From positions 1 to 41,421 of the forward strand of contig JAKSKY010000008.1 of NCBI GenBank assembly GCA_024401515.1: DNA of 41,421 bases, in the 5' to 3' direction. The translations under genes and the position numbers were made by a program. Numbering within the stretch: the stretch's first letter is position 1; every line of letters begins with the position of its first letter. The DNA comes from Paludibacteraceae bacterium. GTDB taxonomy: Bacteria; Bacteroidota; Bacteroidia; Bacteroidales; Paludibacteraceae. Below, in pieces: positions 1 to 41,421 of the stretch. The notes below the pieces were generated by a model. The model searched no databases. It saw only the letters and a program-made list of their open reading frames with translations, and was not told where the DNA came from.

Positions 1-24
1 TTCCTTGTCCAATTTGAACTTAGG

Positions 25-32
25 CAAAGATA
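25..32 (-). promoter_or_regulatory. -7 promoter element reading out of the window
   Basis: On the minus strand this reads TATCTTTG, a match to the Bacteroidota TAnnTTTG -7 element. It points left, so it would serve a gene lying beyond base 1. No coding region to its left can be seen here. Confidence 0.45.
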
Positions 33-57
33 TATAAAAATTATGATTGCGGTCCTA

Positions 58-80
58 GGGCGTTTTCAAAACGCCCCTAC
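58..80. repeat. Palindromic repeat, GGGCGTTTT/AAAACGCCC type
   Basis: A 9-bp perfect stem around a single central base (GGGCGTTTT-C-AAAACGCCC), followed by CTAC. The same unit recurs at 385-407 and 1238-1260, both close to the transposase gene. The rest of 1-535 carries no convincing gene: short open frames here run through the repeats and have no family features. Confidence 0.8.
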
Positions 81-300
81 TGCCAGCTATACCACATTTG
101 GTATGAAGTGGTACATGTTTTCTCTCCCGATTGTTTGCCAAGCCAATAAAAACCCCTATATTTGAAAACCTAACGAATGAATCTTTTTGAGGTATGTCCA
201 GTGTATGTGCATTAAATACTTTTAACGGTAAACGTTTGGCGATGTCAAATGTTTGTATACACACACAAGATAACCCGTTAAACATCAATATATTGTACGT

Positions 301-330
301 TGTAGAGACGTGGCGCGCCACGTCTCTACA
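301..330. repeat. Perfect 30-bp palindrome
   Basis: A perfect inverted repeat with no spacer. It begins TGTAGAGACGTGG and ends CCACGTCTCTACA, with the centre GCGCGC-like. Its ends (GTAGAGAC/GTCTCTAC) resemble those of the inverted repeat at 1189-1260 (GTAGGGGC/GCCCCTAC) and of the hairpin at 23516-23545 (GTAGAGG/CCTCTAC), suggesting one family with conserved ends and variable interiors. Confidence 0.85.
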
Positions 331-384
331 GGGGTATTGTGCGTCTATTCACCCAGCTATTTTCAAACGGGACCTTTTCAGTCA

Positions 385-478
385 GGGCGTTTTCAAAACG
401 CCCCTACAACGAATCGAATGAGCCTCCGTGCAGTGCCTGGAAGGCACTATCTGAGTAACCGGGGGCATCGCCCTCGGA
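385..478. repeat. Direct repeat copy L, next to the transposase gene
   Basis: About 94 bp that match 1238-1331 nearly base for base. Each copy contains three hairpins in the same order: GGGCGTTTT/AAAACGCCC, AGTGCC-TGGAA-GGCACT (432-448) and CCGGGGGC/GCCCTCGG (459-477). The few differences lie mostly in loops or allow G-T pairs. The two copies bracket the transposase at 536-988. A further hairpin of the GCC-TTCCA-GGC class lies at 502-516. Confidence 0.85.
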
Positions 479-535
479 TAAGACGAACCACACCAACCAA
501 TCAGCCTGGAAGGCTGTACCTCCTGTGTATGTATC

Positions 536-988
536 CTAATCCTTAAAGAAAAGGTCCTTGGTGGGATCTTCGCCCATCTCCCTCTGCCACTCCTCGAATT
601 CTTTACGAAACGACTTCTCTTTATGATGGATTTTCTGTTCCTTGATGTACTTGATGACAGCAGGACGCTCTTTTACACTGTATGTAAATCCAGCATAGCC
701 GTTGCCCCAACCGTCAAACATCGGGAATTTTTCTCTCTTCTCTTTCATCCATTTCGAAGTCTCTTGCTTAACGATCCTTACGAACTCGCTCACAGCAATC
801 GTCGGGTGTATCTCTACGCATATATGTACATGGTCAGGCATTGAGTTGATACGATACAAGTGACATTTCTTTTCGATGCACAAGCCTAGAATATAGGCAT
901 ACAGTTCTCTCTCATAAGTTTCGGAGATAGTTCGTTGGCTGCATTTTGTACGCCACACGATATGATAAGTCAAGTTTAAATGTGCCAT
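536..988 (-). CDS. IS200/RAYT-like Y1 transposase
   Basis: A 150-residue protein of the TnpA_REP/IS200 (Y1) family, single-strand-specific HUH nucleases that use one tyrosine to cut and join DNA at hairpins. Visible marks are the N-terminal beta strand HLNLTYHIVWRTK, the metal-binding HUH motif in MPDHVHICVE (about residues 50-59) and a C-terminal helix IKYIKEQKIHHK whose Tyr is the likely catalytic residue. Length is normal for an IS200-type enzyme and there is no break in the frame. No partner tnpB is present. The gene sits between two copies of a hairpin-rich direct repeat, as expected for a domesticated REP-associated transposase (RAYT), although an ordinary IS200 copy cannot be excluded. 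Confidence 0.85.
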   Translation of the reverse strand: MAHLNLTYHIVWRTKCSQRTISETYERELYAYILGLCIEKKCHLYRINSMPDHVHICVEIHPTIAVSEFVRIVKQETSKWMKEKREKFPMFDGWGNGYAGFTYSVKERPAVIKYIKEQKIHHKEKSFRKEFEEWQREMGEDPTKDLFFKD

Positions 989-1072
989 AACAGGAAGTTT
1001 TATAAGGATAACGTGAAATAGAGAAATTTATTTTGCAGATTGTAGATACTTGTTTATTTGTATAGGATAGGT

Positions 1073-1159
1073 ACTGCCCTCCAGGCAGTTGTCTATGATG
1101 CTATGCTGAAATCCGAGGGCGCTGCCCTCGGTTACTGAAATATAGCCCTCCAGGCTATA
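1073..1159. repeat. Cluster of three REP-like hairpins
   Basis: Three stems follow one another: ACTGCC-CTCCA-GGCAGT (1073-1089), CCGAGGGC-GCT-GCCCTCGG (1113-1131) and TATAGCC-CTCCA-GGCTATA (1141-1159). The first and third share the core GCC-YTCCA-GGC with the hairpins at 432-448, 502-516 and 1285-1301, while their outer stem bases differ but still pair. Confidence 0.8.
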
Positions 1160-1188
1160 TGGCCAACTACCTTAGGCAGAAATCTCCC

Positions 1189-1331
1189 GTAGGGGCCTGT
1201 CGCATACGCCCTGAAGGATGGGGCTCACGACTCGCCCGGGCGTTTTCAAAACGCCCCTACAACGAATCGAATCAGCCTCCGTGCAGTGCCTGGAAGGCAC
1301 TATCTGAGTAGCCGGGGGCAACGTCCTCGGT
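1189..1331. repeat. Inverted-repeat element and direct repeat copy R
   Basis: GTAGGGGC at 1189-1196 and GCCCCTAC at 1253-1260 form an inverted pair about 71 bp apart. The second arm belongs to the GGGCGTTTT/AAAACGCCC palindrome that starts direct-repeat copy R (1238-1331), the counterpart of 385-478 on the far side of the transposase. The copy holds the hairpins AGTGCC-TGGAA-GGCACT (1285-1301) and CCGGGGGC-AAC-GTCCTCGG (1312-1330). Confidence 0.8.
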
Positions 1332-1345
1332 TTGCATGAAAAAAG

Positions 1346-1381
1346 AAAATGGCGTGCCATGGAAATGTGACACGCCATTTT
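1346..1381 (-). terminator. Intrinsic terminator of the 1402-2109 gene
   Basis: An 11-bp stem AAAATGGCGTG/CACGCCATTTT with a 14-base loop. On the minus strand it is followed by a T-rich run (complement of 1340-1345), about 20 bases after the stop codon of the barrel protein gene. It is flanked by T/A runs on both sides and could act both ways. Confidence 0.75.
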
Positions 1382-1401
1382 TTATGTATGGATTTCTGTG
1401 A

Positions 1402-2109
1402 TTAGAATGCCCAACCGATACGGATAGCAGGAACTGCTACTGGAGCGAACTCCACTTCGTGGTTGTTGGTCTCGCTCTTAGTAGTGGTGCCGTTCTCCTC
1501 CACTGTGACTTTTTTGTCGCTTTGAACCTCAACGCCCAACTTGATTTCAGCACCGATGAAAAGGTTCTTTGCTACGAAGAAGTTGAAACCTGCATTGGCT
1601 GCTACACCGAATGTGTTGAATCCGATTTCATTCTCGATCTCGTTCTTAACGATTCTCTTGTTGTTTTGAGTCTCTTCCACAGTCTTGTATGATCTGATAC
1701 CGAATGCCAACTCCGCACCAATGTATGGTTCCAATCTGTTGGTTCCCTCGAAGCAGTAGTTGAATCCTGGCTCGATGGCGAATACGGCAGTACGCTCGCT
1801 ATCTTTTCTCCATTGGTCACCATCTTTCGCATTGTCCCAAACCTCTTTCTCGATACCGATGTTGAGTCCCATTTTCAACTCTATCTTCTCTGAAAGGACG
1901 TAAACGCCTCTGATCATTCCACCAGGAAGGTTGACAGAACCTGCAGAGACAGGAACATAACCGATTTCCATCATGAACTTACCTTCGTCAACTTTGTATT
2001 GGTTGACCTCCTTGTTCTCTTTTGTCTCAACTGCGGCGTTCTCTTTCGCTTGCGCATTCATGTTCAATGCTGATAGGAGAGCTGCTACTCCCAAAAATAA
2101 CTTTTTCAT
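1402..2109 (-). CDS. Outer-membrane beta-barrel protein
   Basis: A 235-residue exported protein. The first 21 residues form a signal peptide ending NMNAQA. After a charged linker the chain is a series of alternating amphipathic strands (EIGYVPVSAGSV, ELKMGLNIGIE, LEPYIGAELAFGI, NTFGVAANAGFNFF, FIGAEIKLGVEV) and ends in an aromatic residue, IRIGWAF, as in outer-membrane barrels recognised by BAM. Size and pattern fit the small OMP_b-brl/porin-family proteins common in Bacteroidota; no ligand can be named. It is monocistronic, with its own -7 element and terminator, and diverges from thrA. Confidence 0.7.
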   Translation of the reverse strand: MKKLFLGVAALLSALNMNAQAKENAAVETKENKEVNQYKVDEGKFMMEIGYVPVSAGSVNLPGGMIRGVYVLSEKIELKMGLNIGIEKEVWDNAKDGDQWRKDSERTAVFAIEPGFNYCFEGTNRLEPYIGAELAFGIRSYKTVEETQNNKRIVKNEIENEIGFNTFGVAANAGFNFFVAKNLFIGAEIKLGVEVQSDKKVTVEENGTTTKSETNNHEVEFAPVAVPAIRIGWAF

Positions 2110-2188
2110 TTGTTTATTTTTAGTGGACCCATTTTAAATTTTTCCTCCGGGGAATGTGGATCCGTCCATTTCCGAAGAAAGTATTGCG

Positions 2189-2196
2189 CAAATGTA
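2189..2196 (-). promoter_or_regulatory. -7 element for the barrel protein gene
   Basis: The minus strand reads TACATTTG, a match to TAnnTTTG, about 80 bases upstream of the start at 2109. It lies back to back with the thrA promoter. Confidence 0.6.
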
Positions 2197-2218
2197 GATA
2201 AAAAATCGAAGAAATGAC

Positions 2219-2226
2219 TATCTTTG
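2219..2226 (+). promoter_or_regulatory. -7 element for thrA
   Basis: TATCTTTG, a match to TAnnTTTG, 35 bases before the ATG at 2261. The leader is too short to hold an attenuator. Confidence 0.6.
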
Positions 2227-2260
2227 CAAACTAATCGAAAAAATGTAATATACAAAAAGC

Positions 2261-4684
2261 ATGAAAGTATTGAAATTTGGTGGAGCGTCCGTAGGCTCCA
2301 TAAAGAACTTGCAGCAAGTTAAGAAGATAGTGGAGGGCGTGGATGAGCCCGTCGTGATTGTTGTTTCAGCAGTTGAGAATGTCACCGACATGTTGGTTGA
2401 GGCCACCACATTGGCTGCGCAAGGAAATGCTTCATATACAGAAAAACTTAATGCGATCATCTCTACCCACAACCAATTGGTGGAAGGTGTGATCGAGAGC
2501 TCTTCACGTGCCAAGGTAATGGAGGAGATCGATGCTTTGCACGAGGAGTTGAAGAATATCTTGAAGGGTGTCTTCTTGATCAAGGACTTGACCTCAAAGA
2601 CAGAGGACGTGATCCTTTCGTATGGTGAGCGTATCGTCTCTTTGATTATCAGCAAATTCTTGGACGCAAAGAACCTAGATGCCCGTAATTTGATTAAGAC
2701 CAATGATTCATTGGGTAACGCCAATGTCGATTTCGAGTTGACCTATAAGTTGGTGAAGGAGCAATTCTCCGCATCTAACGATAAGCGTGTGGTAGTGGCT
2801 GGATTTGTCGCTTCAGACGCTGAGTCATCAGACGTGACGACATTGGGTCGTGGCGGTTCCGACTATACAGCCGCTTTGATCGCCGCTGCGTTGGGCGCTT
2901 CCAAGATTGAGATCTGGAATACCAACGACGGATTCATGACCGCTGATCCGGCAGTTACTCGTAAGGCTTATAAAATCGACCATTTGAGTTACTCAGAGGC
3001 GATGGAGCTTTGTAACTTCGGCGCCACTGTGATATTCCCTCCAACTATCTATCCGGCTTGTGTGGCGAATATTCCTATTCAAATCATGAATATCGAGAAA
3101 CCAGCGGAGTGTGGTACTTTAATCTCCACTGATGTGAAGGATGAGCGAACCATCAAGGGAATCTCTTCCATCGAGAACTCCGCGTTGGTGACTATCCAAG
3201 GAATGGGTATGATGAATGTCCACAATGTGAATGGACGTATCTTCATGTCTTTGGATTACAATGATGTGCATACATTCTTCGTTTCACAAGCCTCTTCAGG
3301 CAGTTCCATCTCAATTGGTGTCCAAGCCGACGATGCGGAGAAGGTCATCGAGCTTTTGAGCGATGAGTTCGCTGAGGAGATGGCGATGGGCGCTATCAGC
3401 ACCATCACCGCTGAGAAGGATTTGTCTACGATCGCTATCGTGGGCGACAACATGAAGCAAACAACTGGTACGGCTGGCAAGCTTTTCAATGCGCTTGGCC
3501 GTAACAACATCAATATCATCGCTTTGGCGCAAGGTTCCGCTGAGACCAACATCTCATGCGTGGTGAAACGTGCTGATTTGCGTAAGGCGTTGAATTCCGT
3601 ACACGAGTCATTCTTCCTTTCAGAGTACCAACAATTGAACCTCTTCGTTGTGGGAACCGGTACCGTGGGTGGAAGCTTGTTGGAGCAACTCCATACCCAA
3701 AAGGAGCTTTTGATGAAGCAAAACAACTTGATGGTGAAGGTCATCGGTATCGCCGATGTCAGCAACTACATTTTGGATCGCGACGGTGTCGATTTGACCC
3801 AATATAAGGAGTTGTTGAAGGATGGTAAGACTTCTACACCAGAGATCATCAAGCAAGCTTTGATCGATTTGAATGTTTACAACTGCGTATTCGTCGATTG
3901 TACGGCGAGTGGCGCTATCGCCAATATCTACAAGGATCTCTTGTTGCACAACATCTCTGTGGTGGCTGCCAATAAGATCGCCGCTTCTGGCGACTACGAC
4001 AACTATATGGAGTTGAAGAACATCGCCCGTAAGCGTGGCATCAAGTACTTGTATGAGACCAACGTAGGAGCAGGTCTTCCAATCATCAACACCATCAACG
4101 ACTTGATCTTCAGTGGTGATAGAATCGTGAAGTTGGAGGCTGTCCTTTCCGGAACTTTGAACTTCATCTTCAATACCATCAGCAAGGATATTCCTTTGAG
4201 CAAGGCGATCCGTATGGCGATGGAGGCACGTTTCGCCGAGCCAGATCCTCGTATCGACTTGAGCGGTAAGGATGTGATCCGTAAATTGGTGATCTTGGCC
4301 CGTGAGTCTGGTATCCGTGTGGAGCAAGACGATGTGGAGAAGAACCTCTTCATTCCTAACGACTTCTTCGAGGGCTCGTTGGACGAATTCTGGAAGAAGG
4401 TGGAGGGATACGATGCCGTGTTCGAGGAGAAACGCAAGGCGGTTGAGGCCGAAGGCAAGCACTTCTGTTTCGTGGCCAAGTTGGAGAATGGCAAGACCAG
4501 CGTAGGTTTGCGTGCAGTTGGTCCATCTGACCCATTCTTCGATTTGAAGGGAAGCAACAACCTCATCATCATTAACACGGCCCGTTACCAAGACCCTATG
4601 ATGATCCGTGGTTATGGTGCAGGTGCCGCAGTGACCGCTGCCGGTGTCTTCGCTGATATCATCAGCATCGCGAATATCCGATAA
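2261..4684 (+). CDS. thrA: Bifunctional aspartokinase / homoserine dehydrogenase I
   Basis: An 807-residue fused enzyme for the first and third steps from aspartate to threonine and methionine. The aspartokinase half begins KFGGASVGS (residues 5-13; the usual form is KFGGTSVGS) and has GRGGSDYTAALIAAALGA. An ACT regulatory region follows at about 310-455 (TIQGMGMMN, GRNNINIIALAQGSAETNIS), then the NAD(P)-binding loop VVGTGTVGGSLLEQL (about 462-476) and the homoserine dehydrogenase domain with AANKIAASGDY and GTLNFIF. Length is typical of ThrA. A strong terminator follows directly, so the downstream thrBC-type genes often found behind thrA in relatives are not joined to it here. Confidence 0.96.
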   Translation: MKVLKFGGASVGSIKNLQQVKKIVEGVDEPVVIVVSAVENVTDMLVEATTLAAQGNASYTEKLNAIISTHNQLVEGVIESSSRAKVMEEIDALHEELKNILKGVFLIKDLTSKTEDVILSYGERIVSLIISKFLDAKNLDARNLIKTNDSLGNANVDFELTYKLVKEQFSASNDKRVVVAGFVASDAESSDVTTLGRGGSDYTAALIAAALGASKIEIWNTNDGFMTADPAVTRKAYKIDHLSYSEAMELCNFGATVIFPPTIYPACVANIPIQIMNIEKPAECGTLISTDVKDERTIKGISSIENSALVTIQGMGMMNVHNVNGRIFMSLDYNDVHTFFVSQASSGSSISIGVQADDAEKVIELLSDEFAEEMAMGAISTITAEKDLSTIAIVGDNMKQTTGTAGKLFNALGRNNINIIALAQGSAETNISCVVKRADLRKALNSVHESFFLSEYQQLNLFVVGTGTVGGSLLEQLHTQKELLMKQNNLMVKVIGIADVSNYILDRDGVDLTQYKELLKDGKTSTPEIIKQALIDLNVYNCVFVDCTASGAIANIYKDLLLHNISVVAANKIAASGDYDNYMELKNIARKRGIKYLYETNVGAGLPIINTINDLIFSGDRIVKLEAVLSGTLNFIFNTISKDIPLSKAIRMAMEARFAEPDPRIDLSGKDVIRKLVILARESGIRVEQDDVEKNLFIPNDFFEGSLDEFWKKVEGYDAVFEEKRKAVEAEGKHFCFVAKLENGKTSVGLRAVGPSDPFFDLKGSNNLIIINTARYQDPMMIRGYGAGAAVTAAGVFADIISIANIR

Positions 4685-4708
4685 TGATTTAGATCTGATT
4701 ATAGTAGG

Positions 4709-4737
4709 AGGCCTCGTTTTTTACGAGGCCTTTTTTG
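4709..4737 (+). terminator. thrA terminator
   Basis: AGGCCTCGT/ACGAGGCCT stem with a T-only loop, followed by TTTTTTG. It lies 25 bases after the thrA stop. The stretch from here to 4845 shows no gene. Confidence 0.9.
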
Positions 4738-4849
4738 TTATTGGAAGTTATGTGGAAGCGATATTCAGTTTTCAAAAAGAGGAACGATTGAGAATTGAGC
4801 ATATTGGAGATTTTCCGAATTTAATGAAGAAATTAAACGTCCAACATGG

Positions 4850-4876
4850 TTGAATTGAACTTATTTGTTAATTTTG
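4850..4876 (+). promoter_or_regulatory. Promoter of the glycosyltransferase operon
   Basis: TTG at 4850-4852 and TAATTTTG at 4869-4876 match the Bacteroidota -33 and -7 elements at about the expected spacing, about 30 bases before the ATG at 4908. Confidence 0.6.
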
Positions 4877-4907
4877 CCGTCGAAAAATGATTTAAAGATT
4901 GAAATTT

Positions 4908-6542
4908 ATGAGGTATTTAGGAGAAAACAAATGGTCTACATCTCTTTTGTTGTTGGCTATGGTTTTCATTGCAGTGGTTAGTTTTTATGCGATATCCAAG
5001 AAAGAGGGTTTTTTCTTGGACGAGGTCTACACCTTTGAGTTGTCAAATAAGCAGTATACTAATTCCGAGGAGATTTGTGATGTTATTAAAAAGGGCGAAT
5101 TGAAGCGCTTCGCAGATGAGTTTTGGGATCGTGACGCCAACCATATCTATGATTATGAGACCTTCGAAAAGGATTTGTACATATCTGACCATGGCGCCTT
5201 CAATTATCTCAATGTGGTGACTACCCAAACGATGGATGTGCATCCACCTTTGTACTACTTTATTGTCCATACCATTTGTTCTATTACGAGGAGCTCTAAT
5301 CTGACAATGATAGGGTTTTTAATCAATTTGGTATTCCTATTGATGACATGCTATCTTGTTTATTGTATATCTTGTAAATTGTTTTCGAACCGATATAACG
5401 CATTGCTTCCTGTCGTCTATTTCGGATTTTCATATGCCTACATGAACAATGTGACCTATTTTAGGATGTATTGTTTGCTCTCCTTCCTCATTACATTGTT
5501 GGCGCTTTTGTATTTGAAATTGCAGGAGAATAATTGGCGGTTGGATAAGAAGATTTTGTTGGGTATCTGTGTCGTGGAGTTCCTGGCGATGTATACCCAA
5601 TTTTTCGCTTTGTTCTTTATTTTCCCGTTATTTGCCTACGCGCTATATAGCATTCGTTCCGACATGGCTACATTGAAGAAATTTGTATTGGCTAATGTTT
5701 TGACGGGTGTGGCTTTCCTTCTTTTCTGGCCACAGATATTCCTTCAAGTTATGGAGGGTTCCAGCCAAAAGGCGGATGCCGTGACTATCCCCGTCTATCG
5801 AAGAATGGTTGAGTATGGAAATGTCTTGGATAGAACATTCTTTGATGGTGTGAAAGTCGTCATGGTGCTCTTTATTGTGGTTTTGATGCTATTTGCCTTC
5901 CGGATACTCAAAAGGGAGAGAGGAAACATCAAGCAATGGTTCTTCTCATTATCGCAGTCCAAGATGGTCTTGATGCTTTTCCCGTCGTTGTTTTTTTATG
6001 TGGCGGTGGTCCTGTTCTCTCCTTGGGTAGATTCCCGATATATCTCTCCTGTATATCCGATTTTCGCCATAGGAATCGTTACGCTTCTATGGAGATCGTT
6101 GTCTCACTGGATCAATAAAGAGAAGATAGTGAGTGGTATTACCCTTTTGATTATTATCTGCTTGCATGTAGGCTGGGTGAAATTGGTTCCATTGGAGCAT
6201 CTCTATCCGTTAACGGCGGAGAAGGAGAGCTTTTTGAAGGAATACGGTGATACGGATGCTGTCATAATGGATCATGCTGGCATGGCGGTTTTTATAGAGG
6301 TGCCTGCGAATTATTCCCATCCGAAGTATATGAACACGGATGAAAAGAATATGCTGAAAGATGACTTTTTGGAGAAGGCTTTGGTGAACGAGAAATATGT
6401 TATGTATTTGAGTAATTTTAGCCATATAGATAGCGTAAGGCCTTATTTGAATCAACTGGACTACTCTTGCGACACCATCGGTTTCAAGACGCAGTTCTAT
6501 ACCACGTATATATTGAAAAAAAATAGTGCGTCAGATTTATAG
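4908..6542 (+). CDS. GT39/ArnT-like polytopic glycosyltransferase
   Basis: A 544-residue integral membrane protein with roughly ten to twelve hydrophobic helices and a soluble C-terminal tail of about 110 residues. The first periplasmic loop has an acidic pair in GFFLDEVYTFE, and MDVHPPLYYFIVHTI is the DxHPPLYY signature of the PMT/ArnT superfamily (GT39/GT83). These enzymes take a sugar from a polyprenyl-phosphate donor and transfer it, on the periplasmic side, to lipid A, protein or another acceptor. The ATG at 4908 is preferred; an in-frame TTG lies three codons earlier. It is first in an operon with a GT2 enzyme (9-base gap) and a deacetylase. The acceptor cannot be told from sequence. 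Confidence 0.85.
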   Translation: MRYLGENKWSTSLLLLAMVFIAVVSFYAISKKEGFFLDEVYTFELSNKQYTNSEEICDVIKKGELKRFADEFWDRDANHIYDYETFEKDLYISDHGAFNYLNVVTTQTMDVHPPLYYFIVHTICSITRSSNLTMIGFLINLVFLLMTCYLVYCISCKLFSNRYNALLPVVYFGFSYAYMNNVTYFRMYCLLSFLITLLALLYLKLQENNWRLDKKILLGICVVEFLAMYTQFFALFFIFPLFAYALYSIRSDMATLKKFVLANVLTGVAFLLFWPQIFLQVMEGSSQKADAVTIPVYRRMVEYGNVLDRTFFDGVKVVMVLFIVVLMLFAFRILKRERGNIKQWFFSLSQSKMVLMLFPSLFFYVAVVLFSPWVDSRYISPVYPIFAIGIVTLLWRSLSHWINKEKIVSGITLLIIICLHVGWVKLVPLEHLYPLTAEKESFLKEYGDTDAVIMDHAGMAVFIEVPANYSHPKYMNTDEKNMLKDDFLEKALVNEKYVMYLSNFSHIDSVRPYLNQLDYSCDTIGFKTQFYTTYILKKNSASDL

Positions 6543-6551
6543 TAGAATATT

Positions 6552-7505
6552 ATGAATAGAAAGAAAATCACCATTCTTCTTCCTGCCTACAACGAAGAAT
6601 CCTCCTTCCCCGTGTTGGAGCAATGCATGGCGCAGGTCTTGGCGGAGAATCCTAATTATGACTGGGAGTTCCTAATGGTAAACGATGGCAGTCGCGACAA
6701 TACGCTGCAACAGATGATCCGTCTACACAACCAAGATCCGCAACACTATAGTTATCTGAACCTTTCCCGTAATTTTGGAAAGGAGGCTGCGCTAATGGCG
6801 GGATTTGACTATGTGCAGGGAGATGCGTTGATTATCATGGATATAGACATGCAACATCCTGTGGATGTGATCCCTGAAATGACTAAGTATTGGGAAGAGG
6901 GGTATGATGACGTCTATGCGCAACGTAAATCTAGCCAAGAGTCTTGGCTAAAGAAGATTACCTCAAAGGCCTATTATCGTATTCTTCAACGGTTGACCAG
7001 GGTGCCTATCCAGAAAGATACGGGTGATTTTAGATTGTTGGACAGATCTTGTATTGAGGCGTTGAAGCAGTTGCGTGAGACGGAACGTAACACCAAGGGT
7101 CTCTACTCGTGGATCGGATTCAAAAAGAAGGGTATCCTTTATGTTCAGAAGGAGCGTCAATTCGGGGAGAGCAAGTGGAGCTTTATGCAGTTGCTGGATT
7201 TGGCGATCAATGGATTTTCCAGTTACACGGTCGCTCCGTTACGTATCTCGACCGTGCTTGGCATATTGGTTAGCTTTTCAGCCTTCCTCTATCTTGTGTA
7301 TGTCCTCATCCACACATGGGTCTGGGGAGATCCGGTGGCGGGTTATCCGACCTTGATGGTGACGATCCTTTTCTTGGGCGGTGTGCAATTGCTTTCCATT
7401 GGTATTATAGGGGAGTATTTGGGTAAGATTTTCATGGAGAGCAAAGGTAGGCCCAATTACTTTGTGGAGTCTTATAACGGTGAACGATGCGCTGAGAAGA
7501 AATAA
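6552..7505 (+). CDS. GT2 polyprenyl-phosphate glycosyltransferase (DPM1/ArnC/GtrB-like)
   Basis: A 317-residue GT-A family enzyme. The N-terminal catalytic domain has ILLPAYNEE, VNDGSRDNT (about residues 43-51), FGKEAALMAGFD and the metal-binding MDIDMQHP. The conserved GESKWSFMQLLDLAINGF is diagnostic of this branch, and two membrane helices follow (about 232-256 and 268-294), as in GtrB and ArnC. Members load a nucleotide-activated sugar onto undecaprenyl phosphate on the cytoplasmic face. Placed between a GT39-like transferase and a deacetylase, it probably makes the lipid-linked sugar that its neighbours modify and use. The sugar is not identifiable. Confidence 0.9.
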   Translation: MNRKKITILLPAYNEESSFPVLEQCMAQVLAENPNYDWEFLMVNDGSRDNTLQQMIRLHNQDPQHYSYLNLSRNFGKEAALMAGFDYVQGDALIIMDIDMQHPVDVIPEMTKYWEEGYDDVYAQRKSSQESWLKKITSKAYYRILQRLTRVPIQKDTGDFRLLDRSCIEALKQLRETERNTKGLYSWIGFKKKGILYVQKERQFGESKWSFMQLLDLAINGFSSYTVAPLRISTVLGILVSFSAFLYLVYVLIHTWVWGDPVAGYPTLMVTILFLGGVQLLSIGIIGEYLGKIFMESKGRPNYFVESYNGERCAEKK

Positions 7506-7518
7506 TTAGTTGGAAGAG

Positions 7519-8295
7519 ATGATATTACTAAGTTTTGACATAGAGGAGTTTGATTTGCCCAAAGAACATGGCGTGGATATATCTATGGAGGAGTCCATGC
7601 GTGTCTCTAAAGAGGGAACGAAGATCATACTCGACACGTTGAGAGAGCGGGGTGCGAAAGCCACTTTTTTTTGTACCACTAATTTTGCGGAGAATGCGCC
7701 TGAAATCATCCGTCAGATTGTAGCTGATGGGCATGAATTGGCTAGCCATGGATGTGACCATTGGCAGCCATCGGATGATGATGCGGCTAGAAGCAAGCCG
7801 ATTTTGGAAGAGATAGGAGGCGTGGCGGTTCATGGCTACCGACAACCTCGTATGGCCAATGTTTCGTATGAGACATTGTCACAGGCGGGCTATTCTTACG
7901 ACTCTTCCCTCCACCCAACTTGCATTCCGGGTAGGTACAACCATTGGAATTTGCCCCGTAAACCACACAAGCAAGGAGATTTGCTTGAAATCCCTATGTC
8001 TGTGACACCGTGGTTGCGGATACCTCTTTTTTGGCTGGCATTCCACAATTATCCTTGGTGGATTTATAAGACGCTTTGCAAACGGACCCACAATCATGAC
8101 GGATTGTTTGTCATCTATTTCCATCCATGGGAATTTGTGGAGTTAGCGGAGCATCCTGAGTGGAAGGTGCCGGGAATCATCAAGCGCGGTTCCGGAAAGA
8201 ATATGGCGAAGCGGTTAAATGCCTTCATCAGTCTCTTTGGTAGTGAGGCGTTCCAAACATTTAGCCATTGGAAAGGCTATGTTTCCGATAAATGA
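7519..8295 (+). CDS. NodB-like polysaccharide deacetylase
   Basis: A 258-residue CE4-like protein without a signal peptide, so probably cytoplasmic or on the inner membrane face. Visible marks are the metal/base Asp in LLSFDIEEFDL (residues 3-13), the metal-binding histidines in HELASHGCDHW (about 72-82), the GYRQPRM strand and a late FHPWEF segment, the last typical of the DUF3473-type branch. Enzymes of this fold in Arn and Nax pathways remove a formyl or acetyl group from an undecaprenyl-phosphate amino sugar. ATG at 7519 is chosen; a TTG start three codons earlier is possible. It ends the operon, 13 bases after the GT2 gene. Substrate assignment is inference. Confidence 0.82.
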   Translation: MILLSFDIEEFDLPKEHGVDISMEESMRVSKEGTKIILDTLRERGAKATFFCTTNFAENAPEIIRQIVADGHELASHGCDHWQPSDDDAARSKPILEEIGGVAVHGYRQPRMANVSYETLSQAGYSYDSSLHPTCIPGRYNHWNLPRKPHKQGDLLEIPMSVTPWLRIPLFWLAFHNYPWWIYKTLCKRTHNHDGLFVIYFHPWEFVELAEHPEWKVPGIIKRGSGKNMAKRLNAFISLFGSEAFQTFSHWKGYVSDK

Positions 8296-8380
8296 TTGTA
8301 GTCGTGATGGCCGTTTCAAAAATGGCACATGCAAAATACTCCCTTGAAAAAATCCTTTTGTTTGTTTGAACTATTTTTAC

Positions 8381-8388
8381 TATATTTG
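8381..8388 (+). promoter_or_regulatory. -7 element for gyrB
   Basis: TATATTTG, a match to TAnnTTTG, with TTTG at 8361-8364 upstream as a possible -33. It lies 68 bases before the gyrB ATG. Confidence 0.6.
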
Positions 8389-8450
8389 TTCGCTATATCA
8401 TAACGGAACGCTCCGTTGTGGGGCGATGAATAAGTTGAAATAAATAATAA

Positions 8451-10399
<1,949 letters not shown>

Positions 10400-10400
<1 letters not shown>

Positions 10401-11023
10401 TGGAATTTGCTGAGATGAAGCAAGATATTGAAGATATTATCAGACAGGAGGCCAATGCGGTCTTGAACATTCCCATCACGCAGGACTACGAGAAGGCGGT
10501 GAAGTTGATCGTGGAGCAAGTGCATGAGAAGAAGGGAAAGTTGGTGACAAGCGGTATGGGAAAGGCGGGCCAAATCGCCTTGAATATCGCGACCACATTC
10601 AGTTCGACAGGTACTCCTTCCGTATTCCTTCATCCAAGTGAAGCGCAACACGGTGATCTTGGATTGTTGCAAGAGAATGATATAATGCTTTTAATTTCCA
10701 ATTCGGGAAAGACGCGTGAGATTTTGGAGTTGATTCCTTTGGCGCGTGGTTTGAGACCGAATATGAAATTCATTGTCATCACGGGAAATGGTGAAAGCCA
10801 ATTGGCGAAGGATGCCGACGCGTTGCTCTGTACGGGTAATCCGAAGGAGGTTTGCGCATTGGGCTTGACCCCTACCACATCCACTACGACCATGACAGTG
10901 ATTGGTGATATTTTAGTGGTTAGCACGATGAAGGCGATTGCCTTCACCAATGAGGAATACGCTAAACGTCACCATGGTGGATACTTGGGAGAGAAGTCCC
11001 GTGAACAAAGTGTCCGCAAATAA
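10400..11023 (+). CDS. SIS-domain sugar-phosphate isomerase, KdsD/KpsF-like without CBS domains
   Basis: A 207-residue SIS protein. KLVTSGMGKAGQIA, SSTGTPSVFLHPSEAQHGDLG, LLISNSGKTREI and TPTTSTTTMTVIGD are all close to arabinose-5-phosphate isomerase, which turns ribulose 5-phosphate into arabinose 5-phosphate for Kdo synthesis. The KRHHGGYLGE tail also fits. Many family members carry two C-terminal CBS domains (about 320 residues); this one stops after the SIS domain, a form known for some isomerases of this group. It starts inside the gyrB stop codon. Lipid A-core synthesis is the likely pathway; the in-vivo substrate is inferred. Confidence 0.85.
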
Positions 11024-11083
11024 ACCGATCTAGCGTCGGACATTGAGGCCGAGAAATTTTTTGTCAAAAAGTGACCGAAAAAG

Positions 11084-11114
11084 TTGTAAGATAGAAAATT
11101 TCGCGTTACTTTTG
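11084..11114 (+). promoter_or_regulatory. Promoter of tRNA-Glu and rpsT
   Basis: TTG at 11084-11086 and TACTTTTG at 11107-11114, 20 bases apart, fit the -33/-7 pattern well. The tRNA starts 40 bases downstream. No second -7 element is seen between the tRNA and rpsT. Confidence 0.7.
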
Positions 11115-11153
11115 CACCGCATTTGAAACGAAAGAATCAAAGCAAAGGAGGCT

Positions 11154-11225
11154 GGCCTCTTCGTCTATCGGTTAGGACGAGAGATTTTCATTCTCTAAAG
11201 AGGGGTTCGACTCCCCTAGAGGCTA
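11154..11225 (+). tRNA. tRNA-Glu (anticodon UUC)
   Basis: A 72-base cloverleaf. The acceptor arm GGCCTCT pairs with AGAGGCT (one G-U at the end), the anticodon stem AGAGA/TCTCT holds the loop TTTTCAT with TTC at 11187-11189, and the T arm AGGGG-TTCGACT-CCCCT is canonical. The discriminator base is A; CCA is not encoded. It lies 30 bases before rpsT and probably shares its transcript. Confidence 0.95.
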
Positions 11226-11255
11226 CTAAATAAACAATAAAGACATATTAAAAAA

Positions 11256-11507
11256 ATGGCAAATCACAAATCATCAATCAAGAGAGTCAGACAAACTGAA
11301 GCAAAAAGATTGCAAAACAGATACTACGCTAAGACTGCTCGTAACGCCGTACGTGACTTGAGAGCCGAGAAGGACAAGAACGAGGCTATTAAGAGACTTC
11401 CAGAAGTATCTTCAATGTTGGATAAGTTGGTAAAGACAAATGTTATCCACAAGAACAAGGCGTCTAACTTGAAATCTAAGTTGGCTAAGATGATCAGCAA
11501 GATGTAA
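11256..11507 (+). CDS. rpsT: 30S ribosomal protein S20
   Basis: An 83-residue, very basic helical protein beginning [18 protein letters not shown], the standard start of bacterial S20, which binds 16S rRNA early in small-subunit assembly. The segment [20 protein letters not shown] is the conserved C-terminal helix. Length is normal. It follows tRNA-Glu on what looks like a joint transcript and is closed by a hairpin terminator 30 bases after its stop. Confidence 0.97.
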
Positions 11508-11537
11508 TCTGTGTCACTCAGTTATAACTTATAGATT

Positions 11538-11569
11538 GAAGCTCATCTTTATAGATGGGCTTCTTTTTT
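11538..11569 (+). terminator. rpsT terminator
   Basis: GAAGCTCATCT/AGATGGGCTTC stem (one G-T pair) with loop TTAT, followed by TTTTTT. It ends only 12 bases before the xseA ATG at 11582, so xseA would depend on read-through or an unseen promoter. Confidence 0.8.
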
Positions 11570-11581
11570 CTATCTACAAAT

Positions 11582-12859
11582 ATGGACGCACTAACTCCGA
11601 CCTCCTACTCATTAAAGGACTTCCTCTCCTCTGTCAAGGAGGTGTTGGCGGATACTTTTGATGGTATCTATTGGGTGAGGGCGGAGATCAGTGAGTTGCG
11701 AGAGAACGCGAATGGAAACTGTTACCTGAGTTTGATTGACAAAGGCGTCGACGGACGACTCATTGAGGCGAAGGTGAGCGCTGTGATATGGAAAAGCATC
11801 TACAATCTGATGAAGCCTTACTTTTACTCGATGACGGGGCAAATGCTTGCGCCGGGCATGAAAGTGTTGGTGGCGGTGACGCTCTCTTTCCATGAACAGT
11901 ATGGATTGCAATTGAACATCCGTGAGATAGATCCCTCCTTCACGTTGGGTGATATGGCTCGTAAAAGGCAAGAGACCATCGCTCAGTTGAAGGCGGATGG
12001 TGTATGGGATATGAATCGTCAGGTGGAGTATCCGGTGCCCGCTCGACGCATTGCGGTCATCTCTTCTGGAACCGCGGCGGGTTACGGGGATTTCTGTGAT
12101 CAGCTTATGGCTGACGGAAACCGCTTTGGCTTCGCTCCTACGCTCTTTCAGGCGGTGATGCAAGGTGAACGTACCATCCCAAGTATTATAGCCGCCCTGG
12201 AGGCTATTTATGGCCAAATAGAGGAGTTTGACGTGGTGGTTATTATCCGAGGTGGAGGCGCCACGACCGACATGGCCGCATTTGATGATTATGACTTGGC
12301 CTCGAATGTGGCTAATTTCCCTTTGCCGATCATTACTGGTATCGGACATGACCGTGATGAGTCAGTGGTCGATATGGTGGCTGCGGTACGTTGCAAGACC
12401 CCTACGGCGGTAGCGGCCTATTTGGTGGAGGCTATGATGGATTTGGAGGCTGAGTGGAAGGATATGGGTGGTGCTTTGAGTCAAGCCCTTCGTCGGGTAT
12501 TGACGGAGGAGACCCGTACGTTGGATTACCTTACCCATACATTGTCCGGTACTTTTCGGATGGCGATCCAGCAGGCTATGCAAAATGTGGATCTATTGGG
12601 CAATGATATCGCAACGGCCTTCAAGACACTCTTAAGAGATGAGTCCCATCGTTTGGAATTGATGGAGAAATCATTATCTTTGGTATCGCCCGAAGCGATT
12701 TTGAAAAAGGGTTACTCTTTGACGATGTGCGATGGAAAGGTGGTGACACACGTTTCCGCTCTTCATAAGGGAGAAAAATTGATAACTTACCTATCGGATG
12801 GTAAGGTGGAAAGTGTAATAGATAAAACAGAGAAAAATGAAGAAGGAGATGTCCTATAA
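11582..12859 (+). CDS. xseA: Exodeoxyribonuclease VII large subunit
   Basis: A 425-residue subunit of the single-strand-specific exonuclease VII. An N-terminal OB-fold (about 20-115, with IYWVRAEISELRENANGNCYLSL) is followed by the catalytic domain with RIAVISSGTAAGYGDF, VVIIRGGGATTDMAAFDDY and ITGIGHDRDESVVDMVA. The C-terminus has the usual GYSLTMCDGKVV element. An ATG at 11555 in the same frame lies inside the rpsT terminator hairpin and would add nine unlikely residues; the ATG at 11582 matches the family start. The small-subunit gene overlaps its 3' end by 23 bases. Confidence 0.93.
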   Translation: MDALTPTSYSLKDFLSSVKEVLADTFDGIYWVRAEISELRENANGNCYLSLIDKGVDGRLIEAKVSAVIWKSIYNLMKPYFYSMTGQMLAPGMKVLVAVTLSFHEQYGLQLNIREIDPSFTLGDMARKRQETIAQLKADGVWDMNRQVEYPVPARRIAVISSGTAAGYGDFCDQLMADGNRFGFAPTLFQAVMQGERTIPSIIAALEAIYGQIEEFDVVVIIRGGGATTDMAAFDDYDLASNVANFPLPIITGIGHDRDESVVDMVAAVRCKTPTAVAAYLVEAMMDLEAEWKDMGGALSQALRRVLTEETRTLDYLTHTLSGTFRMAIQQAMQNVDLLGNDIATAFKTLLRDESHRLELMEKSLSLVSPEAILKKGYSLTMCDGKVVTHVSALHKGEKLITYLSDGKVESVIDKTEKNEEGDVL

Positions 12860-13022
12860 AGCGGCGATGGCTGAATTGAAGGAGATTTTGGATGTTTTGG
12901 AGAATGGTGAGGCGGATATGGATGATTTGACCAAAAAGGCGAAGCGCGCGAAGGAATTGCTCAAATTCTGCAAGGATAAGTTATATAAGACCTCGACTGA
13001 GGTGGAAGAGTTCTTGAATTAG
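12837..13022 (+). CDS. xseB: Exodeoxyribonuclease VII small subunit
   Basis: A 61-residue helical protein with the XseB pattern YKAAMAELKEILDVLENGEADMDDL, which forms the coiled assembly along the large subunit. It starts within xseA (23-base overlap); an internal ATG at 12849 would also be usable. A small stem GCGGAA/TTCCGC at 13047-13066 follows but lacks a good T run. Confidence 0.9.
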   Translation: MKKEMSYKAAMAELKEILDVLENGEADMDDLTKKAKRAKELLKFCKDKLYKTSTEVEEFLN

Positions 13023-13097
13023 TTTCTCGGAATCGATGATCTCTGGGCGGAAACGAATAGTTCCGCTTCAATACTTACTATTTATTAATACGGATTT

Positions 13098-14321
13098 ATG
13101 GCTAGCGAAATTATATTGATCAGTATTCACGGTGAGGACCGTCCCGGTGTGACCGCCTCCGTGACTGAAATTTTGGGTAGATATGGCACCACCATCTTGG
13201 ATGTGGGCCAAGCGGATATCCACCACACCTTGTCGTTGGGTTTCTTGGTGAAAATCGATGATTCCAATGATTCGGGAAATATCATGAAGGAGATTCTCTT
13301 CAAGTGCTCCGAGTTGGGCATTCAGGTGCGATTCTCGCCTGTCTCTTCCGATGGTTATACCGAGTGGGCCGACAAGCAGGGTAGACATCGTTTCGTGGTG
13401 ACCATGCTGGGACATGTGATTACGGCTCGCCAAATGGCTTTGGTTTCCCAAGCGGTGGCTGAGCAACATTTGAATATTGATTCCATCAAGCGTCTTTCAG
13501 GTCGTCCCTCTTTGGATATGAGTGATGTGGAGAATGTCCGCTCATGTATCGAGTTCTCCGTGCGAGGCGAAATGATCGATAAGAGCGCTTTGTCCAAGCG
13601 ATTCATGGAGATCGCGGCGCAGGAACGTGTCGATATCTCTTTCCAAAAGGATGATTTGTACCGTCGAAACCGTCGTTTGGTCTGCTTCGATATGGATTCC
13701 ACATTGATTAAGACCGAGGTGATCGATGAGTTGGCGGATCGTGCCGGTGTGGGCGATCAAGTGCGTGCCATCACCGAGTCAGCTATGCGTGGTGAAATTG
13801 ATTTCAGCGAAAGTTTCCGCCGTCGTGTCGCTCTGTTGAAGGGTTTGGACGAGTCGGTGATGAGAGAGATTGCGGAGAATTTGCCAATCATGGATGGAGC
13901 GGATCGTTTGATGACAGTCCTAAAGCGTTGTGGTTATAAGATTGCGATTCTCTCCGGAGGATTCACCTATTTCGGCCGTTATTTGCAACAACGTTTTGGT
14001 GTGGACTATGTCTATGCCAACCAATTGGAGATTGAGAACGGTAAACTTACTGGAAACTATGTGGGCGACATTGTGGATGGCAAACGTAAGGCGGAGTTGT
14101 TGAATCTGATCGCCCAAGTGGAAAAGATTGAATTGGAGCAGGTGATTGCTGTGGGAGATGGTGCGAACGATCTTCCGATGTTGAATCTTGCCGGCCTAGG
14201 CATCGCCTTCCATGCGAAACCAAAGGTGAAGGAGAATGCGCAACAGGCGATCTCCACCATCGGATTGGATGGTATCCTCTACTTCTTAGGATTCAGGGAT
14301 TCGCACATAGAGGCGCTGTAG
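13098..14321 (+). CDS. serB: Phosphoserine phosphatase with N-terminal ACT domains
   Basis: A 407-residue enzyme for the last step of serine synthesis. Residues 1 to about 170 hold two ACT-like modules (LISIHGEDRPGVTASVTEIL; FVVTMLGHVITARQMALVSQ). The HAD phosphatase domain begins with CFDMDSTLIKTEVIDELA (about 196-213, both catalytic Asp present) and continues with SFRRRVALLKG, AILSGGFTYFG and VIAVGDGANDLPML. The ACT-ACT-HAD order is common in Bacteroidota SerB. A bidirectional hairpin terminator separates it from the convergent GldM-like gene. Confidence 0.93.
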   Translation: MASEIILISIHGEDRPGVTASVTEILGRYGTTILDVGQADIHHTLSLGFLVKIDDSNDSGNIMKEILFKCSELGIQVRFSPVSSDGYTEWADKQGRHRFVVTMLGHVITARQMALVSQAVAEQHLNIDSIKRLSGRPSLDMSDVENVRSCIEFSVRGEMIDKSALSKRFMEIAAQERVDISFQKDDLYRRNRRLVCFDMDSTLIKTEVIDELADRAGVGDQVRAITESAMRGEIDFSESFRRRVALLKGLDESVMREIAENLPIMDGADRLMTVLKRCGYKIAILSGGFTYFGRYLQQRFGVDYVYANQLEIENGKLTGNYVGDIVDGKRKAELLNLIAQVEKIELEQVIAVGDGANDLPMLNLAGLGIAFHAKPKVKENAQQAISTIGLDGILYFLGFRDSHIEAL

Positions 14322-14406
14322 GAAGAAATAAGATTTAAGAATTAAGATTTAAGTAAGTGTCCCATTGGATAAATTTTATCTGTTTGGATGCTTACGGTAT
14401 TAAACA

Positions 14407-14439
14407 AAAAGCCCCGAAGTCATCTGCTTCGGGGCTTTT
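14407..14439. terminator. Bidirectional terminator between serB and the GldM-like gene
   Basis: A 13-bp perfect stem AAAAGCCCCGAAG/CTTCGGGGCTTTT with loop TCATCTG. The A and T flanks give a T run on either strand, so it can end transcription from both sides. Confidence 0.9.
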
Positions 14440-14458
14440 ATGTTGTGATATGAGGATT

Positions 14459-15544
14459 TTAATGTCTTCTGATTTTTTCTCCTTCTTGGATAGTGACCTC
14501 AATTGGAGCGAGTTTGTGGGTCTTCCCGTCAGATCCTTTGGCCATGATGTCAGTGATGTAGAATGTCTCTTGATCACGAAGTTTAGAGATGTTCCTTTTC
14601 ATCTCAGGGGTAATCTCTCCGCTATTGGATTGAAGTACTACTGGAATGCCTTTGGTGTAGAATTTCATTTTGAATCCTGTCACCACATATCTAGCATCAA
14701 GATAATCCATCTCTAGCATCGCTGATATCTCTTGGGCAGTGAGCATTTTGTTTTTATTAACTTTCCCGCTCGTAGATAGTACACTATTGTCATTAAACTT
14801 GATGGTGCCACAGGGTGTTGGCAGAGGAAGAATGCGGAAATTTTTTTTTGAGAGGATCCTACTTTTCCCGGACTCTCTGGCATATACTGTAACGCAGCAG
14901 ATCGCTCCAGGAACGCGAGGTATAATGTAATACAAATTATTACCTTTTACTAGGGTACTATTAGAGCAATCTATTTCAATATCTCTACTTGAGTAGCCCG
15001 GAGCGGAAACTGAGATGGGGTTTCGAACACCTGCATAAAGGATATTCATCATATCAGCAGAGACGGTTGCCGTTTGTTCCGTAACTGTATACTCTCCGGA
15101 AAAGGGATACTCGCGTACGGTTCTTCCTCTTTGCCTTTCTCTAATATATCCAGTGTATTTATATTGTCCGATGGAACTGCCTGGAACGCGGTATTTCCCT
15201 TTGATAGGATTCCCATTCACATAAGTCTCGTATTGGCTTCTAGGGTCTGCGTTGAGCATGACGATATCTGCTTCATATATTTCGCCACGCAAGATATGCG
15301 TAGTTTTAGCGATGACCACCGCTTGCTTTTGGGTAGGGTCAATGGCGGATGTCTCCACGTAGTCCCTTTTTATGGGCGCTTTTCTTGCCATGTTATCCGA
15401 CGGTCTCGCGCGATATTCTGATGGTCGCTCGACGGCTTCGAAATCAGAGGCTATGGTTACGGTCTCATACGTTTCTTCTCCGAAGCAAAGTGCGTTGCTG
15501 GTAGCGAAAAGGGTTATCATCGCATATTTGTGCCAAATACTCAT
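14459..15544 (-). CDS. Secreted protein made of GldM/PorM periplasmic domains D2-D4
   Basis: A 361-residue protein with an N-terminal signal-like helix (about 1-20) in place of the GldM membrane helix and D1. After a linker rich in charge (24-70), residues 73-155 resemble GldM D2 (AVVIAKTTHILRGEIYEADI, YVNGNPI), 156-238 resemble D3 (ATVSADMMNILYAGVRNPIS, SVSAPGYSSRDIEI) and 239-353 resemble D4 (ILPLPTPCGTIKF, LDARYVVTGFKMKFY, FYITDIMAKGSDGKTHKLAP). GldM/PorM spans the periplasm and passes energy from the GldL motor to the T9SS. A soluble copy without the motor-binding helix cannot do this alone; it may bind or compete at the GldM partner site. It is last in the gldE-gldD-gldG transcript. The role is unknown. 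Confidence 0.8.
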   Translation of the reverse strand: MSIWHKYAMITLFATSNALCFGEETYETVTIASDFEAVERPSEYRARPSDNMARKAPIKRDYVETSAIDPTQKQAVVIAKTTHILRGEIYEADIVMLNADPRSQYETYVNGNPIKGKYRVPGSSIGQYKYTGYIRERQRGRTVREYPFSGEYTVTEQTATVSADMMNILYAGVRNPISVSAPGYSSRDIEIDCSNSTLVKGNNLYYIIPRVPGAICCVTVYARESGKSRILSKKNFRILPLPTPCGTIKFNDNSVLSTSGKVNKNKMLTAQEISAMLEMDYLDARYVVTGFKMKFYTKGIPVVLQSNSGEITPEMKRNISKLRDQETFYITDIMAKGSDGKTHKLAPIEVTIQEGEKIRRH

Positions 15545-15593
15545 AAGCTTATTATTATTTCTTTAAAATTCGTATGCATGCTTTCCACTGAAA

Positions 15594-16592
15594 TCAAAAA
15601 TACTCATACTGATACTCTTGGATTTCCATGTTTTGAACGTTGAGATGTTCTATTTGATTACCATATCGGTCGCAACGTAAATTTTTTAAGAACTTACCCT
15701 CTTTTGAGTAGACTTCAATGCGTAATCTCACCCCTTTCTTATAGATATGTTTCTGGGTGATTTCTCCATACTTTTCTTCTAGCACATTCCCGGATCTGTC
15801 GTATTTGATGATTTCGTGAGGATAAAGGACTGCCCAATAATTCATCTCAGCATCGTAGAGAACATATCCATTTTTGTCAAATCTTGTTGTCTTTTCTTTG
15901 TCTTGTGTGAAGCTTTTTACTAGGCCATTCTTGTGGTAGGTGTAGGTGTAGGTATGTTCCTCATATACCTCTCCATTGACTATTTCAGCTTTGACCAAAT
16001 TGCCATGTCTGTTATAGTGCCTCATCTCTTGCTTTTCTAGGTAATCCATTTGGGGACCATCGAAATTTTCGAGTCTTTTATATACATTGACTACAAATGA
16101 ACCATCTTGGGCGTAGAAAATGGAATCCACTGCTTCCCGCTCTTCCTTATGACATGTCAGCCTATTATCTGGAAGAAACTCCTTCTTTTCGAGATACACG
16201 CCATCAAATTCTCGTCGAACTCCAATCAGCATTCCTTTTTCATTGAAAAGGCAGACATTCTCGTTGTCACTGCTTTTCCCAGTTGTTATCTTAGTTGCCG
16301 CGTCATATTCGTATGTTGAAGTTGTAGTGGGCCTCCATTTATCGTATTGTACGGATATCACACGTCCTTGGGGGTCAAACTCCTCGCTAAACTGACCGGA
16401 TGTAAAAGATTTCACCTCTTTCGAAAGTCCTAATGCCCCTCTGTGGTCAATGTGGCTATGGTTCGCCCATTGGACAATCTCGGATGTCGCGACATATTGT
16501 GAAGGCAATGTTACCCTTGGTTGTACGGTTTGTCCATAAGCTACAGAGGATAGCGACAGGATGAATATGCCAAATATGTTCTTCATATTCAT
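15594..16592 (-). CDS. Secreted YD-repeat-like protein
   Basis: A 332-residue exported protein: signal peptide MNMKNIFGIFILSLSSVAYGQ, then degenerate repeats of about 20 residues with the YD/RHS-like pattern of aromatic strands and a G-x-V/L turn (FDPQGRVISVQYD, FNEKGMLIGVRREFD, YNRHGNLVKAEIV, YHKNGLVKSFTQD, FDKNGYVLYDAE, YDRSGNVLEEKYG, YSKEGKFLKNLRC, CDRYGNQIEHL). There is no RHS core or toxin tip. Such repeats form beta-rich shells in larger proteins; here only about eight to ten are present. It lies 21 bases after gldG and 49 bases before the GldM-like gene, with no promoter element seen between them. Function unknown. Confidence 0.65.
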   Translation of the reverse strand: MNMKNIFGIFILSLSSVAYGQTVQPRVTLPSQYVATSEIVQWANHSHIDHRGALGLSKEVKSFTSGQFSEEFDPQGRVISVQYDKWRPTTTSTYEYDAATKITTGKSSDNENVCLFNEKGMLIGVRREFDGVYLEKKEFLPDNRLTCHKEEREAVDSIFYAQDGSFVVNVYKRLENFDGPQMDYLEKQEMRHYNRHGNLVKAEIVNGEVYEEHTYTYTYHKNGLVKSFTQDKEKTTRFDKNGYVLYDAEMNYWAVLYPHEIIKYDRSGNVLEEKYGEITQKHIYKKGVRLRIEVYSKEGKFLKNLRCDRYGNQIEHLNVQNMEIQEYQYEYF

Positions 16593-16613
16593 ATCGGTAT
16601 ATAAATCAAACTG

Positions 16614-18314
16614 TTATTGTTTTAGCTCTCCGGTATATTTCCTTTTTCTGATGAAATTGAAAATGATGCCGAATAATCCTAATGCGAGGAGAGGAAGTGC
16701 CACATTGGTCACTTGCCAGAAGGTACGTTGTCCGATGATGGCGCGCTTGTTCAAAAGGCGGAGTTTGATCTCTCTGGAACGAAGGGACATCCAGCCGTCA
16801 TCGTCCGTCAGGTAGTTGACTGCGTTCAAAAGGAACTCCTTGTTGCCGAATTGTTGGTTCATGTATCGGTCGTAACCCAAAGGAAGGATGTTCATGTTTT
16901 CTCCTTTGCCTTGGATATCGTTGCGTATCACATCACCGTCGGCTATCACCACCATCTTGGTCGGTTTACTCTCCTTGATGGTCTTTTCTGAACTTTTGAT
17001 GCCCTCTGGTACCATTCTGTTGGCGAATGCGGATGGGAAGACTCCCTCTAGCACGGAACCGAGAATCATGTTCCTTTGGTTGAAATAGTAGCCACTCTTC
17101 TCCACATTGACCACATCCATGCTGACGATGGAAGGAACGTTCTGGACGTGGGTGCTATTGGAGGTGACGATCAAAGGCGTTTTCCTGACATTCAACTCCT
17201 CGTTCACAAAATCGATGGAGCTGGCGAACTCCGTCTTTACGGGTGCCAGATTCTTTGAAATAGGGTGGCTAGGCACGGTAAGCGCCAATGGAGAGTAGTA
17301 CCAAGGCATTGGTTCGTACTTCGGTTGGTCGCCCATTCTGGCGGTGTTGACTGGAATCAAAAGACATTGAACGTCTTGTACCAAGTTCGCGTTGATGCGC
17401 ACGCCATAGTTGAACAATTGGTCGCTGAGGTTCACATTGTTCTCGATACCGACCGTTTGGGAAGCCGTAGAGAGGCTATCCAAGGAGATGCGGGTACCAT
17501 CCAACAGCCAGAGCACCTTACCGCCCTTCATGATATATTGGTCGATGGCATATTTGTCTTTCTCGGAGAATTTCTCCGTAGGTCCTGCGATGATCAACGC
17601 TTTGTAGTTGTCAAGGATGGATGGATCCTCCGTGATGGAGCCACGGTCCACTTGGTAGTATCTGCTCAATTCTTGTGACATATCGTACACCAAGGGTTGT
17701 ATCCATTCACCGTGTCCCTCCAAAAAGGCAACTTTAGGCACGTCAGTGTTGATCATGAGACGGAGTGCGTCTGTGATTTCATATTCCAAGGTCTCGATAG
17801 AGGTGTTCAGGTTTTCCTCGCCTGATTTGCCGGGAATATTCTTCAAAAGGTTGACCACTTTGGATTTTCCGTTGTATTTGATCTCCATCCAAGGGAAGAC
17901 CACTTTTTGCATCTCTTGTCCCTCGTTGTCCCTGTCGTGAACCAAAATGCCTCGCATGCCACGGCTCTCCAACTCCATGTATTTCTTGTCGCGCTCCTCA
18001 TTGGTGGCGCCTTCCGATGGGTTGTCGAAGGTGTAACGGACTTTTGTGCCCGCATAGGCGTCTAATTCATCCAGCATCTCTTTGGCCGCTTTCCTAAGGC
18101 GTAGGAACCCAGCGTTCAAGTCACCGTCCAAGTAGACTGTGACATCCAATTCCTTGTCCAAAGAGCGAAGCAGATTCTTGGTATTGTCCGATAGGGAATA
18201 TCTCTTCTCTGAGGTTAGGTCAATGCGGAAGAAGTGACGCTCTGAGATGAAATAGATAGCCAATATGGCTACCGTGAAAAGAACGATATGTAGGACTCTC
18301 TTTATCATTTCCAT
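16614..18314 (-). CDS. gldG: GldG, ABC-transporter-associated gliding protein
   Basis: A 566-residue protein with a single N-terminal membrane helix (about 8-25), a large periplasmic part of the ABC_transp_aux type, and a C-terminal helix (about 535-556). The segments FFRIDLTSEKRYSLSDNTKNLL, VTVYLDGDLNAGFLRLR, VAFLEGHGEW, KALIIAGPTEKFSEKDKYAIDQY and VIADGDVIRN are typical GldG. In Flavobacterium GldG works with the permease GldF and the ATPase GldA. Neither is in this window, and gldF is not next to gldG as is usual. The start overlaps the end of gldD by 10 bases. Confidence 0.9.
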   Translation of the reverse strand: MEMIKRVLHIVLFTVAILAIYFISERHFFRIDLTSEKRYSLSDNTKNLLRSLDKELDVTVYLDGDLNAGFLRLRKAAKEMLDELDAYAGTKVRYTFDNPSEGATNEERDKKYMELESRGMRGILVHDRDNEGQEMQKVVFPWMEIKYNGKSKVVNLLKNIPGKSGEENLNTSIETLEYEITDALRLMINTDVPKVAFLEGHGEWIQPLVYDMSQELSRYYQVDRGSITEDPSILDNYKALIIAGPTEKFSEKDKYAIDQYIMKGGKVLWLLDGTRISLDSLSTASQTVGIENNVNLSDQLFNYGVRINANLVQDVQCLLIPVNTARMGDQPKYEPMPWYYSPLALTVPSHPISKNLAPVKTEFASSIDFVNEELNVRKTPLIVTSNSTHVQNVPSIVSMDVVNVEKSGYYFNQRNMILGSVLEGVFPSAFANRMVPEGIKSSEKTIKESKPTKMVVIADGDVIRNDIQGKGENMNILPLGYDRYMNQQFGNKEFLLNAVNYLTDDDGWMSLRSREIKLRLLNKRAIIGQRTFWQVTNVALPLLALGLFGIIFNFIRKRKYTGELKQ

Positions 18315-18883
18315 TCCAATGTGTTGATCAGTTTAATAATATCCTCCTTGATGTAATTCACCACTGGGGCGATGGAATCTTTGTTCGGATTGTTGTTGAA
18401 ATAGAGTGCGCCGCGGAGGAAGTGGTGGGTACTGTCCGACATCGCGAATTGGATGTTGGAGGCGGTGTTGCCCTTTAACTCATAGAACATACCATATACC
18501 TTGTGCTCGTCGTTGCAGTAGAATGCTGAGTTGATACCGTCCGCTTTGGCTACGTGGGGTTGGTAAACCAATTTGTACGCCTCTTCCGCCAATTGCTCGA
18601 AATTGCCCTGCACTTTGCGGTAGGTACCGTAGATGCGGGCGTTGCATTGGGGGTAGATGACGTCGATCCATACTGAATCCGCGTTGGTGGCGCTGGTCTT
18701 CACGTTGGAGACATTCTCCGCATACTCAAATGAGCATGGAAAACCCTCTTGGTGAAAAGTCTTGTAGTTCTTCTCCGGCAAGTCTATGCGGAAATAGCCT
18801 TTGGGTTTGGGCATATACTCGGTACATGCGCTGAAAATGGCTCCCAAAAGGAGCGCCAAGAGGATGTTATTCAGTTTTTTCAT
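18305..18883 (-). CDS. gldD: GldD lipoprotein
   Basis: A 192-residue lipoprotein. The signal peptide ends in a lipobox, LLGAIFSAC, with Cys 20 as the lipidated residue. The mature part opens with KPKGYFRIDLPEKNYKTF and continues PCSFEYAENV, WIDVIYPQCNARIY, GTYRKVQGN and a late HFLRGALYFNNNPNKDSIAPV, all characteristic of GldD, an envelope lipoprotein needed for gliding and linked to T9SS function. The gene overlaps gldE by 17 bases at its start and gldG by 10 at its end, so the three are translated in close coupling. Confidence 0.92.
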   Translation of the reverse strand: MKKLNNILLALLLGAIFSACTEYMPKPKGYFRIDLPEKNYKTFHQEGFPCSFEYAENVSNVKTSATNADSVWIDVIYPQCNARIYGTYRKVQGNFEQLAEEAYKLVYQPHVAKADGINSAFYCNDEHKVYGMFYELKGNTASNIQFAMSDSTHHFLRGALYFNNNPNKDSIAPVVNYIKEDIIKLINTLEWK

Positions 18884-20201
18884 TGTTGATCACGAATTTA
18901 ATCTCTTTGATTCTACGTTTGTCCGCGGAGATGATTTCGAAGTGGTAGTTCTCCACGTCGAATGTTTCTCCAGGAGTAGGAATGTATCCTTTGGATTCCA
19001 AGATGAGGCCCGCCAATGTGTCCGCATCTCCTGATATCTTTTCGAATACCTCTCGTTCCACATCTAATAGATGGTAGAACTCGGAAAGTAAAAGTTTACC
19101 GTCCAAAATGTAGGTGTTTTGGTCGATAGGGGTAATTTGTTTCTCCTCTTCGTCGTGCTCGTCGCAGATGTCGCCCACGATCACCTCGATGATATCCTCC
19201 ATGGTGACGATACCAGAGGTGCCTCCAAACTCGTCCACAACGACCGCCATATGGATATGCTTCTGTTGAAACTCCTTCAGCAAATCGTCGATTTTTTTAT
19301 TCTCCGGTACGAAATAGGCCTCGCGGATATGGTCTTGCCATTTAAAATCCTTCTCTTGGTCCATGTATTGAAGGAAGTCCTTGATGTAGAGGATGCCCTT
19401 CACATAGTCGATGGAGTCTTCGTAGACGGGAAGACGTGAATATTCCGACTCGCGGATGATCTTCAATACTGTATCGAAGTCGCTGTTATAGTCCACATCC
19501 ACAATATCCACGCGTGGTTGCATGATTTCGTCCACGTTGATTTTGCCGAAGTTCATGACGCCTAGCAAAATCTCCTTCTCATCGACTGAATCGGCGTTGG
19601 AGAGGTTCAAATTGTCGGAGATGTCCTCGATGGCCGCACTGTGTTGGGTGCGAGACTCCAACCTGCGTTCCACCACGCCTGTTTTCATCATCAGCATTTT
19701 GGTGAATGGGGCGAAGAACAGACCTAACCAATGCATTAGATTGGCACTTTCGCATAGGTGTTTTTGGCTGTTTTTATCAGCCATCTTCTTAGGAATATAT
19801 TCCGCGAATAGGGCTAAAAGAAGTGCGATGATGGTAAAGGAGATGATCCATTTGGCCCATACGGGCAAGGCGGTCATGGCGAAGAAATACCACAAAAGCA
19901 ACGATGTGGTCATGATTCCGCTGACGATCAGCGCATATCTGGTGGAAATGACGCTACCCAATGTTTTCAACGGATCCTCTGAAAGCGTCTTTAGACGGTC
20001 GAATTTTTTTTCGTTGGATATTTTTATCTCAGCGATTTCGTTGCTGTTCAGGGAGAAGAATTCAGACTCGAAGAAGGCTGTGAAAGATAGCAAGATAAAC
20101 GATACTAGCGCGACAACAACAGCCGCAACTACAATTGCGCAACTCCAAAACTCTGGAGTATTGATACTATCCCAAAGGGATGTTTGAAGTGGTATATCCA
20201 A
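18867..20201 (-). CDS. gldE: GldE, CNNM/CBS/CorC-type membrane protein
   Basis: A 444-residue inner-membrane protein. A DUF21 (CNNM) transmembrane domain of about four helices (about 20-170, with FFESEFFSLNSNEIAEIK) is followed by two CBS motifs (NVDEIMQPRVDIVDVD, SEYSRLPVYED, HMAVVVDEFGGTSGIVTMED; about 215-345) and a CorC_HlyC domain near the C-terminus. The layout is that of GldE, encoded with gldD in gliding and T9SS-bearing Bacteroidota and thought to act with it; related CNNM proteins handle divalent cations. It starts the minus-strand operon, with a -7 element about 50 bases upstream. Confidence 0.87.
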   Translation of the reverse strand: MDIPLQTSLWDSINTPEFWSCAIVVAAVVVALVSFILLSFTAFFESEFFSLNSNEIAEIKISNEKKFDRLKTLSEDPLKTLGSVISTRYALIVSGIMTTSLLLWYFFAMTALPVWAKWIISFTIIALLLALFAEYIPKKMADKNSQKHLCESANLMHWLGLFFAPFTKMLMMKTGVVERRLESRTQHSAAIEDISDNLNLSNADSVDEKEILLGVMNFGKINVDEIMQPRVDIVDVDYNSDFDTVLKIIRESEYSRLPVYEDSIDYVKGILYIKDFLQYMDQEKDFKWQDHIREAYFVPENKKIDDLLKEFQQKHIHMAVVVDEFGGTSGIVTMEDIIEVIVGDICDEHDEEEKQITPIDQNTYILDGKLLLSEFYHLLDVEREVFEKISGDADTLAGLILESKGYIPTPGETFDVENYHFEIISADKRRIKEIKFVINNEKTE

Positions 20202-20250
20202 TTACTTAGGTATTCGTTAAACATATAAAGCCGGAAGTTTTCCGACCTTG

Positions 20251-20258
20251 CAAATATA
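20251..20258 (-). promoter_or_regulatory. -7 element for the gldE operon
   Basis: The minus strand reads TATATTTG, a TAnnTTTG match just past the stop of the 50-residue ORF and about 50 bases before the gldE start. It suggests that gldE-gldD-gldG and the two following genes can be transcribed apart from the porE-like gene. Confidence 0.6.
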
Positions 20259-20264
20259 CAAAAT

Positions 20265-20417
20265 TTACTTGATTCGCCTATTCAACATATTGTTCGCCTT
20301 TTCAGGCTTAGACTTGCCGATTCGCTTCCCGCTCGATTTCTTCTTCGTATTGGAATTGAAACGAAATGGATTTTTAGGGTTGCCTCCTACCTCTTTTCTG
20401 CCTCTGCCTCTTGCCAT
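20265..20417 (-). CDS. Small 50-residue very basic protein coupled to the porE-like gene
   Basis: An ATG follows the stop codon of the porE-like gene after one base (TAA-G-ATG), and the frame runs for 50 codons to a TAA. The product begins MARGRGRKEVGGNPKNPFRF and ends NMLNRRIK; 17 of 50 residues are Lys or Arg and only two are acidic. There is no signal peptide or membrane segment. The spacing points to translational coupling. It does not belong to a family recognised here; a ribosome- or nucleic-acid-associated small protein is conceivable from composition alone. The frame is short enough to be missed by gene finders with length cut-offs. Confidence 0.6.
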   Translation of the reverse strand: MARGRGRKEVGGNPKNPFRFNSNTKKKSSGKRIGKSKPEKANNMLNRRIK

Positions 20418-20418
20418 C

Positions 20419-22398
20419 TTAATACATTTTATAGGTGGTTTTCAAGACACGGAATTCCGTACGACGGTTGATGGAATCCGCGATATCCTTTTGCTCGTCC
20501 GTCAAGGTGTCGATGTATTCCTCGTCCAATGCGGTATCCTCTTTGAGGAAGTTGTATTTCTTCTTGATGTTCTTATCCACCACGACTGGTTGTGTCTTAC
20601 CATAACCCTTGGCTGTGAGTCGATCCGCCTCGATACCGCCTTTGATCAGGTAATCGACAACGGATTGAGCACGTTTACCGGACAACTGCAAGTTGCCGTC
20701 GGCGGAACCGATACGGTCTGTGTGGGCACCGATTTCGATGGTGATGTTCGGGTTGTCGTTCAACACCTTCACCAATTTATCCAATGCGGCCGATGACTCT
20801 GGGGTCAAAGTCGCCTTTCCGAATTCGAAGAAAATGTTGTCCAAGCCTACTGGTTTGCTGAGAGAGGCGAGGGTGAAATTGATTGGGAAGGTCTTGGAAT
20901 CCTCCAAATCCACTGTGACAGCATCCTCCTTTTGGTTCAGATAACCGCGGCAGTTGCCTAGTAGCACATAATTCACCCCTTTGTTGAGGGAGATTTTGAA
21001 TGTACCATCCTTCTTGGTTTGAACCTTCGTATTGGTTCCGTCATCACCTACGATGCGAACGGTCGCGCCACCGATAGGGTCTCCTGACATCTCGGTCACT
21101 TTACCGTCAATCAGGAACTCCACTTCTGGCAATTCGAAGGAAAAGATCTTATCGTAACCTTTCTTTTCGCCTCTATTGGAAGAGAATAGTCCTTTCTCTT
21201 TGCCTTGTATGAAGGAGATGCCGAAATCATCTCCGTTGGAGTTGATAGGCGCCATCATATTGGTGACGCTCCAGTTGTCCTCGTCGATCTCATTGGCATA
21301 GAAGATATCCAATCCACCGAAGCCTGGGTGGCCAGTAGAGGAGAAGTAGAGTGTCCCGTTTTCACGCATGAAAGGGAACATCTCGTCGCCAGGTGTGTTG
21401 ATGGTAGGCCCCAAGTTCACAGGGGCGCCGAATGTGTTTCCTGTCTTCTCGCATCGCCAAATATCTTTACCTCCCAATCCGCCTGGCATATCAGAGACGA
21501 AGTAGAGATACTTGTCGTCTGGTGAAATGGTAGGGTGGGCGAATGAGATGGAACTGTCGGGCGATAGTTGGACCTCGGTCACTTTGCCCCATTTACCTCC
21601 GGAGCGTTGTACCATGCATATCTGCGCACCTCTATTCTCTCCCTTTTGTGTGACGCAACGGGTGAAATACATGGTCTTGCCATCCGCGCTGAAAGAGACG
21701 GATCCTTCGTCCATGTCCGTGTTGATGGCGCCCTCCAAAGGTTCTAGGTTGTCCCATTCACCGAGGGAATTCCTTTTTGCGGTGAAGATATCGTTGTTCC
21801 TCAAACCGGTGATTTTACTATTTCCTCCACCGACCTCCTTATTCTCTCTGGATGAGTTGAAATAGACGATGTCACCGTCTCCGCCAGGGAAAGAAGGAGA
21901 GAACTCCGCACGTTTGGAGGAGAAAAACTCCTCTTTCTTGACGATGTAGCGTGTCGGATTCTTCATCCATTCCATCATCTCTTCGGCGGATTTCTTACCG
22001 TTGATGGCCCTGATGTCGTCTGGGTGGGAGATTAAGTAGAGGTCGTACATCGTCCTTGCGTCCTTGGGCTTCATGTTTTTGCGAAGCACATCCGCTGAAT
22101 AGAGATATACGATGGAGTCTTTGTAATTGTAACGTGTGGCGTTGGCGAAGGCGCGTTCGGCACGGTCGTTGATGTTCGTGAGACGATAACAATCACCCAA
22201 TTTAAAAGCTGAATAGGCCTTGAGTTGTCTATCCTTCAATTTCACTTTAGGGTAAACCTTGTTGTAGAGAGTGGCCGCATTGTAGTATTCTCCAATCTCG
22301 TACTTTTTGTCCGCCTTCTTCAATTTCGCCTTGACGGAGCAACCGCAGAGCAGGGTGAGCGAGAAGAGACAGATGAGGTATTTTGTTAATCGAATCAT
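20419..22398 (-). CDS. porE: PorE-like T9SS lipoprotein (TPR - PD40 - CRD - OmpA)
   Basis: A 659-residue lipoprotein starting at the ATG at 22398, which gives a clean signal with lipobox SLTLLCGC; the frame is open from a TTG at 22422. Domains in order: TPR-like helices (about 25-145), PD40/WD-like propeller repeats (about 155-420, e.g. PDDKYLYFVSDMPGGLGG, GTLYFSSTGHPGFGGLDIF), a carboxypeptidase-regulatory-like domain (about 428-500) and an OmpA peptidoglycan-binding domain (about 515-659, EIGAHTDRIGS, LSGKRAQSVVDYL). This order and length are those of PorE of Porphyromonas gingivalis, which tethers T9SS parts to peptidoglycan. Other PD40-OmpA paralogs exist, so orthology is likely rather than certain. 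Confidence 0.82.
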   Translation of the reverse strand: MIRLTKYLICLFSLTLLCGCSVKAKLKKADKKYEIGEYYNAATLYNKVYPKVKLKDRQLKAYSAFKLGDCYRLTNINDRAERAFANATRYNYKDSIVYLYSADVLRKNMKPKDARTMYDLYLISHPDDIRAINGKKSAEEMMEWMKNPTRYIVKKEEFFSSKRAEFSPSFPGGDGDIVYFNSSRENKEVGGGNSKITGLRNNDIFTAKRNSLGEWDNLEPLEGAINTDMDEGSVSFSADGKTMYFTRCVTQKGENRGAQICMVQRSGGKWGKVTEVQLSPDSSISFAHPTISPDDKYLYFVSDMPGGLGGKDIWRCEKTGNTFGAPVNLGPTINTPGDEMFPFMRENGTLYFSSTGHPGFGGLDIFYANEIDEDNWSVTNMMAPINSNGDDFGISFIQGKEKGLFSSNRGEKKGYDKIFSFELPEVEFLIDGKVTEMSGDPIGGATVRIVGDDGTNTKVQTKKDGTFKISLNKGVNYVLLGNCRGYLNQKEDAVTVDLEDSKTFPINFTLASLSKPVGLDNIFFEFGKATLTPESSAALDKLVKVLNDNPNITIEIGAHTDRIGSADGNLQLSGKRAQSVVDYLIKGGIEADRLTAKGYGKTQPVVVDKNIKKKYNFLKEDTALDEEYIDTLTDEQKDIADSINRRTEFRVLKTTYKMY

Positions 22399-22456
22399 AA
22401 TCTTTATCTGTTTATTACTCAAACGTGGAATTCAGTGTGATATTTTCCTGATCGGT

Positions 22457-23485
22457 TTATTTTTCAAGGGAATTCCATCCTTGCGCTTTGAGGGTAATCT
22501 CTTGTCCGTCGCGGGTGATGAGGCATGAGCCTAGTGACGCGTCGGTGGTATGGCCGATCACCTTGATGCCTGGAAGGTTTTGGAAGACATCGTTCATCTC
22601 CAAAGGCACGGTGAATAGCAATTCGTAATCCTCACCGCCGTTCAACGCCACGGTGGTGACATTCATGTTGAACTCCTCCGCCATGACCGCTGTTTGGTAG
22701 TCGATAGGAATTCTGTCCTCATAGATACGGCAGCCCACATTGCTTTGACTGCAGATATGCAACAATTCGGAAGAGAGACCGTCTGAAATATCCATCATGG
22801 CGGTAGGAACCACCTTGATGCGCTCCAAAGATTCAATGATATCCTTTCGGGCCTCTGGTTTCAATTGCCTTTCGATGATGTACTCCTTGCCGGCGAAGTC
22901 GGGTTGTACGCTTTCGTCACCTGAGAAAATCTTTTTCTCACGCTCCAAGAGAAGCAAGCCCATGTAGGCTGCGCCTAAATCACCGGACACGCAGATCAGG
23001 TCGTTGCTTTTGGCTGTGTTTCTGCAAACCACTTTGCCCTTTTCTCCCTCACCGATGCAGGTGATGCTGATGGTAAGGCCTGTCATGGAGGCGGAAGTGT
23101 CTCCACCGACCAAATCCACGCCGTAGTGGTCACATGCCAATTGGATGCCCGCATACAACTCCTCCATATCCTCTACGGAGAAACGCTTGGAGACGCCTAA
23201 TGAAACGGTGATTTGTTTAGGCTTGCCGTTCATGGCGCAGATGTCGGAGATGTTCACTACGGCTGATTTGTAGCCTAGGTGTTTCAAAGGACAATAGGTG
23301 AGGTCGAAATGTACGCCCTCTAGCAGTAGGTCGGTTGTGACCAATACCTGTTTATTCTTGTAGTCCAAGATGGCGGCATCGTCGCCGACACCTTTGATGG
23401 ATGACTTGTTTTTGAGCTCAAAAGATTGGGTGAGATGCTTGATTAATCCGAACTCTCCCAAGGTGGAAATTTCCGTTCTACTCAT
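22457..23485 (-). CDS. thiL: Thiamine-monophosphate kinase
   Basis: A 342-residue ATP-dependent kinase making thiamine diphosphate from the monophosphate. It shows the AIRS-superfamily pattern: N-terminal GEFGLIKHL, GVGDDAAIL (about 32-40), VTTDLLLEGVHFDL, VNISDICAMNGKPKQITVSL, GGDTSASMTGLTISITCIGE and MDISDGLSSELLHI. Length is normal. It lies upstream of the porE-like gene on the same strand (58-base gap); only a weak -7 candidate (CACGTTTG on the minus strand at 22420-22427) is seen between them, so co-transcription is possible. Confidence 0.93.
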   Translation of the reverse strand: MSRTEISTLGEFGLIKHLTQSFELKNKSSIKGVGDDAAILDYKNKQVLVTTDLLLEGVHFDLTYCPLKHLGYKSAVVNISDICAMNGKPKQITVSLGVSKRFSVEDMEELYAGIQLACDHYGVDLVGGDTSASMTGLTISITCIGEGEKGKVVCRNTAKSNDLICVSGDLGAAYMGLLLLEREKKIFSGDESVQPDFAGKEYIIERQLKPEARKDIIESLERIKVVPTAMMDISDGLSSELLHICSQSNVGCRIYEDRIPIDYQTAVMAEEFNMNVTTVALNGGEDYELLFTVPLEMNDVFQNLPGIKVIGHTTDASLGSCLITRDGQEITLKAQGWNSLEK

Positions 23486-23515
23486 TGTGGATATAGTTGT
23501 TATATAATACCAAAA

Positions 23516-23545
23516 TGTAGAGGCACGAATATTCGAACCTCTACA
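23516..23545 (-). terminator. Palindrome acting as a possible terminator of the DUF4139 gene
   Basis: An outer stem TGTAGAGG/CCTCTACA and an inner stem CGAAT/ATTCG, with a small mismatch between them. On the minus strand it is followed by TTTTGG, 26 bases past the stop of the DUF4139 gene. The ends resemble those of the palindromes at 301-330 and 1189-1260, so it may be a dispersed repeat that also serves as terminator. Confidence 0.5.
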
Positions 23546-23570
23546 AATGGATGACTTTAGCTATTTAATT

Positions 23571-25544
23571 TTACTCTATGTAGAGTGATTTTCCGACAGG
23601 ATATTTAACCCTGTAAGTGAAATCAAACTTCTTCTCTTCTCCAGGTTGGAGGGTTGCCTTCCAGGTGATGATACCTGTGTTTCTGTCTACAGTGGCGCCT
23701 TGGCTTTGTAGCAACTCAATCTCGATATCCTCATCGTTGGAGATTGGGTATTGATCCTTGACGGAGACCTCAGCCGGAACATTCTTGGTGTTGGTCAATG
23801 TGATTCTCCAGGTGCGGACAGCCTTGTTGCTGGAGATCATGACTTGTCGGGATGAGTTGGATTGTACGAGCTCTCTGTTGACGGTGATGCCCTTATCCGC
23901 ACCGACTGACAAATCGACATAATCCTTCATGGCGTTGGTAGACAAGTAGCTTTGTCCTTTGAACTCGTTGTTCCAGAAGATGTAGACTGGACCATCCAAC
24001 AATTTGTACTTGGTCCACTCAGGAATCACGGCTGAGATGTAAGCCTTCTTTTCCAATTTAGGTAACACTACATACTCGTAGTTGGCGGCTATCTTGTAGT
24101 CGTTCATACGGATGGTGGTTGGGGTATTGTTGGAAGGAATGGTGTACTTGTTAGGAACCGTGACGGTGAATGGCGCCAAATTCAACCATCCTGGGACAAT
24201 CTCTTCCGCCTCCATCTCTCCTTCAGAAAGCAATGCTGGTTTCAACTCTTTGTGGTTGAGGTCGCCGGAAGTGGAGGAAGAGTTACTGCCCAACATGATT
24301 TTGGAAACGGTTGAGCTAGTTTCCAATTTAGACTCCTCATCCTCTTTGTTTACTGCCTCGGCGAATTCCAACTGCTTCTTTTCAAAGGCCTCGGCCATGT
24401 TGATGTTGATGACGCTCTCTGTCCTGTCGTTCACGTTGATTGTTTGGGTAGTGTAACCCAAGTGGGAGAATTCCAACTCACATCTCTCAGGGACATTGAT
24501 TTCGTAAAAACCGTTTTGGTCGGAAATCGCGTATAGATTGGTTCCCTTGGCCACTACGCATACGTAAGGAAGTGGACGCATGAAATTGGAGATGATACCT
24601 TTGATGGTCTTGGTGTTTTGCTTTACCATGGCTTGTGATTTTGCCACGTATTGGGCGGAGTTGCCGAAGTACAACTTGTCGCTGGCGATGCTTGGTTGCA
24701 TTTTATCCTCCGTAGGATCCTCTGTTGAGATTCGAATGGTGATGTTGCTCCAATCCTCGTGTACGTTTTGTCTTACGCTGGCGCCGTAGATAAGTTGCAT
24801 CGGTTGTTTGTCGTTCGTGATGCGGGCCTCATAAATAGGGTCCCATCCAGCCTCTGAAACATAGTAGTCCAAACCGATGTTGGTTTCCGTCTCTTTGTCA
24901 GTTTTAACCACCAATTTCACAGTGTATGAAGATTCGTTGGCGGTGAGGTTCAAAGCGATTTGCTTTTGGGTCAAATCGATGTATTGGTTGGATAGCTCCT
25001 TCTTTTTCTTCTTCAATCTGTTTTGCTCGTTCTCGATTTCAGTCATCTTCTTGTGGTAGAAGGTGGTGATTTTTGCAAGTTCGTCAGCAGTGATGCCCTC
25101 AACACCCTTGATGCTCTTATTGGATTTCATCATCTCCTTTTCAGAGGCGTAGACCTCCAAAAGGCTATTGGTTTCAGCGATGGAGTCCTTGATGGCCTCA
25201 ATGGTCTTGGATAATTTGGTGGTCTCTTCCAACACCTTCTTTTGGTTGGAGAAATCCAACTCGTGGGTCAAAGACATCAAGGCGACGTTTTCGTTCGCGA
25301 TCTTGACCAAGATGCTCTTGGGATCGATGGAAGGGGAGAGTGATCTGACAATTAGGTTGGAGACGCCTGCGGGGAGGGTGACATTGGTGGATCGCTCCAC
25401 TTCCGCACCTGAACGGTAAACGGTTACATGTTCGATCTCCATTGGTAGGTCTTTCACGACCGGAGCGTCATTGTTAGCGAAAGAGTTCAATGGTAATGCT
25501 AAAAGGTTGAATAGCATTAACTTGATAGCCTTGTTTTTCTTCAT
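23571..25544 (-). CDS. DUF4140/DUF4139 (mucoidy-inhibitor MuiA-like) secreted protein
   Basis: A 657-residue protein from the ATG at 25544, which gives a proper signal peptide MKKNKAIKLMLFNLLALPLNSFA; the frame is open for another 101 codons upstream but those overlap the promoter and are not coding. The N-terminal DUF4140 part has IEHVTVYRSGAEVERS, followed by a coiled coil (about 100-195) rich in Lys/Glu. The middle carries a carboxypeptidase-regulatory-like insert (IKGIISNFMRPLPYVCVVAK, DQNGFYEINVPE, FSHLGYTTQTINV). DUF4139 resumes to the C-terminus. The biochemical role of the family is unknown; location is periplasmic or at the surface. Confidence 0.85.
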   Translation of the reverse strand: MKKNKAIKLMLFNLLALPLNSFANNDAPVVKDLPMEIEHVTVYRSGAEVERSTNVTLPAGVSNLIVRSLSPSIDPKSILVKIANENVALMSLTHELDFSNQKKVLEETTKLSKTIEAIKDSIAETNSLLEVYASEKEMMKSNKSIKGVEGITADELAKITTFYHKKMTEIENEQNRLKKKKKELSNQYIDLTQKQIALNLTANESSYTVKLVVKTDKETETNIGLDYYVSEAGWDPIYEARITNDKQPMQLIYGASVRQNVHEDWSNITIRISTEDPTEDKMQPSIASDKLYFGNSAQYVAKSQAMVKQNTKTIKGIISNFMRPLPYVCVVAKGTNLYAISDQNGFYEINVPERCELEFSHLGYTTQTINVNDRTESVININMAEAFEKKQLEFAEAVNKEDEESKLETSSTVSKIMLGSNSSSTSGDLNHKELKPALLSEGEMEAEEIVPGWLNLAPFTVTVPNKYTIPSNNTPTTIRMNDYKIAANYEYVVLPKLEKKAYISAVIPEWTKYKLLDGPVYIFWNNEFKGQSYLSTNAMKDYVDLSVGADKGITVNRELVQSNSSRQVMISSNKAVRTWRITLTNTKNVPAEVSVKDQYPISNDEDIEIELLQSQGATVDRNTGIITWKATLQPGEEKKFDFTYRVKYPVGKSLYIE

Positions 25545-25610
25545 AATAAATCTGTAGAATTTATTGATAAACCGGAAGGCGCGTTTGTCGCCACCTTCAC
25601 CTAAACATGG

Positions 25611-25618
25611 CAAAGTTA
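25611..25618 (-). promoter_or_regulatory. -7 element for the DUF4139 gene
   Basis: TAACTTTG on the minus strand, a TAnnTTTG match about 67 bases before the chosen start at 25544. Its position supports that start over longer versions of the frame. Confidence 0.6.
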
Positions 25619-25672
25619 AGAAAATGCGGTTGAATTTTTGTCCTTTATAAGGTGAAATTGCAATAATTTTTT

Positions 25673-25680
25673 TATATTTG
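25673..25680 (+). promoter_or_regulatory. -7 element for the amidohydrolase gene
   Basis: TATATTTG, about 70 bases before the ATG at 25750, divergent from the element at 25611-25618. Confidence 0.55.
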
Positions 25681-25749
25681 GTTATTCCCCCATGACGAAA
25701 CCCTTCGTTGTTGGGGTGTGCGGAAGTACAATTAGTTAATGGGATTGAT

Positions 25750-27000
25750 ATGGGAAAGAATAATTCATTATACATAGAGCATCTCCTTTTGAATGGAGAA
25801 TATGTCAATGTGCGTATGGCGGATGGTATTTTTGCCGCTATTGGCAAGGATGTGAAGCCGGAGGCTGGGGATGAAATATTCCAAACGGATAAGAATTTGG
25901 CGATCGTACCGCCCTTCTATAATATGCACACTCATGCGGCCATGACCCTTTTGCGCGGCTATGCCGACGATATGGAGCTCTTCACTTGGCTAAACGAACA
26001 CATCTGGCCGTTTGAGGCGAAAATGACGCCAGAGGATGTGCGTATCGGTAGCGAATTGGCGATTTTGGAGATGGTGAAATCGGGAACCGTTTTCTTCAAT
26101 GATATGTATTGGAACACGGAGGAGACTTGGAAGGTTTTGGACCGTATGGGCATCCGTGGTTGCATGGGTATCACCTTGATCGACACGATAGGGGAGGAGC
26201 GTATCCAGCAGTCATTCGAACTTTTGGAGCGATTGAGTGGTAAGAATCCTAGAATTCAGATGTCCATCGCCCCTCATGCGGTTTATACCGTGGGCGAAAA
26301 ATTGTGGATCCGCGCGGCGGAGGCAGCCCGTAAGTGTGGCGCCAAAATCCATTTCCACCTCTCCGAGACGGAGAAGGAGATCAAGGATTGTATCGCGGAA
26401 CATGGTTTGTCTCCTGTCCGTTGGTTGGATCAATTGGGTGTTCTTGGGCCTGATTGCATCGCCGCCCATGTAGTACATGTGGACGACGAGGAGTTGGCTA
26501 TCTTGAAGGAGCGTGGTGTGACGATCGCCCACAATCCAGTCTCCAATATGAAACTCTATTCAGGCTATTTCAGATCGAAGCCAGCCATCGATTCAGGCTG
26601 TCGGGTGACCATCGGAACAGACGGCTGCTCTTCCAATAATAATTTGGATATGCGGGAGGAGACCAAGTGCGCCTCCATGATCGCTAAATGCAACTATGGT
26701 CCTGAAACGTTGCCAGTGGACATGGCGGTGGATTGGGCGACCAAGAATGGTGCGGAGGCCTTTGGCGTCAATGGTGGAGAAATCAAGGTGGGCAAGGTGG
26801 CGGACGCTTTGCTGGTTGATTTGGATAATGAACGTTTTGTCCCTTGCTACAATTTCAACTCCAATTGGGTCTACGCTTCCAGCAATGAGGCGTTCGACAC
26901 ACTTATATGTGATGGCAAAATCATTATGAAGGATCGTAAGATGGCGGAGGAGCGGCGCATCATAGCTGAGGCGAAGGCTTGTTGCAAGAAATGGATGTGA
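25750..27000 (+). CDS. mtaD: MTA/SAH deaminase-type amidohydrolase
   Basis: A 416-residue metal-dependent hydrolase of the TRZ/ATZ-MtaD branch of the amidohydrolase superfamily. The metal ligands are visible: NMHTHAAMTLLRGYADD (His 60 and 62 region), HLSETEKE (about 203), AAHVVHVDDEE and GTDGCSSNNNLDMREE (Asp, about 290). GTVFFNDMYW and AHNPVSNMKLYSG are typical of deaminases of S-adenosylhomocysteine, 5'-methylthioadenosine or adenosine. ATG at 25750 is chosen; an upstream in-frame TTG would add 14 residues without family support. The gene is monocistronic, between its own -7 element and terminator. The precise substrate is uncertain; chlorohydrolase-like relatives look similar. Confidence 0.78.
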   Translation: MGKNNSLYIEHLLLNGEYVNVRMADGIFAAIGKDVKPEAGDEIFQTDKNLAIVPPFYNMHTHAAMTLLRGYADDMELFTWLNEHIWPFEAKMTPEDVRIGSELAILEMVKSGTVFFNDMYWNTEETWKVLDRMGIRGCMGITLIDTIGEERIQQSFELLERLSGKNPRIQMSIAPHAVYTVGEKLWIRAAEAARKCGAKIHFHLSETEKEIKDCIAEHGLSPVRWLDQLGVLGPDCIAAHVVHVDDEELAILKERGVTIAHNPVSNMKLYSGYFRSKPAIDSGCRVTIGTDGCSSNNNLDMREETKCASMIAKCNYGPETLPVDMAVDWATKNGAEAFGVNGGEIKVGKVADALLVDLDNERFVPCYNFNSNWVYASSNEAFDTLICDGKIIMKDRKMAEERRIIAEAKACCKKWM

Positions 27001-27037
27001 TTGGGGAAACTCGTTAATTGGTTAAACATAAAGAGAG

Positions 27038-27073
27038 AAAGGGCCGTTCTCCGTGGAGGAGGGCGGCCCTTTT
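27038..27073 (+). terminator. Terminator of the amidohydrolase gene
   Basis: AAAGGGCCG/CGGCCCTTT stem with an inner CTCC/GGAG pairing, 37 bases after the stop. Short T tail. Confidence 0.75.
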
Positions 27074-27319
27074 GATGTCTAGATTTATTATGTTTTATTA
27101 TTGTCCGATGGGGGAGGTCAGACGGATTATCGGTTTGCCGAAGCAAACCGAATTTCCATCTAGATGCCAATGTTACGGAGGGTATTCCGTCATTGACGAT
27201 TTTTACAGTAAGTGTTCAAATAGTGTGTGTAATAATGGTATAACACTGCAAAGATACCTCCCAGGGCTATTTGGCCTTTGGATTAATTCGGCAAATAGTT
27301 GTAATTTTTCGCAAATTCA
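27074..27319. other. Intergenic stretch without a gene
   Basis: No convincing coding frame. The one clear structure is an 8-bp hairpin CGGTTTGC-CGAA-GCAAACCG at 27131-27150, without a T run on either side. It is too far (170 bases) from the xylanase stop to be called its terminator with confidence. Confidence 0.5.
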
Positions 27320-30300
27320 TCATTTCACCACCATTTTCCTACTAGCCTTGTAGCCATTTGCTGACATCGTGTAGTAGTAGATGCCACTTGGCAGTTGATT
27401 GGTTGGAATTGTGGTGTAGTAGGTTCCCGCCTCCAAGTTGGCATTGACTATCGTCATCACTTGAACCCCCAATTCATTGTAAAGGAGAAGAGACACGTGT
27501 GTGTCGTCTCCGATGGAGTAGGTGATTGTCGTCTCTTCTATGGTTGGGTTAGGGGTGTTCTGTTCCAATCCATAACCTTCCCGCTCCTCTGCCCAGGTGT
27601 CGTAGTTGGCGGTCAATCCACAACCATTGTTGGATATTTTGTGTCCAGCGAAGGCTTTCGACCAGCTTTGGTACTCTTTGTTCACAGTGCTGGTGCGAAT
27701 GGTGGTGTTTTGCGAATTGTCCCCATAGAGAAATTTGTTGATGAAGGCTTGCGCTGCGCTGTTTTGACGACTGGAGGCCTGACAGTGGGAGTGGCCTCCC
27801 TCGATGACATAACCGAAACGATCCTCGATGCCCATAGCCTTCCAGACCTCTTCGGCACCCTTCAAAGAGATGTAGCCTGACTCATCGCCCAACCACTCAT
27901 AGTCCGGATTACCGAATGCCAAGAAGGCACGTGGCGCGATCATGGCGATCAACTCGTGGTGGTCGTAAGGGATTTGGCTGGTCTTACCGTTGAAGTTGTT
28001 CTTGAAGCTGGTGAGGAACCAATCGTAGTTGGTATTGGAGATGCCCTCCACGCTGCTACCGATTTTCTCGCTCACACGCCACGAGTTGATACCGCCTCCA
28101 CCAGACTCTTGTGCGATGGTAAGTGCGATACGCTCATCGAAAGCGCCTGCGAACAAGGCCATTTTACCTGCGTAAGAACAGCCTGTGACAGCGATGTGGC
28201 CAAGGTCTGCCTTGATTTGGTCCTTCACGATTTCCAAACCATCGATTAAGCGGCTGATACCCCATGACCAAGCACAGTAGTCCGCCTTGGTGTTGAATGT
28301 GCCGGGATAGAGTTTGTAGAATGGATCGTTTTGGCTTCTGCCACCGCCGCCGAAACCGCTGTTGTACTCTGCGATTTGCGAATGGGTGAATGGCACTTGG
28401 ATGCATTTGGAGAAGTAACTCGAGCTCAAGCTTCCCGTATTTCCGTCCATGCCGATGACGATAGGGTGGGGTCCATTCCCGGAAGGGACTGATATCTTGC
28501 TGGTTAAGGTTAAAGTGTTGCTGCCGTTATAAATTTTCACGGTCAATGTTCCTCCGCTGTAGGAGGCCTCTAACTTGTCGAATTTCGGTTTCTCTCCGAT
28601 CTCCCAGAATTCGATCTCACGTTTGATCTCGTTACGACGACATGACCAGTCGCAGAAATTGGTCACACGTCCACTGCCGTCTGCCCATTCGAATGGATCT
28701 GGCAATGTGGAGCAGCTCTTCAAATTGTTTTTGTTCAAAGAGGATGGTTCCGCACAATCGGCACCAGTGTTCTCCACGTTGTAGCTGATAGGATATACGC
28801 CTGATTCATTGACAGAACCGCCGCCTTGGTGTACGCCTGGGTTCTGTTCTCCTGGATCTTTTTCGCCCGGATTCTCAACTACTGTCTCATCGGAAGTGCA
28901 CTTCACATCATCCACGTAGAAATCGATCAAATCAGCGTCGCTGCCCGAATCCTTGGTCTGGATGTAGAGTTTGACGCTGGTGGCGGAGGAGGGAAGGGTG
29001 ATATCACCAGTAACCTTGGTCCATGTTTTACTTTTGGCGGAAACGGAACCGATGGTCTTGTATTGAGTCTCTCCGCCGTCGCTGTATTGGAAACATAGTT
29101 CGAATCCACATTCACCTAGGCCAGAGCCGCTTTCAGCAGGTGTCTCAGGAGCGGAAGAGACACTCATGCCTTCCACGATTTTGTAGTAAGCCTGCTTAGG
29201 TTTGTATTGGCTGTTGAATATCAACGGGTTTTGGCTAGACCTCCAGCTCATACCATCTTGGGTGCCCCAGAAGACGACAGCGCTGATGTTCTCTTTGAAC
29301 TCCTTATAGATGTCGAACAAATCCTTGATGTAGGAGGCTTGCGCACTCTCGCTGGAGTTGGTGACGTCCAACTCGGTCACTTGGATGTCGCAGCCTATCT
29401 GAGCGAACCGTTTCACAGCATTTCTGTAACGGTTCTTGTCCGGATAGTTGGTCGCCAAGTGTGATTGCATGCCGACTCCGTCGAGATTTCCCTCCTTGTA
29501 GCATGACTCCACGATTTTAGCGATGCTCTCCAACTTTCCGTCGTTGTACTCATTATAATCGTTGTAATACAGTTTACAGCTTTTAGGCGCATATTTTCTC
29601 GCATACTTGAAGGCGTTGTGGATGAACTCGTCGCTTTTGTAGATCTTCACCCAGTAAGAGGCTCCGTTTTGAGTGTTGTTGTCGCCTCCATCGCGAAGGC
29701 CACCTTGATCTTTGAATGCCTCGTTCACCACGTCCCATGCGTAGATGTTAAGTTTAGGATAGGCTGAAGTGACAGCCTCGATTGTGTTTTTAATGTAGTT
29801 TTCCATCCGTTGGTTCATCACCTCCTTGGAGACGTCCGCTCCATTGTTGGAGAAGTTCTCCTTGAAGAACCAGGAAGGGGTTTGGCTATGCCATACGAAA
29901 CAGTGGCCTCTGAGCGGAATGTTGTTGTCGCTGCAGTATTGAAGAATGGTTTTGGCCCCTTGCCCGAGACGTACTTGTGGGTTGACGTTGTTTCCCTTGG
30001 ATTGGCTGGCGCTTTGGTCCAACATTGCGTCAGGTTTCAACTCGTTTTCTGGTGTCACACTGTTAAAGTGTGTTTGAACCAGCTGTTTTGCCTGCGACTT
30101 GCCGGCTTCCATGGAGGAGAGGCAAGTTCCGATCTTGAAGTAATCTGCATAAGCTGCCTTGAGGGAGATGATATCCCCTGTAGCCGCGCTGCCTCCGCCC
30201 GTGGATGTGGAGAAGGAGCTTCCGTCGAAATAGACATAAGCCTCAACGTCGTAGGTGCCTCCCGCAACGAAATTTGTTGAGGATAGTGCTGGTCCGTTCC

Positions 30301-30499
30301 AGTAATTTCCTCGATTTGAGACTTTGAGGGATTTTGTGCCCGAGTGGGCTACAGAAGAGGAACCGGCGATCGTTTCGCCTCCTCTCGCCGACCAACTTCC
30401 AGCTCCGGATTCGAAGTCCTCTTCGATCACGGTACCGGCAGTCGCTGTACACAACGCGGCGAATAATCCCATAGGGATCATTAGGTACTTTTTGTCCAT
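27320..30499 (-). CDS. Multidomain xylanase: GH10 within a CBM, CE15-like esterase, T9SS type A sorting domain
   Basis: A 1059-residue secreted enzyme. Signal peptide 1-21. Residues 24-95 look like the first half of a CBM4/9-type module (EEDFESGAGSWSARGG, HSGTKSLKVSNR, VEAYVYFDG). GH10 follows at about 110-445, with acid/base Glu 260 in AWDVVNEAF and nucleophile Glu 376 in VTELDV. Residues 464-534 look like the missing second half of the CBM (WTKVTGDITLP, DLIDFYVDDVKC). A Pro/Glu/Gly linker leads to a CE15-like glucuronoyl esterase (about 565-930) with Ser 775 in GCSYAGK and a late His in EGGHSHC; the usual motif is GCSRxGK. About 975-1059 is a Por_Secre_tail (NTPNPTIEETTITYSI, GIYYYTMSANGYKASRKMVV), so export by T9SS is expected. 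It should cut xylan and perhaps xylan-lignin ester links. Confidence 0.88.
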   Translation of the reverse strand: MDKKYLMIPMGLFAALCTATAGTVIEEDFESGAGSWSARGGETIAGSSSVAHSGTKSLKVSNRGNYWNGPALSSTNFVAGGTYDVEAYVYFDGSSFSTSTGGGSAATGDIISLKAAYADYFKIGTCLSSMEAGKSQAKQLVQTHFNSVTPENELKPDAMLDQSASQSKGNNVNPQVRLGQGAKTILQYCSDNNIPLRGHCFVWHSQTPSWFFKENFSNNGADVSKEVMNQRMENYIKNTIEAVTSAYPKLNIYAWDVVNEAFKDQGGLRDGGDNNTQNGASYWVKIYKSDEFIHNAFKYARKYAPKSCKLYYNDYNEYNDGKLESIAKIVESCYKEGNLDGVGMQSHLATNYPDKNRYRNAVKRFAQIGCDIQVTELDVTNSSESAQASYIKDLFDIYKEFKENISAVVFWGTQDGMSWRSSQNPLIFNSQYKPKQAYYKIVEGMSVSSAPETPAESGSGLGECGFELCFQYSDGGETQYKTIGSVSAKSKTWTKVTGDITLPSSATSVKLYIQTKDSGSDADLIDFYVDDVKCTSDETVVENPGEKDPGEQNPGVHQGGGSVNESGVYPISYNVENTGADCAEPSSLNKNNLKSCSTLPDPFEWADGSGRVTNFCDWSCRRNEIKREIEFWEIGEKPKFDKLEASYSGGTLTVKIYNGSNTLTLTSKISVPSGNGPHPIVIGMDGNTGSLSSSYFSKCIQVPFTHSQIAEYNSGFGGGGRSQNDPFYKLYPGTFNTKADYCAWSWGISRLIDGLEIVKDQIKADLGHIAVTGCSYAGKMALFAGAFDERIALTIAQESGGGGINSWRVSEKIGSSVEGISNTNYDWFLTSFKNNFNGKTSQIPYDHHELIAMIAPRAFLAFGNPDYEWLGDESGYISLKGAEEVWKAMGIEDRFGYVIEGGHSHCQASSRQNSAAQAFINKFLYGDNSQNTTIRTSTVNKEYQSWSKAFAGHKISNNGCGLTANYDTWAEEREGYGLEQNTPNPTIEETTITYSIGDDTHVSLLLYNELGVQVMTIVNANLEAGTYYTTIPTNQLPSGIYYYTMSANGYKASRKMVVK

Positions 30500-30721
30500 A
30501 ATAAAACTATAAAATTGAATAACTATTGAATAACTGTAATAATCCTAAATAGTAGTTGCTGAATAGTTGTGAATTTGATGGATAACCATACTCCACCCTG
30601 GACTAGGCGGTAGTCTTCGAACAATCTAATTTTTATGACAACTATTGAATAACTGAATAACCTTTGCGCTAAAGTGCTTGTTCCATCTATGTGTTTTTCA
30701 TCTATCAATCACTTAGCGTCG
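30500..30721 (-). promoter_or_regulatory. Long repeat-bearing leader of the xylanase gene
   Basis: The -7 element at 30722-30729 implies a leader of over 200 bases. It contains the 16-base sequence AACTATTGAATAACTG twice (30521-30536 and 30640-30655) and a related segment near 30553-30570. A 61-codon open frame (30523-30708) fills it on the same strand but has no recognisable features. No other gene is seen in 30500-30806. Confidence 0.45.
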
Positions 30722-30729
30722 CAAATATA
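30722..30729 (-). promoter_or_regulatory. -7 element for the xylanase gene
   Basis: TATATTTG on the minus strand, about 225 bases before the xylanase ATG; no closer TAnnTTTG match was found. Confidence 0.5.
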
Positions 30730-30806
30730 GAATAAAATCCTCTACTTGGAGAACTTTTTTTGGGAAAAGTGTTGTTTTGTATTCTAATAGATTAGAAATC
30801 AAATAT

Positions 30807-31121
30807 TTATATTTGAGCAATTATCCATTCCATGACAAAAACCGTGAGGCAACTTAATATCGCCACCGGGAAGAGTCCCGCTCCTCTAAAAGCCGCTATA
30901 ATGCTTACGATTAGCGCAGCTAAACCCGCGATAGGCCATTGGGTAGCCTCCATGATGGCGGGGAAGGTCATCACGGCGAGTGTCACGTAGGGCACATAAT
31001 AAAGAAATGAACGAACGAACGGGTTGCTGATGGGTTTACGAATCAGCGTAAGGGGTAACACACGGATCACAAAAGAGACGATGGCCGCCACGAAAATGTA
31101 GATGTAGACATTATGGCTCAT
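30807..31121 (-). CDS. azlD: AzlD-type small subunit of a branched-chain amino acid exporter
   Basis: A 104-residue membrane protein with about four hydrophobic segments and the AzlD pattern FVIRVLPLTLIRKPISNPFVRSFL near the start (about 17-40) and YVPYVTLAVMTFPAI. With AzlC it forms an exporter of branched-chain amino acids and analogues. The start overlaps the azlC stop by four bases (ATGA). Two A/T-rich hairpins follow (30782-30797 and 30799-30816, the second over the stop codon) but neither has a T run. Confidence 0.9.
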   Translation of the reverse strand: MSHNVYIYIFVAAIVSFVIRVLPLTLIRKPISNPFVRSFLYYVPYVTLAVMTFPAIMEATQWPIAGLAALIVSIIAAFRGAGLFPVAILSCLTVFVMEWIIAQI

Positions 31122-31825
31122 TTTAGATCCTCCTCTTTAACTGGTTTGACAATGGCCGCTACGGTTGCGATCAGAATGGTCAGGATGATGGTGCGTGTAC
31201 CTCCTGACAACTCCTTGATACAAGGCGTTAGGGTGCAAAGGTAGCTCAAGGCGAAGCTGGCCGCCACGGCGAGTGCCACCACTTTGTCCTTTTTGCTCGG
31301 TGGTATGATGATGGCGATGAACATGCCATAGAGTGACACGGAGAGGGCGCTTACCACGCTAAGCGGAAGTAGGTTGCCCAACCATATGCCCATGAAGTCA
31401 CCTGCGCTCCACATGAAGATGGCGAGCAGCGCGCAACTGTAAAAGTGGGTGGTGGAGAGGTAGCCTGGACGGGCGATGGATACGCCGAAGAATTCGTCTG
31501 TGATGCCGAACCCGACCAATAGTCGGTGGAAAAATGGCGCTTGGGGGTCAAACCGTTGGCTTAACGAACAACTCATTAAAAGGTAACGCGCATTGGCGAT
31601 CAGAGTAATGATGGCCACTTCCGCATAGGTGGCTAGGGTGGCTATGGAGGTGTAGAGCCCATTCTCTCCAGCGGAGGCATGGTTGAGGAAACTGGCAAGG
31701 AATCCTTGGATGGGGGAGAGACCCGCCTTACGAGCCACTAAGCCCAAGGAAAAAGCTACGGCGAAGTAGCCTAGTCCGATAAGAAAACCATCGTGTAAAC
31801 CCTCTTTTAAATTTTTAATATTCAT
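31118..31825 (-). CDS. azlC: AzlC-type large subunit of a branched-chain amino acid exporter
   Basis: A 235-residue polytopic membrane protein with the AzlC signatures GYFAVAFSLGLVARKAGLSP near the N-terminus and LIANARYLLMSCSLSQRF in the middle, and about six to seven helices. It is the transport subunit paired with AzlD, which overlaps its end by four bases. The start at 31825 lies about 25 bases from a TAACTTTG element that forms half of a perfect palindrome. Confidence 0.92.
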   Translation of the reverse strand: MNIKNLKEGLHDGFLIGLGYFAVAFSLGLVARKAGLSPIQGFLASFLNHASAGENGLYTSIATLATYAEVAIITLIANARYLLMSCSLSQRFDPQAPFFHRLLVGFGITDEFFGVSIARPGYLSTTHFYSCALLAIFMWSAGDFMGIWLGNLLPLSVVSALSVSLYGMFIAIIIPPSKKDKVVALAVAASFALSYLCTLTPCIKELSGGTRTIILTILIATVAAIVKPVKEEDLK

Positions 31826-31840
31826 CCGTATTCCCTCTCA

Positions 31841-31858
31841 TAACTTTGCGCAAAGTTA
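31841..31858. promoter_or_regulatory. Perfect 18-bp palindrome containing face-to-face -7 elements
   Basis: TAACTTTGCGCAAAGTTA reads the same on both strands, so each strand carries TAACTTTG. The minus-strand copy is well placed for azlC. The palindrome could also be a regulator binding site. Confidence 0.6.
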
Positions 31859-31899
31859 CGAAAGATTGTCGTCAATTGTGTTTTTTAGCATATAATTAC

Positions 31900-31928
31900 T
31901 TGGCGTATGGTGAATTTTTATAACTTTG
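31900..31928 (+). promoter_or_regulatory. Promoter of the T9SS cargo/OmpA/PorP operon
   Basis: TTG at 31900-31902 and TAACTTTG at 31921-31928 (18 bases between) fit the -33/-7 pattern. The leader to the ATG at 32028 would be about 90 bases. Confidence 0.65.
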
Positions 31929-32027
31929 CCCCCGTTTCCCAGCAAAAGATGGGTGTGAATGTGCGTGATTATGTGTGGAAACTTTTAATAGATATCAGTG
32001 TTAAGAGAAAAATAACAATCATAAGAT

Positions 32028-35000
32028 ATGAGAATATTTCTGAAGTGTTTATTGGTGTTGACATTGCTTTGCAATATCACGGGCGCCTATTCCGAAGGTA
32101 TTTTGATTTTTGAGATTTCGGATGCCCAGAACAAACCAGTAATGGATCTCTCGGTAGAGGTCAAGAAAGATGGTGTATTGTACAAAACCTACACCACCGA
32201 CGAGAGTGGACGTGTTGTCGATTTGTCCATCCCTAGTGGCAAGTATTCATACTCGTTCAATTACGGCGATTTGGGTACGGATACCTTTAGTGTGAAGGAT
32301 GCCGACTATACGTGGATCAACTTGGACTATAGAAAGTGGATCATTAGTTTCAAGGATGAGGATGGCAAGCCAATCGCGGATAAGAGAGCCGCGATATTCA
32401 AGGTGGAGACAGACCTATCCGAACACTTGGTGGCTGAGAAGTTTTCGAATGCCTCTGGTATGGTCGAGTTCCTCGTTCCCGAAGGAAATTATAAATATGA
32501 AACCTTCAGAGGTACGAATTATGTGACGGTAAAGGATGAGAACATCAATACCGCCTTGGCCATGACAGGAGGAGAGACGACCCACGAAACATACTTCTGC
32601 TTCGTTAAGGATAAAACAACCAAGGAGCCTGTCGCTATCTATGCCAAGGATGTTGAGGTGACCCATATCGCTCCGGATAGTGTTTATCTGTTCGGTTCGG
32701 CGGATGCCAATAGCGAGAGTGTCGCTTATGGATATGTAAAGTACAGTAAGACAGCTACCTGTGTCTCTTGTACCCCTGGTACTTATACGTGTAAGGTGGC
32801 GACAAAGGAGTATTCCACCATCATCGATACATTTGAGGTGGATGACAACACACCAATCAAAGACAATGTGGTCTATTTGGTGCTTCCTAAATTGCCTGGT
32901 GATTCGACCAATAGGGGGGATGACCCGGATAAGAATAAGAGACCGGGTTCCGACACCATCACGATTGAGAATCCTTATCACTTGGATATCTTTGTCATTT
33001 CAGCGATTGATTCCGTGACGCCTATCGAGGATGCGGAAGTGAAGTTGTATGCCTCTAGAAATTACTCTATTTCTTCCCGAGGTCTGACGGATGAGAAAGG
33101 TTATTCGGGCTGGTATGTCGCTGAGGGATCTTATGATGTAAACGTTTACAACGCGTCTGAGAGATATTTCCATGTGACGAGCGACACGGTGCTTTATATG
33201 TATGTCGATCCGTTGAAAATGCCAAAGGTATATTTCGAGTTCTACTATGATGGTGAGCGTTTTAATCCAACTTCAGTGAATGAAATCATAGTATCCTCTT
33301 GGTATGATTACGAGTTTGAAAAGAGAGTCCTCGGAACCCATGATGAGGAGACAAACACCTATATCTACGACAAGCCGTTATTGCTTTCGGAAGGATCTTA
33401 TATGGCCTCCTTCTATATTGACGAGAAGGACTATAGCGAACGAGCATACTATAGCTTTGATGTTAATCCGGAGGACACAGTGGTCATTGTGAAGGCGGAG
33501 TATGATCCTATCTACAACGTGAAAATCATTTTGAAGGACATCAACGGAAATGTCTTCGAGTCCCGCCAATACATTGATATGGGAGCAAGACGATTGGTGA
33601 CGGATAGTCTAGGTTGCTATTCTGGCAAGATGCTGAAGGGTAATTATACCTTCAGCGCATTTGATGAAGTGCAAAACGTGGAACTTGTTTCGGACACGAC
33701 ACTTTACTTCCAATCCAAAGCGGAACATGCCAAGCATGTTAATTTCCAATTCCTTCATGATGGAAAGATGGTCTATCCACAAATCATGAATATGGATATC
33801 AAGACATTGGATAATAGATCTTATTCAAAAGCCATTTCACATTTCCATTCAGAATATAAGGGAAACACGAATGTTTGGGTATTCGATGAACCAACCCTTT
33901 GTGAGGCGAATGATTATTACGTGGAGTATGAATTAAAGGATTATGAGTATAACGGCAAATTCCAGACAAATTTCAACGTGTCGGCTTCTGCCAGTGAGGA
34001 TACGACCATTTATATCGTAGTTCCTGTGAAACGTTCCGTAAACATTACGGTGATGGATGCGAACCATGGTTTGGTGAAGGGTGTGTTCGGTAATATCTAT
34101 AAATATGACAGCACAGGTGTCTTGATGGATGACTTGGAGTATGACAATGCTAACCACCAGTTGATAAGAACCAATGCGGGTGGTGTGATCATCGACCACT
34201 TGGTGCCAGGAAGATACCAGTTGAGAATCATCGACATGAAGAGGGACTTCATTGTAAAGGATTACGACTTGGAGTTGGAGGTGATCAACAACGTACCGAT
34301 GTATGATGTGAAATATTATGTGCAATATCAAAGCACGAAAGCGCCGGTGAAGGGTATCTTGTTGGATGTGAACAAGGAGAACGTTGTTTACAACAATAAT
34401 TACACGGACGAAAATGGTCTTGTGGAATTCTTCGCTGAGGCTGGTGACTACAACTATCAACTTCACTATGGAGAGGGCCACAGCGCTTCCTACAAGATGA
34501 CAAAGGATACCACGATTTATATTTATGTGGAGGATCCTGTCTTAATCGACTCCATGCACATCTTAGGCTGTGCATGTATGTCGCATAATGACACGACGCC
34601 TGTCAGTGTATTCTTCTCACCTGCCAATGCGACGTTGAGAGAATTCGATTGGGTGGTGGACAATGAGATTATGGCGCATGTCACCAGTGATGGCAAGTTG
34701 GTCACCAATGATATCGAGACGGATGGTTTCGTGACTGTGACCGCCATCAGCAAGGATGGTAGCGGTGTAAAGACCTCCAAGAAGTTCTATGTGGGCAATG
34801 GCAATTGCGGCGCCGCTCTTATGTTGAATTTTGCGGATACGAAAGATAAGGATATGCCGTTGATGACGGATTCGGTCGCTTTGAAGGCCACCTTCTCAGC
34901 TGCGGATGAGTTCTCTCATTCCTTCATCTATCAATTCTCTACGGATAGCGTTCATTGGACCAATTTGTATGGACCAACTAATCAAGCGGAGGTTTCACTT

Positions 35001-37109
35001 CCTGCCGATACATTCAAACAAGATGCGCTTATCCGCGTCTTGTCTGGTGCGGAGGAGGCGGACGTCGTAAACTTCGCAAAAACGGGCACCCCTTCTTGTG
35101 GTAGTGATAAGATGTCCGACACATTGTCTTTGAGAATCAATCACCTTACACCAGTTAACTGGCCGGATTCAATTTGTGCTTCCACCAAGGAGATCACTTT
35201 GTCGGTAAGTACCGAGGAGTTGGGCTCATTGGCTGAGGGGTATACCATCGTATGGTACCAGAGACCTGCCTCAGTGGACACCTTCCAAAAATTGGATAAG
35301 GATGGTCAGACAACCATTCAGGTGACATTGGATTCGACAACCGCTTACAAGGCTGCGGTGCAAAAGGGTGATTTCATCTCCGCATATGTTCAACAAAATG
35401 TCTTTGTGGAGCAACTATTGGATTTCCACATCGCGGTTGACCACGATACGATCTGTTTGGGTGACACGCTCCATTTGGCCGCTGTAGTGACGGCTGGAGA
35501 GGCTGGCGCTTATGCTTGGTGGAATGGAAGCGAGAAAGATTCTGCGGTGACACTTGCGGCGGATCAATATTACGCGGTGAAGGTTACTCCTAAGTATAAT
35601 ATCTGTCCATCCAAGAGCGATTCAGTGAAAGTCACAATCGATACCCCTGTGGACTTCAATTTGAACATCGACCGCACCATCATGTGTGTGACCGATGCGG
35701 AGGGTGTTCAGATGAAGATCGATACATTGAGCGCCGCCTTGGGTAAGGTAGTTTGGAGCGACGCTTCCAACGGTGGTTCGCTTCATGCGGTTCCTACCGC
35801 CACAACGACCTATTCGGCAGCAGTCTCTTCTCTATTTGAAAAGTGTCCGACCATCACGAAGGATGTGACCGTGAAGGTGAATGAATCCTTGGGTGTCACT
35901 TTGAAATCAGACACTTTGACTCTTTGCCAAACAGGTAATGACACCATCCGATTGACTGCACAGGTCATCTCCGGCGAGGTGAAGGAGTTTGTATGGTGGA
36001 ATGGACAAAGGACCCGGGAAACCACAATGGCGCTCGTGCCACAAGCGAGTGTGACTCCTTGGGTAGTGGTGGTGGACAGCATCTGTCCTAACTATAAGGA
36101 TTCCGTGGTGATTACGGTAGATCAACCGATAGATTTCTCTTTGTCTATTGACCGCACCAATTTGTGTGTGACCGATAGTGATGGCATCCACATTAAGATC
36201 GATACCATCAGCGCGAAATTGGGCAAGGTGGTATGGAGTGACTCTACGAATGGTGCTACTTTCCATGCGGTACCTCAAAACTCTACGACTTATTCCGCGA
36301 CTGCCGCATCTCCTTTGAACTTATGTCCATCGATGACGAAGAGTGTTGCGGTGAAGGTGAACGAGACCTTGGCAGTCTCTTTGAATGCCGATGTGGTGGA
36401 TATCTGCCAATATGGTAACGACACCATCACTTTGACTGCTGAGACAATCTCCGGTGAGGCGAAGGATTATATTTGGTGGAACGGACAAAGAACCCAACAA
36501 AACATCATGAAATTTGTTCCTCAAGAGAATGTGACTCCTTGGGTGGCTATCGCCGATGGTATTTGTGCGGATTCCGACAAGGATTCCATCGATATCAGGG
36601 TGGCAAAACCATCCTCTGTGACCATCTCTTCTACCAATAAGGTGTTTGAATATCGCAGCGACATCAATTTGGTGGCTACCACCTCTTCATTTGTTTATGG
36701 TCCATATTCATGGTACTCTGTTGAAGCGGATGGTGGTGAGTATAAATTGAATACCACCGATGAGCCGAACACTTCCGATCTTCCTACGGGAGATATCTCT
36801 TACTATGTATTGGTGGAGAATGGTGAGTGTCCAGTTATCGTGAGTGATATGATTAAGATGCATTTGGTGGATAACATCGTGATCCCTACCATCTTCACCC
36901 CATATGTGGCGGATGGACAGAACGATGATTTCATGCCAGGTTATCCAGTGATCATTTATGACCGTTACGGAAACATCGTTTGTAACTCAGACAATGGTTG
37001 GGACGGTAACTACAGAGGTAAGTTGGCCGATCCGGGAGTTTACTATTATGTGTTGACCTTGAAGGATGAGAGAGTCGTGAAGGGTACAATTGAATTGTTT
37101 AGGAAATAA
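32028..37109 (+). CDS. Giant secreted repeat protein with T9SS type B sorting domain (adhesin-like)
   Basis: A 1693-residue protein. Signal peptide about 1-23. Residues 24 to about 840 hold repeated CarboxypepD_reg/Cna-B-like units, each with a turn such as TTDESGRVVDLSIPSGKYSY, LTDEKGYSGWYVAEGSYDV or YTDENGLVEFFAEAGDYNY. Then come a BIg2-like part (about 845-925) and PKD/Ig-like modules of two kinds with spaced Cys and VWWNGQRT strands, including a 160-residue tandem duplication. The end (about 1614-1693: IPTIFTPYVADGQNDDFMPG, IYDRYGNIV, GWDGNYRGKLADPGVYYYVL) is a gliding-motility C-terminal (CHU_C) domain, the type B T9SS signal. Proteins of this design include SprB-like adhesins, which need a SprF/PorP partner. 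One lies two genes downstream. Ligand unknown. Confidence 0.87.
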   Translation: MRIFLKCLLVLTLLCNITGAYSEGILIFEISDAQNKPVMDLSVEVKKDGVLYKTYTTDESGRVVDLSIPSGKYSYSFNYGDLGTDTFSVKDADYTWINLDYRKWIISFKDEDGKPIADKRAAIFKVETDLSEHLVAEKFSNASGMVEFLVPEGNYKYETFRGTNYVTVKDENINTALAMTGGETTHETYFCFVKDKTTKEPVAIYAKDVEVTHIAPDSVYLFGSADANSESVAYGYVKYSKTATCVSCTPGTYTCKVATKEYSTIIDTFEVDDNTPIKDNVVYLVLPKLPGDSTNRGDDPDKNKRPGSDTITIENPYHLDIFVISAIDSVTPIEDAEVKLYASRNYSISSRGLTDEKGYSGWYVAEGSYDVNVYNASERYFHVTSDTVLYMYVDPLKMPKVYFEFYYDGERFNPTSVNEIIVSSWYDYEFEKRVLGTHDEETNTYIYDKPLLLSEGSYMASFYIDEKDYSERAYYSFDVNPEDTVVIVKAEYDPIYNVKIILKDINGNVFESRQYIDMGARRLVTDSLGCYSGKMLKGNYTFSAFDEVQNVELVSDTTLYFQSKAEHAKHVNFQFLHDGKMVYPQIMNMDIKTLDNRSYSKAISHFHSEYKGNTNVWVFDEPTLCEANDYYVEYELKDYEYNGKFQTNFNVSASASEDTTIYIVVPVKRSVNITVMDANHGLVKGVFGNIYKYDSTGVLMDDLEYDNANHQLIRTNAGGVIIDHLVPGRYQLRIIDMKRDFIVKDYDLELEVINNVPMYDVKYYVQYQSTKAPVKGILLDVNKENVVYNNNYTDENGLVEFFAEAGDYNYQLHYGEGHSASYKMTKDTTIYIYVEDPVLIDSMHILGCACMSHNDTTPVSVFFSPANATLREFDWVVDNEIMAHVTSDGKLVTNDIETDGFVTVTAISKDGSGVKTSKKFYVGNGNCGAALMLNFADTKDKDMPLMTDSVALKATFSAADEFSHSFIYQFSTDSVHWTNLYGPTNQAEVSLPADTFKQDALIRVLSGAEEADVVNFAKTGTPSCGSDKMSDTLSLRINHLTPVNWPDSICASTKEITLSVSTEELGSLAEGYTIVWYQRPASVDTFQKLDKDGQTTIQVTLDSTTAYKAAVQKGDFISAYVQQNVFVEQLLDFHIAVDHDTICLGDTLHLAAVVTAGEAGAYAWWNGSEKDSAVTLAADQYYAVKVTPKYNICPSKSDSVKVTIDTPVDFNLNIDRTIMCVTDAEGVQMKIDTLSAALGKVVWSDASNGGSLHAVPTATTTYSAAVSSLFEKCPTITKDVTVKVNESLGVTLKSDTLTLCQTGNDTIRLTAQVISGEVKEFVWWNGQRTRETTMALVPQASVTPWVVVVDSICPNYKDSVVITVDQPIDFSLSIDRTNLCVTDSDGIHIKIDTISAKLGKVVWSDSTNGATFHAVPQNSTTYSATAASPLNLCPSMTKSVAVKVNETLAVSLNADVVDICQYGNDTITLTAETISGEAKDYIWWNGQRTQQNIMKFVPQENVTPWVAIADGICADSDKDSIDIRVAKPSSVTISSTNKVFEYRSDINLVATTSSFVYGPYSWYSVEADGGEYKLNTTDEPNTSDLPTGDISYYVLVENGECPVIVSDMIKMHLVDNIVIPTIFTPYVADGQNDDFMPGYPVIIYDRYGNIVCNSDNGWDGNYRGKLADPGVYYYVLTLKDERVVKGTIELFRK
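35650..36600 (+). repeat. Tandem duplication of 480 bp (160 codons) in the cargo gene
   Basis: The segment with GACCGCACC at 35670 recurs at 36150, exactly 480 bases later, and the reading frame is kept. Each unit holds one Cys-containing module (LCVTD / MCVTD) and one WWNGQRT module. A third, more diverged WWNG module precedes them at about 35430-35640. Confidence 0.85.
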
Positions 37110-37125
37110 TATGGAGGATGTAACA

Positions 37126-38772
37126 ATGAAAAAGTTATTTCTAACCTTATATACCATGGGCTTGATGTCAGGAACCATGGCGCTTCATGCGGAACAAGTC
37201 AGCAACTTCTTGAAGTTGAATAATACCGGTGTGGAGAATCTAGTCTCAAAATACAAGGATGGTAAGGTCCTCTTTGTGAGAAATGACAGTACTTTCGTGG
37301 CGGATGTCAATGAAGAGGGTCGTTTGTCCAACGTTTCATATACCGACGATTTGAAGCGCATCATGCATGATGGCCAAGTCGCTTATGGTTCAAAGAGCGG
37401 TCAGCTCTACTACTCTTGCGAGGGTAAGATCTTCACCGCGAAACAACGAAAAAATGGCAAGTGGGTCAATTACCAGAATATTGAGATCCCTGGTACGACT
37501 GTACAACGTGACAAATACGAAGGATCTGTATTGGCCTATGCCAACTGGCGTTATATGCCGAATGATTCCATTGTTGTCCAAAACCCTACGTTGAATGAGG
37601 ATGAGACGGAGCTTTATTTCGCCTCTAATATGTATGGATCCGACGGTATGGATATTTGGAAATGTACCAAGGTGGCGGATGGTGTTTGGAGTGCACCTGA
37701 AAAATTGGGCGGCAATGTGAATAGCAAGGCGGATGAAGATTTCCCTTATGTGCGTCCTGATGGCAAGATCACCTTCGCTTCAAATAGAAGCATGGGCAAC
37801 TCCCGACCTGAGGCTGGGAAATATGATGTCTATATCGCTCATCTTTCCAATAACAAAAAGCCACAACTCTATGCGGATGTTGCCCAAAAGGAAATGGAGG
37901 CTTTGCAGGCGAAATGGGAGGCAGAAGCGAAGGCACAAGCGATTGCCGATTCTTTGGCCTGGGTTTCGGTTTCAAATGGGGGGCGTAAGGTCTTTGTCGA
38001 TCACGCTACGGGACATATTATTATTAGGGATATCGTAAGTGACGATTTCCGTCGTGCCGTTGGTGATACCATCGATAAGTTCGGTGAGGTCTACATCGAC
38101 CGTAGCACGGGTGATACCCTAAAAGGAGGAGACTCCGCTTCCCGCCAGCTAGCGATTAACCAACCAGCGTCTGATCAACAAACGAATGGCACAATATCTG
38201 GGTCTGTTTACGATGGAACTCTTGCGGAGAATGGAGGTTCGGTTGTTACGTCTCCTGTAGTGTCTGATCCGAACACATCTGATGCTTCGAATGAGGAAAA
38301 ACTTGCGGAATTGCAAAAGCAAAAGGAGGAGCGACTAGCCAAGGAGAAGGCGATGGCGCGAGAGAAACAGATCGATAAAGTTTTGGCTGCCAACCCGGAT
38401 TCTGTGGTTAAGGTCTCAACGAATGTCCTTGCCACCAAGGAGATGCGTATCTTCTATTTCGAGTTTAACAAAGGTATTCCAAACGGAAGTTACAAAGAGG
38501 ATTTGGAGGTGGTTCTGGACTTCATCAACGCCTATCCAGACAGTAAGTTCCTGATAGTCGGTCATACCGATGAACGTGGTTCTGACGAGTATAACATGGC
38601 TCTCTCGGAGAAGCGTGCGGAGTGGGTATTCTTCAACTTGTTGGTGAAGGGTGTCAAGTTGGACCGTATGCAGACCAAAGGAGAGGGAGAGAGACATCCA
38701 TTGGTGAAGAATGCTCAGACTGAGGAGGATCACCAAAAGAACCGTCGTGTTGAAATCCATAAATTGAATTAA
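37126..38772 (+). CDS. PD40-repeat OmpA-family protein
   Basis: A 548-residue exported protein from the ATG at 37126, which gives a signal peptide ending ALHAEQ; the frame is open from within the preceding gene. Residues about 25-260 carry PD40 propeller-like strands (ETELYFASNMYGSDGMDIW, RPDGKITFASNRSMG). A charged, partly coiled region (about 265-425) is rich in Lys, Glu and Ala. The C-terminus is an OmpA peptidoglycan-binding domain (FLIVGHTDERGSDEYN, ALSEKRAEWVFFNLL, NRRVEIHKLN). No lipobox is seen. It starts 16 bases after the cargo gene and precedes the porP/sprF-type gene, so it likely fixes that outer-membrane assembly to the cell wall. Confidence 0.88.
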   Translation: MKKLFLTLYTMGLMSGTMALHAEQVSNFLKLNNTGVENLVSKYKDGKVLFVRNDSTFVADVNEEGRLSNVSYTDDLKRIMHDGQVAYGSKSGQLYYSCEGKIFTAKQRKNGKWVNYQNIEIPGTTVQRDKYEGSVLAYANWRYMPNDSIVVQNPTLNEDETELYFASNMYGSDGMDIWKCTKVADGVWSAPEKLGGNVNSKADEDFPYVRPDGKITFASNRSMGNSRPEAGKYDVYIAHLSNNKKPQLYADVAQKEMEALQAKWEAEAKAQAIADSLAWVSVSNGGRKVFVDHATGHIIIRDIVSDDFRRAVGDTIDKFGEVYIDRSTGDTLKGGDSASRQLAINQPASDQQTNGTISGSVYDGTLAENGGSVVTSPVVSDPNTSDASNEEKLAELQKQKEERLAKEKAMAREKQIDKVLAANPDSVVKVSTNVLATKEMRIFYFEFNKGIPNGSYKEDLEVVLDFINAYPDSKFLIVGHTDERGSDEYNMALSEKRAEWVFFNLLVKGVKLDRMQTKGEGERHPLVKNAQTEEDHQKNRRVEIHKLN

Positions 38773-38808
38773 ATCGGGGCATGAACGTTCCATATTTGAT
38801 ATAGAAAA

Positions 38809-39714
38809 ATGAAGAATAATAGGATTGTAAAAGTTGTAGTCGCACTTTGCGCATTGTTTAGTGTCGGCTCATTGCAAGCTCAGCAAGACTTGATGCTTTC
38901 GCAGCAATTCTTTTCACGTATTAATGTGAATCCGGCAGGTACTGGTAACAATGAGAAGTTTGACCTCTTTGTTTTGGGGCGCTTCCAGTGGGTCGGTGTA
39001 GACAAGGGTCCGAAAATCGGTTTGATGAACTTCACAGGTTATAGCGAGAAGTTCAAATCCAGCCTTGGTCTCTCCGTTTTCCATGACCATTTGGGTATCG
39101 GACATAACACCACCAACGCCCAAGTGGCCTATTCTTACCATTTGGATATTACGGAGAAGTATATCCTCTCTTTGGGTCTCTCCGCTGGTGCCAATTTCGG
39201 CTATTTTAATCCACAGGACCATATCATGCGTGACGAGAGCGAGTATACCGATCAAGAGACTTACGTGCAGGAGAAGACCACAGAGGTGACTCCTGATATG
39301 AACTTCGGTTTGGAGTTCACTTCTAAACATTGGATGATCGGTGCGTCATGTACCCACTTGTTGAATGATAGTTCCACCACCTTCAAGGCGGGACGTCACT
39401 TCTATGTTTATGGTAGAGGATTCATCCCTGTCTCTGAACATTTCGACATTGCTCCAGCCATCGCTTATATGCATAAGAGCCAGACCAACATTTTGGAAAT
39501 TAATGCGATGGCCTTCTACAACCGCTTCATTTGGGGAGGCGTGACATGGAAGCCGGATTTGTCAAATCCTGCCGATATGTCCATGATGGCCTTCACCTTT
39601 GGTATTGAGTTTTTGGAGAAATTCCGTGTGGGTTACACCTTCGATTTGAATTTGGGTAGATACAATAATCTGCCTTCTAATACCCATGAGATATTGCTTT
39701 CTGTGCAATTCTAG
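38809..39714 (+). CDS. PorP/SprF-family outer-membrane protein
   Basis: A 301-residue barrel protein: signal peptide ending SLQAQ, then QDLMLSQQFFSRINVNPAGTGN, the standard opening of PorP/SprF mature proteins, and FQWVGVDKGPKIGLMNF, GLSVFHDHLGIG, YKSQTNILEINA-like strands and the LGRYNNLPSNTHEILLSV end with a final Phe. In Flavobacterium SprF is needed to put SprB on the surface, and PorP/SprF paralogs are typically encoded next to large type B cargo, as here. It is last in the three-gene operon, followed by a strong terminator. Confidence 0.92.
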   Translation: MKNNRIVKVVVALCALFSVGSLQAQQDLMLSQQFFSRINVNPAGTGNNEKFDLFVLGRFQWVGVDKGPKIGLMNFTGYSEKFKSSLGLSVFHDHLGIGHNTTNAQVAYSYHLDITEKYILSLGLSAGANFGYFNPQDHIMRDESEYTDQETYVQEKTTEVTPDMNFGLEFTSKHWMIGASCTHLLNDSSTTFKAGRHFYVYGRGFIPVSEHFDIAPAIAYMHKSQTNILEINAMAFYNRFIWGGVTWKPDLSNPADMSMMAFTFGIEFLEKFRVGYTFDLNLGRYNNLPSNTHEILLSVQF

Positions 39715-39738
39715 TGGCCTAGGATATTATCAAAAAAG

Positions 39739-39777
39739 AGGGAGGATGAATCGTCTGGTTCATCCTCCCTTGCTTTT
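39739..39777. terminator. Bidirectional terminator after the PorP/SprF gene
   Basis: AGGGAGGATGAA/TTCATCCTCCCT, a 12-bp perfect stem with loop TCGTCTGG, followed by TGCTTTTT on the plus strand and by CTTTTTTG on the minus strand. It can end both the cargo operon and the convergent lipoprotein gene. Confidence 0.9.
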
Positions 39778-39817
39778 TGCCCTATTGGGCGATATTTGAA
39801 GAAACGTTTAATTTTTT

Positions 39818-40381
39818 TTATTTTCTGTGGTGAGGTCCACCGTGGTGTTTGCCATCACCTGGTTTGCCAGGCATATTGCATTTAGGACCCATCTTTCCGC
39901 AGTGAGACTTCATCATGATCAACTCTTTTTGCTCCTCAACGGTTAGGTTGTCGAAGTTGACCCATTTTTGCTCCATTTCAGTCTTCTTTGCGGCCATCTC
40001 CGCCTCACGTTGGTCGATCTCTGCCTTTATTGCCTTTAGAACCTCCTTTTGCTCCTCTACAGAGAGGCTGTCAAGTTTCATGAATTTCTCGCAAAGCGCC
40101 TTCTTTTCTGGGGTAATCTCTCCTCCTAGCGGACAACCGGGGCCAGCGTTCATCGTTGGACATCCTTTCATCTCTTCCCCTTGACATTCTGGTTTCATAT
40201 CTCTTGGTCCGTGATGGGACCCACCATGGCCATGGTGCATAGGACGCATTTCCGCTTCGATAGGAGCTCCCTCTTCGTTTGCGCAACACTTGTTGTTCTT
40301 CCCGCATTGGCAACATGAGGTTGCTAACAAAGCGGCCATTAAGCCTGTTGTGGCCAATAAAAACAATTTTCTCATGATCAT
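39818..40381 (-). CDS. Cys/His/Met-rich lipoprotein
   Basis: A 187-residue lipoprotein: MIMRKLFLLATTGLMAALLATSC with the lipobox ending at Cys 23 or 24; translation could also begin at the third codon. The mature N-terminus is packed with possible metal ligands (CCQCGKNNKCC, MRPMHHGHGGSHHG, GPGCPLGG) and the tail adds KSHCGKMGPKC and GKHHGGPHH. Between them lies a helical segment (about 95-160) with two similar motifs, DSLSVEEQKEVLKA and DNLTVEEQKELIMM, reminiscent of the LTxxQ motifs of Spy/CpxP proteins. A periplasmic metal-binding or stress role is inferred. It diverges from a His-rich small heat shock protein. Confidence 0.7.
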   Translation of the reverse strand: MIMRKLFLLATTGLMAALLATSCCQCGKNNKCCANEEGAPIEAEMRPMHHGHGGSHHGPRDMKPECQGEEMKGCPTMNAGPGCPLGGEITPEKKALCEKFMKLDSLSVEEQKEVLKAIKAEIDQREAEMAAKKTEMEQKWVNFDNLTVEEQKELIMMKSHCGKMGPKCNMPGKPGDGKHHGGPHHRK

Positions 40382-40421
40382 ATAATTTTAAAAGTTATCA
40401 ATTGTTACCTTTTCACATAGA

Positions 40422-40429
40422 CAAATTTA
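40422..40429 (-). promoter_or_regulatory. -7 element for the Cys/His-rich lipoprotein gene
   Basis: TAAATTTG on the minus strand, about 40 bases before the start at 40381. Confidence 0.55.
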
Positions 40430-40727
40430 TAAAAGCATATTGAATCCACATAATTCTATCGACGAATAGGCGTATTGTATCAGTAAATGTAGGGGATTTT
40501 ATCGGTGAAAGGTTGTTTATTGATTTCTTGAATCATTATCATTGAATAAATATGCCATTATTTCATGGATTCATGAATAATCTGCCATTGCTTGTGAATT
40601 TATATGCCATGTTGTCGTATTAATATACGATATATTTAATTTGCATGCGTTTTGATTTATTACCTTATGAAAGCCGAAAGGCGATGTGTGTATTATTTTT
40701 TATTTTCACTTAATTGGAGGAATTAAC
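40430..40727. promoter_or_regulatory. A/T-rich intergenic region before the small heat shock gene
   Basis: No gene is seen. The stretch is unusually A/T-rich, holds three short TGCCAT-containing repeats (near 40553, 40584 and 40605) and the palindrome ATTCATGAAT at 40569-40578. No perfect TAnnTTTG lies in good position for the plus-strand gene (the nearest, TAATTTG, is one base short). A GGAGG at 40716-40720, seven bases before the ATG, is a strong Shine-Dalgarno sequence, rare in this window. Confidence 0.5.
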
Positions 40728-41291
40728 ATGAAAAATGATTGGATGTTTGGTAATCCTATGTTCGGAAAGATGTTTGAGGTGAAATGGGGTGCTCCTATGC
40801 CGCCGCATTTTGGTAGGCCTATGTGTCATCCGCATCACCATCATGAGCACCCGTGTCATCCTGAGCACATGTGCCATCCGATGCCTGCGCATCACCCGCA
40901 TCATCCATTCCCTTGGGGTGGACATAACCCTTTTGAATGTGGATGTGCGAAGAGGCACGAGAAAGGACATTTGAGGGTGAATGTTATTGAGAATGAGGCT
41001 GAGTATGTGATTGAATTGTGTGTGCCTGGTAGAGCGAAGGAGGATTTGAATCTCTATGTTGAGGCTGAACTGCTTCATGTGGAGACGGTTGAGAAGGATC
41101 CTTGTGCCTCTGATGTTCAGACGAACTACTTAAAGCGTGGGTTTGTTTTGAAACCGGTTAAGGAAGTTTTCGAATTGCCTGAGGATGCCGATATGGAAAA
41201 GGTATCCGCTAAGGTGGAGAATGGAATCCTAACGGTTGTTGTCGCCAAGAGGGATAAATCAGGTGAGATTAAAAAGATCGAGATAGCATAG
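40728..41291 (+). CDS. Small heat shock protein (Hsp20) with His/Cys-rich N-terminus
   Basis: A 187-residue protein starting at the ATG at 40728, set by a GGAGG seven bases upstream; the frame is open for 14 more codons. Residues about 25-85 contain some 17 His and five Cys among Pro and Met (CHPHHHHEHPCHPEHMCHP, HHPHHPFPW, FECGCAKRH). The C-terminal part (about 90-187) is an alpha-crystallin domain: VIENEAEYVIELCVPGRAKE, NYLKRGFVLKPVKEVFELPE and the closing ENGILTVVVAK. The N-terminal arm of normal sHsps is hydrophobic and variable; here it looks like a metal-binding tail. Holdase activity is expected from the domain; metal binding is inferred from composition. Confidence 0.88.
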   Translation: MKNDWMFGNPMFGKMFEVKWGAPMPPHFGRPMCHPHHHHEHPCHPEHMCHPMPAHHPHHPFPWGGHNPFECGCAKRHEKGHLRVNVIENEAEYVIELCVPGRAKEDLNLYVEAELLHVETVEKDPCASDVQTNYLKRGFVLKPVKEVFELPEDADMEKVSAKVENGILTVVVAKRDKSGEIKKIEIA

Positions 41292-41314
41292 TCACGTTGC
41301 TTAAGGTCATAAAA

Positions 41315-41346
41315 AAAGGCTGTCGAATGCGACAGCCTTTCTTTTT
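41315..41346. terminator. Terminator between the small heat shock gene and the gene at the right edge
   Basis: AAAGGCTGTCG/CGACAGCCTTT, an 11-bp perfect stem with loop AATG, flanked by an A run on the left and CTTTTT on the right, so it can serve both convergent genes. Confidence 0.9.
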
Positions 41347-41362
41347 ATAAGGTGATAATGGA

Positions 41363-41421
41363 TTATTCAGCCTTACCCTTAGAACCAAGAACGTTAACGA
41401 TCTTGTGAGTGTACATCTTAA
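41363..41421 (-). CDS. C-terminal end of a class II fructose-bisphosphate aldolase (partial)
   Basis: The minus strand enters at the window edge and reads KMYTHKIVNVLGSKGKAE before a TAA at 41363-41365. This closing sequence resembles the end of the class II fructose-1,6-bisphosphate aldolases of Bacteroidota, from memory of that family; with only 18 residues the call is tentative. The rest of the gene lies beyond 41421. The hairpin at 41315-41346 follows the stop. Confidence 0.5.
   Translation of the reverse strand, partial: KMYTHKIVNVLGSKGKAE

Follow-up and report, generated by a model that had tools for sequence, protein, structure and literature searches.

The window, by which we mean the whole stretch of 41,421 nucleotides of Paludibacteraceae DNA analysed here, encodes a real GldM-derived paralog that consists of the GldM domains D2, D3 and D4 and has neither the motor helix nor the helical domain D1. 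An intact GldM is encoded in the same genome, the short proteins form one group in the GldM tree, and the residues in which they differ from GldM are clustered. Our leading interpretation, put forward tentatively, is that the protein is an exported, self-pairing D2-D4 rod with a changed D4 tip, an accessory protein that probably acts at the T9SS ring.

Domain organization and N-terminus

The three GldM-like domains expected from the original prediction all score above their Pfam cut-offs and follow each other in the order D2-D3-D4 over residues 68-353 (Table 1). A Pfam search at E ≤ 1 gave no match of the window protein to GldM_1st, the D1 helical domain (PF12081). The GldM equivalog model TIGR03517 aligns over profile positions 232-521 of 524 with 177.3 bits, slightly below its cut-off of 180. 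The closest solved structures are the D2-D4 part of PorM (6ey5, E 5e-40) and GldM (6ey4, E 3.5e-14), and the sequence profiles predict a GldM D2-D4 fold. Identity is 32% to the GldM of the same genome, 35% and 28% to the two GldMs in alignment A1, and 42-43% over the matched part to GldMs of genus g5.

According to alignment and hydropathy, the canonical motor helix has no counterpart in the window protein, which starts with a short hydrophobic segment followed by a linker. The idea that a signal peptide and a linker had replaced the motor helix and D1 is thus borne out for the missing helix and D1 and for the linker, whereas the signal peptide is weak by hydropathy. The N-terminus is the least hydrophobic among nine D2-D4 relatives, with a best 10-residue mean of 1.43 as compared to 2.60-3.10 in the other eight, and for this reason secretion is only likely, by family resemblance. 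A T9SS C-terminal sorting domain (TIGR04183 / PF18962) was not found in the window protein at E ≤ 1, which rules it out as a T9SS cargo protein.

Table 1. Positions of the GldM paralog, its parts and its neighbours in the window, and of D4-type protein ends at other loci (marked by locus).
Feature	Position	Strand	Basis or remark
GldM D2-D4 paralog, 361 aa, ATG start	14459..15544	-	ORF, Pfam, NCBIfam, structure-database matches
N-terminal hydrophobic segment, residues 1-22, probable weak signal peptide	15479..15544	-	Hydropathy and alignment with clearer relatives
Linker replacing D1, residues 23-67 (about 46 residues)	15344..15478	-	No PF12081 match; alignment
D2 (GldM_2nd), residues 68-155	15080..15343	-	Pfam 57.9 bits, cut-off 24.4
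D3 (GldM_3rd), residues 158-238	14831..15073	-	Pfam 65.9 bits, cut-off 25.2
D4 (GldM_4th), residues 242-353	14486..14821	-	Pfam 69.8 bits, cut-off 24.6
Cluster of positions conserved differently from GldM, residues 96-105, inferred second D2 strand	15230..15259	-	
D4 hairpin region, residues 298-315	14600..14653	-	Without the DSMG of most GldMs; carries M315
serB, convergent, beyond the insert	13098..14321	+	TIGR00338, 268 bits
Stretch missing between gldG and serB in seven congeners (insertion)	14322..16613	not applicable	
Terminator-like hairpin, 13 pairs, 3' of the paralog gene	14407..14439	-	
Co-inserted YD/RHS-repeat protein, 332 aa	15594..16592	-	ORF, Pfam
gldG	16614..18314	-	TIGR03521, 566 bits
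gldD	18305..18883	-	TIGR03512
gldE	18867..20201	-	TIGR03520
PorE-family T9SS protein	20419..22422	-	NF052230
D4-type end outside GldM	L140:4165-5049	-	
D4-type end outside GldM	L142:3712-4203	-	
D4-type end outside GldM	L139:2867-4606	+	
D4-type end outside GldM	L038		
D4-type end outside GldM	L039		
D4-type end outside GldM	L040		
D4-type end outside GldM	L141		

Host genome and full-length GldM

The genome to which the window belongs (2.70 Mb in 164 contigs, 88% complete) harbors on another contig a GldM of 529 amino acids with all four domains, accompanied by GldN (202 bits), GldL (TIGR03513, 189 bits) and GldK (TIGR03525, 572 bits). The gene in the window therefore lies outside the gldK-L-M-N cluster and is a true paralog, as had been proposed; the alternative that it is a rearranged original GldM is ruled out by the full-length protein. 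The same genome gives a SprA match of 2380 bits and 66 T9SS C-terminal tails at E ≤ 0.001, 60 of them over the cut-off. The window itself encodes, at 27320-30499, a protein of 1059 amino acids that has a T9SS sorting tail in addition to GH10 xylanase and glucuronyl esterase domains, and at 23571-25847 a protein similar to Mucoidy inhibitor A (TIGR02231), whose DUF4139 match contains a carboxypeptidase-regulatory-like domain.

A protein of 306 amino acids with GldM D1 and D2 only is encoded on contig C13 of G000 (L005 835-1755; PF12081 38.4 bits, PF21601 70.6 bits). It stops where D3 would begin and is the complementary half of the rod. G012 has a counterpart, a 307-aa frame on contig C97; D1 and D2 were assigned in the G000 protein.

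Genomic neighbourhood

All 15 other species of the genus possess gldG. Within the 1.5 kb that follow it, convergent serB comes directly in seven of the 15, a different gene, which we take to encode a DNA clamp, in another seven, and the contig ends in one. In the window, 2.29 kb with the YD gene and the GldM paralog separate gldG from serB. Since gldG abuts serB in seven of 15 congeners, the YD and GldM-like pair is an insertion, and an ancestral gldEDG-linked gene is ruled out. The position after gldE-gldD-gldG, which had been held to strengthen the T9SS link, is therefore no argument for an old T9SS role. GC content is 37-46% in the inserted stretch and 46-50% in most of the surrounding segments (range 42-52%); the repeats that flank the insert are short and chance-like only.

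The gaps of 21 bases after gldG and 49 bases after the YD gene, together with the 13-pair hairpin, make co-transcription of the paralog gene with gldE-gldD-gldG possible, and the location may place it under T9SS-related expression. Terminator-like sites in the region number four as compared to 3.9 expected from shuffles, with the hairpin listed in Table 1 alone being long. For the YD protein, no homolog was detected at E ≤ 1e-8 in the 15 congeners, and the ORFs of 20 loci, which comprise other copies as well as relatives and controls, gave no match at E ≤ 1; it does not, therefore, regularly accompany the short paralogs.

Matches to T9SS or gliding models at E ≤ 1e-5 were found for none of the 13 NCBIfam-scanned neighbours of the other D2-D4 copies; this set leaves out a 1075-aa ORF beside L041 and a RarA-like ORF beside L028, and includes the RarA-like counterpart beside L027. 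An all-against-all comparison of ORFs from eight D2-D4 loci and the 8-23.5 kb part of the window revealed no conserved partner gene overall. Besides the paralogs, genes are common only to L025 and L029, to L025 and L031 (one weak pair, 39%) and to L027 and L041. The gene shared by the last two, presumably carB-like, is represented by ORFs that are 90% identical and lies beside the D2-D4 gene of G006 (0.1 kb) and 6.6 kb from that of G019. The D2-D4 genes of L027 and L041 are possibly located in the same chromosomal region of two genera.

Distribution of D2-D4 paralogs

The window protein is one of a family, a point that the original prediction had missed. A second D2-D4 gene in the genome of the window is located on C161, and a third is split over the ends of two contigs, C115 and C126. 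The third paralog has a near-identical intact copy in a different metagenome bin, at L050 on a contig of 3.1 kb, with 99.6% identity over 832 bases and 94.2% over 395 bases to L033/L032 and with other flanking genes. Because the similarity to L050 also covers the 3' end of the gene before it, a clean single-gene cassette fails as a description of this paralog. The L050 contig is binned as 'Bacilli bacterium', which is probably a misbinning.

A profile of ten short proteins (A2) was run over 358 genomes of the family and revealed nine D2-D4 genes, distributed over six genomes and two genera (E ≤ 1e-72, 376-491 bits); full-length GldMs score at most 296 bits, a gap that is partly by construction because all nine genes were already in the profile. 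Beyond the profile members, the search at E ≤ 1e-72 gave no further D2-D4 gene and one more D3-D4 gene. None of the nine D2-D4 genes has an internal stop, and eight are covered from the N-terminus. With the intact copy representing the split third paralog, Pfam D2, D3 and D4 are all over the cut-off in six of the nine proteins, whereas those of L027, L028 and L041 have D2 and D4 over the cut-off and D3 at 18.9-19.3 bits as compared to the required 25.2.

Outside the genome of the window, A2 scored at most 235 bits, for a 528-aa frame, among 295 sampled genomes of the order, and in a sample of 365 genomes of the phylum only the genome of the window passed 1e-75. The contigs with relatives of the short paralogs seem to be from Paludibacteraceae and Bacteroidales, some of them from horse-feces bins. 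A scan of genome_contigs with the window protein as single query found no relative, and a search with the same protein of two phage and plasmid collections gave one 'phage' scaffold and one plasmid-labelled record only. The scaffold (L146, MT839621.1, 'Bacteriophage sp.', unverified) has a GldM-like stretch with 29.8% identity and is perhaps a bacterial contig; in the record L147 (NZ_OY725749.1), labelled as a plasmid of Parabacteroides distasonis, a porP/sprF-like gene and a full gldL-gldM-gldN set follow one another. A GldM-type match is present in 278 of 300 family genomes, and co-occurrence of the short paralogs with GldM therefore says little. The short GldM paralogs are a small, fast-evolving and partly mobile group that is seen in one family.

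Shorter forms and D4 ends on other proteins

A D4 profile (A6), constructed from nine short proteins and two lipoprotein-like long ones and run over the 358 family genomes, extended the set to other architectures. G014, G015 and G075 each have a gene for a protein of 244-250 amino acids with a hydrophobic N-terminus followed by D3 and D4. In G020, a 293-aa protein has MORN repeats between the hydrophobic N-terminus and D4 (Pfam MORN 116.9 bits, GldM_4th 27.8 bits with a cut-off of 24.6), and in G133 a 157-aa protein seems to carry D4 alone after such an N-terminus (A6 80 bits, no Pfam match at E ≤ 0.01). Frames of 573-619 amino acids from G003, G014, G015, G010 (cut by the contig end) and G034 encode proteins that end in D4 and whose N-termini suggest lipoproteins. 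The D4 assignment of this last type is based on the A6 profile, because Pfam GldM_4th is slightly below the cut-off in two (24.2 and 23.4) and misses E 0.01 in two others. In a sample of 247 genomes of the order (cut-off 1e-20), A6 gave only the genome of the window and two GldM-sized frames.

Within the family, D4 thus follows D2-D3, D3 or MORN repeats, terminates lipoprotein-like proteins and seems to occur by itself as well; the N-terminus of all these forms is of the export type, and the tip shows a distinct signature. It is conceivable, if rather doubtful, that the GldM D4 tip is a portable C-terminal docking module that would attach varied exported proteins to the T9SS ring or to variants of GldN, with some of the genes crossing genera.

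Phylogeny and spread

The tree was calculated from 43 proteins and 289 D2-D4 columns, with eight GldMs from other families included. Its twelve short proteins, nine of the D2-D4 type (L050 standing for the third paralog) and three of the D3-D4 type, are split from all full-length GldMs with support 100. The full-length GldMs of genus g5 lie on the side of the short proteins (support 94). The GldMs of other families fall among those of the family with weak support, and the branches of the short proteins are long; the root of the GldM tree is uncertain because the other-family proteins are no clean outgroup. The simplest reading of the tree would be one loss of the helix and D1 in or near g5 and later spread.

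For the D3-D4 form, spread between genera is evident from the sequences. The genes of g4 and g1 (L111 as compared to L036/L037) encode proteins with 84% amino acid identity, whereas the GldMs share 50-51%, the g4 GldM being taken from another g4 species, G050. The DNA similarity of the two genes is confined to about 758 bases over the gene.

Residue signatures in D2 and D4

The D2-D4 fragment of PorM is a dimer with swapped strands, namely strands 1-2 of D2 and strand 7 of D3 (PMC5790014). For numbering, PorM positions were placed on 6ey5 as position + 216, anchored at Met-325 in the alignment. Two of three swap-contact sites have the same residue in the window protein (Met-325 as M166, Ala-318 as A159), whereas the third, Ala-391, is S232. 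In D4, Ser-460 of the P. gingivalis PorM cross-links with Ala-241 of PorN (PMC12421860), and with this mapping it is the serine of the DSMG hairpin.

A DSxG motif near the C-terminus is found in 36 of 42 distinct full-length GldMs, of which 24 matched the pattern and 12 were recognized by eye as DSMG among the 18 unmatched C-termini; it is present in none of the nine D2-D4, three D3-D4 and three lipoprotein-like D4 proteins. Loci with short proteins among the 48 that were scanned did not count as full-length GldM, apart from two cut ones, L077 and L093. The motif is no strict family mark, since six of the 42 GldMs lack it.

To compare conserved positions, the 42 GldMs were thinned to 27 at 90% identity and set against eight short paralogs, the near-identical L028 being left out. 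The two groups differ in 12 of the 63 positions that are conserved in both, and nine of these 12 fall in residues 96-105 (D2) and 298-315 (D4) of the window protein (permutation p 0.0075, 400 shuffles, with thresholds set after a first look at the data). Positions 96 and 105 are unlike GldM in all eight short paralogs. M315 is invariant in the ten A2 proteins, where 85-90% of GldMs have Q. Ser-306 and Thr-312 were dropped as gains of the short proteins, since T312 is shared with GldMs and S306 with one GldM at least. Four D4 residues (K264, F291, D339 and E349) are invariant in a 12-sequence alignment that includes two GldMs.

We infer that residues 96-105 form the second D2 strand, one of the swapped ones, and residues 298-315 would correspond to the PorN-contact hairpin and what comes next. 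The two clusters can be read as separate pairing and a changed D4 tip. Lost binding would leave a similar trace at the hairpin, but M315, which stays invariant across copies with 33-40% identity to the window protein, speaks for a constraint particular to the short proteins.

Evolutionary rates

For one close D2-D4 pair, dN/dS is 0.44 (NG86) or 0.65 (YN00). Two D3-D4 pairs gave 0.38-0.42, as compared to 0.20 and 0.11 for two GldM pairs (NG86). A further D3-D4 pair has too few changes to be informative (NG86 1.6 at dS 0.006); for the pair of third paralogs, dN is 0 and dS 0.018.

The GldM encoded in the genome of the window has 51 unique changes as compared to 16 in that of the sister species G012 (chi2 18.3), with the strongest excess in D2 and D3 (30 vs 9, chi2 11.3). 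In the same comparison the numbers are 7/11 for GldL and 20/11 for GldN (neither significant), 40/24 for GldG (chi2 4.0) and 7/13 for SerB. Acceleration of GldM is what interference between paralogs would predict; it is a single case, because G006, which has one paralog, shows no GldM excess as compared to G003, and recombination may have contributed to it.

Possible function

The properties of PorM fragments bear directly on what a D2-D4 protein could do. In two-hybrid assays D2-D3 of PorM self-associates and isolated D4 does not, while D4 alone binds PorN and binding of PorK requires D2-D3 plus D4 (PMC5790014). The window protein therefore comes close to the part of PorM that, once excised, can fold, dimerise and bind the ring. 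Further reports add a model with one D4 of the PorM dimer on PorN and the other free (PMC12421860), an AF3 model in which the PorM tip sits between copies of PorN, at weak confidence and with little conservation (PMC12635249), and contacts of the GldM periplasmic domain with GldK, GldN and GldO (PMC8986121).

For an accessory protein at the ring, the following sequence of events can be proposed. In or near one genus of the family, the region coding for the motor helix and D1 would have been lost from the gene and a signal peptide acquired. The protein would be exported to the periplasm and fold as a D2-D4 rod. The signature of its D2 swap strand differs from that of GldM, so the D2/D3 swap would join two copies of the paralog and not one copy and GldM; the rod would present a re-specialised D4 tip. 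The site of action would probably be the GldK/GldN ring or a ring-bound partner, where the paralog would occupy or bridge sites left free by motor-linked GldM and in this way tune the contact of motor and ring. It could not transmit force, because it has no GldL-binding helix. The earlier suggestion that the protein may 'cap, regulate or extend' the GldM contact is possible in this setting; it would need a changed contact, because the D4 hairpin is altered in every short paralog examined.

Loss of ring contact is as easily read from the hairpin as re-specialisation is, the DSMG loop being absent from all nine D2-D4 paralogs and present in 36 of 42 GldMs. This absence also suits a repurposed Ig-like rod without a T9SS role, which, having lost its contacts to motor and ring, would serve as a stand-alone binding protein in the periplasm or at the surface, perhaps with the co-inserted YD protein. 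The lack of T9SS proteins among the 13 scanned neighbours and the inserted position of the gene in the window likewise count for such a repurposed rod and against the accessory protein, and co-occurrence with GldM is of little weight. Fast evolution and patchiness also fit a role outside T9SS, as do the spread of the D3-D4 gene between genera, with its much higher identity than that of GldM, and the fusion of D4 to MORN repeats. The GldM acceleration is seen in one genome only, and GldG leans the same way. Against a role outside T9SS stand the four D4 residues that remain invariant when two GldMs are included, the restriction, to date, to a family in which almost every sampled member has a GldM, and the YD protein being no regular partner. 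We consider such a role a serious alternative, though a less probable one than an accessory function at the ring.

The paralog could also be a partner of GldM itself, forming mixed dimers through the D2/D3 swap and so half-motor arms. The oligomerisation of PorM D2-D3 alone (PMC5790014), the two retained swap-contact sites and the acceleration of the same genome's GldM in D2 and D3 agree with this. Avoidance of mixed dimers explains that acceleration equally well, however, and the third contact is changed to S232 and positions 96 and 105 differ in all eight short paralogs, which suggests separate pairing; we regard mixed dimers as improbable. Least probable of all is a decaying duplicate without function, for which the patchy distribution, the higher NG86 dN/dS (0.38-0.44 as compared to 0.11-0.20 for GldM) and the sub-threshold D3 in three of nine proteins could be quoted, but nine genes are free of internal stops, M315 and similar residues are invariant across divergent copies, and dN/dS is below 1 in the pairs with enough changes.

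The short proteins bear on the question of how force travels from the GldLM motor to the GldKN ring, for which a recent study models contact of D4 and GldN at weak confidence (PMC12635249). With their changed contact hairpin, the natural D2-D4, D3-D4 and D4-bearing proteins are reagents for mapping the contacts of the arm and for competition. Binding of the short proteins to the ring would mean that T9SS includes accessory parts which have gone unrecognised as a layer of the machine; without such binding, a motor arm would have turned into a general periplasmic scaffold. Taken together, the data suggest that the rod tip of the T9SS of this gut bacterium and its relatives is a reusable part.

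Comparison with known systems

A shortened GldM is not described in the titles and abstracts of the open-licence literature searched. Similar to GldM and PorM (TIGR03517; PF12081, PF21601, PF21602, PF12080), the window protein has D2, D3 and D4 in order and at full length. Unlike them, it has no motor helix, D1 or DSxG motif, starts with a hydrophobic N-terminus and linker, is encoded outside gldKLMN, and has changed signatures in the D2 strand and the D4 hairpin. It does not belong to GldM proper, from which it is set apart by the missing helix and D1, the score below the model cut-off, the operon and the contact motif.

A close counterpart is the PorM 224-516 fragment of 6ey5, which covers nearly the same span and is an autonomous dimer in the crystal (PMC5790014). 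That fragment was made by protease, whereas the window protein is genome-encoded as such. As a paralog of a T9SS core part the protein further resembles GldO, a paralog of GldN, and GldJ, a paralog of GldK, which take part in the ring or track (PMC10202324, PMC9127263 and PMC12635249). In contrast to the window protein, GldO and GldJ are paralogs of ring parts with known roles.
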